Source of the DNA: Candidatus Omnitrophota bacterium
GTDB taxonomy: Bacteria; Omnitrophota; Gorgyraeia; Aquiviventales; Aquiviventaceae
Assembly (NCBI GenBank): GCA_023247255.1
Contig: JAHFGV010000015.1
Span: 1-55,952 of the forward strand
DNA: 55,952 nucleotides
Direction: 5' to 3'
Part shown: positions 1 through 55,952 of the stretch, piece by piece
Layout of the letters: each line of letters opens with the position of its first letter
Position numbering within the stretch: the first letter of the stretch is position 1
The notes under the pieces: generated by a model
The model's database searches: none
What the model was told of the DNA's origin: nothing
The model's input: the letters and a program-made list of their open reading frames with translations, nothing else
Position numbers and translations under genes: made by a program

Positions 1-106
1 TTGACCGGGGGATTTTGACCCATGGCTGCGTTGCTCATCGCTTACATCCTCATCGAGGATGCTCGCTCTTCGCGCCTTGCCCTGAGTCAAAATCCCCACG
101 GCCAAA
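1..106. repeat. Palindromic MITE-like element (may extend left of window)
   Basis: Left TTGACCGGGGGATTTTGACCCATGG pairs with right CCCTGAGTCAAAATCCCCACGGCC; core GCGTTGCTCATCGCTT...CGCGCCTTG is shared with 32305-32476. Confidence 0.6.
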
Positions 107-158
107 TAGCGCAGTCATTTCTTAACGAACCCTAACGACGCTTGGCTATCTTGGGTAG

Positions 159-301
159 TAGCAGGCTGCTGAAAAATGCCACTCGGTTCCGGGTTCGGGG
201 TTCTGGGCTGGGGGCCAGGACCCGTCTCACCGATGAGCGTTGGTGTATTTGCCCCGAAACCTCAACCTAGAACAACGAAGGGTTTTTCCGCAGCCTGCTA
301 G
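159..301. repeat. Dispersed element with TIR CTAGCAGGCTGCGGAAAAA
   Basis: TAGCAGGCTGCTGAAAAATGCC ... GGGTTTTTCCGCAGCCTGCTAG; inverted copy at 36867-37017, degenerate copy at 25951-26084. Confidence 0.75.
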
Positions 302-360
302 TGACTATCTTAGCGAGTTCCTTCCTTTGACGCAAGGACTGCTGGGCTACTCAGACTGAC

Positions 361-2142
361 TCAAGAGGCAACAGACACAGACTCGAGAACTTCCTCAAAA
401 GCCCTCATCAATACTGCCATCGACCGTTCCGGTTGGCCACCCAGATGCACACGCAGGATACGCCGGCCTTGCTGAGCCATTGCTTGAAAATCTCCCAAGG
501 CCTGCGCCTGTTTCAGCACGCTAAAGTTCAAGGACATGCCCGGGATGGTAAGTCCCTGTGAATCCTCAGCGGTCAACAGCAGAAACACCCCATTGTCCGT
601 CCCTCCTTTGTAGAGCTGTCCGGTTGAATGCAGGTAGCGAGGGCCAAACTGCAACATGGTCGCTTTAGTCCATACGTCTGCGATTTTTTGTCGAATCTTT
701 CGAAGGGACTCATCCAACGTTGGGGTTCTTGGAAGAAACGACAGAACCGCTACAAAATCCACCGGGCGGATCTGTTGACACCACAAGGCCAGACACCGAC
801 TGATCGGTTGGGAAAAAGGCTTCCCCGATTCCTCCTCCGAGAAGGAACAAGTCGATTTGACGCTTCCATACACAGCCAGGTCGTCCTCAGCCAACCACGG
901 TTTCTCCAAAGGGAATCGTCCCTCTTGTCTGTACCGAGTGAGGAGCATCTTGGTCTGTTCCTTGCTCTGCGTGACGTTCGGTTCATCGAAAGGATTAATC
1001 CCTAAAAGATGCCCGGCTACGGCGGTAGCCACACACCATTTGGCCGCTTCCCCACCTAAATCATAAAGATCCTCCCATTGAATCCGCAGAACCGGATGTC
1101 CCGCGTCGGCCAAAGCCATGACGTGATGCTCCATGGCCTCATCCGGCTGCGAGCGAAGCTGCAACTCAATGAAGAACCGATCGGGTAAATAACGACTGGG
1201 GCTGCGCAGCACTTCCCCAACGATGGGGATAATGCCTTTTCCACACTTACCTGTGCTTTCAGCCAGAAGTTGCTCCACCCAAGTTCCGAAACTTTCAAGA
1301 GCCGGCGGGCAAATCAAAGTCATCTTATCCTTACCGGCCCCAAACCATTGAGCCATCGCGGCACCCAGCACGGCAGCCGGATTATCTTGAAGGGACGAAA
1401 GCCGACAGTGCTTAAACATCTCAAGCGCGCGATCGAGTAACTGAGCGATGTCCAATCCCATCAGTGCAGCAGGAACCAACCCGAAATAGGTGAAGGCTGA
1501 GAAACGCCCCCCCACATCCTGACCCGTCTGTGGACCGTGGACAAATATCTGACGGTATTGTCGTCGCCGAGCCTGGTTCTCCAGAGCAGTACCCGCATCG
1601 GTAATGGCAATACAACAGTCACTGGGATCACGACCGGCTTTCTCAAGCAGCTCAGAAAAATAGGCAAAGAGCGCTTCAACCTCCAGGGTCGTGCCTGACT
1701 TGCTGGAAACGATCACTAATAACCGCTTCAAATCCCAGCGTCGTTGGACAGAAAGAATCGCGGCGGGATCCGTGGTATCCAAAACAGTCAGGTCTAGGTA
1801 GGCATCGGCCGTTGCCAATGTGTCGTGGCAGACCTCGGTAAACAGACCGCTGCCTCCCATGCCGAGCAACAGAGCCTGGCTGAAACCTTCTTGGCGAATG
1901 GCCTGGACAAACTGGGACAAAGACGGAACCTGTCCGGCCATAACCTTGGGAATCTCCAACCAACCTAAGCGATTCCGGATTGTCTGCTGCACGAATGGAT
2001 CGGAACTCCACAGACTCGAATCCCGGTTCCATAGACGCTGGATGGAATTCTGGCCCTTGAGTCGATGCAAGCCTTCCTGAACGTAGCTCTGCCACCGACC
2101 CAAGATCGCTGTCTGCTGAGTGGACATGGGATAATAACTCAA
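361..2142 (-). CDS. pgi: Glucose-6-phosphate isomerase (resembles the PGI half of transaldolase/PGI fusions)
   Basis: 593 aa; sugar-isomerase motifs LLLGMGGSGLF, VSSKSGTTLE, GGRFSAFTYFGLVPAALMG. Confidence 0.85.
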   Translation of the reverse strand: MSYYPMSTQQTAILGRWQSYVQEGLHRLKGQNSIQRLWNRDSSLWSSDPFVQQTIRNRLGWLEIPKVMAGQVPSLSQFVQAIRQEGFSQALLLGMGGSGLFTEVCHDTLATADAYLDLTVLDTTDPAAILSVQRRWDLKRLLVIVSSKSGTTLEVEALFAYFSELLEKAGRDPSDCCIAITDAGTALENQARRRQYRQIFVHGPQTGQDVGGRFSAFTYFGLVPAALMGLDIAQLLDRALEMFKHCRLSSLQDNPAAVLGAAMAQWFGAGKDKMTLICPPALESFGTWVEQLLAESTGKCGKGIIPIVGEVLRSPSRYLPDRFFIELQLRSQPDEAMEHHVMALADAGHPVLRIQWEDLYDLGGEAAKWCVATAVAGHLLGINPFDEPNVTQSKEQTKMLLTRYRQEGRFPLEKPWLAEDDLAVYGSVKSTCSFSEEESGKPFSQPISRCLALWCQQIRPVDFVAVLSFLPRTPTLDESLRKIRQKIADVWTKATMLQFGPRYLHSTGQLYKGGTDNGVFLLLTAEDSQGLTIPGMSLNFSVLKQAQALGDFQAMAQQGRRILRVHLGGQPERSMAVLMRAFEEVLESVSVAS

Positions 2143-2154
2143 GCCAAAATACCA

Positions 2155-2694
2155 CTATTTCAGAGCGGTGAGTTCGCTTGCGTTTGAAATCTCACTGGAA
2201 AGTGTCCCCTCAAGGTAAGGACTGAGCTTGGCCCATGTTTGTTTGCCGACGACCCCGTCATCTTTCAGGCCGTGGAGCCGTTGAAACTCCTGAACGGCTT
2301 GACGCGTGAGGGGCCCTTTCTTCCCATCAACAGAGCCTTGGTAGAGCCCTGCGTTTACCAACGCCTGCTGAATCTCTCTGGTAGAAGGTTTGATCCACCT
2401 TTTTGCCGAACCCTTTTTGCCCATCGAAGCAGGAATATCCGATGCTGCCCCTTGGCTGACAGAAGCAACCTCAGAAGAAGTGGCCGTTTCACTCCATACC
2501 GCATCGGCTGGATGGCTGGAAGTTCCCCGTTCGAGCTGCGTCAGACGCTCATCCAGCAATCCAATCTGAGATTGCAGACGTTGGAACTGCTTGCCATATC
2601 CTGAAGATGCACATCCGCTCAAACCAAAAACCACCAGAGCTATCATTACCCCACCAATCATCGGTCTCATCGAAAACATCCTCCTTTTTTTCAC
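2155..2694 (-). CDS. Lipoprotein with peptidoglycan-binding domain
   Basis: LSGCASS lipobox; TREIQQALVNAGLYQGSVDGKKGPLTRQAVQEFQRLHGLKDDGVVGKQTWAKL (PG_binding_1). Confidence 0.85.
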   Translation of the reverse strand: MKKRRMFSMRPMIGGVMIALVVFGLSGCASSGYGKQFQRLQSQIGLLDERLTQLERGTSSHPADAVWSETATSSEVASVSQGAASDIPASMGKKGSAKRWIKPSTREIQQALVNAGLYQGSVDGKKGPLTRQAVQEFQRLHGLKDDGVVGKQTWAKLSPYLEGTLSSEISNASELTALK

Positions 2695-2786
2695 ACCTGT
2701 ACAATCTGCCCGAGAGTTTTTCCGCAGTCTGCTCGGATTTAAGCGATACTCGACGCGTGGGATTGTAGCATCCTAGCAGATAGGGT

Positions 2787-3686
2787 TCAAGACCCACTCG
2801 TATGCCCGGTCATCTCGCAAGGGGGTTGGGTAAGTTCCAACTGAATGGTCGTGTGACCGATTCCAAACTGTTTGGAAAGAAGATCCTGAAGCTCGGCGAG
2901 GATTTCAGCCCCCCGATTCATATCCTCCACCACCACATGACCACTCATGGCATCCATCCCTGTAGTGATCGTCCACAGATGCACGTCGTGAACACTCCGG
3001 ACCCCTTGCAGGGAGCGCATAGCCTGGGTCACTTCACTCATCCGCAAGTGACTGGGGGCGCCTTCCAGCAAAATGTTGACGGATCGCCTCACCAGATTCC
3101 ACGAGTTCACGGCAATCAACGATCCGATCAGCATTCCGGCAAGAGCATCGGCAACGGTCCATCCAAACCAATGGATGCACAGGCCAGCGATGATGACCCC
3201 CACTGAACCCAAGGCATCGCTCATGACATTCAGCCAGGCACCTTCCATATTCAGATTGCCCTGTCGATGGCGTTTCAGAAGCCGCCCGCTCAAAAGGTTG
3301 GTGAGCAACCCCAACACAGCAACACTGATCATCGGAATGGTCTGCACGAACACGGGTTGTTGCAAACGCATGAGGGCATGAACGAAAATCCACAAGACAA
3401 CAAGCCACAAAGCAATCCCGTTCGCCAAAGCCGCTAGAATCTCTGTGCGATAATAACCGTAAGTCTTCTGGGGTGTCGGTGGCAGATCGGAAATCCATGC
3501 CGCGAAGAGGCTCAAGGCCAAGGCCCCGGCATCGGTCAGCATGTGGCCGGCGTCAGCCATCAAGGACAGACTGCCCGTAAGCCAGCCGGTGATCAACTCT
3601 ATCCCCGTCATCCCCAGGGTCAGACCGAAAGCAACCTGCAAGGCTTGTCTGTCCCTCTGACGAGATGCTTGGGAATCTCTTTTCAT
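2787..3686 (-). CDS. Cation diffusion facilitator (CDF/CzcD-like)
   Basis: SLMADAGHMLTDAGALALSLFAAW and SDALGSVGVIIAGL CDF motifs. Confidence 0.9.
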   Translation of the reverse strand: MKRDSQASRQRDRQALQVAFGLTLGMTGIELITGWLTGSLSLMADAGHMLTDAGALALSLFAAWISDLPPTPQKTYGYYRTEILAALANGIALWLVVLWIFVHALMRLQQPVFVQTIPMISVAVLGLLTNLLSGRLLKRHRQGNLNMEGAWLNVMSDALGSVGVIIAGLCIHWFGWTVADALAGMLIGSLIAVNSWNLVRRSVNILLEGAPSHLRMSEVTQAMRSLQGVRSVHDVHLWTITTGMDAMSGHVVVEDMNRGAEILAELQDLLSKQFGIGHTTIQLELTQPPCEMTGHTSGS

Positions 3687-3695
3687 GCGTCCCGT

Positions 3696-5081
3696 CTATT
3701 GAATGTGCCGCAAACGCTCAAGGAAATATTCCGGTCCCTCAAAACCCAACAACCGAAGATCGCTGCGTTCCTTGCCAAAGCGGTCGAACAGCAAAAGAGT
3801 TGGAACCCCAAAGATATCATAACGATCAAACAGTGCCTGTGCATCCGCGGATACCCCGAGGGTGGCATCAATACGAAAGGGCTGCATGAATCCTAGGGCT
3901 TTTACCACATCCGGATGGCGGAAGGTCACCTGATCCATCTCCACACAAGGAAGACACCAATCCGCATAGACATCGATGATTATAGGCTGATGCTTGCTCC
4001 GTGCTTGTTCAAATGCAGCCTCAGTATAAGAAACCCACTGAATTCTCTCATGTACTTGAGTCTCCAGCTTTGCCTTGGGCCATGCCACGGCAATAGCTAC
4101 CCCAATGAGCACAGAACCGACCAGTTGTCTGATCCGCAGGAAGACTCGGTTGGAGGCCTGGCTCTGCTGGAGCCAGCCAAGATACAAACCCGTACCGAGT
4201 AGCAGTCCCGTAACAGACCAGCCTGCTACGGCAGAGGAAAACAGCGGCCTGAGAAAATAGAGCGCCAATCCCAAAAGAACACATCCCAACGCTTTCTTGC
4301 TCCAGATGAGCCACTCACCGGCCCGAGGAAGCTGACCCAATCGATGAGCTGCCGTTGCGAGCACCAAGTAAGGCAACCCCATCCCCAATCCCATGACAAA
4401 GAATAGAAGAAATCCTTGAACCGGATGCGCCAGATGACTCACGAAAAGCACAAGCCCCAGTACGAACGGACCGACGCAAGGAGCCGCGACCAGCCCCACA
4501 ACGATTCCCATGAAAAAAGCACCCCACGGACCGCTCCAGGCCTTGGTTAATCGTCGGTTGATCACCTGCGGAAGACGAAAATCATAGAAACCGAAGAGAC
4601 TCAACGAAAGCGCCAGGATAACACCCGCGACCGCCACCAACACACTCGGCTGCTGAAGCCACGCTCCCAACAAGGCACCGGTCTTCGCCGCAACAAACCC
4701 CAGGGCCGCGTAGCTCAGAGAAATCCCAAGGATATAAACGCCTGCCAGACGCACGACACGCTGCCATGATCCGCGTGCTTGTTGCGTAAAGAACGCCAGG
4801 GTCACAGGAATCATGGGATAGACGCAAGGAGTCAGGTTGAGGGCAAGCCCTCCGATAAAGGCGGCTAAAAACCCCATCCAGAATCCATGGTGGGTGATGA
4901 ATTCTCCAAGCCAACCTGAAGGCTGCCCAGTCTGTGGCACACCCAGTCCCTGTGCCCAAAGCGGGATGCAGAATCCGATTACCCCCAGCCCAACTACGAT
5001 TCTCAAACATTGTAGGCTCAGGTTGAAAAACCGGGATCGAGAATTACCTCTCATCGTTTTGCACCACTTCTCCAAATGCAC
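3696..5081 (-). CDS. dsbD: DsbD-like thiol:disulfide interchange protein (CcdA core plus thioredoxin domain)
   Basis: LTPCVYPMIPVTLAFF, AAPCVGPF, C-terminal ADWCLPCVEM thioredoxin motif. Confidence 0.88.
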   Translation of the reverse strand: MHLEKWCKTMRGNSRSRFFNLSLQCLRIVVGLGVIGFCIPLWAQGLGVPQTGQPSGWLGEFITHHGFWMGFLAAFIGGLALNLTPCVYPMIPVTLAFFTQQARGSWQRVVRLAGVYILGISLSYAALGFVAAKTGALLGAWLQQPSVLVAVAGVILALSLSLFGFYDFRLPQVINRRLTKAWSGPWGAFFMGIVVGLVAAPCVGPFVLGLVLFVSHLAHPVQGFLLFFVMGLGMGLPYLVLATAAHRLGQLPRAGEWLIWSKKALGCVLLGLALYFLRPLFSSAVAGWSVTGLLLGTGLYLGWLQQSQASNRVFLRIRQLVGSVLIGVAIAVAWPKAKLETQVHERIQWVSYTEAAFEQARSKHQPIIIDVYADWCLPCVEMDQVTFRHPDVVKALGFMQPFRIDATLGVSADAQALFDRYDIFGVPTLLLFDRFGKERSDLRLLGFEGPEYFLERLRHIQ

Positions 5082-5168
5082 CAGCCTATTGAGTCTCGCA
5101 AATCAGAATGGCAGCGTTTATCGATGGTGAATCCTGTCATGAAATTCCGCGAGCATCAATAAACCTCG

Positions 5169-6164
5169 TCATTGTCTTTTCAGATAGCCATGCTCTCTAA
5201 ACCACGCTAGGGCCCGATGGATGGCTTCTTCAATGGAAATCTGGGACAGCCCTAATTCTTTTACGGCCTTGCTTCCATCCAGCTGTTGTCCAATCCTGGT
5301 CGCTTGAACCACAGACCGTGGCAAGAGCGGTTCTGAATGTGTCAGCCAAGCCAAGCCTTCTGTGGCCAAGGCTGTTGCCAAGGCAAACCGAAAAGGAATG
5401 CGCCATCGTGGCGGACGCACACCGGCTGACAGAGCTACCCTGGTGGCAAATTCTTTGACAGTGAAATCGGCATGCGTCAGCAGATACCGCCCACCCACGC
5501 GCCCTCGCTCAGCAGCGCGAAGATGCCCCATGCCAACGTCTCCAGTATAGATTGCGTTGAACCGATGCTCGATGAACCAGGGGAAACGGCCTTTGGCAAA
5601 AAGGAGTAGTGCCTGTCCCGAAAAAGGATGGGCGTCATATTCCCCGATACAGAAACTCGGATTGACAGTAACAATGGGCACTCCCTCTTGAATGGCCCGC
5701 CGTACTTCATGCTCCATCGCTACTTTGACTGTGGCGTAGAGCGGACGCCACTGGGCCAAAGGCCAGGATTCAGCGTCTTCTTCATTGGCCGGACGATCGG
5801 AAAGCTGTCGGATCGTCGCCGCACTGCTGGTATAGACAATTCGCGCAGGACGCATGGCACGAAGCTGATTCAGGATTGCTCTTGTGGATTCCATTCCTTG
5901 AGCAATCGCGCTGTTTCGCCGCGCGCGAAAAGATGGGTAGTAACCCGCCGCGTGAAAAACCCACTCACAACCATCCGCCACTCGACGCAGCGCATGGGGT
6001 TCGTCTAGATCCACCCTGACGCGTTCCACATCGAGCCCATCGAGAACATGCAGGAATCGTTCGCTTCTATAGGTGGCACGCACCCGATGCCCAGCCGCAA
6101 GCAGCGCCCTGACGATATGTGCCCCGATATGTCCCGTCGCCCCTAGCACCAACGCCTGCGCCAT
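5169..6164 (-). CDS. NAD-dependent epimerase / dihydroflavonol reductase-like (HpnA-like)
   Basis: ALVLGATGHIGAHIVRALL Rossmann motif; VYTSSAATI and YATVKVAME. Confidence 0.82.
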   Translation of the reverse strand: MAQALVLGATGHIGAHIVRALLAAGHRVRATYRSERFLHVLDGLDVERVRVDLDEPHALRRVADGCEWVFHAAGYYPSFRARRNSAIAQGMESTRAILNQLRAMRPARIVYTSSAATIRQLSDRPANEEDAESWPLAQWRPLYATVKVAMEHEVRRAIQEGVPIVTVNPSFCIGEYDAHPFSGQALLLFAKGRFPWFIEHRFNAIYTGDVGMGHLRAAERGRVGGRYLLTHADFTVKEFATRVALSAGVRPPRWRIPFRFALATALATEGLAWLTHSEPLLPRSVVQATRIGQQLDGSKAVKELGLSQISIEEAIHRALAWFREHGYLKRQ

Positions 6165-6180
6165 CTGTATGAGATTGATA

Positions 6181-6359
6181 TCCAGTACTCACGCCTGTTT
6201 CATGTTTCATGTGTTATGTGTCATGGAAAGCAAAAGGGGCTCTTTGGCCCATACTTAAGATGCCTATTTATTTTCTGCTTTTTCATGACACATAACACAT
6301 GACTCATGACACAGACGTGAGCGCTGCCACTAATCTCGATGCATTTTGCAAAACCTCAG
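6181..6359 (-). repeat. CATGA-rich MITE copy 1
   Basis: Reverse complement of CTGAGGTTTTGCAAAATGCATCGAGATTAGTGGCAGCGCTCACGTCTGTGTCATGAG...; one end divergent. Confidence 0.75.
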
Positions 6360-6391
6360 ACATAACTCATGAAACATGACACAAAAGAGGG

Positions 6392-7684
6392 TCATTGCTC
6401 TTGTACAAGTCTGTTCGTTCGGCACACTTCGGCATAACGCCAAGCGCTTTGCCGTATGCGCCGTTGCTGAGTGGAATAATCCACATCCACCAACCCAAAC
6501 CGAGGCCCATACCCGTGAGCCCATTCAAAATTATCCAGAAGCGACCAGTAGCAGTACCCGATGACTCTGGCGCCCTCTTGAATGGCTTGAGCCATTGCCT
6601 GAAGGTGTCGGGTGATGAACGACCAGCGTCTGTGATCATCCACCATAGCCGTTCCGTTTTCCGTCACTAATAACGCAAGTCCCAGACGTGCCCACCGCGA
6701 CAGGGTCGCATGGAAAGACGCCGGGTGCACATCCCATCCCATCGCGGTGCGTTCGGTCACTTCCCGCGGATGATGTCCCAGATCACAGCTTGAGCCAAAC
6801 CATCGCCCAGGAGACGGTCCCCAACGAATGAACTGGCGTCCATAAAAGTTAACCCCTAAGAAGTCGAGCGTGCCTTGCGCCTCAGGGATCTTCAATCGCG
6901 CAATCCCCGGGACGAACCAGCAACCTTCCATCAAAGCATCGAGGAACGCCTGATTGAAGATACGATCCGTGTAGGCGGTGACCCACCGATCTATTGGCCA
7001 GTGGGATCGGCACGGCGTAAAAACCGGAACGTGCTTCGCAACACTCACCTGGGGGTGAAAGTTTCCTTCCTGGAAAGATTCATGCAGGATCCTATAGGCA
7101 GCGGCATGGGCGCGAATGAGATGTTCGGTCACCCGAAGGGCTTGCTTAAGGTCATGCGCCCCCGGTGGTCCTACGCCCTCGACGTAGTGCATGTTGACAT
7201 AAACCATAGGCTCGTTGATCGTAATCCAATAGCGCACCTGTGGACCCAACACGCTGATGACTCGTTGTGTGTACCGAGCAAAACAATCCACAGATTTCGG
7301 ATTGACCCAGCCTCCCTGAGCAGCAAGCCACTGGGGCGTTGTGAAGTGATGGAGCGTAACGATAGGCTCCAGATGTCGATCGCGCAACGCCTGGATGACT
7401 TTTACGTAGTGCTCCAAGGCCTCATCCGACCAGCAATCCTCTTGCGGCTCGATACGGCTCCATTCGATCGAAAAACGATGGGCCTTATGGCTGAGCCGCA
7501 CGGCGATATCGAAATCCTGCTCAAAACGTTGATAGTGCTCGCAGGCAAGACCGGAGGATTCACGCACTTTCTTCGCCTGCTCCCATGCCCACCAATCGTT
7601 ATGGGTGTTGTTCCCTTCCACCTGATGAGATGAGGTCGCCGTGCCCCAGAGAAAGCCTTCTGGAAAGACGCCGTCAGACATCAT
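6392..7684 (-). CDS. Family 1 glycoside hydrolase (beta-glucosidase)
   Basis: FPEGFLWGTATSSHQVEGNN, TINEPMVYVNMHY, LLVTENGTA GH1 motifs; start moved to internal ATG. Confidence 0.9.
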   Translation of the reverse strand: MMSDGVFPEGFLWGTATSSHQVEGNNTHNDWWAWEQAKKVRESSGLACEHYQRFEQDFDIAVRLSHKAHRFSIEWSRIEPQEDCWSDEALEHYVKVIQALRDRHLEPIVTLHHFTTPQWLAAQGGWVNPKSVDCFARYTQRVISVLGPQVRYWITINEPMVYVNMHYVEGVGPPGAHDLKQALRVTEHLIRAHAAAYRILHESFQEGNFHPQVSVAKHVPVFTPCRSHWPIDRWVTAYTDRIFNQAFLDALMEGCWFVPGIARLKIPEAQGTLDFLGVNFYGRQFIRWGPSPGRWFGSSCDLGHHPREVTERTAMGWDVHPASFHATLSRWARLGLALLVTENGTAMVDDHRRWSFITRHLQAMAQAIQEGARVIGYCYWSLLDNFEWAHGYGPRFGLVDVDYSTQQRRIRQSAWRYAEVCRTNRLVQEQ

Positions 7685-7688
7685 GACC

Positions 7689-8489
7689 TCACTGACCACC
7701 TCGTAGTATCTTACCAATCGCACGGGCTACGGCTGGAGATGCAAACACCGCTTGCGGTCCAGTCCAACAAGGCTTCCCAGAGAAATCGGTGAGCACCCGC
7801 CCGGTAGCCTTTGCCAAAACCGCAAAGGGCACCATATCCCAGGGCTTGACTCCATATTCGATGACCGCATCGGCTGCCCCACGCAGCGCCCAGAGATAAC
7901 CGTAGCAATCGCCATAAGCCCGCTCGAGATAACACCCTTGGACTACTCGCGTAAAACCCTCGGTAAAGGGGGTGTCTCGCCACCAGTGGCTGCCTCCATG
8001 AAAGATCACTGCGTCGTCAAGCTTTTTGACCGCCGGTGGCAGAGCCAATCGATGAGTGATCCTACCCACACGCTCGTAGGCTCTATTGCCATTGCCCAAA
8101 ACCGCAGCCAATCGAGTGTCGATAGCGGGGAAATCGCAGAGCCCTAAGGTCGCCTGTCCTTTCTCCACGCGGCCGATGAGAATACCCCAAGAAGGAAGTC
8201 CCCGAGAAAACGCCCGCGTGCCATCAATCGGATCGATCGTCCAGTAGGTTTCAGTAAGGGAACCGGAGAACCCAAATTCCTCGCCGACGATAGCCTCTCC
8301 AGGAAAAGCTTGTTCAATGGCATGACGCAGACGCTCCTCGATCCGTCGATCCGCCACGGTCACGGGTGATCTATCCGCTTTGCGCTCAATCCGAAGACCC
8401 GAGGACCGAAAATACCGCAAGGCAATCGTGCGACACTCATCCAATTGTTTTTCTACCCAGGTCCGAAGATACTGATCGTCTGTGCTCAT
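7689..8489 (-). CDS. Inositol monophosphatase family / histidinol-phosphatase-like
   Basis: GEEFG, WTIDPIDGTRAF, KPWDMVPF IMPase motifs. Confidence 0.88.
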   Translation of the reverse strand: MSTDDQYLRTWVEKQLDECRTIALRYFRSSGLRIERKADRSPVTVADRRIEERLRHAIEQAFPGEAIVGEEFGFSGSLTETYWTIDPIDGTRAFSRGLPSWGILIGRVEKGQATLGLCDFPAIDTRLAAVLGNGNRAYERVGRITHRLALPPAVKKLDDAVIFHGGSHWWRDTPFTEGFTRVVQGCYLERAYGDCYGYLWALRGAADAVIEYGVKPWDMVPFAVLAKATGRVLTDFSGKPCWTGPQAVFASPAVARAIGKILRGGQ

Positions 8490-8568
8490 GGTGGCTTATT
8501 GTACGCCGAGGCCAAGGCTGTTGACAAGAGGCAGCGCGCTCGGTTATAGTTTCTATGGTAAATAGTTA

Positions 8569-9087
8569 ATGATCTTAATTAAATATCGCGGAGCGGAATT
8601 CGTGGATATCGAGCCGTTCGGCAAGCGCATGATCGAGTTGTTGCCCCAGTTGGTGCGTGGATTCGCTCGACGGGAGCACAACTACCTTTCGCGAGGAAAG
8701 ATCACCCTTCCCCAACTCTGGACGTTGGAGTTGCTCACCAGCTATCCGTCCGGCTGCCCGATGAATGAACTCGCACGCTTATTGGACATCTCGCGACCGG
8801 CAGCTACTGGACTCATCGACCGCCTGCTGACACAAAACCTGGTACAGCGAACAGACGATGTTCAAGACCGCCGCATCGTCCGCGTAACGATCACCTCCAA
8901 GGGTCGACGGATACTCGCAGCCATCTGGGAGCAAAAACGTCAGATGGTGACACAGGTCTTTGGCCAGATCTCGCCTAAAGACCGATCGCAATACCTCTCA
9001 ACCCTTGAACAGGTCGTGGCTATCCTGACGCAACCGCAACAAAAGAGGCTACCTCGCAAACAGCCCGCGGTAACCATCAGACGGTAA
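8569..9087 (+). CDS. MarR-family transcriptional regulator
   Basis: LARLLDISRPAATGLIDRLLTQNLVQRTDDVQDRRIVRVTITSKGR. Confidence 0.9.
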   Translation: MILIKYRGAEFVDIEPFGKRMIELLPQLVRGFARREHNYLSRGKITLPQLWTLELLTSYPSGCPMNELARLLDISRPAATGLIDRLLTQNLVQRTDDVQDRRIVRVTITSKGRRILAAIWEQKRQMVTQVFGQISPKDRSQYLSTLEQVVAILTQPQQKRLPRKQPAVTIRR

Positions 9088-9152
9088 TTATAAAAAGAGA
9101 GACTGTCCCGTGCACCAAGCACGCGTCATCTCAAATACAAGCGGACTCCCTG

Positions 9153-10490
9153 ATGAACATCATGAAACAGACACTCCATCTTCTCAATGGCACTCTCTGG
9201 TTACCTCTGATTCTACTCGGAGCCCCCAATCATTCAGAAGCGACAGAACACCTCCTTGCAGCAACCCCACCTATCCCCACTGAGACCACCCGTACTCCCA
9301 TCGATAACCTCGCTCTGGAGGATTGCTACGCATCGGCCCTGGACTACAGCCAGACGATCGCTATCCACAAGGAGCGTCTTTCAGAAATCCAGGGTCGATT
9401 CCTGCAAGCATTCGGTTCCGCTCTGCCGCGAGCCTCATTTGAGCTCACGGAAAAACGTCAGGATGGCAGTGGTACTTCCTCCTTCAATCTGCGCGAGGTT
9501 CCGGAATACAAGCTTGCGCTCAACCAACCGTTGTTTACCGGTTTTAAGGAATTCGCCGCCCTGGAAGGGGTAAAAAATCAGCGCCTGGGACAGTCCGCCG
9601 AGCGCAGCCGTGCGGAACAATTGCTTTTTAGGAATGTCGCCGATGCCTTCTATCTTCTCATCGAGCAGCGTGAAGATCTCAAGATACTGGATGCCATTCG
9701 CAATACCCTCGTTGAGCGAATCGAAGAACTTAAGGAACGCCAACGGCTGGGACGATCACGGCCCAGCGAACTCATCGCGGCCCAGGCCCATCTGCGACGG
9801 ATTGACGCCGAATACCAACGCCTACTCAGTCAGGAGTGGGTGGCACTTCATCTCATGGAGTTCTTGACAGGACGTTCCCCGATTGGTTCCTTAAAAGAGC
9901 TCCCTCTTCCACTCACTGCGCTATCGGATGAATCCACCTATCTCGCTAACGTTTCCCAGCGAGCAGACATCCAAGCTCAAGAAGCGGCTTGGCACGTCGC
10001 TGAGCAAGAAATCAAAATCGCTCAATCGGGATTCTGGCCCCATGTATCCCTGGAAGGCTCCTACTATACCCGACGAGCCGGGGTCTCTTCAGGTATCGAC
10101 TGGGACACAATCCTGAAGGTGAACGTTCCCATCTTTCAGGGAGGGCAGGTTCGGGGAGCCGTCCGCGAGGCGTCTGCACGAGCCCGCCAAGCTAAACGGC
10201 AACTCGAGCAACTCAAACGCGAAGCCACTCTCGATATACGCGACGCCTATGCCTCTTGGAAGGCTGGGGTTCTGAAAACCGAAGCGTTGGCGCAGGTCAT
10301 GGAAGCTGCCGAGGCCAACTATCAATTCCAGGTAGAGGAATATCGTTTAAATCTCGTCAACAACCTGGAAGTATTGCAGACCCTCCAGGCCTTGCAGGAT
10401 GCGCGACGGGAATATCTTCATACCCAGTACGAAACCAAACGGCTGTTCTGGAACTTGCAGATAGCGGCTGGAGATCTGCGGCTTCAGTAA
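9153..10490 (+). CDS. TolC-family outer membrane efflux protein
   Basis: Repeated OEP helices (ALDYSQTIAIHKERL; AQVMEAAEANYQFQVEEYRLNLVNNLEVLQTLQ). Confidence 0.88.
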   Translation: MNIMKQTLHLLNGTLWLPLILLGAPNHSEATEHLLAATPPIPTETTRTPIDNLALEDCYASALDYSQTIAIHKERLSEIQGRFLQAFGSALPRASFELTEKRQDGSGTSSFNLREVPEYKLALNQPLFTGFKEFAALEGVKNQRLGQSAERSRAEQLLFRNVADAFYLLIEQREDLKILDAIRNTLVERIEELKERQRLGRSRPSELIAAQAHLRRIDAEYQRLLSQEWVALHLMEFLTGRSPIGSLKELPLPLTALSDESTYLANVSQRADIQAQEAAWHVAEQEIKIAQSGFWPHVSLEGSYYTRRAGVSSGIDWDTILKVNVPIFQGGQVRGAVREASARARQAKRQLEQLKREATLDIRDAYASWKAGVLKTEALAQVMEAAEANYQFQVEEYRLNLVNNLEVLQTLQALQDARREYLHTQYETKRLFWNLQIAAGDLRLQ

Positions 10491-10524
10491 CGATCACCCA
10501 TCACCCGTCACCCATAACCTGGAT

Positions 10525-13500
10525 ATGACGCTCTCAGATCTGTCGATTAAAAATCCGGTTTTCGCGTGGATGCTGATGGCTGCACTGCTTGTCTTTGGGT
10601 GCATCAGCTTCCAACGCATGGGCGTCAGCCAACTTCCCGATGTCGATTTTCCAGTAGTTTCCGTAACATTGACCTGGGAGGGAGCTGCGCCGGAGGTCAT
10701 GGAAACGGACGTTGTGGATGTCGTCGAAGACGTCATCACTAGCATCCAAGGCATCCGAGACATCGCCTCAACCACGCGTCAGGGCCAGGCCACCATCACG
10801 ATCGAGTTCGACCTGGAGCGTGACATTGACGTTGCCCTGCAAGAAGTCCAGACGAAGATCGCCCAAGCCCAGTTGCGACTGCCGCGCGAGCTGGAGCCGC
10901 CCGTCGTCATCAAGCTCAACCCCCAGGACCAACCCATTATGTGGATCGGCGTTTCGGGGGACATTCCCAAACGGCAACTGATGGAGTACGTGCAGGATCA
11001 CCTCAAGGATCAATTCCAGACGATTCAGGGAGTCGGAGAAATTTTTCTGGGAGGATTCCTCGAGCGTAACCTGCGTCTATGGATCGATGCACAGAAGCTC
11101 GAAGCCTACCAACTGACCGTCGAAGATGTGATCCAGGCGATTCAACGAGAGCATGCAGAGCTGCCTGCCGGGCGCATTGAGACCAGAACTCAAGAGCTCA
11201 ATGTCCGGGCGATGGGAGAAGCCACAAGCGTCGAAGAGTTCGGCAATATCCTTATCAGTCGGCGTGCGGGCCAAGTGGTCTATCGTCCCATTTATTTGAA
11301 GGACGTGGCAACCATCGAGGACGGATTGGCGGATACCCGCCGTTTGTCCCGAATCATGGGAAAGACAGCCGTCGGGCTGGGTATCCGCAAGCAGCGCGGG
11401 GCGAATGAAGTCGCGGTGGCCAAACGGATCCTGCAACGCATGGAACAACTCAAGAAGCGCTTGCCTGCGTATATCGAAATGGGCGTGAATTTCAACCGCA
11501 CCCAATTCATCGAGGATTCTGTGCGCGAATTACAGTTCACGCTGTTTTTGTCCGCGATACTAACCTCTTTGGTCTGTTGGGCATTTTTGGGATCTTGGAG
11601 TGCCACGGTGAATGTCCTGTTGGCGATCCCGGTTTCCATCGTTGGCTCCTTCATCGCCCTGCACTTCCTTGGCTTTACCCTCAACACATTCACCCTCCTG
11701 GGACTATCCCTGGCCATTGGCATCGTGGTGGATGATGCCATTATGGTCTTGGAGAATATCGTGCGCCATCGGGAACAAGGTCTGGACGCTGTGGAAGCCG
11801 CACGTCAAGGGGCGCGTCAGATTACCTCTGCAGCCCTGACGGCCACGACGGCAATCATCGCGATCTTCCTGCCGGTGGCATTCATGTCAGGGATCATCGG
11901 CAAATTTTTCTTTCAATTCGGTGTCACGATCTCAATTGCGGTTGCCCTGTCCTTGTTGGAAGCCCTCACCTTGGCCCCGATGCGCTGTGCGCAATTCCTG
12001 CAAGTAGGTCAGCGTCGGGGCCGGTTGGAACGCACCATCGAAATCAGTTTCCGTTGGCTTTCCGAATCCTATCGAAAGGTACTGACACGAGCGCTTGGCC
12101 GATCGGGATGGGTTCTGGGTATAGCGATTTTGATTTTCCTGGGCTCACTCGGATTGATCCCCTTTCTGCGAAAGGAGTTTGTCCCTCCCCAGGACCAGAG
12201 CATGTTCCTGGTGCGCCTGCAAACGCCGGTCGGATCTTCCATCGAATTCACGGATGAACGTTTTAAACAAGCTGAAGCCTTTGCGATGAGCCGCCCTGAA
12301 GTCAAACGTTACTTCGGCGCCATCGGCGGGTTCGGCGGTGGCGAGGTAAATACGGGTATTCTTTTCCTCACCTTTAAACCACCTCGGCAACGCCCGGTGG
12401 TTCCACCGGATTCGCATCCCCTCTCACAACAACGACTCATGATACTTTTTCGCAAGGCCATGAACGCCATCCCGGATGTGAAGGCTTCAGTCCAGGATCT
12501 TTCCCTGAGTGGCTTCTCCGCCCAGCGAGGATATCCCATCGAGCTAACCGTGCGTGGATCGGATTGGGAACAACTAGGCATACTCACCCAGGAAATCGAG
12601 CGACAGATGGCTGAAAGCCCGTTAATGGTCGACGTGGACACTGATTATCTAACGGGCATTCCGGAGGTGCGCGTCCGTCCGGATCGGCAGCGAGCCGCCG
12701 AGCGGGGGGTAAGCATGGAAACGATTGGACGAACGATTAACGCCCTCATCGGAGGAGAACGCGTGGGCAAATACACTCGGGGGGGACGGCGTTATGATAT
12801 TCGCGTTCGATTGCTACCTAGCCAGCGCACTCAGGTGGAGGATATCGAACACCTGTGGATATGGAACAACCGGGCAGAGCTGGTGCAATTGAAGGACGTG
12901 GTGACCATCACTAAGAAACCCTCACTGCTGACTATCACGCGCAAGGATCGTGAGCGGGCCATCAGCCTTTTTGCCAACGTCGCTGCTGGCAAATCTCAGG
13001 CAGAGGCATTGGCGGCCGTCGATAAAATCACTCAGAAGATCCTGCCCGAAGGCTACCATGCTGTCTTCGGAGGAAGTGCCCAGAGCTTTCGGGAATCGTT
13101 CCAGAGTCTGCTTTTCGCGCTTTGGCTGGGCCTGCTTGTAGCCTACATGGTATTGGCTTCGCAGTACAACAGCTACTTGCATCCGGTGATCGTGTTGCTT
13201 GCTTTACCCTTCAGTATTTCGGGAGCCCTGTTGGCCTTATGGATCGGCAACCAGTCTCTGAACATCTACAGCCTGATCGGTTTGATCCTGCTGATGGGAA
13301 TTGTGAAGAAAAATTCGATTCTGTTGGTTGACTTCACGAACCAACTCCGTGAGCAAGGACTCCCGATCCATGAAGCCCTGTTGCAAGCCTGTCCGATCCG
13401 TCTACGTCCGATTGTCATGACCTCGGTGTCTACCATTGCTGCAGCCATTCCACCCGCGCTGGCACTCGGCCCAGGCGCGGAAACACGCATTCCCATGGCT

Positions 13501-13602
13501 ATAGCCGTTATCGGTGGCGTCACGTTATCTACTTTGTTAACTCTGCTCGCCGTCCCTTGTGCCTATAGCCTCTTTGCCAAATGGGAACGGAAGACCCTCT
13601 AA
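10525..13602 (+). CDS. RND efflux transporter (AcrB/HAE1-type)
   Basis: 1025 aa; SIKNPVFAWMLMAALLVFG, GIVVDDAIMVLENIVRH, GIVKKNSILLVDF. Confidence 0.95.
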   Translation: MTLSDLSIKNPVFAWMLMAALLVFGCISFQRMGVSQLPDVDFPVVSVTLTWEGAAPEVMETDVVDVVEDVITSIQGIRDIASTTRQGQATITIEFDLERDIDVALQEVQTKIAQAQLRLPRELEPPVVIKLNPQDQPIMWIGVSGDIPKRQLMEYVQDHLKDQFQTIQGVGEIFLGGFLERNLRLWIDAQKLEAYQLTVEDVIQAIQREHAELPAGRIETRTQELNVRAMGEATSVEEFGNILISRRAGQVVYRPIYLKDVATIEDGLADTRRLSRIMGKTAVGLGIRKQRGANEVAVAKRILQRMEQLKKRLPAYIEMGVNFNRTQFIEDSVRELQFTLFLSAILTSLVCWAFLGSWSATVNVLLAIPVSIVGSFIALHFLGFTLNTFTLLGLSLAIGIVVDDAIMVLENIVRHREQGLDAVEAARQGARQITSAALTATTAIIAIFLPVAFMSGIIGKFFFQFGVTISIAVALSLLEALTLAPMRCAQFLQVGQRRGRLERTIEISFRWLSESYRKVLTRALGRSGWVLGIAILIFLGSLGLIPFLRKEFVPPQDQSMFLVRLQTPVGSSIEFTDERFKQAEAFAMSRPEVKRYFGAIGGFGGGEVNTGILFLTFKPPRQRPVVPPDSHPLSQQRLMILFRKAMNAIPDVKASVQDLSLSGFSAQRGYPIELTVRGSDWEQLGILTQEIERQMAESPLMVDVDTDYLTGIPEVRVRPDRQRAAERGVSMETIGRTINALIGGERVGKYTRGGRRYDIRVRLLPSQRTQVEDIEHLWIWNNRAELVQLKDVVTITKKPSLLTITRKDRERAISLFANVAAGKSQAEALAAVDKITQKILPEGYHAVFGGSAQSFRESFQSLLFALWLGLLVAYMVLASQYNSYLHPVIVLLALPFSISGALLALWIGNQSLNIYSLIGLILLMGIVKKNSILLVDFTNQLREQGLPIHEALLQACPIRLRPIVMTSVSTIAAAIPPALALGPGAETRIPMAIAVIGGVTLSTLLTLLAVPCAYSLFAKWERKTL

Positions 13603-13603
13603 A

Positions 13604-13703
13604 CCGGGGTCAGGCATTCAATATATTCAATATTGGCGAAGTGCTTGGCGGGATATCTAGCGTGGGAGAGGAAGCGAAGAATACTTATATTGAATGACCC
13701 CGG
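13604..13703. repeat. Palindromic intergenic element between convergent genes
   Basis: CCGGGGTCAGGCATTCAATAT ... ATATTGAATGACCCCGG. Confidence 0.65.
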
Positions 13704-13705
13704 AT

Positions 13706-14416
13706 TCAGCCTCCCAAGTAGGCTGTTTTTACATGAGGGTTATTGGCAAGGGCTGAGGCGGTGTCCGATAAGACGATGCGGCCGGTCTCCAATACGTAGC
13801 CGCGGTGAGCAATCTGAAGAGCTAGATAAGTGTTCTGTTCAACCAATAAAACCGCCACCCCTTCTCGATGAATGCGCGTGATGATTTCAAAGATGGTTAT
13901 CACCCACTTGGGCGCCAATCCTAGGGAAGGTTCATCCAGCAACAATACCTTGGGTCGGGACATCAGGCCCCGGGCAATCGCCAACATCTGCTGCTCTCCT
14001 CCGGAAAGCGTTCCGGCCAGTTGACTCTTGCGCTTGGCAAGGATTGGAAAAATCGTACACATCCGTTCCCTATCCTGCTTCAGCATTCGCTCATCCTCGC
14101 GTAGATACCCCCCCAGTTCGAGATTCTCCCAGACGGTCAGTCGGGGTAATATCCGTCGGCCCTCAGGCACATGGGCGATACCGCGTCGGACAATCTCGGA
14201 TGGCGTCAGGCCAACCACACAGGCTGTCTCCAGACTGATTGTCCCGGCCTGAAGACTCAAAAGACCGGAAATAGCCATCAGGGTGGTCGTCTTACCGGCT
14301 CCGTTGGCGCCCAAGAGGGTGACGATTTCTCCCTTTTCAACCGTCAATGATACGCGATGCAACACGGGGGTTTGAGCGTAGCCGACCTCGACGTTTTCAA
14401 GAGACAACAGGGCCAT
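13706..14416 (-). CDS. livF: Branched-chain amino acid ABC transporter ATP-binding protein
   Basis: GANGAGKTTTLMAISGL, LSGGEQQMLAIARGLMSRPKVLLLDEPSLGLAP. Confidence 0.92.
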   Translation of the reverse strand: MALLSLENVEVGYAQTPVLHRVSLTVEKGEIVTLLGANGAGKTTTLMAISGLLSLQAGTISLETACVVGLTPSEIVRRGIAHVPEGRRILPRLTVWENLELGGYLREDERMLKQDRERMCTIFPILAKRKSQLAGTLSGGEQQMLAIARGLMSRPKVLLLDEPSLGLAPKWVITIFEIITRIHREGVAVLLVEQNTYLALQIAHRGYVLETGRIVLSDTASALANNPHVKTAYLGG

Positions 14417-15274
14417 TCACAAACCACAATCTCGATTCCCGCTCATCGGTTTGGGAACACCCAAGTAAGCCTCAATCACCCGAGGATCCGACTGGATTGC
14501 CTGGGGTGATCCTTCGGCAATCTTCCTTCCGTAATCCAATACGATGACACGATCCGAGACGGGCATCACCACTTGCATGTCGTGCTCAATGAGAAGAATC
14601 GTCAACCGCTGAGCCTTCAACCGCTCCATCCAACACAACAAGGTTTGTTTTTCAACCGGGTTTAATCCGGCGGCCGGTTCATCCAAGAGTAAAAGGGCTG
14701 GATCGGTAGCAAGGGCTCGGATAATCTCCAGGCGTTTCTGCAAACCGAATGGCAATGAGCCGGCTTGCTGATACGCATAATCAGCGAGTTCGGCAAGTTC
14801 TAACAAATTCATCGCCCGCTCATAGGCCCATTGTTCCTCCCGGCGGGCCTCAGCAGTATCCATCATGGCGCTCCAAAGGCCTGCATGAGTCCGCGCAAAG
14901 GTTCCGACCCAGACATTCTCCAAGACGCTCATGCTTGAAAAGAGTCGAATATTCTGGAAGGTGCGCGCAATCCCACACTGGGCGATCTGATCGGGAGAAT
15001 ATCCGATCAAAGATTCCAGCATCGTCTCTTCCTCGACGTCTAAAACCTCTTGCCCCTGGGATCCTGAAGGATGAAGCCATCGGCTGAATCGGATATCCCC
15101 TTGATCCGGACGCAGAACACCTGTGATGCAATTAAAGAGCGTGGTCTTGCCCGCTCCATTGGGACCAATCAGACCCACCGTCTGGCCTCGCTCTATCTGG
15201 AGCGTGATAGCCTCCAACGCCATCACGCCGCCAAAGTGCTTAGTGAGTCGATGAACCGCAAGCAACACAGCCAT
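14417..15274 (-). CDS. livG: Branched-chain amino acid ABC transporter ATP-binding protein
   Basis: GPNGAGKTTLFNCITGV, GIARTFQNIRLF, LLLLDEPAAGLNP. Confidence 0.92.
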   Translation of the reverse strand: MAVLLAVHRLTKHFGGVMALEAITLQIERGQTVGLIGPNGAGKTTLFNCITGVLRPDQGDIRFSRWLHPSGSQGQEVLDVEEETMLESLIGYSPDQIAQCGIARTFQNIRLFSSMSVLENVWVGTFARTHAGLWSAMMDTAEARREEQWAYERAMNLLELAELADYAYQQAGSLPFGLQKRLEIIRALATDPALLLLDEPAAGLNPVEKQTLLCWMERLKAQRLTILLIEHDMQVVMPVSDRVIVLDYGRKIAEGSPQAIQSDPRVIEAYLGVPKPMSGNRDCGL

Positions 15275-15304
15275 CAGACTTTCACCCTTTCACCTATCAC
15301 CTAA

Positions 15305-15574
15305 CTGAGGTTTTGAAAAATGCATCGAGATTAGTGGCAGCGCTCACGACTGTGTCATGAGTCATGTGTCAGGTGTCATGAAAAAGCAGAAAATAAATAG
15401 GCATCTCAAGTGTGGCCAAAGGGCTCCTTTTGCTTTCCATGACTCATGACACATAACACATGAAACAGTCTTTCATAACACATGACTCATGAAACATGAC
15501 ACAATCCTCATTCCTTCTCTTGGGAAATGACACAACACTCGGTCAACGCGTTGGCTATTTTTGCAAAAGCCCAG
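15305..15574 (+). repeat. CATGA-rich MITE copy 2
   Basis: CTGAGGTTTTGAAAAATGC ... GGCTATTTTTGCAAAAGCCCAG; flanked by exact ACCTAA/ACCTAA. Confidence 0.88.
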
Positions 15575-15583
15575 ACCTAACGC

Positions 15584-16624
15584 TCACCGACGTCCTCTGA
15601 AAATCCCTTCCGGACGCAACCGCATCATGCCGATCATCGCCAGTCCAAAGATCAGCATGCGGTATCGATCAAATCCGCGCAACCATTCCGGAAGAGAGCC
15701 CAACACCAAAGCGCCCACGATCGCACCTCGAATACTTCCCATGCCGCCGAGGACTACCATCGCCAACACCATTACGGATAGAATGAAATCAAAGCTATCC
15801 GGCGTAATCACCCCTTGCTTAGCCGCAAAGATCGCTCCTGCAAGTCCTGCAATCGCCCCGCCACAACCTTGGGCTAACAGCTTAAGATTCAGAACCGGAA
15901 TTCCCATGCAAGCGGCTGCCATCTCATCTTCCCGAATCGCCCGCCACGCCCGCCCCACACGCGAACGGCTCAGCCGTACACAGAACCCCGCAACGATCAC
16001 GGTCACAATCAACGCCAGATAATAATACGGCTTTGAGCTCACCCCGAAATCCAACATCCCTGCTGTGGGAATCCACAATCGAGGATGCGCAATTCCCAAC
16101 AATCCGTTTGGCCCGCCGGTCCACTGTTCGAGATTGGTAAAAGCGATTCTCACGATTTCTCCAAACCCTAAAGTCACAATCGCCAGATAATCCCCGCGCA
16201 CGCGCAGCGCTGGAATCCCAAGACATACCCCAGAGATTCCGGCAAAAATAGAAGCGGGCAGCCACCCGATCCAAAACGGACATCCGAGATGGATGTTCAA
16301 GAGTCCATAGGTATAAGCCCCAATGGCAAAGAAGGCTGCGTATCCTAAATGCAACAGCCCCGTCAGACCGACAATCACGTTCAGCCCTAGGGCAAGCAGG
16401 GCATACAAAAGGGCCGTGGTCAGCACGTCCAAATGGTAAGGATGTGGATGCACGATAGGAATGAGCAACGCCAGAAATCCTCCCATTTCCCATCGAATGA
16501 TTCTCTGACGGAATTCGGAATGCCTCTGTTTTAAATCCGCAATCCGCATTCTCCATTCCTCATTGGCACATTTGCAAAGATTGAGGATTATTGGATCGTT
16601 CAATCCGCAATCCATAATTCGCAA
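15584..16624 (-). CDS. livM: Branched-chain amino acid ABC permease
   Basis: LNVIVGLTGLLHLGYAAFFAIGAYTYGLL; LGGMGSIRGAIVGA. Confidence 0.9.
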   Translation of the reverse strand: MRIMDCGLNDPIILNLCKCANEEWRMRIADLKQRHSEFRQRIIRWEMGGFLALLIPIVHPHPYHLDVLTTALLYALLALGLNVIVGLTGLLHLGYAAFFAIGAYTYGLLNIHLGCPFWIGWLPASIFAGISGVCLGIPALRVRGDYLAIVTLGFGEIVRIAFTNLEQWTGGPNGLLGIAHPRLWIPTAGMLDFGVSSKPYYYLALIVTVIVAGFCVRLSRSRVGRAWRAIREDEMAAACMGIPVLNLKLLAQGCGGAIAGLAGAIFAAKQGVITPDSFDFILSVMVLAMVVLGGMGSIRGAIVGALVLGSLPEWLRGFDRYRMLIFGLAMIGMMRLRPEGIFRGRR

Positions 16625-16657
16625 TCCGCAATAAGACTCGGTTTCCTGAAATAACTT

Positions 16658-17566
16658 CTACGCTCGCTCCGCCACTCGCTCCGCCAACAAACCGGTGGGT
16701 TTAAAAAGAAGCAACGCCACAAGGGCCACGAAAGCAAAGACGTTTTTCCACTGGGACGAAAGATACCCGGCCCCCAGACCCTCCAGCATCCCCAAAACCA
16801 ATCCGCCAATCATCGCGCCGGGAATGTTTCCGATTCCTCCCAGCACCGCAGCGGTAAAGGCCTTCATCCCCATCAGGTAGCCATCATGGAAGTTGATCGT
16901 CCCATAGTAAAGTCCAAACAAAAGTCCTCCAATGGCTCCCAAGGCCGATCCGATGACGAACGTAATGGCAATAATCCGATCGACCGGAATTCCTAACAGG
17001 GCACAGGCCACGGGATCTTGAGACGTCGCTCGCATGGCCTTGCCCAGTTTTGTGGACATCACTAAAACCTGAAGGAAGGCCATCAAAACGGCGCTGCTGC
17101 CCCATATCAGAAGCTGCATCCCGGTAAAGCTCAATCCACCCACATCCCAACGCACGGAAGGAATCAGGCTTGGAAATTGCCGATCGGTGGCACCGTAGCA
17201 TAACATGAGGGCGTTCTGAAGGAAGAACGACATCCCAATAGCGGTAATGAGGGCGTTGAGCCGTGGGGCCCTGCGGATGGGACGATAGGCAATCCGCTCA
17301 ATCACCCCACCCAAGCCTCCACATAAAAGCAGCGCCCCCAAAGCAGCCGCTAACAAAACCACCGGCCAGGGAAGGTGCGCCGCCGTGCACAACAAGATCA
17401 CGCTCAGCGCTCCATAGGCGCCCACCATAAACACCTCCCCATGAGCGAAATTGATGAGCTGGATCACACCGTAGACCATGGTGTAGCCCAGGGCAATGAG
17501 GGCGTAGATGGCACCGAGGGTCAATCCGTTGGCGAGCTGTTGGAAGAAAAGTTGGAGGGAGGTCAT
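16658..17566 (-). CDS. livH: Branched-chain amino acid ABC permease
   Basis: QQLANGLTLGAIYALIALGYTMVYGVIQLINFAHGEVFM. Confidence 0.92.
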   Translation of the reverse strand: MTSLQLFFQQLANGLTLGAIYALIALGYTMVYGVIQLINFAHGEVFMVGAYGALSVILLCTAAHLPWPVVLLAAALGALLLCGGLGGVIERIAYRPIRRAPRLNALITAIGMSFFLQNALMLCYGATDRQFPSLIPSVRWDVGGLSFTGMQLLIWGSSAVLMAFLQVLVMSTKLGKAMRATSQDPVACALLGIPVDRIIAITFVIGSALGAIGGLLFGLYYGTINFHDGYLMGMKAFTAAVLGGIGNIPGAMIGGLVLGMLEGLGAGYLSSQWKNVFAFVALVALLLFKPTGLLAERVAERA

Positions 17567-17652
17567 AACACGGCTTAGCGCGTTTTCGTGTTAGCGCGTT
17601 GGCCCGTCAGCAGAACCATGCATTAAAGCTCAAGAAACGTCGGATCAATCTT

Positions 17653-18903
17653 TCAATCTTGCGTTGCGATCTTGACGAATGAAAAACGGCCCGAGCGCAC
17701 GGTAAAAATACCGATGTCGCGGATAAGAGAGTCGCCTTTTTCGTCAAAATTCTGGGGGCCGAAAAGACCCGGATAGTCTTTCAACGTCTTCATAGCGGCT
17801 AAGACGGCAGCGCGATCGGGCTTGCCTGCTTTGCGGATCGCCCAAATCGCGATGTTCGTTGCCTCATAGGCGTAGGCGGAATAGGCACCGACCGGGCCGA
17901 AGCGCGCTTCATAGGCCTGCACAAAAGCTCGGGCGGTGGAAACGCGGTAGATATCGGATCCGATCGTCGACAGATAGACGCCTTCGGCCGCTTGAGAACC
18001 GGAAAGATCAATGAGGGCAACGTCAAAGAGCCCATCACCACCCATGAAATACCCGCCCAATCCCACATCTTGTCGTTGCTTGATGAGAAGCGCACCCTCT
18101 GGAAACATGCCGGCGAAATAGACCAGATCCGGATTGAGAGATTTGATCTTTGTCAGAATCGGCGTAAACTCCTTATCTGCCTGCGTAATTCCTTCGTGAC
18201 CCAATACCTCAGCGCCTAATGCGTTGAGGGCACGGATCAGCTCATTGGCCAGACCGCGTCCATAGGTGGTCATGTCATCCAGAACGAACACCTTTTGCGC
18301 CTTGAGATCCTGCACGATAAACCGAGCCGCCGCGGGCCCTTGAAGATCATCGGTGGCGCAGGTTCGGTAAAAAGTATCGAACCCTTGCCGGGAGATCTGG
18401 GGATTGGAGGAAACAGGACTCACCTGAAGCAACCGCGCCTGGTGGTAGATGGCCGAGGCGGGCATCGTGCAGGAAGAGTTGAGGTGGCCGACCATCGCCA
18501 CGATATCCGGATCGGCGACTAATTTCTTTGCCGCGCTCACCGCCTGGGTGGGATTGCGTTGATCATCCAGAACAACCAGCTCGAGTCGATAACCCGGCAG
18601 AATCTCGCCATCTGCCTGCGCTTGTTCCACGGCTAAGAGAGCCCCATGGAACATGTCTTCTCCCTGCGGGGCTTGATCCCCGGTCAGAGGGGCTACAAAT
18701 CCGATTTTGACCGTCGGCTCACTGCGGCCACCACATCCCACCAACCCCACTAACAGTCCAAAGCACACGATAAGGGGCAAGGGAAAGGGAGCGAGAGACA
18801 GGGGGTAAAGAAAATACCTCAGCCCCTCGCCCCACGTCCCCTGCCCCACGCCCCTCATTAACCGTTTCCTGTTCTTCATGTGGCCTTGATGGCTTCCTGC
18901 CAC
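17653..18903 (-). CDS. livK: Branched-chain amino acid ABC substrate-binding protein
   Basis: IGFVAPLTGDQAPQGEDMFHGALLAVEQA; periplasmic-binding fold type I. Confidence 0.88.
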   Translation of the reverse strand: MAGSHQGHMKNRKRLMRGVGQGTWGEGLRYFLYPLSLAPFPLPLIVCFGLLVGLVGCGGRSEPTVKIGFVAPLTGDQAPQGEDMFHGALLAVEQAQADGEILPGYRLELVVLDDQRNPTQAVSAAKKLVADPDIVAMVGHLNSSCTMPASAIYHQARLLQVSPVSSNPQISRQGFDTFYRTCATDDLQGPAAARFIVQDLKAQKVFVLDDMTTYGRGLANELIRALNALGAEVLGHEGITQADKEFTPILTKIKSLNPDLVYFAGMFPEGALLIKQRQDVGLGGYFMGGDGLFDVALIDLSGSQAAEGVYLSTIGSDIYRVSTARAFVQAYEARFGPVGAYSAYAYEATNIAIWAIRKAGKPDRAAVLAAMKTLKDYPGLFGPQNFDEKGDSLIRDIGIFTVRSGRFSFVKIATQD

Positions 18904-21143
18904 TTGACCATCTCAGGGGACTCCTGGCGGCTGCGCCGAATCACCCAACCGAGGCAGAATACGCTGATTCCGATGACCAGAATAGTCCAGGCATTGAGCC
19001 GCTCGTATCTCACCACAAAGGGCAAGATGAGAATCGAAACCAGATTCATCACTTTGATGAGTGGATTCAGTGCCGGGCCTGCGGTATCTTTGAGTGGATC
19101 ACCGACGGTGTCACCGGTAATGGATGCCTTATGCGCCTGTGAACCCTTGCCTCCATAATGCCCATCTTCAATAAACTTCTTTGCATTATCCCATGCCCCA
19201 CCCGCGTTGGACATGAAGACGGCAAACAACTGGCCCGAGAGGATAATGCCTGACAGAAAACCTCCCAGGGCCTCTTTGTGCAAAAGCAGGCCGACCACAA
19301 CCGGCCCTAAGACCGCCAGAAGCCCTGGGCCGATCAGTTCCCCCTGAGCCTCTTGGGTGCAGATCGAAACGACTCGGGCGTAGTCCGGTGTTTTTTTTCC
19401 ATTCCAGATCTGTTCATCTTGAAACTGGGCGCGGACTTCCTGAACGATGAGAAACGCTGCCCGCCCTACCGCACGGAGCATCATGGAGCTGAACAACAAC
19501 GGGACGGCTCCTCCGATCAGAAATCCAATGAACACCAGAGGCTCCGCAATGGATAGAAGAGAAGCGATTGTGTCGTAGGTCTTTCCGGTTAATTTCGCGA
19601 TGTCTGTGATATAGGCGTTAAAAAGCGAGACTGCGGCGATGACGGCTGAGCCGATGGCGATTCCCTTGGTGATGGCCTTGGTCGTGTTGCCACAGGCATC
19701 CAGATCCGCAAGGGTCTGACGCGAGCGTTTATCCAAATGCGCCATCTCGCCAATGCCGTTGGCATTGTCCGCCACCGGGCCGAAGACATCCATGGAAATA
19801 TTGTTGCCGGTCAAGGTGAGCATGCCGATGCCGCACATCGCTACCCCGTAGGCGATATAGGTAGGGTTGGTGCCGGAATAGATCAAGACGGACCCGAAGA
19901 TCGCCACGGCAATCACAAGGATTGACCAGACGCTGCTCTCATAGCCGACGGCAATCCCCTCGATGATGGTCGTGGCATGGCCTGTTTGAGTGGCGCGAGC
20001 CACCCCTTGGACGGGTTTTTTCTCCGGAGCGGTGAAATAGTCGGTGAGGTAGTTGATGCAGACAGCCAAGATGATACCGACCAGCGTCGTCCAAACCGGC
20101 CGCATGTCCAAACCCTCTACCCCTAAGCCCATCCATGAATCCAGCAGGCCGACTTCGGGAAAACGCAGGTAGTAGAACCCGACGATGCAAAAGCCGACGA
20201 TGGAAACGATCGCCGAAACCTTGTAGCCCACATGAATCGCCTTCATGGCCGCGCGCGCTTCTTCCGAGGTCCGCACGAGATAGGTTCCGACAATGGAACT
20301 TAAGACCCCAATGGCCCGTACCAACAGAGGAAAGATGACGCCTTTGTGCCCGAAGGATGCCCAACCGAGAATCATGGCCGAGACCATAGTGACCTCGTAG
20401 GACTCAAAGATATCGGCCGCCATCCCGGCGCAGTCGCCGACGTTGTCTCCGACGTTATCCGCAATCGTAGCCGCGTTGCGTGGATCATCCTCCGGAATAT
20501 TCTTCTCGAGTTTGCCTACCAGATCCGCGCCCACATCCGCCGCCTTGGTGTAGATGCCTCCTCCCACCCGCATGAAAAGCGCAAGCAGCGTTCCGCCGAA
20601 TCCGAACCCCAATAGAACCTCGTAGGCATGCTCCCCATAGACCATAAAAATCAGGGTTCCCCCAAGCAGTCCCAAGCCATCCGTCAACATTCCGGTTATC
20701 GTGCCGGTCCGGTAGGCAATCTTCAAGGCTTCGGCGAAACTCGTGCGGGCGGCCGCTGCGACTCGCACGTTGCCCTGCGTCGCCATGTTCATCCCGACGA
20801 AACCCACCGATGCGGAAAAGATCGAGCCCATCAAGAAAGCACAGGCCCGCCCGATGGCAATAGACTGCTCGGCGGCGGTGAAGTAAAGCAATGCGGTGAC
20901 GATGAGGATGAGCAGCGCGATGGCCCGAAATTGCCGATGAAGATAGGCGTTGGCGCCGATACGGATGGCATGGCTGATCTTTCGCATGGACTCGGTGCCT
21001 GCGTCTTTGCGAAGGATTTCCATGGTTAGAAACGCAGCGTAACACAATCCCAAGACGGCGATGCCTAAGACGGCCCACAGGGCCGTCCGCTCCCAAACAC
21101 TGAAATCCGGATCCGCCATGACACTGAAGAATGGACTCATCAC
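18876..21143 (-). CDS. hppA: Membrane-bound proton-translocating pyrophosphatase
   Basis: 755 aa; GGGIYTKAADVGADLVGKLEKNIPEDDPRNAATIADNVGDNVGDCAGM; GNTTKAITKG. Confidence 0.95.
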   Translation of the reverse strand: MMSPFFSVMADPDFSVWERTALWAVLGIAVLGLCYAAFLTMEILRKDAGTESMRKISHAIRIGANAYLHRQFRAIALLILIVTALLYFTAAEQSIAIGRACAFLMGSIFSASVGFVGMNMATQGNVRVAAAARTSFAEALKIAYRTGTITGMLTDGLGLLGGTLIFMVYGEHAYEVLLGFGFGGTLLALFMRVGGGIYTKAADVGADLVGKLEKNIPEDDPRNAATIADNVGDNVGDCAGMAADIFESYEVTMVSAMILGWASFGHKGVIFPLLVRAIGVLSSIVGTYLVRTSEEARAAMKAIHVGYKVSAIVSIVGFCIVGFYYLRFPEVGLLDSWMGLGVEGLDMRPVWTTLVGIILAVCINYLTDYFTAPEKKPVQGVARATQTGHATTIIEGIAVGYESSVWSILVIAVAIFGSVLIYSGTNPTYIAYGVAMCGIGMLTLTGNNISMDVFGPVADNANGIGEMAHLDKRSRQTLADLDACGNTTKAITKGIAIGSAVIAAVSLFNAYITDIAKLTGKTYDTIASLLSIAEPLVFIGFLIGGAVPLLFSSMMLRAVGRAAFLIVQEVRAQFQDEQIWNGKKTPDYARVVSICTQEAQGELIGPGLLAVLGPVVVGLLLHKEALGGFLSGIILSGQLFAVFMSNAGGAWDNAKKFIEDGHYGGKGSQAHKASITGDTVGDPLKDTAGPALNPLIKVMNLVSILILPFVVRYERLNAWTILVIGISVFCLGWVIRRSRQESPEMVKWQEAIKAT

Positions 21144-21177
21144 TCGTCGCTCACTTTAGCAGGTTACGGGAAAAACA

Positions 21178-21804
21178 CTACGTATGCTCATCAGGGACCA
21201 CGGGCAGTGAGATCGGAAGCTTTTGGATACGCACCAGCGAAGCCACCACCCCTCCTGATACCACTAATTTCAACGCATCTTCAATGGACATGTCTAAAGC
21301 AACGACGTCTTGACGCGGAACGAAAATGATAGGACCCGTAAAGGGTGACGGCGGCTGGGGAATCAACAGCGTCAACATCGGGGATGACTCGGTATCGACC
21401 TTCATCGATTCATTGGTCACAAACGCGATGGAATAAGCCCCTTGGCGCGGGTATTGCACCAATACTACCCTTTGAAATACAGCGCCTCGCTGAATATCGC
21501 TAAACAGAAATTGCGCAAGCTGCTTCACCGCCGGGTAGATTCGTTTCACCACAGGCAGACGATTGAACCAGCGTTCGATAGCAGGAATTACGATCTGCCC
21601 AAAGACGTGGCTCGATAACACCCCAACAATCAATATGAGGATGATTGTCAGGGCCAATCCCAGTCCAGGGATTTTCAACCCAAGCTGGCGGCCTAGAAAA
21701 CCATCGGCGATCCGAAATACACCGATGATCAGATACACGGTTACTGCAATGGGAAAAAGGGTCGCCAGCCCTGCGATGAAGTACCGGCGGAGTGTCTTCA
21801 TCAT
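21178..21804 (-). CDS. DUF502 family membrane protein
   Basis: RRYFIAGLATLFPIAVTVYLI and VQYPRQGAYSIAFVTNE. Confidence 0.82.
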   Translation of the reverse strand: MMKTLRRYFIAGLATLFPIAVTVYLIIGVFRIADGFLGRQLGLKIPGLGLALTIILILIVGVLSSHVFGQIVIPAIERWFNRLPVVKRIYPAVKQLAQFLFSDIQRGAVFQRVVLVQYPRQGAYSIAFVTNESMKVDTESSPMLTLLIPQPPSPFTGPIIFVPRQDVVALDMSIEDALKLVVSGGVVASLVRIQKLPISLPVVPDEHT

Positions 21805-22011
21805 CTACACCCGGGCTCGTTAGAAAATTTACACCCGCAAATTCTCTATTGAGGAAGGGTATCTTACCGTGGAATGAATAGAGCGTCAACTGCAAGTTGC
21901 AATCCATTGGTGCTATTGAGCATACTCACAACTTCCCTCTCGAGAAAGCCCCCCTCTGCCAGCGGGAGACGAGGCTCACAACCGCATCTTTCCGTGGAGC
22001 GGGGTGAGCTG

Positions 22012-23019
22012 TTACCAGTCGTTGCGCCACCGCATCCTTGCATCCGTCAAAGAAGGATACAAAAATCGCCGGATGATCTTGCGCGAACGCGCTATGTCAC
22101 GACGGACCTGACGGACCAATGCTTGCGGGTCCTCAAAACAGCGTTCCCCGCGCAGCTTGCCAAGCAGCGATACTGAAACCTTGCGTCCATAGAGCCTTCC
22201 AGAAAAATTCAACACGTGCACCTCGCACACAACCGCTCCACCGCCAAAACTGGGGCGCACACCCAGATTCATCACCCCTGTCCATCGCCGATGAGAAATC
22301 TCCCTGGCTCGTCGAGAATATACGGGTTCATCTTGCATGATGACAGCATAAACCCCCTGCGCAGGAGTCACCTGAGAACTCAAGGCGATGTTGGCTGTCG
22401 GTAGCCCAAGCCTGCGGCCCCGACCTACCCCACGCACAACGGTTCCATAGAGAGTCGCAGGACGTCCCAGTAGTTGTCTGGCTTGGGACAGATGGCCCTG
22501 TTGGATCAAACGACGGATGCGCGAGCTGGAGACCAACTCACCCGCTCGTCGGACAGGCTGTAAAGCCACCACCCGCATGTCGTGCCGTGGACCCAGTTGC
22601 TTTAAAAGAGCCATATCCCCTTGGCGGTCGCGGCCAAACAGAAACGCGTCTCCCACAACCAACACCACTGCCTTTAAGCGTCGTATCAAAATCTCTCGCA
22701 CAAACTGCTCTCCCCTCAGCTTAGAAAAACGTCTGGTAAATGGGATGACGACAACACGATCGACTCCGAACCTCTCGAGGTAGCCCAAGCGGATGGAAAG
22801 GGGCATCAGGATAGGCTGGGCATGCGCAGAATCCAACACCGTCTGAGGATCTGGATCGAAAGTAACGACGACGCTCGTTCCCTGGATACTGTGAGCCAAA
22901 CGAAGCACCGATTGAATGAGCCGTTGATGGGCGATGTGCATGCCATCAAACATACCGACAGTCACTACCGCCCGTTGGCCGGGATGTTTCAAAGATTCAA
23001 GACCCCGAAACAGTTCCAT
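22012..23019 (-). CDS. ribF: Bifunctional riboflavin kinase / FAD synthetase
   Basis: VTVGMFDGMHIAHQRLI; GRRLGLPTANIAL; start chosen at ATG 23017-23019. Confidence 0.9.
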   Translation of the reverse strand: MELFRGLESLKHPGQRAVVTVGMFDGMHIAHQRLIQSVLRLAHSIQGTSVVVTFDPDPQTVLDSAHAQPILMPLSIRLGYLERFGVDRVVVIPFTRRFSKLRGEQFVREILIRRLKAVVLVVGDAFLFGRDRQGDMALLKQLGPRHDMRVVALQPVRRAGELVSSSRIRRLIQQGHLSQARQLLGRPATLYGTVVRGVGRGRRLGLPTANIALSSQVTPAQGVYAVIMQDEPVYSRRAREISHRRWTGVMNLGVRPSFGGGAVVCEVHVLNFSGRLYGRKVSVSLLGKLRGERCFEDPQALVRQVRRDIARSRKIIRRFLYPSLTDARMRWRNDW

Positions 23020-23812
23020 GGGGCAGTGGCTCTCTACGCGCCTCGGAAAAAAGGGGGGATGCTGTATGATCCGAACCTGCCGAAGACCGCGGGTCAGCTT
23101 TATGAGGAGGACTCGAAGAAGAACCCCAAAGAGAAATGGGCCTGAGCTGGCTGGCAAGCTGCTCAGAAGTAGCCTCAACCATCCATGCCCAACTGTGGGC
23201 ATCGTTTAGATCCCAAGGGCCAACGCCCAACCGTATTAAATGGGAAAGATGGCCGACCGTCCCAAGCTGCTCAGCAATATCCTCTGCGATCACGCGCACG
23301 TATGTGCCAGCGGAACAACGCACACGAAATGTGATCAACGGAGACTCGCAACGCATTAGACACATTTCAAACAGACAAACGTTTTTCGGGCGCAGCAAAA
23401 CGTCGCGATTGCGCCTAGCCCAAAAATAGGCCGGACGTCCGTGAACCTTAACCGCACTGTAACGAGGCGGAATCTGGGAGCGTAAGCCCTCAAACGACGC
23501 AAGCACCTGCGCGACATGAGCAGGGTCCAAGAATGAGGGAACGGCCGCGTTTTCAATCACCTGTCCTGTGGCATCTGCCGTATCCGTCTTTTGGCCGAGT
23601 TGAAGCGCCGCCTCATATAATTTCTCATGTGTTTGGGAGGTCTGTTGGTGTTTGGTGGCAGTCCCCACAAGTATGATCAACAAACCTTGGGCCATAGGAT
23701 CCAGAGTACCCGTGTGCCCTACCCGTCGAATCCTGAGCTTTCGACGCACGAATGCCACAACGTCATGCGATGTGATCCCGGGCGGTTTGTTGACGAGCAG
23801 AAGTCCGTTCAT
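22997..23812 (-). CDS. truB: tRNA pseudouridine(55) synthase
   Basis: MNGLLLVNKPPGITSHDVV, VGHTGTLDPMAQGLLIILVG, GTYVRVIAEDI. Confidence 0.93.
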   Translation of the reverse strand: MNGLLLVNKPPGITSHDVVAFVRRKLRIRRVGHTGTLDPMAQGLLIILVGTATKHQQTSQTHEKLYEAALQLGQKTDTADATGQVIENAAVPSFLDPAHVAQVLASFEGLRSQIPPRYSAVKVHGRPAYFWARRNRDVLLRPKNVCLFEMCLMRCESPLITFRVRCSAGTYVRVIAEDIAEQLGTVGHLSHLIRLGVGPWDLNDAHSWAWMVEATSEQLASQLRPISLWGSSSSPPHKADPRSSAGSDHTASPLFSEARREPLPHGTVSGS

Positions 23813-23833
23813 CGTATCGAGGAAACGTCCTCA

Positions 23834-24098
23834 CTGAGGTTTTGCAAAATGCATCGACCTTAGTGGCCAAGTGGCCCATGGCCAGGAAGAAAGTAAATCA
23901 TGATCCTAAGCTCCAGTACTTACGTCTGTGTCATGTTTCATGGTTTATGTGTCATGAAAAAGCGGAAAATAAACAGGCATCTCAAGTATGGCCAAAGCGC
24001 TCCTTTTGCCTTCCATGACTCATGACACATGAAACATGAAAGATGAAACATGACACAATACTTAAGTCAACGCGTTGGCTATTTTTGCAAAAGCCCAG
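23834..24098 (+). repeat. CATGA-rich MITE copy 3
   Basis: CTGAGGTTTTGCAAAATGCATCGA...TTTTTGCAAAAGCCCAG; flanked by exact TCCTCA/TCCTCA. Confidence 0.88.
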
Positions 24099-24147
24099 TC
24101 CTCATTTAGGGACAAGGGGCAAAAGACAGAGGGCAAAGAAAAGCGCC

Positions 24148-24531
24148 TCATCCTTCCCTCCCCTCGCTGTCGTTCTCGCGCCTGTGTTCTTCAGCCTTGA
24201 CTTGATCCAAAAGCTCTGAAATAGCGATGCTCCCCGCAATCGATTCGTCGTACTGAAAGTGGATTTCTGGAATCACCTTCAGCCGAAAGCGTTTCTTGAT
24301 AAGACTCCGGACAAAACCAGCCGAGCGGTCAAGCCCTTCCTGACATCTCTGGCGCTGCTCCACGTCACCGAGACAACTGAACAACACTTTCGCGTGAGAC
24401 AGATCCTTGGAAAGCTCCACCCCGATCACCGTTACAAACCCCAAGCGAGGATCTTTCAATTGCTGATGGATGATCAGCGCGATTTCCTGTTGCAGTTGTC
24501 CTTCCAACCGATCAATGCGATAGCTTGCCAT
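24148..24531 (-). CDS. rbfA: 30S ribosome-binding factor
   Basis: RIDRLEGQLQQEIALIIHQQLKDPRLGFVTVIGVELSKDLSHAKVLFSCLG. Confidence 0.9.
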   Translation of the reverse strand: MASYRIDRLEGQLQQEIALIIHQQLKDPRLGFVTVIGVELSKDLSHAKVLFSCLGDVEQRQRCQEGLDRSAGFVRSLIKKRFRLKVIPEIHFQYDESIAGSIAISELLDQVKAEEHRRENDSEGREG

Positions 24532-24902
24532 TTGATATGTCCCCTGTCCCGATTCAGCCCATCCCTCAACCTAACAGGTTACGGAAAAACGCCACGCTTG
24601 CTTAAAACTCGTGATACGGGGCAGGGGGCAGGAGACATGGGGCGGGGGAGAGCAGTAAAAGATTACAAGAGATGAAAAGTACTACGACCGGTTTTAAAAA
24701 AGAAAGAGCGACTTCCAGTCTTCGAAGTTTGCGAGGATCTCTTATCAGTTCCCGTGCCCCCCGCCCCCTGCCCCTAGTTTTTTGACTCCCCCGTCCCCTG
24801 CCCCGTTCCCCTTGCCCCATACTAACGCCAAGCAATCGAAGCGCTTTCACCGGGAACCTATCGTCCTGTTCACAACCTGGTGACACTTGACAGTTAGGCA
24901 CT

Positions 24903-25184
24903 CTAAAGATATTCCGCGTCCACCTGGATGAGGGCGACCTCATGACTCGCCCGTATCCAGTCCGTCACCTGCCGCAAGAGGCGTTCGACCACCCATCGCT
25001 CATCCCCTACCGTGGAAATTCCCAACTTCGCCCGCTGCCATTTCTCGTTGGGTTCGACTTCAGCAACCGCAACATTGAAACGGCCGTGCATCCGTTCCTT
25101 GAGGCTCTTGATAACAGCCCGTTTATCCTTAAGCGATTGGGCGTCTGGAACCAACACCTCAACACGTAAGACATCTAGGATCAT
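24903..25184 (-). CDS. DUF503 family protein (YlxP-like)
   Basis: VLRVEVLVPDAQSLKDKRAVIKSLKERMHGRFNVAVAEV. Confidence 0.88.
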   Translation of the reverse strand: MILDVLRVEVLVPDAQSLKDKRAVIKSLKERMHGRFNVAVAEVEPNEKWQRAKLGISTVGDERWVVERLLRQVTDWIRASHEVALIQVDAEYL

Positions 25185-25884
25185 TTTCTAAAAAAGCGGC
25201 TAGTTGCTCAAGACAAGCGGCAGGATCGGGTTCCTCGCACATGCGTTCTAATTCTTTCTGCAGGCGTCCGGCGTTCAACCAGCCCAGGGCTCCCGCACGG
25301 ATGGCTTCTCGACGGTGACGATCCGTCTCGGCCTCCCAAGACAGTCCGAAGCGCTGCGAAAACCGTATGCCCCGCAAGATCCGGCTGGGATCATCCAAGA
25401 AACTGCCAGGATGCAAGACGCGCAGTTGTTTACGTTTTAGATCCCCCCTGCCATCAAAAAGATCGATGAGTGTTCCGAAATGCCCTGACTGCAGGCTCAA
25501 CGCCATGGCATTGATCGTAAAATCCCGCCGCATCAAATCATCCTTCAGCGTTCCGGCACTGACCGAGGGATAGGCTGCAGGCCTGGCGTAAGTTTCCTTC
25601 CGACAAGAAGCGATATCTAACAAACTTCGCTCGGAAACATGGATTGTCGCTGTTCCAAACGGCGGATGGACTCGAAGGGTCCCCCCTAAATTTTGAACGA
25701 CAATCTGCGCAAACGCCACCCCTTCTCCTTCGACCGTTACATCCACATCGACTCCCTGCTTGATCCCAAGGCACCAGTCTCGAACACATCCACCTACGGC
25801 GTAGACCCGAACGTGATGCCTGGCAGCCAGCTTGCCAAGCTCTTCAAACAGTGGACGTACGTCCGTAGGCACCGGAACGCTCAT
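25159..25884 (-). CDS. Poly(A) polymerase / CCA-adding head-domain protein (short form)
   Basis: VYAVGGCVRDWCLG, DVDVTVEGEG, RRDFTINAMA; 241 aa. Confidence 0.88.
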   Translation of the reverse strand: MSVPVPTDVRPLFEELGKLAARHHVRVYAVGGCVRDWCLGIKQGVDVDVTVEGEGVAFAQIVVQNLGGTLRVHPPFGTATIHVSERSLLDIASCRKETYARPAAYPSVSAGTLKDDLMRRDFTINAMALSLQSGHFGTLIDLFDGRGDLKRKQLRVLHPGSFLDDPSRILRGIRFSQRFGLSWEAETDRHRREAIRAGALGWLNAGRLQKELERMCEEPDPAACLEQLAAFLENDPRCLTC

Positions 25885-26165
25885 TATTGTAGACGTATTA
25901 TGTAACCTTCTCTGTAATAATTGGTTATAAAATCTTTCCGGGTACGATCTGACAGGCTGCGGAAAAACCCCTCTTGGCTCAGGGTTCTGGGTTCGAGGCT
26001 AAGGGCCGTGCATGTGATCAGCATCGATGATTTGTGTTCTTGCCCGCAGCCCACAGCAAACAGGAGTCTTTCCGCAGCCTCCTAATCTACCCTACGTATA
26101 CTCCACCCGTAATGTTTTCTCAAAACATTTATCAATAATAAGTTACGTAATACGTCTACAATAAT
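25883..26165. repeat. 24-bp inverted repeat enclosing the PAP/xer intergenic region
   Basis: ATTATTGTAGACGTATTATGTAAC (25883-25906) versus reverse complement of 26142-26165 (ATTATTGTAGACGTATTACGTAAC), 23/24 identical. Confidence 0.85.
25951..26084. repeat. Degenerate CAGGCTGCGGAAAAA element nested in the 24-bp IR
   Basis: GACAGGCTGCGGAAAAACCCC ... GTCTTTCCGCAGCCTCCTA. Confidence 0.7.
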
Positions 26166-27052
26166 TAGGGTCTGGGATGATGGCGGGCATGAACCGCTTT
26201 CAGACGCGCTCGGTCCACATGCGTATAACGCTGGGTTGTGCTGATATCCACGTGGCCGAGAAGCTCTTGAACCGTCCGCAGATCTGCGCCTCGTTCCAGA
26301 AGATGCGTGGCGAATGAATGACGCAAGGTATGCGGATGTATAGCCTTGCCTGTCCCTGCTTTTGCCGCATAGAACCGTAACAACTGCCACACCCGCTGAC
26401 GGGTCAGGCGTCTGCCCCAGCGGTTGACAAACAACGCTTCCACAGACGCTCGGCGGCTGAGGAGTTGGGGCCGTCCCTGCTCCAAGTAGCACTTCAGGGC
26501 CTGAAGTGCGCAGCGTCCCAGAGGAACGAGTCGTTCCTTATTCCCCTTGCCCATACACCGCACAAACGCTGCTTGTTGGTTGACATCCTGCAAGTCTAGC
26601 CCAATCAGTTCCGACACCCGTAAGCCAGCTCCATAGAGTATCTCCAGCATAGCCCAGTCGCGTAATCCCAAGCCTTCCCTTTGAACGCTGCTGAGCAACC
26701 CTTCCACTTCACTCAAACGTAGGGTTTCAGGTAACCGACGCCAGAGGCGGGGCGTTTCGATAAAAGCTGTTGGATTATAGGAGACCCAGCGTTGCCCTTC
26801 AAGAAATTTAAATAGACTTCGAACAACGGCTAACTTCCGGGCAATCGTAGAAGGACTCCGCTGGGTGTCCCGAAGCCATTGCAGAAACTCCCGGATATGC
26901 AGGGGCTTTAGACCGGATAGATCCGTCAGGTCATGCCGAATCAAGAATCGCTCAAAAATTCCCAGATCCTGCCGATAGCTGGACAAGGTGGTCGGACTGA
27001 CCCCACGCTCCAATTTAAGGTAGGAAAGAAACTGCTCAAAGACTTGCTGCAT
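26165..27052 (-). CDS. Tyrosine recombinase, XerC/XerD type
   Basis: YGAGLRVSELIGLDL; HTLRHSFATHLLERGADLRTVQELLGHVDISTTQRYTHVD (catalytic HxxR...H...Y). Confidence 0.92.
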   Translation of the reverse strand: MQQVFEQFLSYLKLERGVSPTTLSSYRQDLGIFERFLIRHDLTDLSGLKPLHIREFLQWLRDTQRSPSTIARKLAVVRSLFKFLEGQRWVSYNPTAFIETPRLWRRLPETLRLSEVEGLLSSVQREGLGLRDWAMLEILYGAGLRVSELIGLDLQDVNQQAAFVRCMGKGNKERLVPLGRCALQALKCYLEQGRPQLLSRRASVEALFVNRWGRRLTRQRVWQLLRFYAAKAGTGKAIHPHTLRHSFATHLLERGADLRTVQELLGHVDISTTQRYTHVDRARLKAVHARHHPRP

Positions 27053-27170
27053 TTCTCATTATCAATCGTCGATTGTCGATTTGTTGCGTTTTCCAGTCGA
27101 CAACCGAAAATCTAAAATCGAAAATTCTCTCGGCCTTGAGCGCTGCGGGGCTTTTTCCGCAGCCTGCCGG

Positions 27171-27755
27171 TCACTGTTGCTGGTCACTGGTCACTGCCTT
27201 TAGGTGATCCTGCGCAGCGCGCCAGAAGAACTCGCGGCCGATCTGGCGTCGTTGCGTCTCCAACTGACGCTGCCATGTATTCAGGTCGCTGGGACCATAC
27301 AGGCCGCGCCGAAACTGCCGGTCAAGCTTTATACGCTCGTCAATCACATTTGCTAAACGCGTGGCCGCTTCTTCGTTCAACAAACCCTGCAACGTTTGCA
27401 ACTCGCTCAAAGCCTCCGTCGAGGCCCTGCGAATGCGCTTGGCGTTGGGGCTGGCACTCTGCAATGCACGAATCAGCGTCTCATCCCAATAATCGAACAA
27501 CAGATAGTGCTTGCGGTATCGATCCAGCGGTGTCAGAACATGGCTGTAGTCGGTAAATTGAATGATGGGGCTGGGCGCCGACTTGGGCTGCTTCGGCTTG
27601 CGTGTGAATTTTCGTTGCAGCGATTCGCATCCAACTCCCGCAGTAAGCAGTAGGCAGTAGGCAGTAAGCCATATCCCAAGTATGGACACCTTCCTCGCTT
27701 GAGAGCTCAAAAGACGCGGCAACCCCAATTGTGATTGCGAATGCATTTTTTCCAT
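27171..27755 (-). CDS. Putative lipoprotein of unknown function
   Basis: Hydrophobic leader ending LLTAGVGCES followed by helical region. Confidence 0.6.
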   Translation of the reverse strand: MEKMHSQSQLGLPRLLSSQARKVSILGIWLTAYCLLLTAGVGCESLQRKFTRKPKQPKSAPSPIIQFTDYSHVLTPLDRYRKHYLLFDYWDETLIRALQSASPNAKRIRRASTEALSELQTLQGLLNEEAATRLANVIDERIKLDRQFRRGLYGPSDLNTWQRQLETQRRQIGREFFWRAAQDHLKAVTSDQQQ

Positions 27756-27763
27756 CTTACCAC

Positions 27764-29980
<2,217 letters not shown>

Positions 29981-30086
29981 TCAGAACAGCCTTGCCGCTG
30001 CCACAGGCTCATCCTGTGGGGCTCCACAGAATGCTGAAAAACCCACCTCGGCTCAAGACTGAGAGCATTTTCGATTGTGGATTTAC

Positions 30087-30845
30087 TCATCGGCCGATCT
30101 CAAGGCGCGCTGCCAGAAACTCAGGCAGCCCGGCTTGTCGAATCTTCTGTTGCGCACGAGCTACGTCATAGGGGACTCGACGGATCGACAACCGCTGATT
30201 CTCCAAGTCGATGATGGCACAACTCGCCAGGGGGTTTCCATCACGCGGCTGCCCGACGCTGCCTGGGTTGAGCAGATAACGCATCCGGTGCGGGTCATTC
30301 ACGAAGCCCACCTCGGTGAGCTCATCCCTTGCCAGAAGCACCCTAAGCAATCGATCGTGCAGGCGATCGTATTCGACGATGCAAGGAACATGCGTATGCC
30401 CCACCAGGCAAAACAGGCTCTGGCACAACCGCAATATGTCGATGATTGCTGCAAGATCCACCAGATAATCGAACCGCTCTGGATGCCTCAAGGTTCCGTG
30501 GACTAAAGTGCAGGGGCCCTCGGTCGTCGTCAGTGGAAAACGGCGTAAGGCATCCAAGTCCGTGAAGCTCAACTGATCGCGCGTCCACAAAAGCGCTGCA
30601 CGCGCCATGGGATTGAACCATTCCAGGGTGAGCTTGCCGATACATCCCATCTCGTGATTCCCGCCGACAATCACCGCCTCGCGCTCCTGCAATCGGCACA
30701 GGCAGCTTGAAGGATCCGCCCCATAACCCACCACGTCTCCGAGGCAAAGATACCGATCGACCTTTTCGTTGCCAAGCGCTTCGAGAACCGCGGTGAGGGC
30801 TTCGAGATTGCCATGGACATCCGAAAAAACAGCATAGCGCATCAT
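30087..30845 (-). CDS. Metallophosphoesterase (YfcE-like)
   Basis: YAVFSDVHGNLEALTAVL, CLGDVVGYG, VGGNHEMG, VGHTHVP. Confidence 0.9.
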   Translation of the reverse strand: MMRYAVFSDVHGNLEALTAVLEALGNEKVDRYLCLGDVVGYGADPSSCLCRLQEREAVIVGGNHEMGCIGKLTLEWFNPMARAALLWTRDQLSFTDLDALRRFPLTTTEGPCTLVHGTLRHPERFDYLVDLAAIIDILRLCQSLFCLVGHTHVPCIVEYDRLHDRLLRVLLARDELTEVGFVNDPHRMRYLLNPGSVGQPRDGNPLASCAIIDLENQRLSIRRVPYDVARAQQKIRQAGLPEFLAARLEIGR

Positions 30846-31217
30846 TCAGTGTGGAGCCCCACGGGATGAGCTGTGGCATCGGCCAGTCCACCCCTCTCAA
30901 GGAATCATGAAACTGCCTGGGAATTTTCGATTGTCGATTTTGGATTTTCGATTGGAAGACGGCCGTTCAATCGAAAATCGACGATCGTCAATTCCAAAGG
31001 ATGAGCCTGTGGCATCGGCCAGTCCGCCCCGATGGGGTTCCGAGAGATTCGCAGAATCTTGGGTGGGGGGCGTATCCTTAGAAATCACTTGGCGATTTCG
31101 GGGGATGACATTTCGCCCACCCGTTTGCTGTTGCACTACCGTGCCGCCCAAAACCTCGGCCATGGCGCAATGGCGGGGTTGATCGGCTCATGACCATGGA
31201 TGCAACCATACTTATAG

Positions 31218-31438
31218 CTGAGGTTTTGCAAAATGCATCGAGATTAGTGGCAGCGCTCACGTCTGTGTCATGAGTCATGGAAAGCAAAAGGCGTACTTTG
31301 GCCGTGCTTGAGATGCCTGTTTATTTTCTGCTTTTTTCATGACACATGACTCATGAAACATGGCACAATCCTCATTACTTCTCTTGGGACATGACACAAC
31401 ACTCGGTCAACGCGTTGGCTATTTTTGCAAAAGCCTAG
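31218..31438 (+). repeat. CATGA-rich MITE copy 4 (internally shortened)
   Basis: CTGAGGTTTTGCAAAATGCATCGAGATTAGTGGCAGCGCTCACG ... TTTTTGCAAAAGCCTAG. Confidence 0.85.
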
Positions 31439-31792
31439 TTAATAATAGCGGATCTCAAACTCTTTAAAAGTCCCTGAGGCCTCGCCCCACGATACCTCGA
31501 CCTGTTTGATAAAATTCTTCATCGGGCCTGTGCGAATCGTCGTCAAAAAACGCTCCAGCGTTTGTTCCTCAGCCTCAGCAACCAATTCCACTCGCCGATC
31601 ACGCAAGTTCTTTACCCATCCCACCACGTCAAACCGATGGGCCGTCTCTTCAGCGGTCACACGAAATCCCACGCCTTGCACCTGCCCCGAGTAAAAAACG
31701 TGAGCGCGTCTGTTCATCTTATTAAAGCATTCTGCTCCGTGAGTCGAAACGTAATGGGAATTTCGACCACAAAGAGGACGGATCGCTGCCAC
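31439..31792 (-). CDS. Acylphosphatase (start probably internal, near MNRRAHVFYSG)
   Basis: VFYSGQVQGVGFRVTAEETAHRFDVVGWVKNLRDRRVELVAEAEE. Confidence 0.9.
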   Translation of the reverse strand: MAAIRPLCGRNSHYVSTHGAECFNKMNRRAHVFYSGQVQGVGFRVTAEETAHRFDVVGWVKNLRDRRVELVAEAEEQTLERFLTTIRTGPMKNFIKQVEVSWGEASGTFKEFEIRYY

Positions 31793-32298
31793 TGGCGGGC
31801 CGGCTTAAAAATCCACTGTCGCACCGCTTGGCGCGCCGCCTCATCAAGAATCGTATGGCCCGATGAATGAAGCACCTCTACTTGTCCACATCGTCCTGAG
31901 GTTAGGACATAAGCTTCCAAAACAACTGTACCTTCATATCCCCGCTGACGCGCCAGGTAGGGATAAACGGGGGGAGGATTGCGAAGATAATCGGGTAAAA
32001 GAATCATCTGGGCCCCTCGCTGCTCGGGAGCAATCAGGGACTCAGCAATAGGCTCCGATGATTCTGGAACCGATGGAGACAGCTCTGCGGCTTTTTCAAC
32101 TTCGGGCTCTGGCGGGTCCGGCGAAACTTCAAGCAAACGGGGAGGCTTTGGCTCAGAAACAGGCCCTAGATACAGCTCGATACTGGATGGCCCGCGATCA
32201 ATATCGAAGGACGCCAGTTCAAAACCAGACACGCTGAGAAATGCCAGCGCATGCACACCGACAGACACACACAGGGCCAACTTCAGTTGAGGATTCAT
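31714..32298 (-). CDS. tonB: TonB family protein
   Basis: N-terminal TM anchor, Pro-rich segment, C-terminal YPYLARQRGYEGTVVLEAYVLTSGRCGQVEVLHSSGHTILDEAARQAVRQWIFKPA. Confidence 0.88.
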   Translation of the reverse strand: MNPQLKLALCVSVGVHALAFLSVSGFELASFDIDRGPSSIELYLGPVSEPKPPRLLEVSPDPPEPEVEKAAELSPSVPESSEPIAESLIAPEQRGAQMILLPDYLRNPPPVYPYLARQRGYEGTVVLEAYVLTSGRCGQVEVLHSSGHTILDEAARQAVRQWIFKPARQWQRSVLFVVEIPITFRLTEQNALIR

Positions 32299-32304
32299 CG
32301 AGGC

Positions 32305-32476
32305 TTAGAGTACGTGCCCGAATCTCGCGTACCCTGCGCTGGGCCGATCTGCGTCGTCCTGCGGCGTTGCTCGTCGCTTGCGTACCGCAGGCTGTGGTAC
32401 GCGGCGATCCTCGCGCCTTGCGGGTCTCGCAGCTAGGCCCAGCGCAGGGCGTGGGAGATTCTGGGACGTACTCTTA
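32305..32476. repeat. Palindromic MITE-like element forming the 3' end of exbD
   Basis: TTAGAGTACGTGCCCGAATCTCGCGTACCCTGCGCTGGGCC ... GGCCCAGCGCAGGGCGTGGGAGATTCTGGGACGTACTCTTA. Confidence 0.8.
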
Positions 32477-32877
32477 GGCAAGGTTTGAAAAGACACCCGT
32501 TGTAAACCCGCTTGCCGGACGGCATCGAGAACTGAAACCACTCGGCCATGGGAAACTTGGGCATCGGCATTAATAGTCACCCGCATTTGAGGCGATTGGA
32601 CGGCTTGCGCTCGGAGTCCGGCTGTCAACGCTTCCAGGGTCACTGGTTCCTGGTTGAGAAACAACCGGCCCTCTTTGGTCAATGATAGGATAACGGGGCT
32701 CTGGGGTTTCAAAGACCCTGCGGTCGCAGCCGTCGGTAGATCCACGATGATCCCCTCCTGTACGGTCATGGCAAACACACTAAAGATAAAAAAAACAAGC
32801 AGGAGAAAAAACATGTCGATGAGCGGGACCATTTCGACCCGCGCAGAATGCTTAAACGGAAACGGGTTCACCCGCAT
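32305..32877 (-). CDS. exbD: ExbD/TolR biopolymer transport protein
   Basis: MRVNPFPFKHSARVEMVPLIDMFFLLLVFFIFSVFA; C-terminal part encoded by the palindromic repeat. Confidence 0.85.
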   Translation of the reverse strand: MRVNPFPFKHSARVEMVPLIDMFFLLLVFFIFSVFAMTVQEGIIVDLPTAATAGSLKPQSPVILSLTKEGRLFLNQEPVTLEALTAGLRAQAVQSPQMRVTINADAQVSHGRVVSVLDAVRQAGLQRVSFQTLPKSTSQNLPRPALGLAARPARREDRRVPQPAVRKRRATPQDDADRPSAGYARFGHVL

Positions 32878-33574
32878 GTCTGGCTTTGCCTTTCTGATAC
32901 AAGATCTGGAAGTTCGTAATGTGCGTGGAGATGCGACTGGCCGCGTCCTCCACCTGGGCACAGAAATAATTATAGGCAACGACCGTCGGAATCGCAATCG
33001 CCAAGCCAGCGACCGTTGTGATAACCGCCTCCGCTATACCCTTGGAAACCACTTGCGGATTGGGAATATGCCCCTCCAAGGATCCGAACGCAGTAAGGAT
33101 GCCGGTCACGGTTCCGAAGATACCCAACAAAGGGGCCACAGTGATGAGGGTATCCAGGATGACCAGATAACGTTTCATCCGCTTCAGCTCCGCCTGAATG
33201 GCAACCTCCAAGGCACCTTCCAGTGAAAAGTGGTGGTGGATCAGACCGTTGAGGAGAATACGTACCACAGCATCGGAAGAATCCCTCGCCCTTATGGCCG
33301 CTTCCTCAAACAGCCCGCGTTCGCTCAGGTGGAGCAATTGATGAATCCGCTGCGGCTGTTGGCTGCGGCGCTCCTTAATCCAAAATAATAGCCGCTCGAT
33401 CATCACCGTCAGGGCGATGACAGAACACAGAAGCAGCGGCCACATGACCGGGCCGCCTTTTAGAAACCAGTTCCACATTTCACGAGGTCCTCTGCTAACT
33501 GCCGTGTCGCAGGACGAAGGCAGTGGTGCAATGGCGGGGTAGATTTTCGATTGTCGATTTGTTGTGTTTTTCAA
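32852..33574 (-). CDS. exbB: MotA/TolQ/ExbB proton channel
   Basis: TLITVAPLLGIFGTVTGILTAFGSL; GIAEAVITTVAGLAIAIPTVVAYNYF. Confidence 0.92.
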   Translation of the reverse strand: MKNTTNRQSKIYPAIAPLPSSCDTAVSRGPREMWNWFLKGGPVMWPLLLCSVIALTVMIERLLFWIKERRSQQPQRIHQLLHLSERGLFEEAAIRARDSSDAVVRILLNGLIHHHFSLEGALEVAIQAELKRMKRYLVILDTLITVAPLLGIFGTVTGILTAFGSLEGHIPNPQVVSKGIAEAVITTVAGLAIAIPTVVAYNYFCAQVEDAASRISTHITNFQILYQKGKARHAGEPVSV

Positions 33575-33604
33575 TCGACAATCGACGCGTTTTTCCGCAG
33601 CCTG

Positions 33605-35764
33605 CTAGAACTTCACCCCGATGCGTAATCCACCATAGAGCTTACGTTCCGCAGCCGGATCGATCCCTTCGCTACGGATGCGCGCGTAGTAACGTTCGTC
33701 GAAGAGGTTGTTGATGCCGCCGAACAATACCAGATAGTCCTTCCAAAGGTTCAGCTCGGCGGTCAGGTCCCAGACTTTATAGGAGGCTACGGTGCGACTG
33801 TCTGTGTTGGCGTCATCGGCAAAGTGATCATCCACAAACAGGCTGCTCAAATTGAGCTTCACGCGATCCTTGAAAGCGTACCGAATCCCGAATCGCACCA
33901 TATACTGAGGAGCGTATTGGGGAGTCTTGCCATCCTGAGGCCCCTCGGTAAACTTGGCATCCAACAGCGCAAGGTTAAAGAAGGGGCTCACCGAACCGAT
34001 CTGATTCTGATAAGAACTTCCCCGCATGACATCGTAGGTCTTCACAAGATCAGCCTCGGTGGCCAGCTCCAAACCTTGATGCCGGGCGTCCCCCACGTTC
34101 TCGATGGTGTTGCCTGATGTGCCTATCTGATCCGCGAACTGCATGACAAAGTAACTGGCGTCCCAAAAAATCGCATCGGCAGCGCACTGACCCCGCAGGC
34201 CGACATCCACCATCCAACTCTTTGCCTCCTCCAAGTCATTGTTGACAACCTGGCTGGCACCGGTCGGCACAGATTGAGTGAAGATTTTCGGACGCCAGGC
34301 CTGGGACCCGTTTGTGTACAACGTGATGTCCTGAGTCAGATCATAAGTGGCCCCGACGCCAAATAGAGGAACAAAATCAAATTCATCGGCCTCGGATAAC
34401 GAGGTCCCGGCAGCCACTTTATCCACATTCACATCTTCCTTAACCTGCTGCCAGATATGTTCCAGCCTCAACCCCGGAGTGACCGACACCGGTCCGAATC
34501 GAAACAGATGCTCGGCGAACAGCGACAGATATTGTATCTGACGTTCGCTGCTGTTGCGTAAGGCTCCCGAATCCGCATCGGGAGTCGTTCCCCGCTGGTC
34601 TTCTCGGGGAGAGTCGGAGAAATAAGCCAGCAGTCCTGCCGTGAAGGTATGCCCCTTTTGTCCAAAAGCTTCGTAGGAATGACGCCATCTCGGTTCCAAT
34701 CCAAACGTGTAGAAATCCTGTTCCTCGATGGCGTTCGTAGACGCAGCAGCCCCCGTGGGTGCGGTGCCAAAACCTCCTGCGCGCTGCCGTTTGCTATAGC
34801 GACGGTAATGTCCGCCGAACGTTCGAAAATCAAACTGGCTTTGCACTCCAATGGCTCGCTCATAGAGCAGGGTGCCATAATAACGTTCCAGACGGAAGCG
34901 ATCATGGAATCGGGTAGTCTGATCCCTACCTTCAGCATCCGCCACAGCCTTGGTCAGACCCCCAGGCTCCCCATGCTCCTCATGATACTCATCGTAGTCC
35001 AACGTCCAACGGGAATCGGCGGTCTGTCGGAATGTCGTCTTAAGCCCGCCGCCTAAGACTTCGAAGTCGCTGTTGGATTCCCGAAACCCGTTTCCTTCCC
35101 TCTCATGAAAATAGCCGAGATACCCCAGACCCTTGAGTGTTCCTCCAAGGCTGGTGGTGTGCGAAAACAACTCGTCGTCTCCAAAGCTGCTCTCGGTATA
35201 CCCAGAGAAGGGCGTATCCGTCGGCGGCTGCTTGGTAATAAAATTCAACGCCCCGCCCGGTTGCGGGCCGTACAACAGAGAGGCACCCCCATGGATGAAT
35301 TCCAACCGATCAATACTCTCTAGCGGCGGGACGTAGTAGGACTCCGGATATCCGAACATATCCGCTTGAATCGGAACACCGTCTTTCAAGACCTGCGTGA
35401 ACTGGGCACGGTGAGGATCCAATCCCCGGTAACCCAGGCTAAACAGCGGCGTCGTTTCCTCACTCAGCAACAAACCCGGCGTCTTGGCGAGGGCTTGACG
35501 GTAGTTGTTATTGACGATGGTCGGCTGACTCCTTAGAGGAATCACCGTCGTCTTCTTGCCCGCGTAGATGAAGGTACCCTGCACATCCTTAAGAGAAGGT
35601 GCTTGCTTGGGAAGGGCTTCGGCGGTCACTGTAATTTCTTCCAATCGACGTTTTTGCCACCAACGTTTGGACGCTCCTTGAGCATCCGGCTGCGTCCAAG
35701 CGTCAGGAACGACTAACAATAATACCCATACCCCACTGAGCCAAACCAACGCCGGACGAACCAT
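33605..35764 (-). CDS. TonB-dependent receptor
   Basis: Plug domain (ALAKTPGLLLSEETTPLFSLGYRGLDPHRAQFTQVLKDGVPI) and C-terminal beta strand ERKLYGGLRIGVKF. Confidence 0.93.
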   Translation of the reverse strand: MVRPALVWLSGVWVLLLVVPDAWTQPDAQGASKRWWQKRRLEEITVTAEALPKQAPSLKDVQGTFIYAGKKTTVIPLRSQPTIVNNNYRQALAKTPGLLLSEETTPLFSLGYRGLDPHRAQFTQVLKDGVPIQADMFGYPESYYVPPLESIDRLEFIHGGASLLYGPQPGGALNFITKQPPTDTPFSGYTESSFGDDELFSHTTSLGGTLKGLGYLGYFHEREGNGFRESNSDFEVLGGGLKTTFRQTADSRWTLDYDEYHEEHGEPGGLTKAVADAEGRDQTTRFHDRFRLERYYGTLLYERAIGVQSQFDFRTFGGHYRRYSKRQRAGGFGTAPTGAAASTNAIEEQDFYTFGLEPRWRHSYEAFGQKGHTFTAGLLAYFSDSPREDQRGTTPDADSGALRNSSERQIQYLSLFAEHLFRFGPVSVTPGLRLEHIWQQVKEDVNVDKVAAGTSLSEADEFDFVPLFGVGATYDLTQDITLYTNGSQAWRPKIFTQSVPTGASQVVNNDLEEAKSWMVDVGLRGQCAADAIFWDASYFVMQFADQIGTSGNTIENVGDARHQGLELATEADLVKTYDVMRGSSYQNQIGSVSPFFNLALLDAKFTEGPQDGKTPQYAPQYMVRFGIRYAFKDRVKLNLSSLFVDDHFADDANTDSRTVASYKVWDLTAELNLWKDYLVLFGGINNLFDERYYARIRSEGIDPAAERKLYGGLRIGVKF

Positions 35765-35782
35765 TTCCTTCCTCCTCGGATC

Positions 35783-36037
35783 CTATGGAACCATTGGCGG
35801 GTTGAGACCTCCGGTCGTCCGGTTGGCCAACGCGGTTTTTTGTTTACGGCTTCCGAATGATCGGTCAGCCTCGGCTGGCAGCCGAATCTTTTCAACTTTC
35901 TCGATCTGCACGACGCGGGAATCGTGAATCGTAATCTGGATCGCTCCAAACCGAATCGTCCGGATCATCTGGGCGATTTGTGCCAACGTCTCAGCGGGTA
36001 AAGGCAAAGCTAAAGAGGGCTTTGCAACCGGTTTCAT
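35783..36037 (-). CDS. DUF2292 (YezD-like) small protein
   Basis: MIRTIRFGAIQITIHDSRVVQIEKVEKIRL; start overlaps the end of the upstream permease fragment. Confidence 0.75.
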   Translation of the reverse strand: MKPVAKPSLALPLPAETLAQIAQMIRTIRFGAIQITIHDSRVVQIEKVEKIRLPAEADRSFGSRKQKTALANRTTGGLNPPMVP

Positions 36038-36471
36038 TGCAGGCCAAGGGGCGGCACAAGGACGGCACGAAGTCTGAGGCTCAGGTAATCCACAGCCATC
36101 ACCACCAGGAACGTCAGCAAAATGGCCGTCAACAGCTTCTGGTACTGAAGCATCTGCACGTAACCCAGCATGTAGTAACCGATGCCTCCGGCTCCGACAA
36201 ACCCCATAATGGTGGCGGCTCGTCGGATGTTGTATCCGAACATGAAAAGCAACTGGCTGACGACTGTATTCGCGGCCTCGGGCAAAACTGTGTACCGCCA
36301 CAATTGCAAGCGATTGCCTCCAGTCGATTTCACCGCTTCCAAGACTTCGGCGTCCACCGCCTCAAACGCTTCGTAGTAGAGTTTTGCCAGATACCCGAGG
36401 CTGTAGCAGACCACGCCTACCGTCCCAGCTGCCGGTCCCAACCCAAAGGCCACGACGCCAATCAAACCCAA
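36034..36471 (-). pseudogene. PhnE-like phosphonate ABC permease, N-terminally truncated
   Basis: LGYLAKLYYEAFEAVDAEVLEAVKSTGGNRLQLWRYTVLPEAANTVVSQLLFMFGYNIRRAATIMGFVGAGGIGYYM; in-frame stop just upstream. Confidence 0.75.
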
Positions 36472-36866
36472 AACGGCTCACAATCTGCTCTTGCGGTGAA
36501 GTGTAAATGCGTCAGGGCCCGTCGAAGAATCAACTGGCGTTGCTTGGTGAGTGGGATCTCCTGCTCACGCAGGGTGTGGGTGAGCAAAATGAAGCGCCTC
36601 ATATCTATTTGTTACTCAATAACAAGTAGGCTAATTTTGACGTACAAGGCCCATACTGTCAAGTAGAAAAATGGAGCGATCATCGATTACAAGAAAGCGA
36701 GCGAGATATTCGGTGAGCCGTGCTCAGTGCAAGGTGAGCGAGTTGAGCGAGTAAAGTTACACAGCCATAAGGTCGTGGCCTGCTTCCTACTGGCATCCGT
36801 GAGTCGGCTGAGGGAAAGATTGACAACTCAAGCCAACGTCTTCTATAGTGAATGACACTCACACCG

Positions 36867-37017
36867 CTAGCAGGCTGCGGAAAAACCCTTCGTGGTTCTG
36901 TGTTAAGGGTTCAGGGTTTGGGGCAAATACACCACCGCTCGTCGGTGATACGGGTCCTGGCCCCCAACCCAGAACCCCGAACCCTGAACCGACTGGCATT
37001 TTTCAGCATCCTGCTAG
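36867..37017. repeat. Dispersed element with TIR CTAGCAGGCTGCGGAAAAA
   Basis: CTAGCAGGCTGCGGAAAAACCCTTCG ... GGCATTTTTCAGCATCCTGCTAG. Confidence 0.8.
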
Positions 37018-37036
37018 ATACCTTAGGAGGCAGACA

Positions 37037-37456
37037 ATGGTATTGGACGTTAAAAAGATACTCTCACTACTCAACGAAGGCTTAGAGATGGAACACGCAA
37101 GCTATATCCAATACCTGACGCAGGCAGCCATCACCAAGGGCCCTTATGCGGAAGGATTGATCGCGCGGTTTAAGGAAATCGCATCCGATGAAGCCCAACA
37201 CGCGGATATTATCCGTCAACGGATCGTCTCCTTGGGAGGCATTCCCACGACAAAAGTCGGAGAGATTCAAGTCCACCCCAATTCCCTCAAGGCCATCCAG
37301 ATCAATCTTAAATATGAAAAGGAAACGGTAGAGTTCTACCGTAAGCTTTTAAATCAGATCCCCGCCGACAAACCCATCCTCTACGAGGCAATCGAGCATA
37401 TTCTTCAGGACAGCGAAGAGCACGTCGAAGAGCTCGAGCGTCTATCCGCAAGCTAA
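37037..37456 (+). CDS. Ferritin-like/bacterioferritin-like protein
   Basis: LNEGLEMEHASYIQYLTQAAI ... IASDEAQHADIIRQRI ... ILQDSEEHVEEL; AGGAGG RBS at 37025. Confidence 0.88.
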   Translation: MVLDVKKILSLLNEGLEMEHASYIQYLTQAAITKGPYAEGLIARFKEIASDEAQHADIIRQRIVSLGGIPTTKVGEIQVHPNSLKAIQINLKYEKETVEFYRKLLNQIPADKPILYEAIEHILQDSEEHVEELERLSAS

Positions 37457-37714
37457 TCGGTAATACGCGCCGCAATCCTCCGCCCAAAACTAACAGGATG
37501 CTGAAAGACTCGTCTCTCACCCCTGTCTCGTGCCCCTTGCCCCCTATCATGAGTTTTAAGCAAACGGGATGTTTTTCCGCAACCAACCTGCTGAGCGAGG
37601 ACACATGACCTGCTCGGTGCATCGGTCTGCGTTATGATAACCCATCGTCCCAGGCGACCGCTGCCCGTTCGGGCAAATGAAAACCCCAATGGTGCACCGT
37701 TCTGCTGACCGTCC

Positions 37715-38281
37715 TCAAAACCCCACTGTCTGGCCGAGGCGCTGTCCTGCTGTTTCATTCCTTCCAACGTTCTGAGTGCGCCTTGTGCTTCTGCCAGTTC
37801 GTCTCGTATGGGCAGCGGACACGCCTGCAACCTGTTGCACGTTACACGGTCGAAACCTGATTCTCCTCTGCTCCCTGGATGCATAAAATGTCTGCACCGT
37901 CACATCTCGAAGAGTCGTCTGAAGCAGTTGAGCGGCCTTCTTCAACTCCTGGGTGTGTACCCGCGTCTCGCGGGACTGGTTGCCAAATGCCGCCGAGCCG
38001 CCATACGCCAAGCAGTCCTGGTGGTGGAACAGGATCACCCGCCTCACACCCCGCTGTTGATATACCAGCCGTAGATTTCGGAGCACCCAGGCACGTACTG
38101 CGGGATGGCCGTGCAGCAGGGCACGGCTGCCGCCCGCGTCGGTCTTTAGGAAGTACCGCCGTGCACCCAACTGCTGCTTGACGAACTGTTGGGTTGGCTG
38201 AATATACCGAGAGTCCACACAGCACAGCACCCAGGCGGGCGGCATCTTCGGCTCACTTCTCCTCTGTCGTATACGTTTCAT
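37715..38281 (-). CDS. Carbonic-anhydrase-like protein (C-terminus probably chimeric)
   Basis: WVLCCVDSRYIQPTQQF...FLKTDAGGSRALL...VRRVILFHHQDCLAYGG resembles beta-CA metal-site motifs. Confidence 0.6.
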   Translation of the reverse strand: MKRIRQRRSEPKMPPAWVLCCVDSRYIQPTQQFVKQQLGARRYFLKTDAGGSRALLHGHPAVRAWVLRNLRLVYQQRGVRRVILFHHQDCLAYGGSAAFGNQSRETRVHTQELKKAAQLLQTTLRDVTVQTFYASREQRRIRFRPCNVQQVAGVSAAHTRRTGRSTRRTQNVGRNETAGQRLGQTVGF

Positions 38282-38919
38282 CTATTTCCTGAACCCTGAC
38301 ACAGCTCTGAGTGCGCCTTGTGCTTCTGCCAGTTCGCCTCGTATCGCTCAGCCAGCACCCTGTCACGGATCACCAGCAGATTCTCGGCGTTGCGCTCCTC
38401 GGCGGATTTGGTGAAGTTGAATGAGCCTGTGATGACCGTCTCGCCTTCGATCACCATGACCTTGTTGTGCGCAATGGCGTGGGCGGCGTCGATCCGAACG
38501 GGCACTCCTGCCTGATCCAGGAAATCCGTCTGGACGCTCCGTCCCTCGAGTTGGCTCTTGTCGAGGATGACTTCGACGCTGACACCTCGTCTATGGGCGT
38601 CTACCAGCGCCTGGGCGATTGGCACGGAGGTGAAGGAGTATGCCTGGACGTGCACGGTGTTCCTAGCTTGTGCCAGCGTTCGGACGATCCGCTCGGTGCA
38701 GCCGCCCCTGGGTGAGAAACACACGTCCCAGGTAGACTGTTGAAGGGTTGCTGGAAGGACGCCAGTGGCTCTCGGAGCCTGGCAGCCTATAACCAGGCTT
38801 AATATCAGGATAATGCGGGCCGGAACGACTCGAAATCTAGAGGGCTTCACATTCTGGAGGGACATATGCAAATAGGATGAGACGGGGCGCTCGCTCAGCT
38901 CCCACCGAACGATATTCAA
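38278..38919 (-). CDS. Phospholipase D-like nuclease family
   Basis: HVQAYSFTSVPIAQALVDAHRRGVSVEVILDKSQ; AHNKVMVIEGETVITGSFNFTKSAEERNAEN (HxK motif). Confidence 0.9.
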   Translation of the reverse strand: MNIVRWELSERPVSSYLHMSLQNVKPSRFRVVPARIILILSLVIGCQAPRATGVLPATLQQSTWDVCFSPRGGCTERIVRTLAQARNTVHVQAYSFTSVPIAQALVDAHRRGVSVEVILDKSQLEGRSVQTDFLDQAGVPVRIDAAHAIAHNKVMVIEGETVITGSFNFTKSAEERNAENLLVIRDRVLAERYEANWQKHKAHSELCQGSGNR

Positions 38920-39227
38920 ATCTCAGACTGATATCGATTCTTGAACGATCACGCGTACGCAAGTGCTGAAACCCCTGCCGTACAAAAGTGGTCGGGGCGC
39001 TGGGATTTGGCGCCCTCCGTTCGCCTTCGGCTCACTCCGGGTCGGCCACCCGCCTCGCTTAAGGAATCATGAAACTGCCTTGGAATTTTCGATTGTCGAT
39101 TTTGGATTTTCGATTGGAAGACGGCCTTTCAATCGAAAATCGACAATCGTCAATCGACAATTTCCTCGGCTCTCTTGATTGACCGAAGGCTCGGCTCCCT
39201 TCAAATCCCAGCACTGCTGGGAAGAAA

Positions 39228-39268
39228 TGGGCGCTGGGATTTGAACCCAGGACCTCGGCGTCCCGAAC
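39228..39268 (-). other. Partial tRNA-Pro 3' half (att-like scar)
   Basis: Reverse strand GTTCGGGACGCCGAGGTCCTGGGTTCAAATCCCAGCGCCCA: intact T-arm, ends at anticodon loop. Confidence 0.75.
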
Positions 39269-39386
39269 GTACCAGAACTTTTTCGTCCTGTTTCACCTGT
39301 CTTCGTATCTCTTCGTCCCAGATGGGATTAACCCGAACTGTCGTTCATCGAGGTTCACGCATTTTCAGATCGTTTTGGCTGCTTCT

Positions 39387-39404
39387 GTTAGACTATCGTT
39401 AGAC
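39387..39404. other. Paired GTTAGAC-TATC-GTTAGAC (candidate integrase arm-type site)
   Basis: Context GGCTGCTTCTGTTAGACTATCGTTAGAC, repeated at 42298. Confidence 0.6.
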
Positions 39405-39436
39405 CAGCCCCAGAAGGAACTGAACTTGATGACCTC

Positions 39437-40693
39437 TTAGTTTTGTGCCAGAAGGTCGCCTTTTGTTTCTGAACAAGTCATATGTTGTGCCAACAGCCAG
39501 TTAATGAGTGCTATGCGTGCCACCTGTCCCATTTGCCAACCAAGACTCAGTTCTCTAGCGCCCTTCGGTTCAATCATTCCGAAAAACTGAAACCTGTCAT
39601 TGTCAAATAGGAACTCTCCGTGGCTCAAACCAGACCTTATCTTGTAGAGGGCTTCCCGGGCGTTACTCTGCTTAATTTCTGGCACGAAGCTTTCCAAGAA
39701 TTGCTGAAAACGCTTGGTGATCCTGTGACGAAGCTGACCACATTTTTCGCAGACTTCATTCGTTCGACCCAATAGAGATTCGATCGCCTGTACCAGGGCA
39801 ATGTAGGAAGCCGACCGAGAAACGTGTTGAACTTCCCAGGAATGACGAAGCCAGTAACACGCTCTCAGGAATCTATCCTGAGCGTCAAGAGGAAGTGAAA
39901 AGAAACGATCGAATAGATTCTCTAGATTTTCGGGAACTTCCAAAGTCTCGCTACCTGATAATCCTCGTAGCGCATAGTAATTGGTACGGTCTGTCGCGTT
40001 TATTTTTTGAATTTGTTGGATGGGTGAGAACTCTGAAAGCTCGTGTTTGAAATCCTTGAAGGTGTACATATTTTGACAGTAGCCGACTTGCAGGTCGTGA
40101 ACGTTTCCTGGCAATAGAACCCAATGAGATCGAGCATAGCCACTCTTCTCTCTGATCGCTCCCTCGAGAAAGGTGTGTAGTAATAAAGCAAGTCTTCGCT
40201 CAACTGCGCCAGATCTCAGGCCACGAATTGCTGCGTTACTGCTTCCACGAACAGAATATTGGAGGATGAAGGGATGATCTTCGACCATCAAGGAAGCTAA
40301 CGGTGACTGTGGAGCGTGTCCGGGAACTGGAATGATTTGGAAGTGATCCTTGTACCGCCACCACCCCTTCACTGGTAATGCATGGCTGAATAAAATAACC
40401 TGCCAAATGACAGCCTTGGCATCTTCGAGCAACGCTGTATGAATACGTGGCTGTAAGGCATTGAACATCTCACTTGTAAATGCTGGCCCTGCCACAATAT
40501 CCACTAATCTCTCTTCGTCATAGCTCAACTTTAGAGCGTAGTTGGAATCGTTAGGATACGTCAATTCATCGCCCTGGAGAGAGGCGGAACCAAAGTAGTC
40601 CCTCAATAATAGCTCCAGTTCTCCCCTCGCAACACCCTGCGGTTTGAGAGCTCCAAGCAAATCAGTTTCACCAGGAGAATGTTCTACGCACAT
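39437..40693 (-). CDS. HEPN (ApeA-like) domain protein
   Basis: SYIALVQAIESLLGRTNEVCEKCGQLRHRITKRFQQF ... ALYKIRSGLSHGEFLF, typical of ApeA-type HEPN domains. Confidence 0.6.
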   Translation of the reverse strand: MCVEHSPGETDLLGALKPQGVARGELELLLRDYFGSASLQGDELTYPNDSNYALKLSYDEERLVDIVAGPAFTSEMFNALQPRIHTALLEDAKAVIWQVILFSHALPVKGWWRYKDHFQIIPVPGHAPQSPLASLMVEDHPFILQYSVRGSSNAAIRGLRSGAVERRLALLLHTFLEGAIREKSGYARSHWVLLPGNVHDLQVGYCQNMYTFKDFKHELSEFSPIQQIQKINATDRTNYYALRGLSGSETLEVPENLENLFDRFFSLPLDAQDRFLRACYWLRHSWEVQHVSRSASYIALVQAIESLLGRTNEVCEKCGQLRHRITKRFQQFLESFVPEIKQSNAREALYKIRSGLSHGEFLFDNDRFQFFGMIEPKGARELSLGWQMGQVARIALINWLLAQHMTCSETKGDLLAQN

Positions 40694-40705
40694 CTCAGTA
40701 AAGAA

Positions 40706-40779
40706 TCGGGGCGGCAGGATTTGAACCTGCGACCTCTTGGTCCCGAACCAAGCGCTCTACCAAACTGAGCCACGCCCCG
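40706..40779 (-). tRNA. tRNA-Pro(CGG)
   Basis: CGGGGCGTGGCTCAGTTTGGTAGAGCGCTTGGTTCGGGACCAAGAGGTCGCAGGTTCAAATCCTGCCGCCCCGA folds as a cloverleaf; anticodon CGG. Confidence 0.96.
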
Positions 40780-41487
40780 TCAAGCCACATCGACTAAACT
40801 CTGTAACCCTCTTGCCATCTTCGCCAGCCTAGCAAGCCTGGCGACGCCTTGAAGCAGTGAATCATCCGTCAAACTGCACAGCCAAGCAACCGGGCTTTCT
40901 TTCGAGCTTAGTGAACCAACCATCGCATTCTCTGGCATGCGGTTACCGACGTACATGATGAACGATAGACCCAGAACATAAAACTTATGACGGAAAAATC
41001 CAGAATCTCTATTAGTACATGGAAAAGCAACCGTCATATCTGGCTGAGCTTCTTTGGAGATGTGAAGAACCAGAGCGGCCTTCGAGGGAAATTGTGCTTC
41101 CCCAAGCAGATACCATCGAAACTCCTCTTCGTAACGGCCCAATGATATGAGTCTGATGTTTCTCCCGTGATCCTTCCACTGACCAACTGATGCTCGCCAA
41201 AAGACACTCGCACCAAAATACAACCTTTGGTCCGCAACGCCTGGCAAATGACAAAGATCGTAAATCGTAAACTCTTCCTCTTGATGGAAGGGATTTGCCT
41301 GAACCAAGATGTTTCTCAATCCGAATCCGCCGTCTTGGCGAGCACAATTGGCAAGCACATAGTTTTCTCCGTTGTCATTAAATCTCTGCTCGCACGCACG
41401 ACACAGGAGTCCTCTTTTGACTTGATCAGAGGTGGCCCGAGACCTTCCACCAGAAATTACTATAGGGTTTGGATTGCCTGAGTTCAA
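40780..41487 (-). pseudogene. Zinc-ribbon/HNH-like protein, 5' truncated by MITE
   Basis: PIVISGGRSRATSDQVKRGLLCRACEQRFNDNGENYVLANC; ORF starts inside the IS30-derived MITE. Confidence 0.6.
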
Positions 41488-41556
41488 GTTTCTAGCGCAA
41501 CACCTGTATCCTGGTCTGACCCAGGAGAAAGGAGTTGCGCTAGAAACTTGAACTCA
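41479..41556. mobile_element. 78-bp IS30-derived MITE
   Basis: Perfect 23-bp TIR TGAGTTCAAGTTTCTAGCGCAAC/GTTGCGCTAGAAACTTGAACTCA with inner TCCTGG...CCAGGA hairpin; left part matches the IS30 end at 55768. Confidence 0.9.
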
Positions 41557-41626
41557 GGATTCTTGAGATGCATTCTCCACCTCACTCTAGCCTCACGTTA
41601 CGCACTGTCATCCCTCTTCTTGGCTG

Positions 41627-41956
41627 TCATGTAGATTGGTCACCGATCAGCTTCCTAGCTGCGTCTTCGAGTCCTGAGAGTTTGTGCTGAATCACATCCC
41701 ATACCACTTCAACGTTGATGCCGAAATACTCGTGAATCAAGATATCCCGCAGTCCGGAAATCTTCCTCCATTCCATGTCCGGTTGCTGGTTCTTGATCTC
41801 TTCCGGCAACCGTTTGACAGCTTCCCCGATCACTTCGAGGTTTCGGATGACGGCATCCAACGTCCTGGCATCCTTGGATAAGGCAGCCAACGATGTCCCG
41901 CTCGTGAATTCGCGGATCTTGCGAATCGCCTCGAGGATACCTCAAGATAAACCTTA
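41627..41956 (-). pseudogene. HepT-like HEPN toxin with N-terminal frameshift
   Basis: ILEAIRKIREFTSGTSLAALSKDARTLDAVIRNLEVIGEAVKRLPEEI...RDILIHEYFGI (RX4HXY); one base missing in TATCTTGAG(GA)TATCCTC. Confidence 0.75.
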
Positions 41957-42250
41957 GAGTCCCGGGACATACTCGGTTTCCTTCAAGATGCCCTCCCGCA
42001 GCCGTGGCTTGATCGTGTCAGCCATGACGAGGTCCACACGGCACTGAAACAGGTCTTCCAAGAATAACTTGAGATCCATATAGTTATCGAAACTGTTCCG
42101 CTCAAGCTCAACAAGAAAATCCAAATCGCTATCTGGACGACTTTCACCCCGGGCCGCTGAGCCAAACAGCCCTAACCGTCGCACGCCGAGCCGTCGCATA
42201 ACCTGTTGATGTCCTTGCAGTCGTTTCAAAACGTCCTCTCGATTCTGCAT
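41954..42250 (-). CDS. MntA-like nucleotidyltransferase antitoxin
   Basis: RLGLFGSAARGESRPDSDLDFLVEL (GSX10DXD). Confidence 0.92.
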   Translation of the reverse strand: MQNREDVLKRLQGHQQVMRRLGVRRLGLFGSAARGESRPDSDLDFLVELERNSFDNYMDLKLFLEDLFQCRVDLVMADTIKPRLREGILKETEYVPGL

Positions 42251-42297
42251 ATTACCTCTCTAGTTTCATGTCGCTGGCCGTTGGTTTGGCTGCTTCT

Positions 42298-42315
42298 GTT
42301 AGACTATCGTTAGAC
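42298..42315. other. Paired GTTAGAC-TATC-GTTAGAC (candidate integrase arm-type site)
   Basis: Same context as 39387; lies between mntA and the tRNA fragment at 42381. Confidence 0.6.
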
Positions 42316-42380
42316 TGGCGGGTTTTCTGTTATCGTAACTCATTAAAAAATATTGACGCTACTCACTCGTATCCTCTATG

Positions 42381-42419
42381 TCCCGAACCACGCGCTCTAC
42401 CAAGCTGAGCCACGCCCCG
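42381..42419 (-). other. Partial tRNA-Pro 5' half (att-like scar)
   Basis: Reverse strand CGGGGCGTGGCTCAGCTTGGTAGAGCGCGTGGTTCGGGA; similarity stops after the anticodon loop. Confidence 0.9.
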
Positions 42420-42446
42420 GTGATTGTTAGTACTCGTAATCGCAGA

Positions 42447-42764
42447 CTACCGAGCTAAGTCTCCAAAGACTTGCTTCTTGGCGCTCTCAATCATTGCTAA
42501 GTCATGAGAGCTTCGACTTCCTAAATACTCGTCGGTCATCAGCAAGACCTTGGTGATAGCCTCATCTTTTCGACGCTCTGCGTCTTCAAACGAACTCTTC
42601 AGATCGGCATCCTGAATCTCGGTATCACCACTCTTGACCAGAGCGTCTTCGATTCCACGTTGGCATCGCAACCAATTGTCCGCAATTTCCTGTTGGCTGG
42701 CACGGGCTTCTTCATACTGTCTTGTGAGATGAATCCCGCTGTGTAAGATACCCCTGCCGTTCAT
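42447..42764 (-). CDS. Small hypothetical protein
   Basis: 105 aa ORF with plausible composition; no family recognised. Confidence 0.4.
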   Translation of the reverse strand: MNGRGILHSGIHLTRQYEEARASQQEIADNWLRCQRGIEDALVKSGDTEIQDADLKSSFEDAERRKDEAITKVLLMTDEYLGSRSSHDLAMIESAKKQVFGDLAR

Positions 42765-42845
42765 CTCACCAGCAATATGATAAATCGCCTTCCAATGTTA
42801 CCCTTGAATGTCAGTTACACTTCGATCAAAATCCTCAAGCAGCCG

Positions 42846-43451
42846 TCAAATCGTTACCGACGCCTGCCGTCTAGAAAAACGATCAAACTCCTCCCTCAGC
42901 TCCCGCTTTGCCTGGCTCGTTAGTACGCAAACATCTCGAACCCACACAGATTTCTGTTTAGATTGGGCAATCTCATGGTCCAGATAGGCTACAAGATCGT
43001 TATACAGCTGCTTTAAATCCAAATTTATGACTCCCGACTCATACTGACGGCTATCACCAATCGACAACGACCAGTCTATTTGCCTTCCGTGATACCTTAG
43101 AGACATAAGTTTATCATTATGTATTAGGGCATGACGATACATCTGCCATATGAGATTCGGATATTCGAACCCAAGTTTTCTAAGCAAGCGCACCTGTTTC
43201 CCGCTCTGTATATTGAACTTCTTACTACCCTTGGACGTCACCTGACTGACCGATTCGATAATTGGAAAGAGCATTCGAATCAGCGCCCACAATCCTATTC
43301 CCCTCTTACTGGTTCTGCGGACTTCTTCCGCGCAGGTGAAGTAAGAACCGACGTCTTCCTCCAAACGGCTTTTCACATCTGAGAGATATTTGACTCTTTT
43401 TTCTTTTCTGAGTTTAAAGGAGTACCTTCTCATCGAGTTCTCAACCTTCAT
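42846..43451 (-). CDS. Hypothetical protein
   Basis: 201 aa ORF, start MKVENSMRRYSFKLRKEKRVKYLSDVKSRLEED; no family recognised. Confidence 0.55.
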   Translation of the reverse strand: MKVENSMRRYSFKLRKEKRVKYLSDVKSRLEEDVGSYFTCAEEVRRTSKRGIGLWALIRMLFPIIESVSQVTSKGSKKFNIQSGKQVRLLRKLGFEYPNLIWQMYRHALIHNDKLMSLRYHGRQIDWSLSIGDSRQYESGVINLDLKQLYNDLVAYLDHEIAQSKQKSVWVRDVCVLTSQAKRELREEFDRFSRRQASVTI

Positions 43452-43490
43452 AACGATACTTTCTTGTTTAGGCGTCGTGCTCGTACCATC

Positions 43491-43874
43491 TCAATTCCTT
43501 GACGAATGAGTGTGTGTTGCGTGATGGAGCGGGATGGCCGAGACGCGCACGTGGTAGCCGAGCACCGAGAGGACTTTTTGGAGGGTGCCGAGGTTATCGA
43601 AGTCGCCGTTTTCGAGCTTTGAGACTTGTTGCTGGGTCACGCCAAGCCGACGCGCCAAGGCAGTCTGAGACAATCGACGGCGAATGCGCTCACCGATAAT
43701 CACCTTGGCTACCTTGAGCTTCTCCTCATCCAACTCTTGAAGTTCACGAAAGGAAGCGTGGCGTCGTTTCTCCTGCAGGTGCTCCTCAACCGCCTTGAGC
43801 TTGGGGGCTGCCATGACCCGACCTCCGCGTTCACCCTTTCTGTGCCAAATATGCGTTCTTCCGCTGGACCGCAA
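43491..43874 (-). CDS. XRE/HTH antitoxin (HigA-like)
   Basis: RIRRRLSQTALARRLGVTQQQVSKLENGDFDNLGTLQKVLSVLGYHV. Confidence 0.85.
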   Translation of the reverse strand: MRSSGRTHIWHRKGERGGRVMAAPKLKAVEEHLQEKRRHASFRELQELDEEKLKVAKVIIGERIRRRLSQTALARRLGVTQQQVSKLENGDFDNLGTLQKVLSVLGYHVRVSAIPLHHATHTHSSRN

Positions 43875-44190
43875 GAGCGAATTCCTGGGCCGGGAGTTTC
43901 TGTGTTTTCTTCTTCATCCCATGGACCAAGATGATCCGTTTCCCACCGAAAAAGTAGAACAGCCGGATCTGACCCGTGTGTGTCTCAAATCGCAGCTCGT
44001 AGAGGTTCTCCTCAAGCCGTTTGGCATGCGGTTGCGGCAATCGCGGCCCAAACTCCTCCAACAAGCTGCGCTTAAAGAAGAACTTGCGTTGGGCTGCTGA
44101 ATCCAACCCATCGATAAATTCCTCAACTGGCGCTCGCCCGCCCTCGGTTTGGAAATAGTACGTGGCGTACTCAGCCAGATCACCGACCTC
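43831..44190 (-). CDS. RelE/HigB-like toxin (start uncertain)
   Basis: GLDSAAQRKFFFKRSLLEEFGPRLPQPHAKRLEENLYELRFETHTGQIRLFYFFGGKRIILVHGMKKKTQKLP; frame extends upstream as EVGDLAEYATYYFQTEGGRAPVEEFID without ATG/GTG/TTG. Confidence 0.7.
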   Translation of the reverse strand, partial: EVGDLAEYATYYFQTEGGRAPVEEFIDGLDSAAQRKFFFKRSLLEEFGPRLPQPHAKRLEENLYELRFETHTGQIRLFYFFGGKRIILVHGMKKKTQKLPAQEFALAVQRKNAYLAQKG

Positions 44191-44209
44191 TATTAATAAG
44201 GATACAACT

Positions 44210-44231
44210 TTTCAGTTGTATCGTCAAGAGC
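44210..44231. promoter_or_regulatory. Palindromic operator candidate upstream of the RelE/HTH module
   Basis: GATACAACTTTTCAGTTGTATC, 8-bp arms. Confidence 0.5.
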
Positions 44232-44296
44232 CCGTTGTTCCGCTGCCCTTGTTTTCGTCTTGGTTCATATCTTTTGCCAACAGTTCGGCTCTTTCT

Positions 44297-44314
44297 GTTA
44301 GACGGCTGTTAGAC
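44297..44314. other. Paired GTTAGAC-GGCT-GTTAGAC (candidate integrase arm-type site)
   Basis: Same 11-bp phasing as 39387 and 42298. Confidence 0.55.
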
Positions 44315-44379
44315 AGGAACGGTTGTCTGTCGGCGTAACTCATTGACCGTATTGGTATTGCTGATTCGTGTCCTCATAT

Positions 44380-44419
44380 TCCCGAACCAGTCGCTCTAGC
44401 CAAGCTGAGCCACGCCCCG
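44380..44419 (-). other. Partial tRNA-Pro 5' half (att-like scar)
   Basis: Reverse strand CGGGGCGTGGCTCAGCTTGGCTAGAGCGACTGGTTCGGGA. Confidence 0.85.
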
Positions 44420-44731
44420 TGAAGGGTATAATCAGGAAACAATCCATGGAAGGAAATTGTAACCGTTTTTGCGGTCTAACGCCAATCTCGGTTAGCCAGT
44501 GTTGCAAGAGAATAGAAATGTCATGGTGTAGTCGTAGTCGTTTTTGGATGGGGGTCTGGGGGAAGGGTGGATAAGTTGTGAACTTGTGCACAATGGCCGT
44601 TGGGCGCTTGGAGTCGTCGCGTTTTTGGCCTCTGACAGGCCACAGAATCGACGATCGTCACTGAGGGAGGCATCGGAGTATCCCCGTTGCGAGCGTGCGA
44701 GGCGGTTTGGTGTCGATGCATCGCGTAATAA

Positions 44732-45001
44732 CTGAGGTTTTGCAAAATGCATCGAGGTTAGTGGCAGCGCTCACGTCTGTTTCATGAGTCATGTGTTATG
44801 TGTCATGAAAAAGCAGAAAATAAATAGGCATCTCAAGCATGGCCAAAGGGCCCCTTTTGCTTTCCATGACTCATGACACATGAAACATGACACAGTCTTT
44901 CATAACACATGACTCATGAAACATGACACAATCCTTGTTCCTTCTCTTGGGAAATGACACAACACTCGGTCAACGCGTTGGCTATTTTTGCAAAAGCCCA
45001 G
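44732..45001 (+). repeat. CATGA-rich MITE copy 5
   Basis: CTGAGGTTTTGCAAAATGCATCGAGGTTAGTGGCAGCGCTCACG ... TTTTTGCAAAAGCCCAG. Confidence 0.88.
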
Positions 45002-45207
45002 TGATGATTCGAGGCTCGCCCACGCAAGCGACGGATGATTCCCTTGTTGCCGTCGGTCCGCACCCGGATACACAATCGTGCGATCTGGCGGGCGGACAAC
45101 CTCAATTGTTCTGCGGCTTCGCGCCATCTGAGCTTATGCTCCAGCACCTGGCGAATCACTCTGAGCTTGTCGATTTCCCGTATCGTCATGGTCAGCAACT
45201 CCTTCAT
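45002..45207 (-). pseudogene. ISNCY-like transposase N-terminal fragment
   Basis: MKELLTMTIREIDKLRVIRQVLEHKLRWREAAEQLRLSARQIARLCIRVRTDGNKGIIRRLRGRASNH; continuity ends at MITE copy 5. Confidence 0.65.
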
Positions 45208-45513
45208 TCGTCCCTCCTTTTAAGGGACGTTTTACTCGCTTGACCACGACATTTCTATTTAGCGGAATCATGACATTTTAACTTTGGCGCGATAGGCATA
45301 ATTGTCTGGGCCCAGCCATGCGGAACCCTGTCAAAAGGGTTGCGCCTATGAGAGGACGATCTTGACGATGCGGGTATGGATGGAAGGGGAGGCAAGACCC
45401 AAGAGGCTCTTCATCTTGGCGACTGCCGCAGGCGTATGGAGCATCCTGACGGCCGGGTTGGGGGTTTCATGGGTGCAGCCCGTGAAAATACCGGGTCACG
45501 TTATTATCGAAAT

Positions 45514-45598
45514 AATAGATGTATTGTGTAATTGGTTTTTCAAGCACACTTTTCAACGGAGTTTGAGCGTAGAAAACCAATTATGCAACAGGTCTATT
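45514..45598. repeat. 85-bp imperfect palindrome 3' of the minor-pilin operon
   Basis: AATAGATGTATTGTGTAATTGGTTTTTC ... GAAAACCAATTATGCAACAGGTCTATT. Confidence 0.7.
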
Positions 45599-45621
45599 CA
45601 ACTATGGACAGTTTGGAACTG

Positions 45622-47151
45622 CTACTGCGTCTGCCAGGAGGTCGTGCGAAAGGCGTTCTGCTCGTTCTGCTGCCCCGTCCCGCTGACCGAGAGGGTGCGC
45701 AGGCTCTCGTCGTAGTGCAAACCGCTGACATCGTAAGTCTCGCCATACGGAGACGCCTCCAGGTGAAACCTGTCGCCGGCGACGAACGCGCCATAGAACT
45801 GGGCGACAGGGTCATAGGTATACGCCCCCATATCGTAATAGGCACCCAGGTAGACCATGCCGTGTTTCGAGTAGATCGTGCCGTAGAAGGGGGCGCGCTG
45901 CATGAGTCCGGCCCCACAGCCGTTCCACTGTTGGGTCTGCTCGCGAGGGACTCCCTGATGATAGATCTGTAAATCGCGCGGTTGTTGGGTGGTCGTCACG
46001 AACCCTTGGCGGCTGGATGCGCCCAGCCATCCGGTGTTGACGAAGATGCGATTGTTGCCCCGCGCTTCGATTTTCGCATCATCATGGAGCATGAGCGCCA
46101 TGTCTAGGACATCCCCCCAGCCCGGGACCGGGCCGTCATACCCCGGCCCATCGATATAGAGCTCGCAGCCTTCATCAAGCACGAAGGTCGCGTCGTTCTC
46201 GATCAGCAAGTAGGTGTAGTGCAGGCGCTGCGAGCCGAGGTCGCTGCACGAGGTAATCCCGCTGCTGAGCCGCACTCCGCCTTGATTGGGTGCTGCCAGC
46301 AGATCGGCCGGCACCACGACGTCGGGAAGCTCGGCCGGCAGATTCATATAAGGCTCTTGTTCGATTCCTCCCGTGATCGTGGCCGTCAGCGGAGTCGGAG
46401 ACACCGAGGTGGTGGGCGTGACATACGCCGTTCCGTCAACGGTGACATCCGATGACCAGATCATCAATTGATCGTTAGCAAAGATATCTCCCGCATGGCT
46501 CGGGTTCGCCGGATCATAGGTTTCTTGATAGCTGTCAATTCGCAAGGAGTCTGGGCTCCCTTCAAACCCGTCGATGTCCATGTATCTTCCAAACGCCGCG
46601 TACCGAAACGTGAGCGCCGTGTTTGCCTCCGTTGTCACCCGGACCGCCTGGGAGATGGTGCTTCCGGTGACATTGCCGTGGGCTAGAATGACGGGAGTGG
46701 CGGAGAAGGGGTCTGCCACCGTCACGGTATAGGTGCCCAGTGGGGTGTTCGAACCGTCGGTCGCCGTTAAGGTGATCGGCCCGCGCGCAAAGCATTGCGC
46801 GCCAACACCGATATCGATGCAGGCAGGAGTCCCGGAGATATCCGTCCAGCTTACGCCAAAGAGGCTGTCGTTGTGGTTCAGCTCCCAGAGACCGGTTTGC
46901 ACGCCCGCTTCCGCCAGGTTCACGGCTTGATCTTGAAGATAGGGGCGGGTGGTGGTCGTGAGCACGGTGTGGAAGAAGTTGAGGTAGCCGCTGACGGCCA
47001 ACAGCAGAACTATATTCAACCCCAAGGCCCATAGCAGGAGGAGGCTACCGGTGGGGTTCGTTACGCGAGAGGCCGCTGGCTGAGAATGCTGTATACGTCG
47101 ATGCATGCTCCTGCCCTCCTTAAGAAGAGTTCCCACAAGAAGAGTTCCCAC
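45622..47151 (-). CDS. PilX-like large minor-pilin-associated protein
   Basis: N-terminal TM (GSLLLLWALGLNIVLLLAVSGYLNFFHT) after a basic leader; third gene of a prepilin operon. Confidence 0.55.
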   Translation of the reverse strand: MGTLLVGTLLKEGRSMHRRIQHSQPAASRVTNPTGSLLLLWALGLNIVLLLAVSGYLNFFHTVLTTTTRPYLQDQAVNLAEAGVQTGLWELNHNDSLFGVSWTDISGTPACIDIGVGAQCFARGPITLTATDGSNTPLGTYTVTVADPFSATPVILAHGNVTGSTISQAVRVTTEANTALTFRYAAFGRYMDIDGFEGSPDSLRIDSYQETYDPANPSHAGDIFANDQLMIWSSDVTVDGTAYVTPTTSVSPTPLTATITGGIEQEPYMNLPAELPDVVVPADLLAAPNQGGVRLSSGITSCSDLGSQRLHYTYLLIENDATFVLDEGCELYIDGPGYDGPVPGWGDVLDMALMLHDDAKIEARGNNRIFVNTGWLGASSRQGFVTTTQQPRDLQIYHQGVPREQTQQWNGCGAGLMQRAPFYGTIYSKHGMVYLGAYYDMGAYTYDPVAQFYGAFVAGDRFHLEASPYGETYDVSGLHYDESLRTLSVSGTGQQNEQNAFRTTSWQTQ

Positions 47152-47168
47152 ACCTTTTCTATCGGGAG

Positions 47169-47702
47169 CTAGATATTCCGAAACGCCACTTGCGTCGAGA
47201 GGACTCCATCGAATGCATAGCCGCTTTCCATCTGTCGAGCCGATAAGGTGATCGTCACTGCGCGAGGACTCGATGTGTCGAAAGTGACCTGCGTGATTCC
47301 GTGCGCGACAACTTGGACCAGGTTCTCCCGGACGCCACCCCCTGGATTCACGGTCCGCTGCAGAATACCTGTCGCTGCGTTAAAATCGTATGTGAACGTA
47401 TCAGACATTCCGATAAGCGGCGCGCCGTTGACATCGATGGATGGCACCGTGAGAGTTAATGATGTCGCTGTGCTCGTTGCCGTTGTGGCGATCCGACCAT
47501 CTTGGCTCAACAGGCTCATCGCGGTGTTGAGTTGCATTTGCACCACCCCTTGACCGTGGAGAGCGACCAACACTTGAGAAGAGATGTTAGTGGCCCCCAG
47601 GATGATCGTCATCAGCACAAGACCCAATCCGGAGACCATTAGCAGCTCCGTGAGCGTAAACCCCCGCGCGGCGATCTGCGTGCGCGCTCCGTCTCTCTTC
47701 AT
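47169..47702 (-). CDS. Prepilin-like protein (PilW-type)
   Basis: RGFTLTELLMVSGLGLVLMTIILG class III leader. Confidence 0.82.
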   Translation of the reverse strand: MKRDGARTQIAARGFTLTELLMVSGLGLVLMTIILGATNISSQVLVALHGQGVVQMQLNTAMSLLSQDGRIATTATSTATSLTLTVPSIDVNGAPLIGMSDTFTYDFNAATGILQRTVNPGGGVRENLVQVVAHGITQVTFDTSSPRAVTITLSARQMESGYAFDGVLSTQVAFRNI

Positions 47703-47741
47703 GGGCTCCTCAATGATGGAGCCGGCCTCCGATGAGCCGAC

Positions 47742-48227
47742 TCACTGGGATATCAGGGTGCTCACCCGAAATGAACGGTTGTTCGCCAGGGTCACCGTCA
47801 CGATAATCTGCCTCAGGCTCGTATTGACGGACCCGTCACAACCTGGCGGATTTGCCGCGGGATTGTAGTCGCACACGTCAATTGTTCCCGTGGCATCGGT
47901 GATCGTTTCCAATCCATCGCCGATACCATCGGCTGGAGCGGTATCCTGAAACGCCAGCGTCCATTGGCCCGGGCCGACTGCCGTCTGGGCTAGCTGTGCA
48001 AACGGGAGCGTATGGACAAATTCCATCTGCCGTCTCATAGCCGACTTCGCGAGGAGGGCCTGGTTATGCTCGCGGAGGTCTCCCATGCCTTGAGTCATGG
48101 TCGTCAAGATCGCCATGATCCCGCTCGCGACGATGACGAGACTCACCAGAAACTCAAGGATCGTAAAACCTCCAGACAGACCTCCATCGACACGCATCCT
48201 CGCCATCCCTCGGTTGCCCTGTTTCAT
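47742..48227 (-). CDS. Prepilin-like protein (PilV-type)
   Basis: GGFTILEFLVSLVIVASGIMAILTTM class III leader. Confidence 0.82.
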   Translation of the reverse strand: MKQGNRGMARMRVDGGLSGGFTILEFLVSLVIVASGIMAILTTMTQGMGDLREHNQALLAKSAMRRQMEFVHTLPFAQLAQTAVGPGQWTLAFQDTAPADGIGDGLETITDATGTIDVCDYNPAANPPGCDGSVNTSLRQIIVTVTLANNRSFRVSTLISQ

Positions 48228-48296
48228 GGTCCGTTTCCCCGCAATGACTTAGATACGAGACGGCTCGAAACATTTCATGTTTCTTTTCGCTTCGTA

Positions 48297-48345
48297 AAAA
48301 AACCGGGTGCCGAAGCCTGTGGAGGCTCCTCTTTCGGCAACCCGG
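48297..48345 (-). terminator. Intrinsic terminator in the minor-pilin leader
   Basis: Reverse strand CCGGGTTGCCGAAAGAGGAGCCTCCACAGGCTTCGGCACCCGGTTTTTTT. Confidence 0.85.
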
Positions 48346-48440
48346 CGATCCTGTGCAACTCTTTCGGCAACCCGGCGATCCTACACAGGACCCGTGGCTT
48401 TCTGACCCCGGATTACTCCGCCCGCCACTAGAACATTGGC
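48329..48440 (-). ncRNA. GEMM-I (cyclic-di-GMP type) riboswitch-like leader with duplicated 3' strand
   Basis: Reverse strand GUGGCGGGCGGAGUAAUCCGGGGUCAGAAAGCCACGGGUCCUGUGUAGGAUCGCCGGGUUGCCGAAAG; AAAGCCACGGG...GCCGGGUUGCCG is characteristic of GEMM-I. Confidence 0.7.
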
Positions 48441-48761
48441 GGGTCTCCGCGACCCTTGCGCACGGAGAGGTGTGGCGTTATCGTTGAGCGCTACCACTTC
48501 TCAATTGTGTGTGTCACTTACAAGTATGCCTAATCAGCATCGACCGCGTCAATCCATCCTGAGACAAAAATAAAGTCGGTAAAGTCGGTACCGGTTCTCA
48601 TTTTTCCTGAGCGATGCTTTCAGCGGCATTGACGCTGGAAGCATCCAGCGCTACGATACCAAATACCCGCTCTTTAAAATGATACCGGTTCTGACTTTTC
48701 TTGCAGCAAAAAGGAACGGTACTAGTTTTCCATAACGTATCAATAACGCCGTGTGCGAGTT

Positions 48762-49406
48762 TCAAGCGACCAGTCCCTTGAGATGCAACGGATCTCTGCC
48801 AAGTCGAAGATTGAGCAGGACACAAAGTGCGTGGGCCAACAGCTTGCGCACCACGCGCATCGTCAGCTTCAGATGCAGCTTGAAGCCGTAGATGGTCTGG
48901 CCGAACCACTTGCCGTAGCTGGCCTGGCCTCGGAACAGCCGACAGCGATGGGCTCGCACAAACTCACAGATGTGCAGCGGCATGCTGTCGATGATCTGAA
49001 TGAAGGTGTCTTCTGCCCGCGTCAGCGCGTCCAGGAAGCGGCGCTTCAGCCACCCCGTCGCGGCGCATTGCCGCACGAAGTTGGAACGATCCGGCAACCG
49101 CGCAAAGAAGTGGCGCCAGTGTCGGGCGAAGTACTGGTAGATCGCCTTCTCGGTGTTGAGCCCCAGGTACTCGCCGACGACCTCCATGGTCATCACCTCG
49201 CTGTCCGCCAGGCGTGGCAGCGGGCCGCGCTGGCGCAGACGGCGGGCGGGGAACTGGGCTTTGACAAAATCGTCGATCTGACAGAACAGGGTAATGATCA
49301 ACTCGTCGAGTTGCATCGGGTCCTGCGTCTGTGTGTAGACACACACCGGTTGTACTGGCGGGGGACTCTTTTGTCTAGGGAAAAACTCGCACATGGCATC
49401 ATCCAT
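48762..49406 (-). pseudogene. IS982-like transposase with internal deletion
   Basis: LITLFCQIDDFVKAQ...LADSEVMTMEVVGEYLGLNTEKAIYQYFARHW...FGQTIYGFKLHLKLT then jumps to a C-terminal-like segment MRVVRKLLAHALCVLLNLRL. Confidence 0.65.
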
Positions 49407-49498
49407 TAATGATCCTCAGATCAGAGGGGGACGGCGCTTCCATTCGAAGAGCAAACCCGTGGAGGTCGCATGTGAAAACCACAATCTCATGGTTCCAC

Positions 49499-49525
49499 AC
49501 CACGCGCAAGCTGAGCCACGCCCCG
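49499..49525 (-). other. Degenerate tRNA-Pro 5' end fragment
   Basis: ACCACGCGC[gap]AAGCTGAGCCACGCCCCG: same as 42381 fragment with internal deletion. Confidence 0.65.
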
Positions 49526-49589
49526 ATACTCTGTTTTGGAAAAAGCTCAGTGCCCACTACGGTCAGTTTGCCATGCTTTTCTTCAGCAA

Positions 49590-50186
49590 TCAGAGAAGGC
49601 TGGCGGGCCTAGGCATACGCACGGTGTGGCTCCCAACCTTGATGTGCGATCCGGTAGATGCCGTCATGATCCCTACCCGATTCCAACCCTGGCGGCAGTG
49701 GACGAAGACCGGACGATTGGCGGGATTCCTGACAATCGACAAAAACTGATGCACCTGCCTATCGCTGGGACGCCACCAAAACCACATTGGGATATTGACC
49801 CAGCGCATCCCAAGCTGCTCAACCAACCGATGTTCTTCCTCCATCGCACCAGAGGGCTGTCGCAGGCCGATGATCGCCTTCACGCCCATGTGGCGCAATC
49901 GTTCCTATCCCACCGGCGTCGGCTGTCCCCCACGATAGAATCCTTCATCAACCGGGTAAAAGGTTGGCAGGTCGCGGGTATTCTGAGTAGATCGGACAAC
50001 AGTAGCGAACCCCTGGACGAACAGCACACCACCCACCAAACTGATAAGCCAAGATACATCGATCCGTTGTTTCATCCAATGGTGTGGGGCTTGAGGGCAT
50101 TCTTTCGACGAGAGATTAACTCGATGGCCCCATCCATCAGTATGAATACAATGCCCATGATGAGCAAGATGGCGTGTTTCAGCCAT
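49590..50186 (-). pseudogene. Dual-specificity/tyrosine phosphatase-like protein with in-frame stop and frameshift
   Basis: DEGFYRGGQPTPVG(TAG)ERLRHMGVKAIIGLR ... VFVHCRQGWNRVGIM then YRIAHQGWEPHRAYA in another frame. Confidence 0.75.
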
Positions 50187-50794
50187 TCCCCTGGAGAAAA
50201 GAACTCATGCTCCTGCACGATCTCCTCACGGAAGTACAAGGCCAAGACCGCGACAAATACCCAGATGACCGTCTTCCACTCTCTACTTGCTACAATTCCT
50301 TGCCAGCTCCACTGACCTTGGCGGTTGGGGTAACGTTGCCAACCCCTTGGTAGCCAGCGAGGGACGACCGCCTGATAAATGAGGTAGGGCGTGCCTATCT
50401 CATCGCTCAGCAGGGTTTCCTCCTGGGCCATTTTCCGTTGGTATACGATGAGGAAAAATCCCAGCGCGGCCACACTCACCCAGAGGTTGCCAGCGATGAA
50501 GCAAAAGCCAGCCCCGATGAGGAACGTCCCTAGGTAGAGCGGATGTCGGACGAAGGCGTACGGGCCTGCGGTGATCAGTCGGCCGATCTTCGGAGCACCA
50601 CGCGACTTTTGTGTCGAGTTGACTTTGACGTGGCCGACGTAACCGTCCGCCCAGAAGCGCAGCAGCACACCGAGTAACGCAAGCCCAACGCCCAACTGCA
50701 ACTGCCGTTCGGTTGTATGGGCAACGAGCGTCAACCAGACAAGCAAAGGATAAACGAATAGGAAACGGCTCTTACGAGTAAAGACTCTTCGCAT
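50072..50794 (-). CDS. Isoprenylcysteine/phospholipid methyltransferase-like membrane protein
   Basis: GPYAFVRHPLYLGTFLIGAGF; QEETLLSDEIGTPYLIYQ. Confidence 0.82.
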   Translation of the reverse strand: MRRVFTRKSRFLFVYPLLVWLTLVAHTTERQLQLGVGLALLGVLLRFWADGYVGHVKVNSTQKSRGAPKIGRLITAGPYAFVRHPLYLGTFLIGAGFCFIAGNLWVSVAALGFFLIVYQRKMAQEETLLSDEIGTPYLIYQAVVPRWLPRGWQRYPNRQGQWSWQGIVASREWKTVIWVFVAVLALYFREEIVQEHEFFSPGEWLKHAILLIMGIVFILMDGAIELISRRKNALKPHTIG

Positions 50795-51009
50795 GGACGT
50801 TGTGGAGCCCTACAGGATGAGCCAGTGGCACCGAGAACTCCGCCCCGATGGGGACAACATCCTGCCCCCCATCGACTGCTAACTGCCCTGTGGCCCAATG
50901 ACGGGATCGTAGAAATTCCGGCTCAATTTTGTTGGATACTATTTTAATTGTTTTTCAAGTTGATTGCCACTCGTTCGCATTCATGGTCCTGCGTGGTATA
51001 CTGGGAAAA

Positions 51010-51849
51010 ATGGCACGTATCTGTCGGATGTTACTTTGTCTGTGGGCAATGACCCTTCCCTTTCAGGCATTTGCTCAGAGTGAAGATGTCTTGTCTCTGC
51101 TTCAGTCAGGATGGCAGGCTTATGAACGCAAAGACCTGCGCCAAGCCATCCAAGATTACCAACAAGTTTTAAACCGGGTGCCTCAAGACGCCCGCTTATG
51201 GTACGACCTGGGGTGTTTATACACACTGAATCATGATTTAGCCAACGCCCAACAGAGTTGGAACCAAGCATTGGCTCTTAATCCGCGCTCGGCCCAGGTC
51301 CATGACGCCTTGGGACAGTTGCTCGAGCAGCAGGCGGATGGGTCGGGTGCCCAGATCCATTATGCCACCGCCACGGAACTTGAGCCCGGTAATGCCGCTT
51401 ATCTCTGGCACCGGATCCGGAATCGCTTATACCTGAAAAAATTCTCAGAAGCCCGCAGCGATCTTCAGCGCCTGCTGATGCTCGATCCTAACCATGTCGA
51501 GGGGCATTATGCCCTGGGGGTTTTGACGCTCCAGAATAACGCTCCGGATTTGGCTATATTGGAATTTCGAAAGACGATTGATCTGGCCCCGAATCATGTG
51601 CTGGCTCTAAACGGTCTTGGGCTGGCTTACATCCGGATCAGGGAATTCGAGCAGGCGGCCGAAGTTCTCCAGAAAGCCGACAGGTTAGATCCGTGGAACG
51701 CTCGGACAGAAAGCAATCTGGGAATCTTGGCTGCTTCCCAACAGCAATGGGAGAAAGCTCGTCAAGCCTGGGAACAGGCATTGAAAGAGAGTCCTCAGTT
51801 TGAACCCGCCAGTAGAAACCTGAAAATCCTTGATGGCTTAATGAAATGA
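51010..51849 (+). CDS. Secreted TPR-repeat protein
   Basis: Signal peptide MARICRMLLCLWAMTLPFQAFAQ then repeated TPR motifs. Confidence 0.88.
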   Translation: MARICRMLLCLWAMTLPFQAFAQSEDVLSLLQSGWQAYERKDLRQAIQDYQQVLNRVPQDARLWYDLGCLYTLNHDLANAQQSWNQALALNPRSAQVHDALGQLLEQQADGSGAQIHYATATELEPGNAAYLWHRIRNRLYLKKFSEARSDLQRLLMLDPNHVEGHYALGVLTLQNNAPDLAILEFRKTIDLAPNHVLALNGLGLAYIRIREFEQAAEVLQKADRLDPWNARTESNLGILAASQQQWEKARQAWEQALKESPQFEPASRNLKILDGLMK

Positions 51850-51856
51850 AGCGTCC

Positions 51857-53182
51857 ATGAAGAGACGTCGAACGCCCGCAGTTCCACCGGTAAAACCCCT
51901 GGTATCTGCAATCCCCCGATGGAGGAAAGATCCTATCCACCTACCGGTTTGTGCGCAACTACAGGGTCGAAAGATACAAGCCTTCACGCTGCTTGAATTG
52001 TTGATCGCCATCCTGATCATAGTCATTCTCGCGAGTATTGCCCTGCCGCTTTACTTCCGATCAGTTGAACACGCACGCTCAACCGAAGCCCTGAGTAACC
52101 TGTCGGCCATTCGTAGCGCGCAAACCCTCTACCGTGCTCAGTATGGAGAATTCGTCGAGGCGCTCGATCTACCCGCCATTAACACGAATCTTAATCTGGA
52201 GCTGACGGCGCGACATTACGACTACCAGATCCCCGAAGCCGATCAAGACTCTTTTCTGATCGTCGCCTCTAGTCCCCGTCTGACGCTGACGATGGACAAT
52301 ACAGGCAAGATCACTTATCAGTGGCCTGGGGGTGGCAGCGGAAGCAGCTCAGGAAGCACGGGAGCCTCAAGCGGTGGTGGAGGAAGTGGGGGTGGAAGTT
52401 CCGGAAGCGGTGGAGCTGGCTCAGGCGGGGGTGGAGGATCCTTTGGGGGAGGTGGGGCAGGCACAGCAGGAGGTGGAAGTTCCGGTGGTGGCAGTGGCAC
52501 AGGCGGGGGCTCTGGTGGAGGAAGCGGAGGAACCGACAGTGGCGATAGTTTTCCCACTCTTGCCAGCGGCAGTACAGGAACCAGTCGTGGAACGTTTCCC
52601 ACTCAGTTTCCATCGGCGACTGAACCGAATATTCCCGACGGCCCCTATGCTCAGCAGATACGCGATGCGTTCAACCTGCTTAAAAATGACGGGACTCTCG
52701 CCCAGGAGCTCGCTCAGCTTTTGATCCTCCACCAATCCAAACTGACATTCTCTTCCCTTGATGAAGGCACCCTAGGAACCATCGGCCCTTCCAGCAGTTG
52801 GTGGGATGCGACCATCGCTGGATCGCAAGTTCTTTTAGACGACTCGATGGCCTCAGAGGCATGGCCAGTGGTGGAAATCGCCGCAGTGTTGGCTCATGAA
52901 GCATACCACATCACACAGGTCTACAATGATCTGTTCATCGGATTTCCTCCTACCGTGCTATGGCTGGAGGATGTCGAGGGGCCAGCGTATATTAGAGAAA
53001 CCAAAGTCTGGGATAGTCTGCGACGGGATTCCTCAGGCACCATTGTCACTTTCGCCACTCATAATGACTGGGACTTTCGAGCAGATTCGTTTATTCGGTC
53101 GGATGGCACTGTGGATGAAGCGCAACACAATGCCTACATCACTTTCTCGCGAGGAATCACTCCCAATACTTCATTCTTTTAA
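51857..53182 (+). CDS. Type IV pilin-like N-terminus, Gly/Ser-rich linker, HExxH zincin-like domain
   Basis: QAFTLLELLIAILIIVILASIALPLYFRS; about 75-residue GGGSGGGSSGSGG linker; AAVLAHEAYHITQ ... WLEDVEGPAYIRE. Confidence 0.8.
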   Translation: MKRRRTPAVPPVKPLVSAIPRWRKDPIHLPVCAQLQGRKIQAFTLLELLIAILIIVILASIALPLYFRSVEHARSTEALSNLSAIRSAQTLYRAQYGEFVEALDLPAINTNLNLELTARHYDYQIPEADQDSFLIVASSPRLTLTMDNTGKITYQWPGGGSGSSSGSTGASSGGGGSGGGSSGSGGAGSGGGGGSFGGGGAGTAGGGSSGGGSGTGGGSGGGSGGTDSGDSFPTLASGSTGTSRGTFPTQFPSATEPNIPDGPYAQQIRDAFNLLKNDGTLAQELAQLLILHQSKLTFSSLDEGTLGTIGPSSSWWDATIAGSQVLLDDSMASEAWPVVEIAAVLAHEAYHITQVYNDLFIGFPPTVLWLEDVEGPAYIRETKVWDSLRRDSSGTIVTFATHNDWDFRADSFIRSDGTVDEAQHNAYITFSRGITPNTSFF

Positions 53183-53189
53183 CACGAAA

Positions 53190-53882
53190 ATGAAACGACT
53201 TCCGTGGGTGGTAATTCTACTGGGTTGTTGGATCAGTCTTGTGTGCGACTCAACGATTGGAGTCAGTGCGATGGCTAAAGAACCCAGCCCTTCTGATCCG
53301 GCAGCTTCTATTCCTCTGGCACCGGATCGACCACGTCCGGATCGGACTCCTCACGTGGAAGGTATCGGTCCTTTCGTGCCTTATGTACCTAAGAGCTTGA
53401 AACTTGCTTGTACCTTTGAGGTCCCCGACAACTGGCTGGCTACGGAACAGCAGGGCCGAGGCGAGCGGTATCAACAAATCATCTTGGTCGGTCCGCGCAA
53501 TGCGCAGGACACCTATCATGCGGGCCTAACGGTAAGAATCACACCCGTTGGAGCCGGTGGGGGATCCTATGCGACTTTGGAAGATCTCATCGATTGGCGA
53601 CGTAAACAGTATGCTCAGACCGCCGGATTCAGTGAATTGTCGTTTCGTGAAGTATCCGTGGTGGGACCACCCGCAAAGGAACTCAAATGGATATTTCAAG
53701 TAACCCTGCCCTCTGCTGTTGGGCCGCAAACGGTGCTTTTAAAAAACCAACTCGTCTTGTTCGCCCATCAGGAGCAGTTGTACGAGCTAAGTTTTGGAGC
53801 GGACGCCGTGGAGTTTGAGCGTTATGCGCCTGCCTTTGAACACCTCTTGCAGAGTTTCCAGCTCGTGCCTTCGCCACAGTAA
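53190..53882 (+). CDS. Secreted protein of unknown function (PsbP/DcrB-like fold guess)
   Basis: Signal peptide MKRLPWVVILLGCWISLVC; CTFEVPDNWLATEQQGRGERYQQIILVG ... ELSFGADAVEFERYAPAFEHLLQSFQ. Confidence 0.65.
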   Translation: MKRLPWVVILLGCWISLVCDSTIGVSAMAKEPSPSDPAASIPLAPDRPRPDRTPHVEGIGPFVPYVPKSLKLACTFEVPDNWLATEQQGRGERYQQIILVGPRNAQDTYHAGLTVRITPVGAGGGSYATLEDLIDWRRKQYAQTAGFSELSFREVSVVGPPAKELKWIFQVTLPSAVGPQTVLLKNQLVLFAHQEQLYELSFGADAVEFERYAPAFEHLLQSFQLVPSPQ

Positions 53883-53939
53883 CGGTGTTTCGTAAGAAGA
53901 AATGATCCCTATGGGCGGTGAGCAATAGGGCAACGCAGC

Positions 53940-54539
53940 TCACGCAGGATTCTGAAACGCATGCGTAGCCATTAATTTGGCTAGGTAGTCAACCTCGATA
54001 TTGATCCGATTGCCTACCCGACGCTCCGCCAAAGTGGTTCGCCGAAGGGTTTCGGGAATCAAATGAACGGCGAACGTCGAGCGGCTTTGCTTTTCACCGA
54101 CGGTCAAGCTTACCCCATCAATCGTCACCGAACCTCTGGAAACCATAAACCTCATCAGCGACGGAGAGGTACGAATGACCAATACCGTCTCCCCGGAAAG
54201 ATCGCGCCGGCTGATCACAGTGCCGATGCCATCCACGTGACCCAAGACGAAATGACCGCTGAGCCGATCGGAAAGAGAAAGACTGGGCTCCAAATTCACA
54301 CGATCGGCCACCCGCAGACGATCCAGATTCGTTAGATACTCCGTCTTTGGGATGACCTCAAACGTCATCCTTCCCCGCTGCCTTAAGACAACACTCAGGC
54401 ATACCCCGTTGACGGCAACGCTCTCCAGTACCTGAACACTAGATGCAGTCTTGGGAGCCTGAACCGTCAGGCGGATGAGCCCCCGGATGCGCTCAACGCG
54501 CACGACCACTCCTATCTCTTGAACGATCCCGGTAAACAT
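53940..54539 (-). CDS. ribE: Riboflavin synthase, alpha subunit
   Basis: MFTGIVQEIGVV, VNGVCLSV, GHFVLGHVDGIGTV, TIDGVSLTV. Confidence 0.95.
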   Translation of the reverse strand: MFTGIVQEIGVVVRVERIRGLIRLTVQAPKTASSVQVLESVAVNGVCLSVVLRQRGRMTFEVIPKTEYLTNLDRLRVADRVNLEPSLSLSDRLSGHFVLGHVDGIGTVISRRDLSGETVLVIRTSPSLMRFMVSRGSVTIDGVSLTVGEKQSRSTFAVHLIPETLRRTTLAERRVGNRINIEVDYLAKLMATHAFQNPA

Positions 54540-54560
54540 GATGAGTACCTAGTACACTGA

Positions 54561-55718
54561 TCACTGGTCACTTCTTTTCGGGTACACGACTTTTCCTTCG
54601 ACGCAGAAATCCGGCCCAAGCCGTCGGATATTAACGTCCTCCAACCGAATGGCCTGAGTCAGACGGGAAATCCCTCTGCCGCCAATCGAACCCGGGGTGT
54701 CCCGTCCGCCGATCAGGATGGGAGCAACACACAAGATCGCCCGATCCACAAGACGCGCTTCAAAAGCACTGGCCAAGACTTCCCCGCCTCCTTCGATGAG
54801 AACCGATTGCAGACCCCGTCGCACAAGCGCACGACACAAAGCGCGTAACGGTACGCGCCCGTGACGCGCGGGAAGCACAAGAACCTCGATCCCCCGGCGT
54901 TTCCAGGCTCGTTTCTTTTCCGACGCAGATACCGTGGTGGCAACCAATGATGCCGCGGCAGAACGTGCAGAAAAGCACCGGGCCGTCGGCGAAAGGTGCA
55001 GATGACTATCGACGACCACTTTAACCGGACGGTCAGAACGCGCACCTGAAATGCGTGCGCTCAACAGAGGATTGTCCCGTTGCACCGTCTTGCATCCCAC
55101 CAGGATGGCATCCACTTGAGCGCGCAAACGGTGTCCGAATCGACGCGCCTGCGGGTGAGTAATCCACCGTGATTGACCGGTGCGTGTGGCGATTCTGCCG
55201 TCGAGACTCTGGCCGATTTTGGCGATGACCCACGGTAGACCGGTCCGCATCGCCTTGAAGAAAGGCGCGTTGAGGATACTGGCCTGTTGCTCCAATATCC
55301 CCGTGGTCACGCGGATACCTGCCTGACGCAGCCGTTTCAGGCCACGACCGTTGGTAATCGGGTTCGGATCCCGGCTGGCAACGACGACATGAGAAATCCC
55401 GGAAGCGATGATCGCATCACAACAAGGGAGTGTGCGGCCGTAGTGATTGCATGGCTCAAGCGTGACGTAGAGCGTCGCATGACGTGCGGCAGTTCCTGCA
55501 CGGTGAAGGGCTTCGATTTCCGCATGCGGTAAACCGGCTCGACGATGATAACCCTGCCCGATCACGCGATTGACCTTGACAACGACTGCACCCACCATGG
55601 GATTGGGCGAGGTTTGACCGGCGGCCCTGCGTGCTAACTGTAGGGCTAACTGCATCCAACGCTCATGGGTGCTGGTCATAGGCAATCGGGCGTTTAAGTT
55701 CTCACTGGGCTCTTGCAA
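54561..55718 (-). CDS. ribD: Riboflavin deaminase/reductase
   Basis: HAEIEALHRAG, YVTLEPCNHYGRTLPCCDAI, KIGQSLDGRIATRTGQSRWIT, IEGGGEVLASAF. Confidence 0.95.
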   Translation of the reverse strand: MQEPSENLNARLPMTSTHERWMQLALQLARRAAGQTSPNPMVGAVVVKVNRVIGQGYHRRAGLPHAEIEALHRAGTAARHATLYVTLEPCNHYGRTLPCCDAIIASGISHVVVASRDPNPITNGRGLKRLRQAGIRVTTGILEQQASILNAPFFKAMRTGLPWVIAKIGQSLDGRIATRTGQSRWITHPQARRFGHRLRAQVDAILVGCKTVQRDNPLLSARISGARSDRPVKVVVDSHLHLSPTARCFSARSAAASLVATTVSASEKKRAWKRRGIEVLVLPARHGRVPLRALCRALVRRGLQSVLIEGGGEVLASAFEARLVDRAILCVAPILIGGRDTPGSIGGRGISRLTQAIRLEDVNIRRLGPDFCVEGKVVYPKRSDQ

Positions 55719-55759
55719 AAACAGCCAACGCGTTTACTTAAGTATTGTGTCATGTTTCT
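55705..55759 (-). repeat. CATGA-rich MITE copy 6, truncated by IS30
   Basis: CTGGGCTCTTGCAAAAACAGCCAACGCGTTTACTTAAGTATTGTGTCATGTTTC, then IS sequence. Confidence 0.75.
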
Positions 55760-55767
55760 AAGATCCT

Positions 55768-55952
55768 TGAGTTCAAGTTTCTAGCGCAACACGAGTATCC
55801 TGGTGCAAGCCAGGAGAAAGGAGTTGCGCTAGATGAGCAGCTACACTCGTTTGACGCTCGCGGAGCGCGAGGAGATCAGTCGGAAGCTCGCCGCGGAAGC
55901 GAGTCTGCATGCGATCGCGCGGCGACTCGAGCGGAGTCCCAGCACGATCTCG
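55768..55952 (+). mobile_element. IS30-family insertion sequence (left end; continues past window)
   Basis: TIR TGAGTTCAAGTTTCTAGCGCAAC followed by transposase start. Confidence 0.88.
55833..55952 (+). CDS. IS30-family transposase (partial)
   Basis: MSSYTRLTLAEREEISRKLAAEASLHAIARRLERSPSTIS. Confidence 0.9.
   Translation, partial: MSSYTRLTLAEREEISRKLAAEASLHAIARRLERSPSTIS

Follow-up and report, generated by a model that had tools for sequence, protein, structure and literature searches.

A c-di-GMP-I-like RNA of an Omnitrophota bacterium with two copies of its aptamer 3' strand, probably competing for one 5' strand

Tandem arrangements of whole c-di-GMP-I riboswitch aptamers are already known (PMC4759541, PMC9481103), and toehold strand exchange is a described riboswitch mechanism (PMC10907184). 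Ligand choice in these aptamers follows a simple pocket rule, in which G selects c-di-GMP and A selects cGAMP (PMC9481103). A duplicated 3' half acting as an expression platform did not turn up in the literature searched, which lay mostly outside subscription journals.

Here we analyse a locus with such a duplicated half in a contig of Candidatus Omnitrophota; the whole 55,952-nt stretch of DNA that was analysed is called the window. Rereading of the sequence confirms the exact repeat reported in the original prediction (48359-48382 and 48329-48352): the minus strand holds AGGATCGCCGGGTTGCCGAAAGAG twice, at 48382-48359 (A) and at 48352-48329 (A'), identical over 24 nt, with a period of 30 and a 6-nt spacer between the copies. 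The repeat is absent from the output of a tandem-repeat finder run on the window, probably because the array is less than two copies long. Downstream of A' follow TTCGGCACCCGG (H, 48314-48303) and seven T (48302-48296). The terminator segment with A' as its 5' strand folds at -26.9 kcal/mol (z -4.3), in agreement with the earlier claim that the second copy forms the terminator together with the U7 tract. A terminator independent of the aptamer strands was considered and rejected, as A' sits in its stem. The parts of the locus are the following.

48523-48552, minus strand: sigma-70-like promoter match TTGACG-18-CATACT, a match to the consensus only.
48482-48490, minus strand: P1 5' strand of the aptamer (CGCTCAACG), which pairs with the sequence flanking each copy (CGAAAGAG), at duplex energies of -6.9 kcal/mol for A and -6.5 kcal/mol for A'.
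48402-48477, minus strand: aptamer 5' half, with the pocket G 48476 (equivalent to G20) and P2 with a GUAA tetraloop at 48416-48413, from the RF03167 alignment and comparison with relatives.
48421-48468, minus strand: two palindromic hairpins inserted into the P2 5' strand, read from the sequence; the CC-CGGAGTAATCCG-GG that is canonical in relatives, e.g. locus L045, is split here.
48389-48401, minus strand: P, the shared P3 5' strand (AAAGCCACGGGTC), from the RF03167 alignment and P3 pairing.
48381-48388, minus strand: loop toehold, forming 8 contiguous pairs with the bases that precede A' (48358-48351); its final two bases are the first two of the A repeat.
48359-48382, minus strand: A, the first copy and aptamer 3' strand, an exact 24-nt repeat that completes P3 and P1.
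48351-48358, minus strand: toehold complement, directly 5' of A', assigned by covariation; its final two bases are the first two of the A' repeat.
48329-48352, minus strand: A', the second copy, rival for P and 5' strand of the terminator, from the exact repeat and the terminator fold.
48303-48314, minus strand: H, the terminator 3' strand, from the sequence and the terminator fold.
48296-48302, minus strand: U7 tract, from the sequence.
47742-48227, minus strand: gene 1, minor (pseudo)pilin-like, of GspI/PilV type (TIGR01707, E=6e-4, sub-threshold; motif GFTILEFLVSLVIVASGIMAI).
47169-47702, minus strand: gene 2, with a prepilin-type N-terminal methylation motif (TIGR02532, 19.2 bits, cut-off 16.3).
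45622-47151, minus strand: gene 3, 509 aa, with an N-terminal hydrophobic stretch and a PilX-like operon position, from the ORF list; family searches gave no match for it.

Together with the P1 strand, the aptamer 5' half spans about 48490-48402. Several related loci are likewise preceded by a GGCATACTT stretch resembling the window promoter. A transposase-like ORF (48762-49406, minus strand; DDE_Tnp_1_3, E=1e-8), possibly truncated, immediately precedes the riboswitch promoter. Elsewhere in the window, heptamer arrays of CATGACA / TGTGTCA occur at 6196-6313, 15351-15503, 24014-24057, 31338-31367 and 44778-44930.

A whole-window Rfam scan gave no match at or above the Rfam cut-off at the locus. 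With permissive thresholds, the sole meaningful match is RF03167 (c-di-GMP-I-GGC), at 31.9 bits (E=1e-5 for a 501-nt stretch) against a gathering cut-off of 59 bits. RF01051 reaches 29.3 bits against a cut-off of 35 (E=7.8e-4 in a search of the whole genome, where 14 matches have E <= 0.001 and five other loci exceed the cut-off). The resemblance to GEMM-I proposed earlier thus stands as a likeness to c-di-GMP-I RNAs, with RF03167 the best match, and falls short of both Rfam cut-offs. The sister locus C25 scores 60 with RF03167. P2 of the window copy has one non-pair at its base and is interrupted after the first CC by 48 nt forming two hairpins (48468-48444 and 48443-48421), while P2 of the relatives is continuous (CACACCCGGAGTAATCCGGGG). 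This insertion, which the original prediction had missed, may contribute to the low Rfam score and is probably part of its cause.

The remaining aptamer features are in place. P1 and P3 around the ligand pocket are present with either copy, P3 has its bulges, and the GUAA loop on P2 is accompanied by CC:GG in P3. The pocket nucleotides are G48476, of the c-di-GMP type, and C48367 in A or C48337 in A'; the genome encodes seven GGDEF domains. As judged from these sequence features, the window RNA is probably a c-di-GMP-I-like, divergent member of the class, with putative ligand binding.

Several further observations concern RNAs of this class. Palindromic hairpin pairs lie in or beside P2 of several such riboswitches (window 48468-48421; G000:C53:28640-28659, locus L004; loci L008, L010 and L064), and the hairpin CCGCCAATGTTCTA(G)TGGCGG has only two occurrences in the genome, both within such RNAs. 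At L003/L002 (G000:C34:1783-2127) and L005 (G000:C6:1282-1726), two whole c-di-GMP-I-GGC aptamers of almost the same sequence follow one another in tandem; both have long P3 inserts, and each overlaps a terminator of its own. Four one-copy aptamers (L037, L040, L152, L159) are found close before a short membrane-protein-like ORF and have no obvious overlapping terminator; these are possibly translational switches.

The duplication recurs in relatives. Within the order, a P-A-A' pattern matched 32 times, spread over 16 of 28 genomes, whereas the reversed-pattern control matched 0 times; the P-A-A'-H layout is present at five loci of the window genome. The repeat is therefore no artefact. Scanning 85,462 species genomes yielded 36 stretches, 31 of them named Omnitrophota or Omnitrophica and the other five from Desulfobacterales/Deltaproteobacteria (3), Anaerolineales (1, doubtful) and Planctomycetales (1). 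In a sample of the phylum, 15 of 384 genomes match, chiefly from the window's family and one other family; a search of a plasmid collection gave no match. When two copies were not required by the search, 24 of 64 parsed hits still had two (one of them, L150, doubtful), as compared to 1.3% when the downstream sequence was shuffled. RF03167 matches occur in all 27 genomes of the window's family (G000-G026), with up to 25 in one 1.7-Mb genome. For the comparisons below we distinguish 42 two-copy loci that resemble the window locus (type 1), 9 two-copy loci in other Omnitrophota (type 2) and a set of 41 one-copy loci; the Anaerolineales hit L119, whose A' is merely a hairpin arm, and locus L150 were left out as doubtful.

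The placement upstream of pilus-type genes asserted in the original prediction is borne out by the prepilin-like genes downstream of the window locus, and extends to its relatives. Prepilin- or PilX-like genes follow 23/42 type 1, 6/9 type 2 and 2/41 one-copy loci (p=5e-7), the one-copy loci often having shorter downstream sequence; with equal downstream lengths and the prepilin motif only, the link is weaker (9/42 two-copy versus 1/40 one-copy, p=0.015). That two separate lineages show this association with the same kind of gene speaks for a common role.

We compared A and A' as aptamer 3' halves. Both retain the P3 pairing to P, and exchanging the flanks between loci weakens their pairing with the P1 5' strand, for A as well as for A' (0/200 shuffles for each). 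The pair adjoining the GNRA receptor is kept in 39/40 cases for A and likewise in 39/40 for A'. Loop and receptor are matched, GUAA with CC:GG in 17/17 and GUGA/GCGA with CU:AG in 19/20 (p=1e-9, although these sets coincide with two paralogous groups). The retention of the P1 strand and of the tetraloop-receptor pair by both copies was overlooked in the original prediction. The differences are small: a mid-helix non-pair beside the bulge is seen in A at 9/42 loci, in A' at 0/42 and in one-copy loci at 0/41, a mismatch that would ease invasion by A', and pocket-side non-pairs number 1/168 in A and 8/168 in A' (p=0.037). As aptamer strands A and A' score alike, and P1 energies favour A in 13/40 and A' in 18/40; we therefore dropped a decision between ON and OFF by strand quality. 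The best survey scores with RF03167 and RF01051, up to 76.6 and 84.1 bits, belong to two-copy loci matched via A, the latter to P:A of one type 2 locus. These scores and the smaller number of pocket-side non-pairs speak for A as the aptamer strand, although insertion cost biases Rfam towards A. A' is part of a U-tract terminator at 38/42 type 1 and 9/9 type 2 loci; at one-copy loci A itself takes this place in 31/41.

The feature that sets A' apart, and the key to the mechanism, is a covarying extension that the original prediction had missed. At the 42 type 1 loci, the stretch right after P, which falls in the P3 loop when P pairs with A, is complementary to the stretch right before A'. In the window, CUGUG after P pairs with CACAG before A', within eight pairs in all (48388-48381 with 48358-48351). 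We aligned P and its loop without gaps against the pre-A' segment and A' of all 42 loci (alignment A1). The resulting 16-pair P:A' helix is paired in 86.5% of cells, and sliding the partner by 1-3 columns reduces pairing to 29-45%. Cells changed on both sides number 100, versus 8-31 in slid versions and 45 +/- 8 in shuffled ones, the covariation score is 0.352 versus 0.195 in shuffles, and own toehold helices are longer, with 3.67 pairs versus 2.47 +/- 0.15 when pre-A' segments are swapped within the class (0/1000 permutations as long); relatedness and pattern-based sampling inflate the shuffle-type statistics, and the slid control is the safer one. The extension columns are the most variable of the helix, with UA, CG, GC and AU all found there.

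Constrained folding of the RNA before H is made predicts P:A' to be stabler than P:A in 38/42 type 1 loci, with a median energy difference of -5.0 kcal/mol and -12.4 kcal/mol in the window. Type 2 loci show a small difference (-7.9 to +2.2), and among the Desulfobacterota-type hits the advantage is missing in L121 and L122 and present in L126. As far as alignment and modelled energies tell, it is the covarying extension that gives A' the edge over A in competing for P.

These elements suggest a transcriptional riboswitch of the c-di-GMP-I type that uses the second copy of the aptamer 3' strand as its expression platform. P can partner A or A', and A' can partner P or H, resulting in three competing helices, P:A, P:A' and A':H. 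According to prediction and covariation, exclusive structures share a switching sequence and one of them is a terminator (P:A' versus A':H, with P:A as a third partner), as strand exchange demands. Once the polymerase has passed A, P would pair with A and complete the full aptamer, with P1, P2, P3 and a docked GNRA loop. As A' emerges, the free P3 loop would serve as a toehold for its 5' extension, a pairing supported by covariation and predicted energy. A' may then oust A, since P:A' is the longer helix; these dynamics we infer. From sequence and predicted fold, A' doubles as the 5' strand of the terminator, and A' bound to P would be unable to terminate. Fixation of P:A by the ligand should thus favour termination: c-di-GMP would lock P:A, block invasion and leave A' free to terminate transcription before the pilin-like genes (OFF). 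With no ligand, P would hold A' long enough for read-through (ON).

The exchange architecture itself, drawn from sequence, covariation, predicted energies and recurrence, is in our judgement very likely correct. The proposal as a whole, in which ligand binding, the order of events and the OFF direction are our own reconstruction, is tentative, and we would put it just short of an even bet. Of the two readings offered by the original prediction, the competition switch is the better one, in that A and A' vie for a single 5' strand, with the extension favouring A'; an uncoupling of termination from ligand binding is not supported.

The strongest challenge concerns direction. c-di-GMP usually raises pilus expression, which speaks against an OFF-switch and for the opposite assignment. 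In that assignment the ligand aptamer would be P:A': as at one-copy loci, c-di-GMP would retain A' there and so prevent the terminator from forming, and A would be an upstream competitor keeping the unliganded state off. The mid-helix mismatch confined to A would suit such a competitor, and the 11-nt GAAA receptor of type 2 loci has its AUG half before A' alone. Moreover, the predicted minimum-energy fold of the window allows the toehold helix and the terminator to coexist, so that an unliganded P:A' may not resist termination. The one-copy relatives, with A in the terminator, also appear to be built like the pilM ON-switch (PMC9262584). An ON-switch is nonetheless unlikely on balance: the extension favours P:A' even without ligand, defeating the decoy role of A, and A keeps the P1, pocket and receptor pairs, so that ligand captured early by P:A would lead to termination; in type 2 loci P:A reaches up to 84 bits, which weighs in the same direction.

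Since every aptamer feature open to testing is kept by both copies, one 5' half might serve two complete and exclusive 3' halves that both bind c-di-GMP, the early copy terminating and the late copy antiterminating. That such a leader reads the timing of the signal or an intermediate range is improbable. Its explicit non-monotonic form, in which high ligand (early capture by P:A) terminates, intermediate ligand (later capture by P:A') reads through and none terminates, is decidedly improbable, as it needs tuned time windows; we know of no natural band-pass riboswitch.

We give little credence to a window copy that has decayed or become ligand-blind, its P2 insertion having abolished sensing and its repeat acting as a constitutive attenuator only. 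The scores under both Rfam cut-offs could reflect decay, which counts against the strand-exchange OFF-switch, and the 48-nt insertion and the non-pair at the base of P2 fit as well; the promoter match, the GUAA loop with matching CC:GG, P1, both strands and the 8-bp toehold are, however, all intact, and C18, a sister in the same genome, also has extra hairpins. Finally, a neutral tandem duplication, assembly artefact or chance repeat, which the identity of A and A' over 24 nt in the window might suggest, is scarcely credible and was rejected given the same layout in many separate assemblies, the shuffled-tail control, the covarying extension and an A' barely closer to its own A than to the A of other loci (17.3 versus 16.2 of 24 identical).

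If the strand-exchange OFF-switch holds, these leaders have turned a copy of one aptamer strand, fitted with a covarying loop toehold, into an expression platform that occurs naturally and repeatedly. Their design lends itself to tests of the way in which strand displacement determines the logic of a riboswitch. On that reading, a single short duplication might be an easy way for evolution to convert an ON- into an OFF-switch. The window's Omnitrophota family is unusually rich in c-di-GMP-I RNAs, and the two-copy form is tied to minor pilin genes.

Compared to the families RF03167 and RF01051, the locus shares the P1-P2-P3 layout, the GNRA loop on P2, the AAAGC..CGG strand, the GCCGGGTTGCCGAA strand, the pocket G and C and a position before pilus or surface genes, but the window copy lies under both cut-offs, its P2 is interrupted and its 3' strand is present twice. 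The Cd1 c-di-GMP OFF-switch of Clostridioides difficile (PMC9262584) is likewise transcriptional; its aptamer and terminator can coexist, and a competing antiterminator is formed late in transcription. In Cd1, however, the switching strand T forms the antiterminator with A, whereas here T would be a copy of A that competes for P; a switching strand competing for the 5' strand P must resemble A. The pilM cGAMP ON-switch of Geobacter metallireducens (PMC9262584), upstream of pilus genes, uses its own aptamer 3' strand in the terminator, as do the one-copy relatives, but has a single 3' strand and no early copy. Tandem c-di-GMP-I riboswitches (PMC4759541, PMC9481103) also repeat aptamer material within one leader; there whole aptamers are repeated, whereas this leader has two copies of the 3' half alone, served by a single 5' half.

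Follow-up and report, generated by a model that had tools for sequence, protein, structure and literature searches.

A modular type IV pilin carrying a predicted minigluzincin-like domain in Candidatus Omnitrophota

Gene order and pilin features at the locus

The window, that is, the whole stretch of 55,952 nucleotides analysed here, contains an intact open reading frame of 441 aa (51857-53182, + strand), which we call the zincin-pilin and which lies between two genes on the same strand whose products are both predicted to be exported. The upstream gene (50929..51849, +; likely start ATG 51010) encodes a secreted TPR protein (Pfam TPR_2, 5e-31) with the predicted signal peptide MARICRMLLCLWAMTLPFQAFA, and the downstream gene (53190..53882, +) encodes a PsbP/Mog1-like secreted protein of 230 aa. 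The three genes are tightly packed, as the zincin-pilin starts 7 nt past the TPR stop and the PsbP-like gene starts 7 nt past the zincin-pilin stop. The initial annotation of this open reading frame described a type IV pilin helix, a Gly/Ser linker and an HExxH domain. All three parts are present; a pilin head domain of about 90 residues was missed, and the neighbouring TPR and PsbP-like genes, which prove to be conserved, were overlooked.

The protein begins with a long prepilin leader of 42 aa (51857..51982, +), and cleavage is predicted at A42^F43 within QA^FTLLE, with Ala at -1 and Glu at +5. The N_methyl profile PF07963 matches residues 38-63 (E 1.6e-5) and exceeds its curated cut-off, in agreement with the pilin helix recognized earlier. 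The type IV pilin module (residues 43-156; 51983..52324, +) consists of the hydrophobic helix with Glu+5 and the head domain (residues ~64-155), which separates the helix from the linker and matches Pilin_GH/ComP_DUS weakly; TIGR02532 and the GspG profile TIGR01710 (6e-8, under the equivalog cut-off) also match. By its sequence, then, the window protein is a whole GspG-like pilin with an extra C-terminal module. The Ala before Phe+1 had been remarked on as unusual and is indeed there, but it is shared with many relatives, in which Ala or Ser at -1 is common; it is therefore no defect of the window copy, and the idea of a pilin that cannot be processed because of this residue was dropped. The class III signal, the hydrophobic helix and Glu+5 are also found in 33 relatives with a readable type II start.

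The pilin module is followed by a Gly/Ser leash of about 73 residues, evident in the translation (residues 157-229; 52325..52543, +), in which G+S content reaches 88% in a 50-residue window. Nearly all members have such a long, unstructured leash, the sequence of which is variable while its composition is kept. The zincin-like domain occupies residues 256-441 (52622..53179, +). Five relatives (L036, L038, L075, L077 and L132) have an extra domain of about 90 residues between leash and zincin that looks fibronectin-III-like by eye.

The host genome encodes filament machines, to judge from a prepilin peptidase, 7 secretins and 14 T2SSF domains; no pilus operon was found around the zincin-pilin in the loci read. 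Two minor-pilin-like genes lie in the window at 47169-47702 and 47742-48227 (-), next to a gene (45622-47151, -) whose large product has a hydrophobic segment at its N-terminus. Together the genes in 45622-48227 are possibly a minor pilin set; they lie on the strand opposite to the cassette, at a distance of 3-4 kb. Between them and the cassette are a shortened DDE_Tnp_1_3 transposase gene (48762-49406, -), an apparent insertion-sequence remnant, and a gene for a DSP-type protein phosphatase (49590-50186, -), in which HC-x5-R is present and which appears to be split over two frames near 49900, as a pseudogene or through an error in the assembly.

The predicted zincin domain and its catalytic residues

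Relatives of the fusion were collected with profiles run against the family, the class and the phylum and with a scan of 85,000 species. A single-protein scan of genome contigs had found nothing, and the HEATHADY subfamily took the place of a 28-row alignment whose diversity was too great for patterns. This yielded 46 non-redundant fusion relatives, and HExxH is kept in all 46. In the window protein the motif is HEAYH (residues 347-351; 52895..52909, +), with H347 and H351 as predicted zinc ligands and E348 as predicted general base; the motif had been placed one base off, at 52894-52908, in the initial annotation, and is otherwise real. The same annotation had suggested that LEDVE downstream might supply a third glutamate ligand, and this suggestion has gained strength: E374 of LEDVE (52976..52978, +), spaced as HExxH-x22-E and predicted to be the third zinc ligand in the following helix, is an invariant column in every alignment. 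The downstream Glu is present in 45/45 complete copies (pattern matching found 43, and inspection by eye added L081 and L136; L069 is truncated at the end of its contig and was left out), and the second motif reads (D/Q/I/T)xE with Tyr, Phe or Gly as the next residue and, in most cases, Ala two positions further. The conservation of the layout and of HExxH...E rules out that the HExxH arose by chance in some random protein with a linker. Two early weak matches, L023 (M48) and L052, were set aside as unrelated HExxH proteins.

The members fall into four types by their active-site motif (HEATHADY, HEGTHFQQY, HEAYHITQ and HEGWHLYQ), and these four sequence subfamilies form one family by profile comparison, the window subfamily aligning with the main subfamily over 152 columns in hhalign (probability 98.8, E 9.7e-17). 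The window domain was modelled by AlphaFold2 with moderate confidence (pLDDT 78.9, pTM 0.78), and the assignment of a fold leans mainly on the main subfamily, represented by the L055 domain (pLDDT 94.2, pTM 0.90). Both models contain strands, then a long HExxH helix, then a helix with the conserved Glu near its start, and E374 sits in modelled helix 111-133 of the window domain. As modelled, this order of strands and helices is that of gluzincins. In a Foldseek search with the L055 model, selecase was the best match (probability 0.97-1.0, E from 0.06) and jannalysin was also found, with E values that are not significant; selecase aligned at a TM-score of 0.34 by query, with a probability of up to 1.0 and E 0.06. 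The moderate-confidence window model gave top matches that are mostly zincins, the best at E 0.59, which is not significant. The zincin matches are thus weak but consistent, and the predicted fold shows the zincin order of strands, active-site helix and Glu helix. Neither of the outcomes that the initial annotation had named as refuting it, a predicted structure without a zincin fold or an HExxH not kept in homologs, came up. At the sequence level, the profile matched selecase MJ1213 (E 3e-4) with its HExLH aligned, and this was the sole PDB sequence match; searched by itself, the window domain matched nothing in Pfam or NCBIfam and nothing significantly in the PDB. Taken with the models, these matches suggest that the domain is a zincin whose nearest known structures are minigluzincins such as selecase.

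We do not file the domain under an existing family. DUF6782 (PF20573), a putative metallopeptidase family, matches 11 of 28 members (best E 6e-4) under its gathering cut-off; it has no match in the window copy or elsewhere in its genome, and the relatives score below 27 bits. The profile of the alphaKG-HExxH hydroxylases, TIGR04267, matches 5 of 23 members weakly (best E 0.006, under the curated cut-off) and the window protein not at all. As the curated cut-offs are missed, the sequence provides no membership in either family; nor is the domain filed as a selecase member, given a fold E of 0.06 and a TM-score of 0.34 for the model.

Distribution, partner genes and exchange of the pilin carrier

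All 46 relatives come from Candidatus Omnitrophota, in which they span at least two classes, and the named records among them are Candidatus Omnitrophota in 23 of 23 cases. One of these records, L055, is identical to locus L039 of G115, a genome of the same class as the window, which places the window in Omnitrophota as well. Outside the phylum nothing was found in one pattern-based scan and in phage, plasmid and viral collections. Eight positive genomes belong to another class of the phylum, which shows that the pilin-zincin fusion is old within Omnitrophota. A phage or plasmid origin is unsupported, as relatives are absent from phages (searched with the window domain), plasmids and viral contigs. 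A search of related genomes turned up distant copies and one direct orthologue, L010 (57% identity), which has the same three genes in order, and a frameshift or misassembly as the source of the fusion is excluded because this order recurs in the orthologue (L010/L013).

The PsbP-like gene is the most constant neighbour. It lies directly downstream in 43 of the 44 loci with enough sequence, mostly at distances of -20 to +50 nt, and L058 is the only locus without it. The partner family matches PsbP_2 (7e-6), PsbP and LpqN weakly, over the full length of these profiles; a hydrophobic N-terminus was detected by script in all but one of 37 partners, many of which carry a lipobox. When zincin and PsbP profiles were searched in 384 genomes of the phylum, 35 genomes had a zincin and 34 a PsbP partner, all 34 within the 35. 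The partner is thus present in 34/35 strong zincin genomes versus 0/349 others (Fisher 6e-48), a figure to be read with the facts that the profiles were built from the same loci, that the cut-offs were set after the score gaps had been seen (zincin 9e-13 then 1.8e-6; PsbP 8e-28 then 1e-17) and that related genomes are not independent. In the one genome with a zincin and no PsbP (G379), the zincin lies at a contig end, and in G388 the two genes sit at the ends of separate contigs, the pattern expected from a break in the assembly. The single PsbP match of the window genome is the neighbour of the zincin-pilin. Weaker PsbP-like genes elsewhere in the phylum were rejected as partners, since their neighbours are ordinary and they are therefore separate paralogues. 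At L058 another membrane-anchored protein (1761-2504, +) replaces the PsbP gene, and at L078 two different PsbP-like genes follow one zincin-pilin in a row (4519-5702, +).

The pilin part is less constant in kind than in presence. Every copy with an intact start has a pilin N-terminus, 34 of them type II-like and 4 class III/Flp-like (n = 38); 33 of the 38 have a type II pilin start, and L081 begins in an odd, pilin-like way and lacks a head domain. The class III/Flp-like start is of the GQxLLEYLLI type (Class_IIIsignal 9e-4, under the cut-off), and the four copies with this carrier lack the pilin head module. At least three separate changes on the zincin tree are needed to account for the class III carrier, and genome G080 has both carriers in tandem with near-identical zincins. 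Its locus L086 (5327-9342, -) comprises two zincin-PsbP pairs; in their middle part the two PsbP genes hardly differ, a likeness that resembles recent duplication or gene conversion. Because the carrier has been swapped repeatedly, it appears from these sequences that selection keeps presentation by a filament-type subunit, not one particular pilin.

The TPR homologue behaves differently. Among the 38 loci with enough upstream sequence it is directly upstream in 27 and missing in 11, and its presence follows the carrier (27/33 type II carriers versus 0/5 others; p 9e-4). A change of carrier leaves the PsbP gene in place, whereas the TPR gene is then absent, so that PsbP is tied to the zincin and TPR to the pilin. 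Gene order across these loci marks the TPR, zincin-pilin and PsbP-like genes as a conserved cassette.

Proposed function and comparison with known systems

We consider it somewhat probable that the locus encodes a modular type IV pilin that carries a minigluzincin-like zinc metallopeptidase and displays it on a filament, with a PsbP-like partner and a TPR assembly factor. Catalysis, processing, filament incorporation, substrate and partner role are what we infer, as follows. The layout of the three genes and its conservation suggest that they are co-transcribed and made as one unit. The prepilin peptidase would cut at A^F, and the N-terminal helix would anchor the protein in the inner membrane pending assembly. 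As a minor or tip subunit the protein would then join a filament, either a type IV pilus or a type II pseudopilus, with the TPR protein possibly aiding assembly. The leash would hold the folded zincin off the filament body, so that it could reach the outer surface or the secretin interior and there cut peptides or proteins. The exported, often lipid-anchored PsbP-fold partner would, because the pairing is so strict, bind the zincin and keep it folded or silent until display.

The same genes could serve a peptidase that never leaves the periplasm: the pilin N-terminus would be a mere inner-membrane anchor, and the zincin would sweep the periplasm in envelope quality control or filament-subunit processing, with the PsbP-like lipoprotein as its adaptor. 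The cassette lies outside the filament operons even though the host is rich in type IV filament systems, the partner and the TPR protein are both exported, and the searches returned weak matches to envelope proteases (BepA, M48). A plain anchor, however, would call neither for a full pilin head nor for joining the zincin several times over to filament subunits of two kinds, and we regard this explanation as rather unlikely. The long unstructured leash, variable in sequence and constant in composition, could also be a site of release, a pseudopilus carrying the zincin through the secretin and the leash being cut by the zincin itself or by another protease; the Gly/Ser leash contains no conserved cleavage motif, though, and simple tethering explains it equally well, which leaves such a self-releasing exoenzyme improbable.

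The domain might alternatively be no peptidase at all: it could hydroxylate peptides as an alphaKG/Fe(II) enzyme, or it could be a binding module that is catalytically silent. Against a hydroxylase, 2-oxoglutarate is not expected outside the cytoplasm. HExxH does occur in alphaKG-dependent oxygenases too, some of which were formerly misread as peptidases (PMC12636437), and in addition to the weak TIGR04267 matches the ChlB HExxH oxygenase (8s5f) was among the weak fold matches of the window model. The better-modelled L055 subfamily nevertheless matches selecase and not this oxygenase, and the invariant HExxH and third Glu argue against a silent module; a non-peptidase function of either kind seems very improbable. 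Omnitrophota are an uncultured phylum. T4a pili and Tad are widespread in its small cells, and predators or parasites occur among its members (PMC10066038). As a more specific and doubtful extension of the filament-displayed peptidase that we favour, the leashed zincin on type IV/Tad-like filaments, with a PsbP-fold inhibitor or chaperone, might be a dedicated Omnitrophota protease for attacking or feeding on neighbouring cells.

If filament display is correct, a type IV filament would carry an enzyme, beyond serving as adhesin, motor or secretion piston; the class of pilin-peptidases predicted in 2021 would gain a deep family that can be tested and whose catalytic residues do not vary; the PsbP fold, common yet poorly understood, would get a specific partner to test; and Omnitrophota, among whose small cells there are probably predators and parasites that employ T4a and Tad pili (PMC10066038), would have a concrete candidate surface enzyme. 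The initial annotation knew of no described pilin-protease fusion, which needs correction, as modular pilins were defined by Raynaud et al. 2021 (PMC8179133) with InterPro architectures that include predicted S74 and M26 peptidase modules. A described pilin-HExxH fusion was not found in the open-access literature, nor was any description of the present module, its cassette across the phylum or its partner. On testable sequence features, the zincin-pilin belongs with the modular type IV pilins, the zincin-like domain being an extra C-terminal module that is not specific to pilus biology; what is new is the module, its conservation across the phylum, its PsbP partner and the exchange of carriers.

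Like PilB and PilC of Streptococcus sanguinis (PMC8179133), the zincin-pilin has an N-terminal pilin module and an unrelated functional module at the C-terminus and is predicted to be a minor or tip subunit. Unlike them, it has an HExxH...E zincin outside S74/M26 and a Gly/Ser leash of about 70 residues in place of a short loop, and it comes with a PsbP-like and TPR cassette, on two unrelated pilin carriers and in Omnitrophota only. With selecase (MJ1213, 4qhf-4qhj) and jannalysin (4jix) it shares the predicted fold order and the HExxH on the active-site helix; the match covers about 47 residues, whereas the domain described here has about 180 aa with extra C-terminal helices and is exported and leashed to a pilin. 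DUF6782 (PF20573), Peptidase_M48 and SprT-like families share the HExxH region, all below curated cut-offs, and the window copy matches none of them. The partner resembles PsbP, PsbP_2 and LpqN in its weak full-length match, its export and its frequent lipobox, and stands as a separate clade tied to the zincin.
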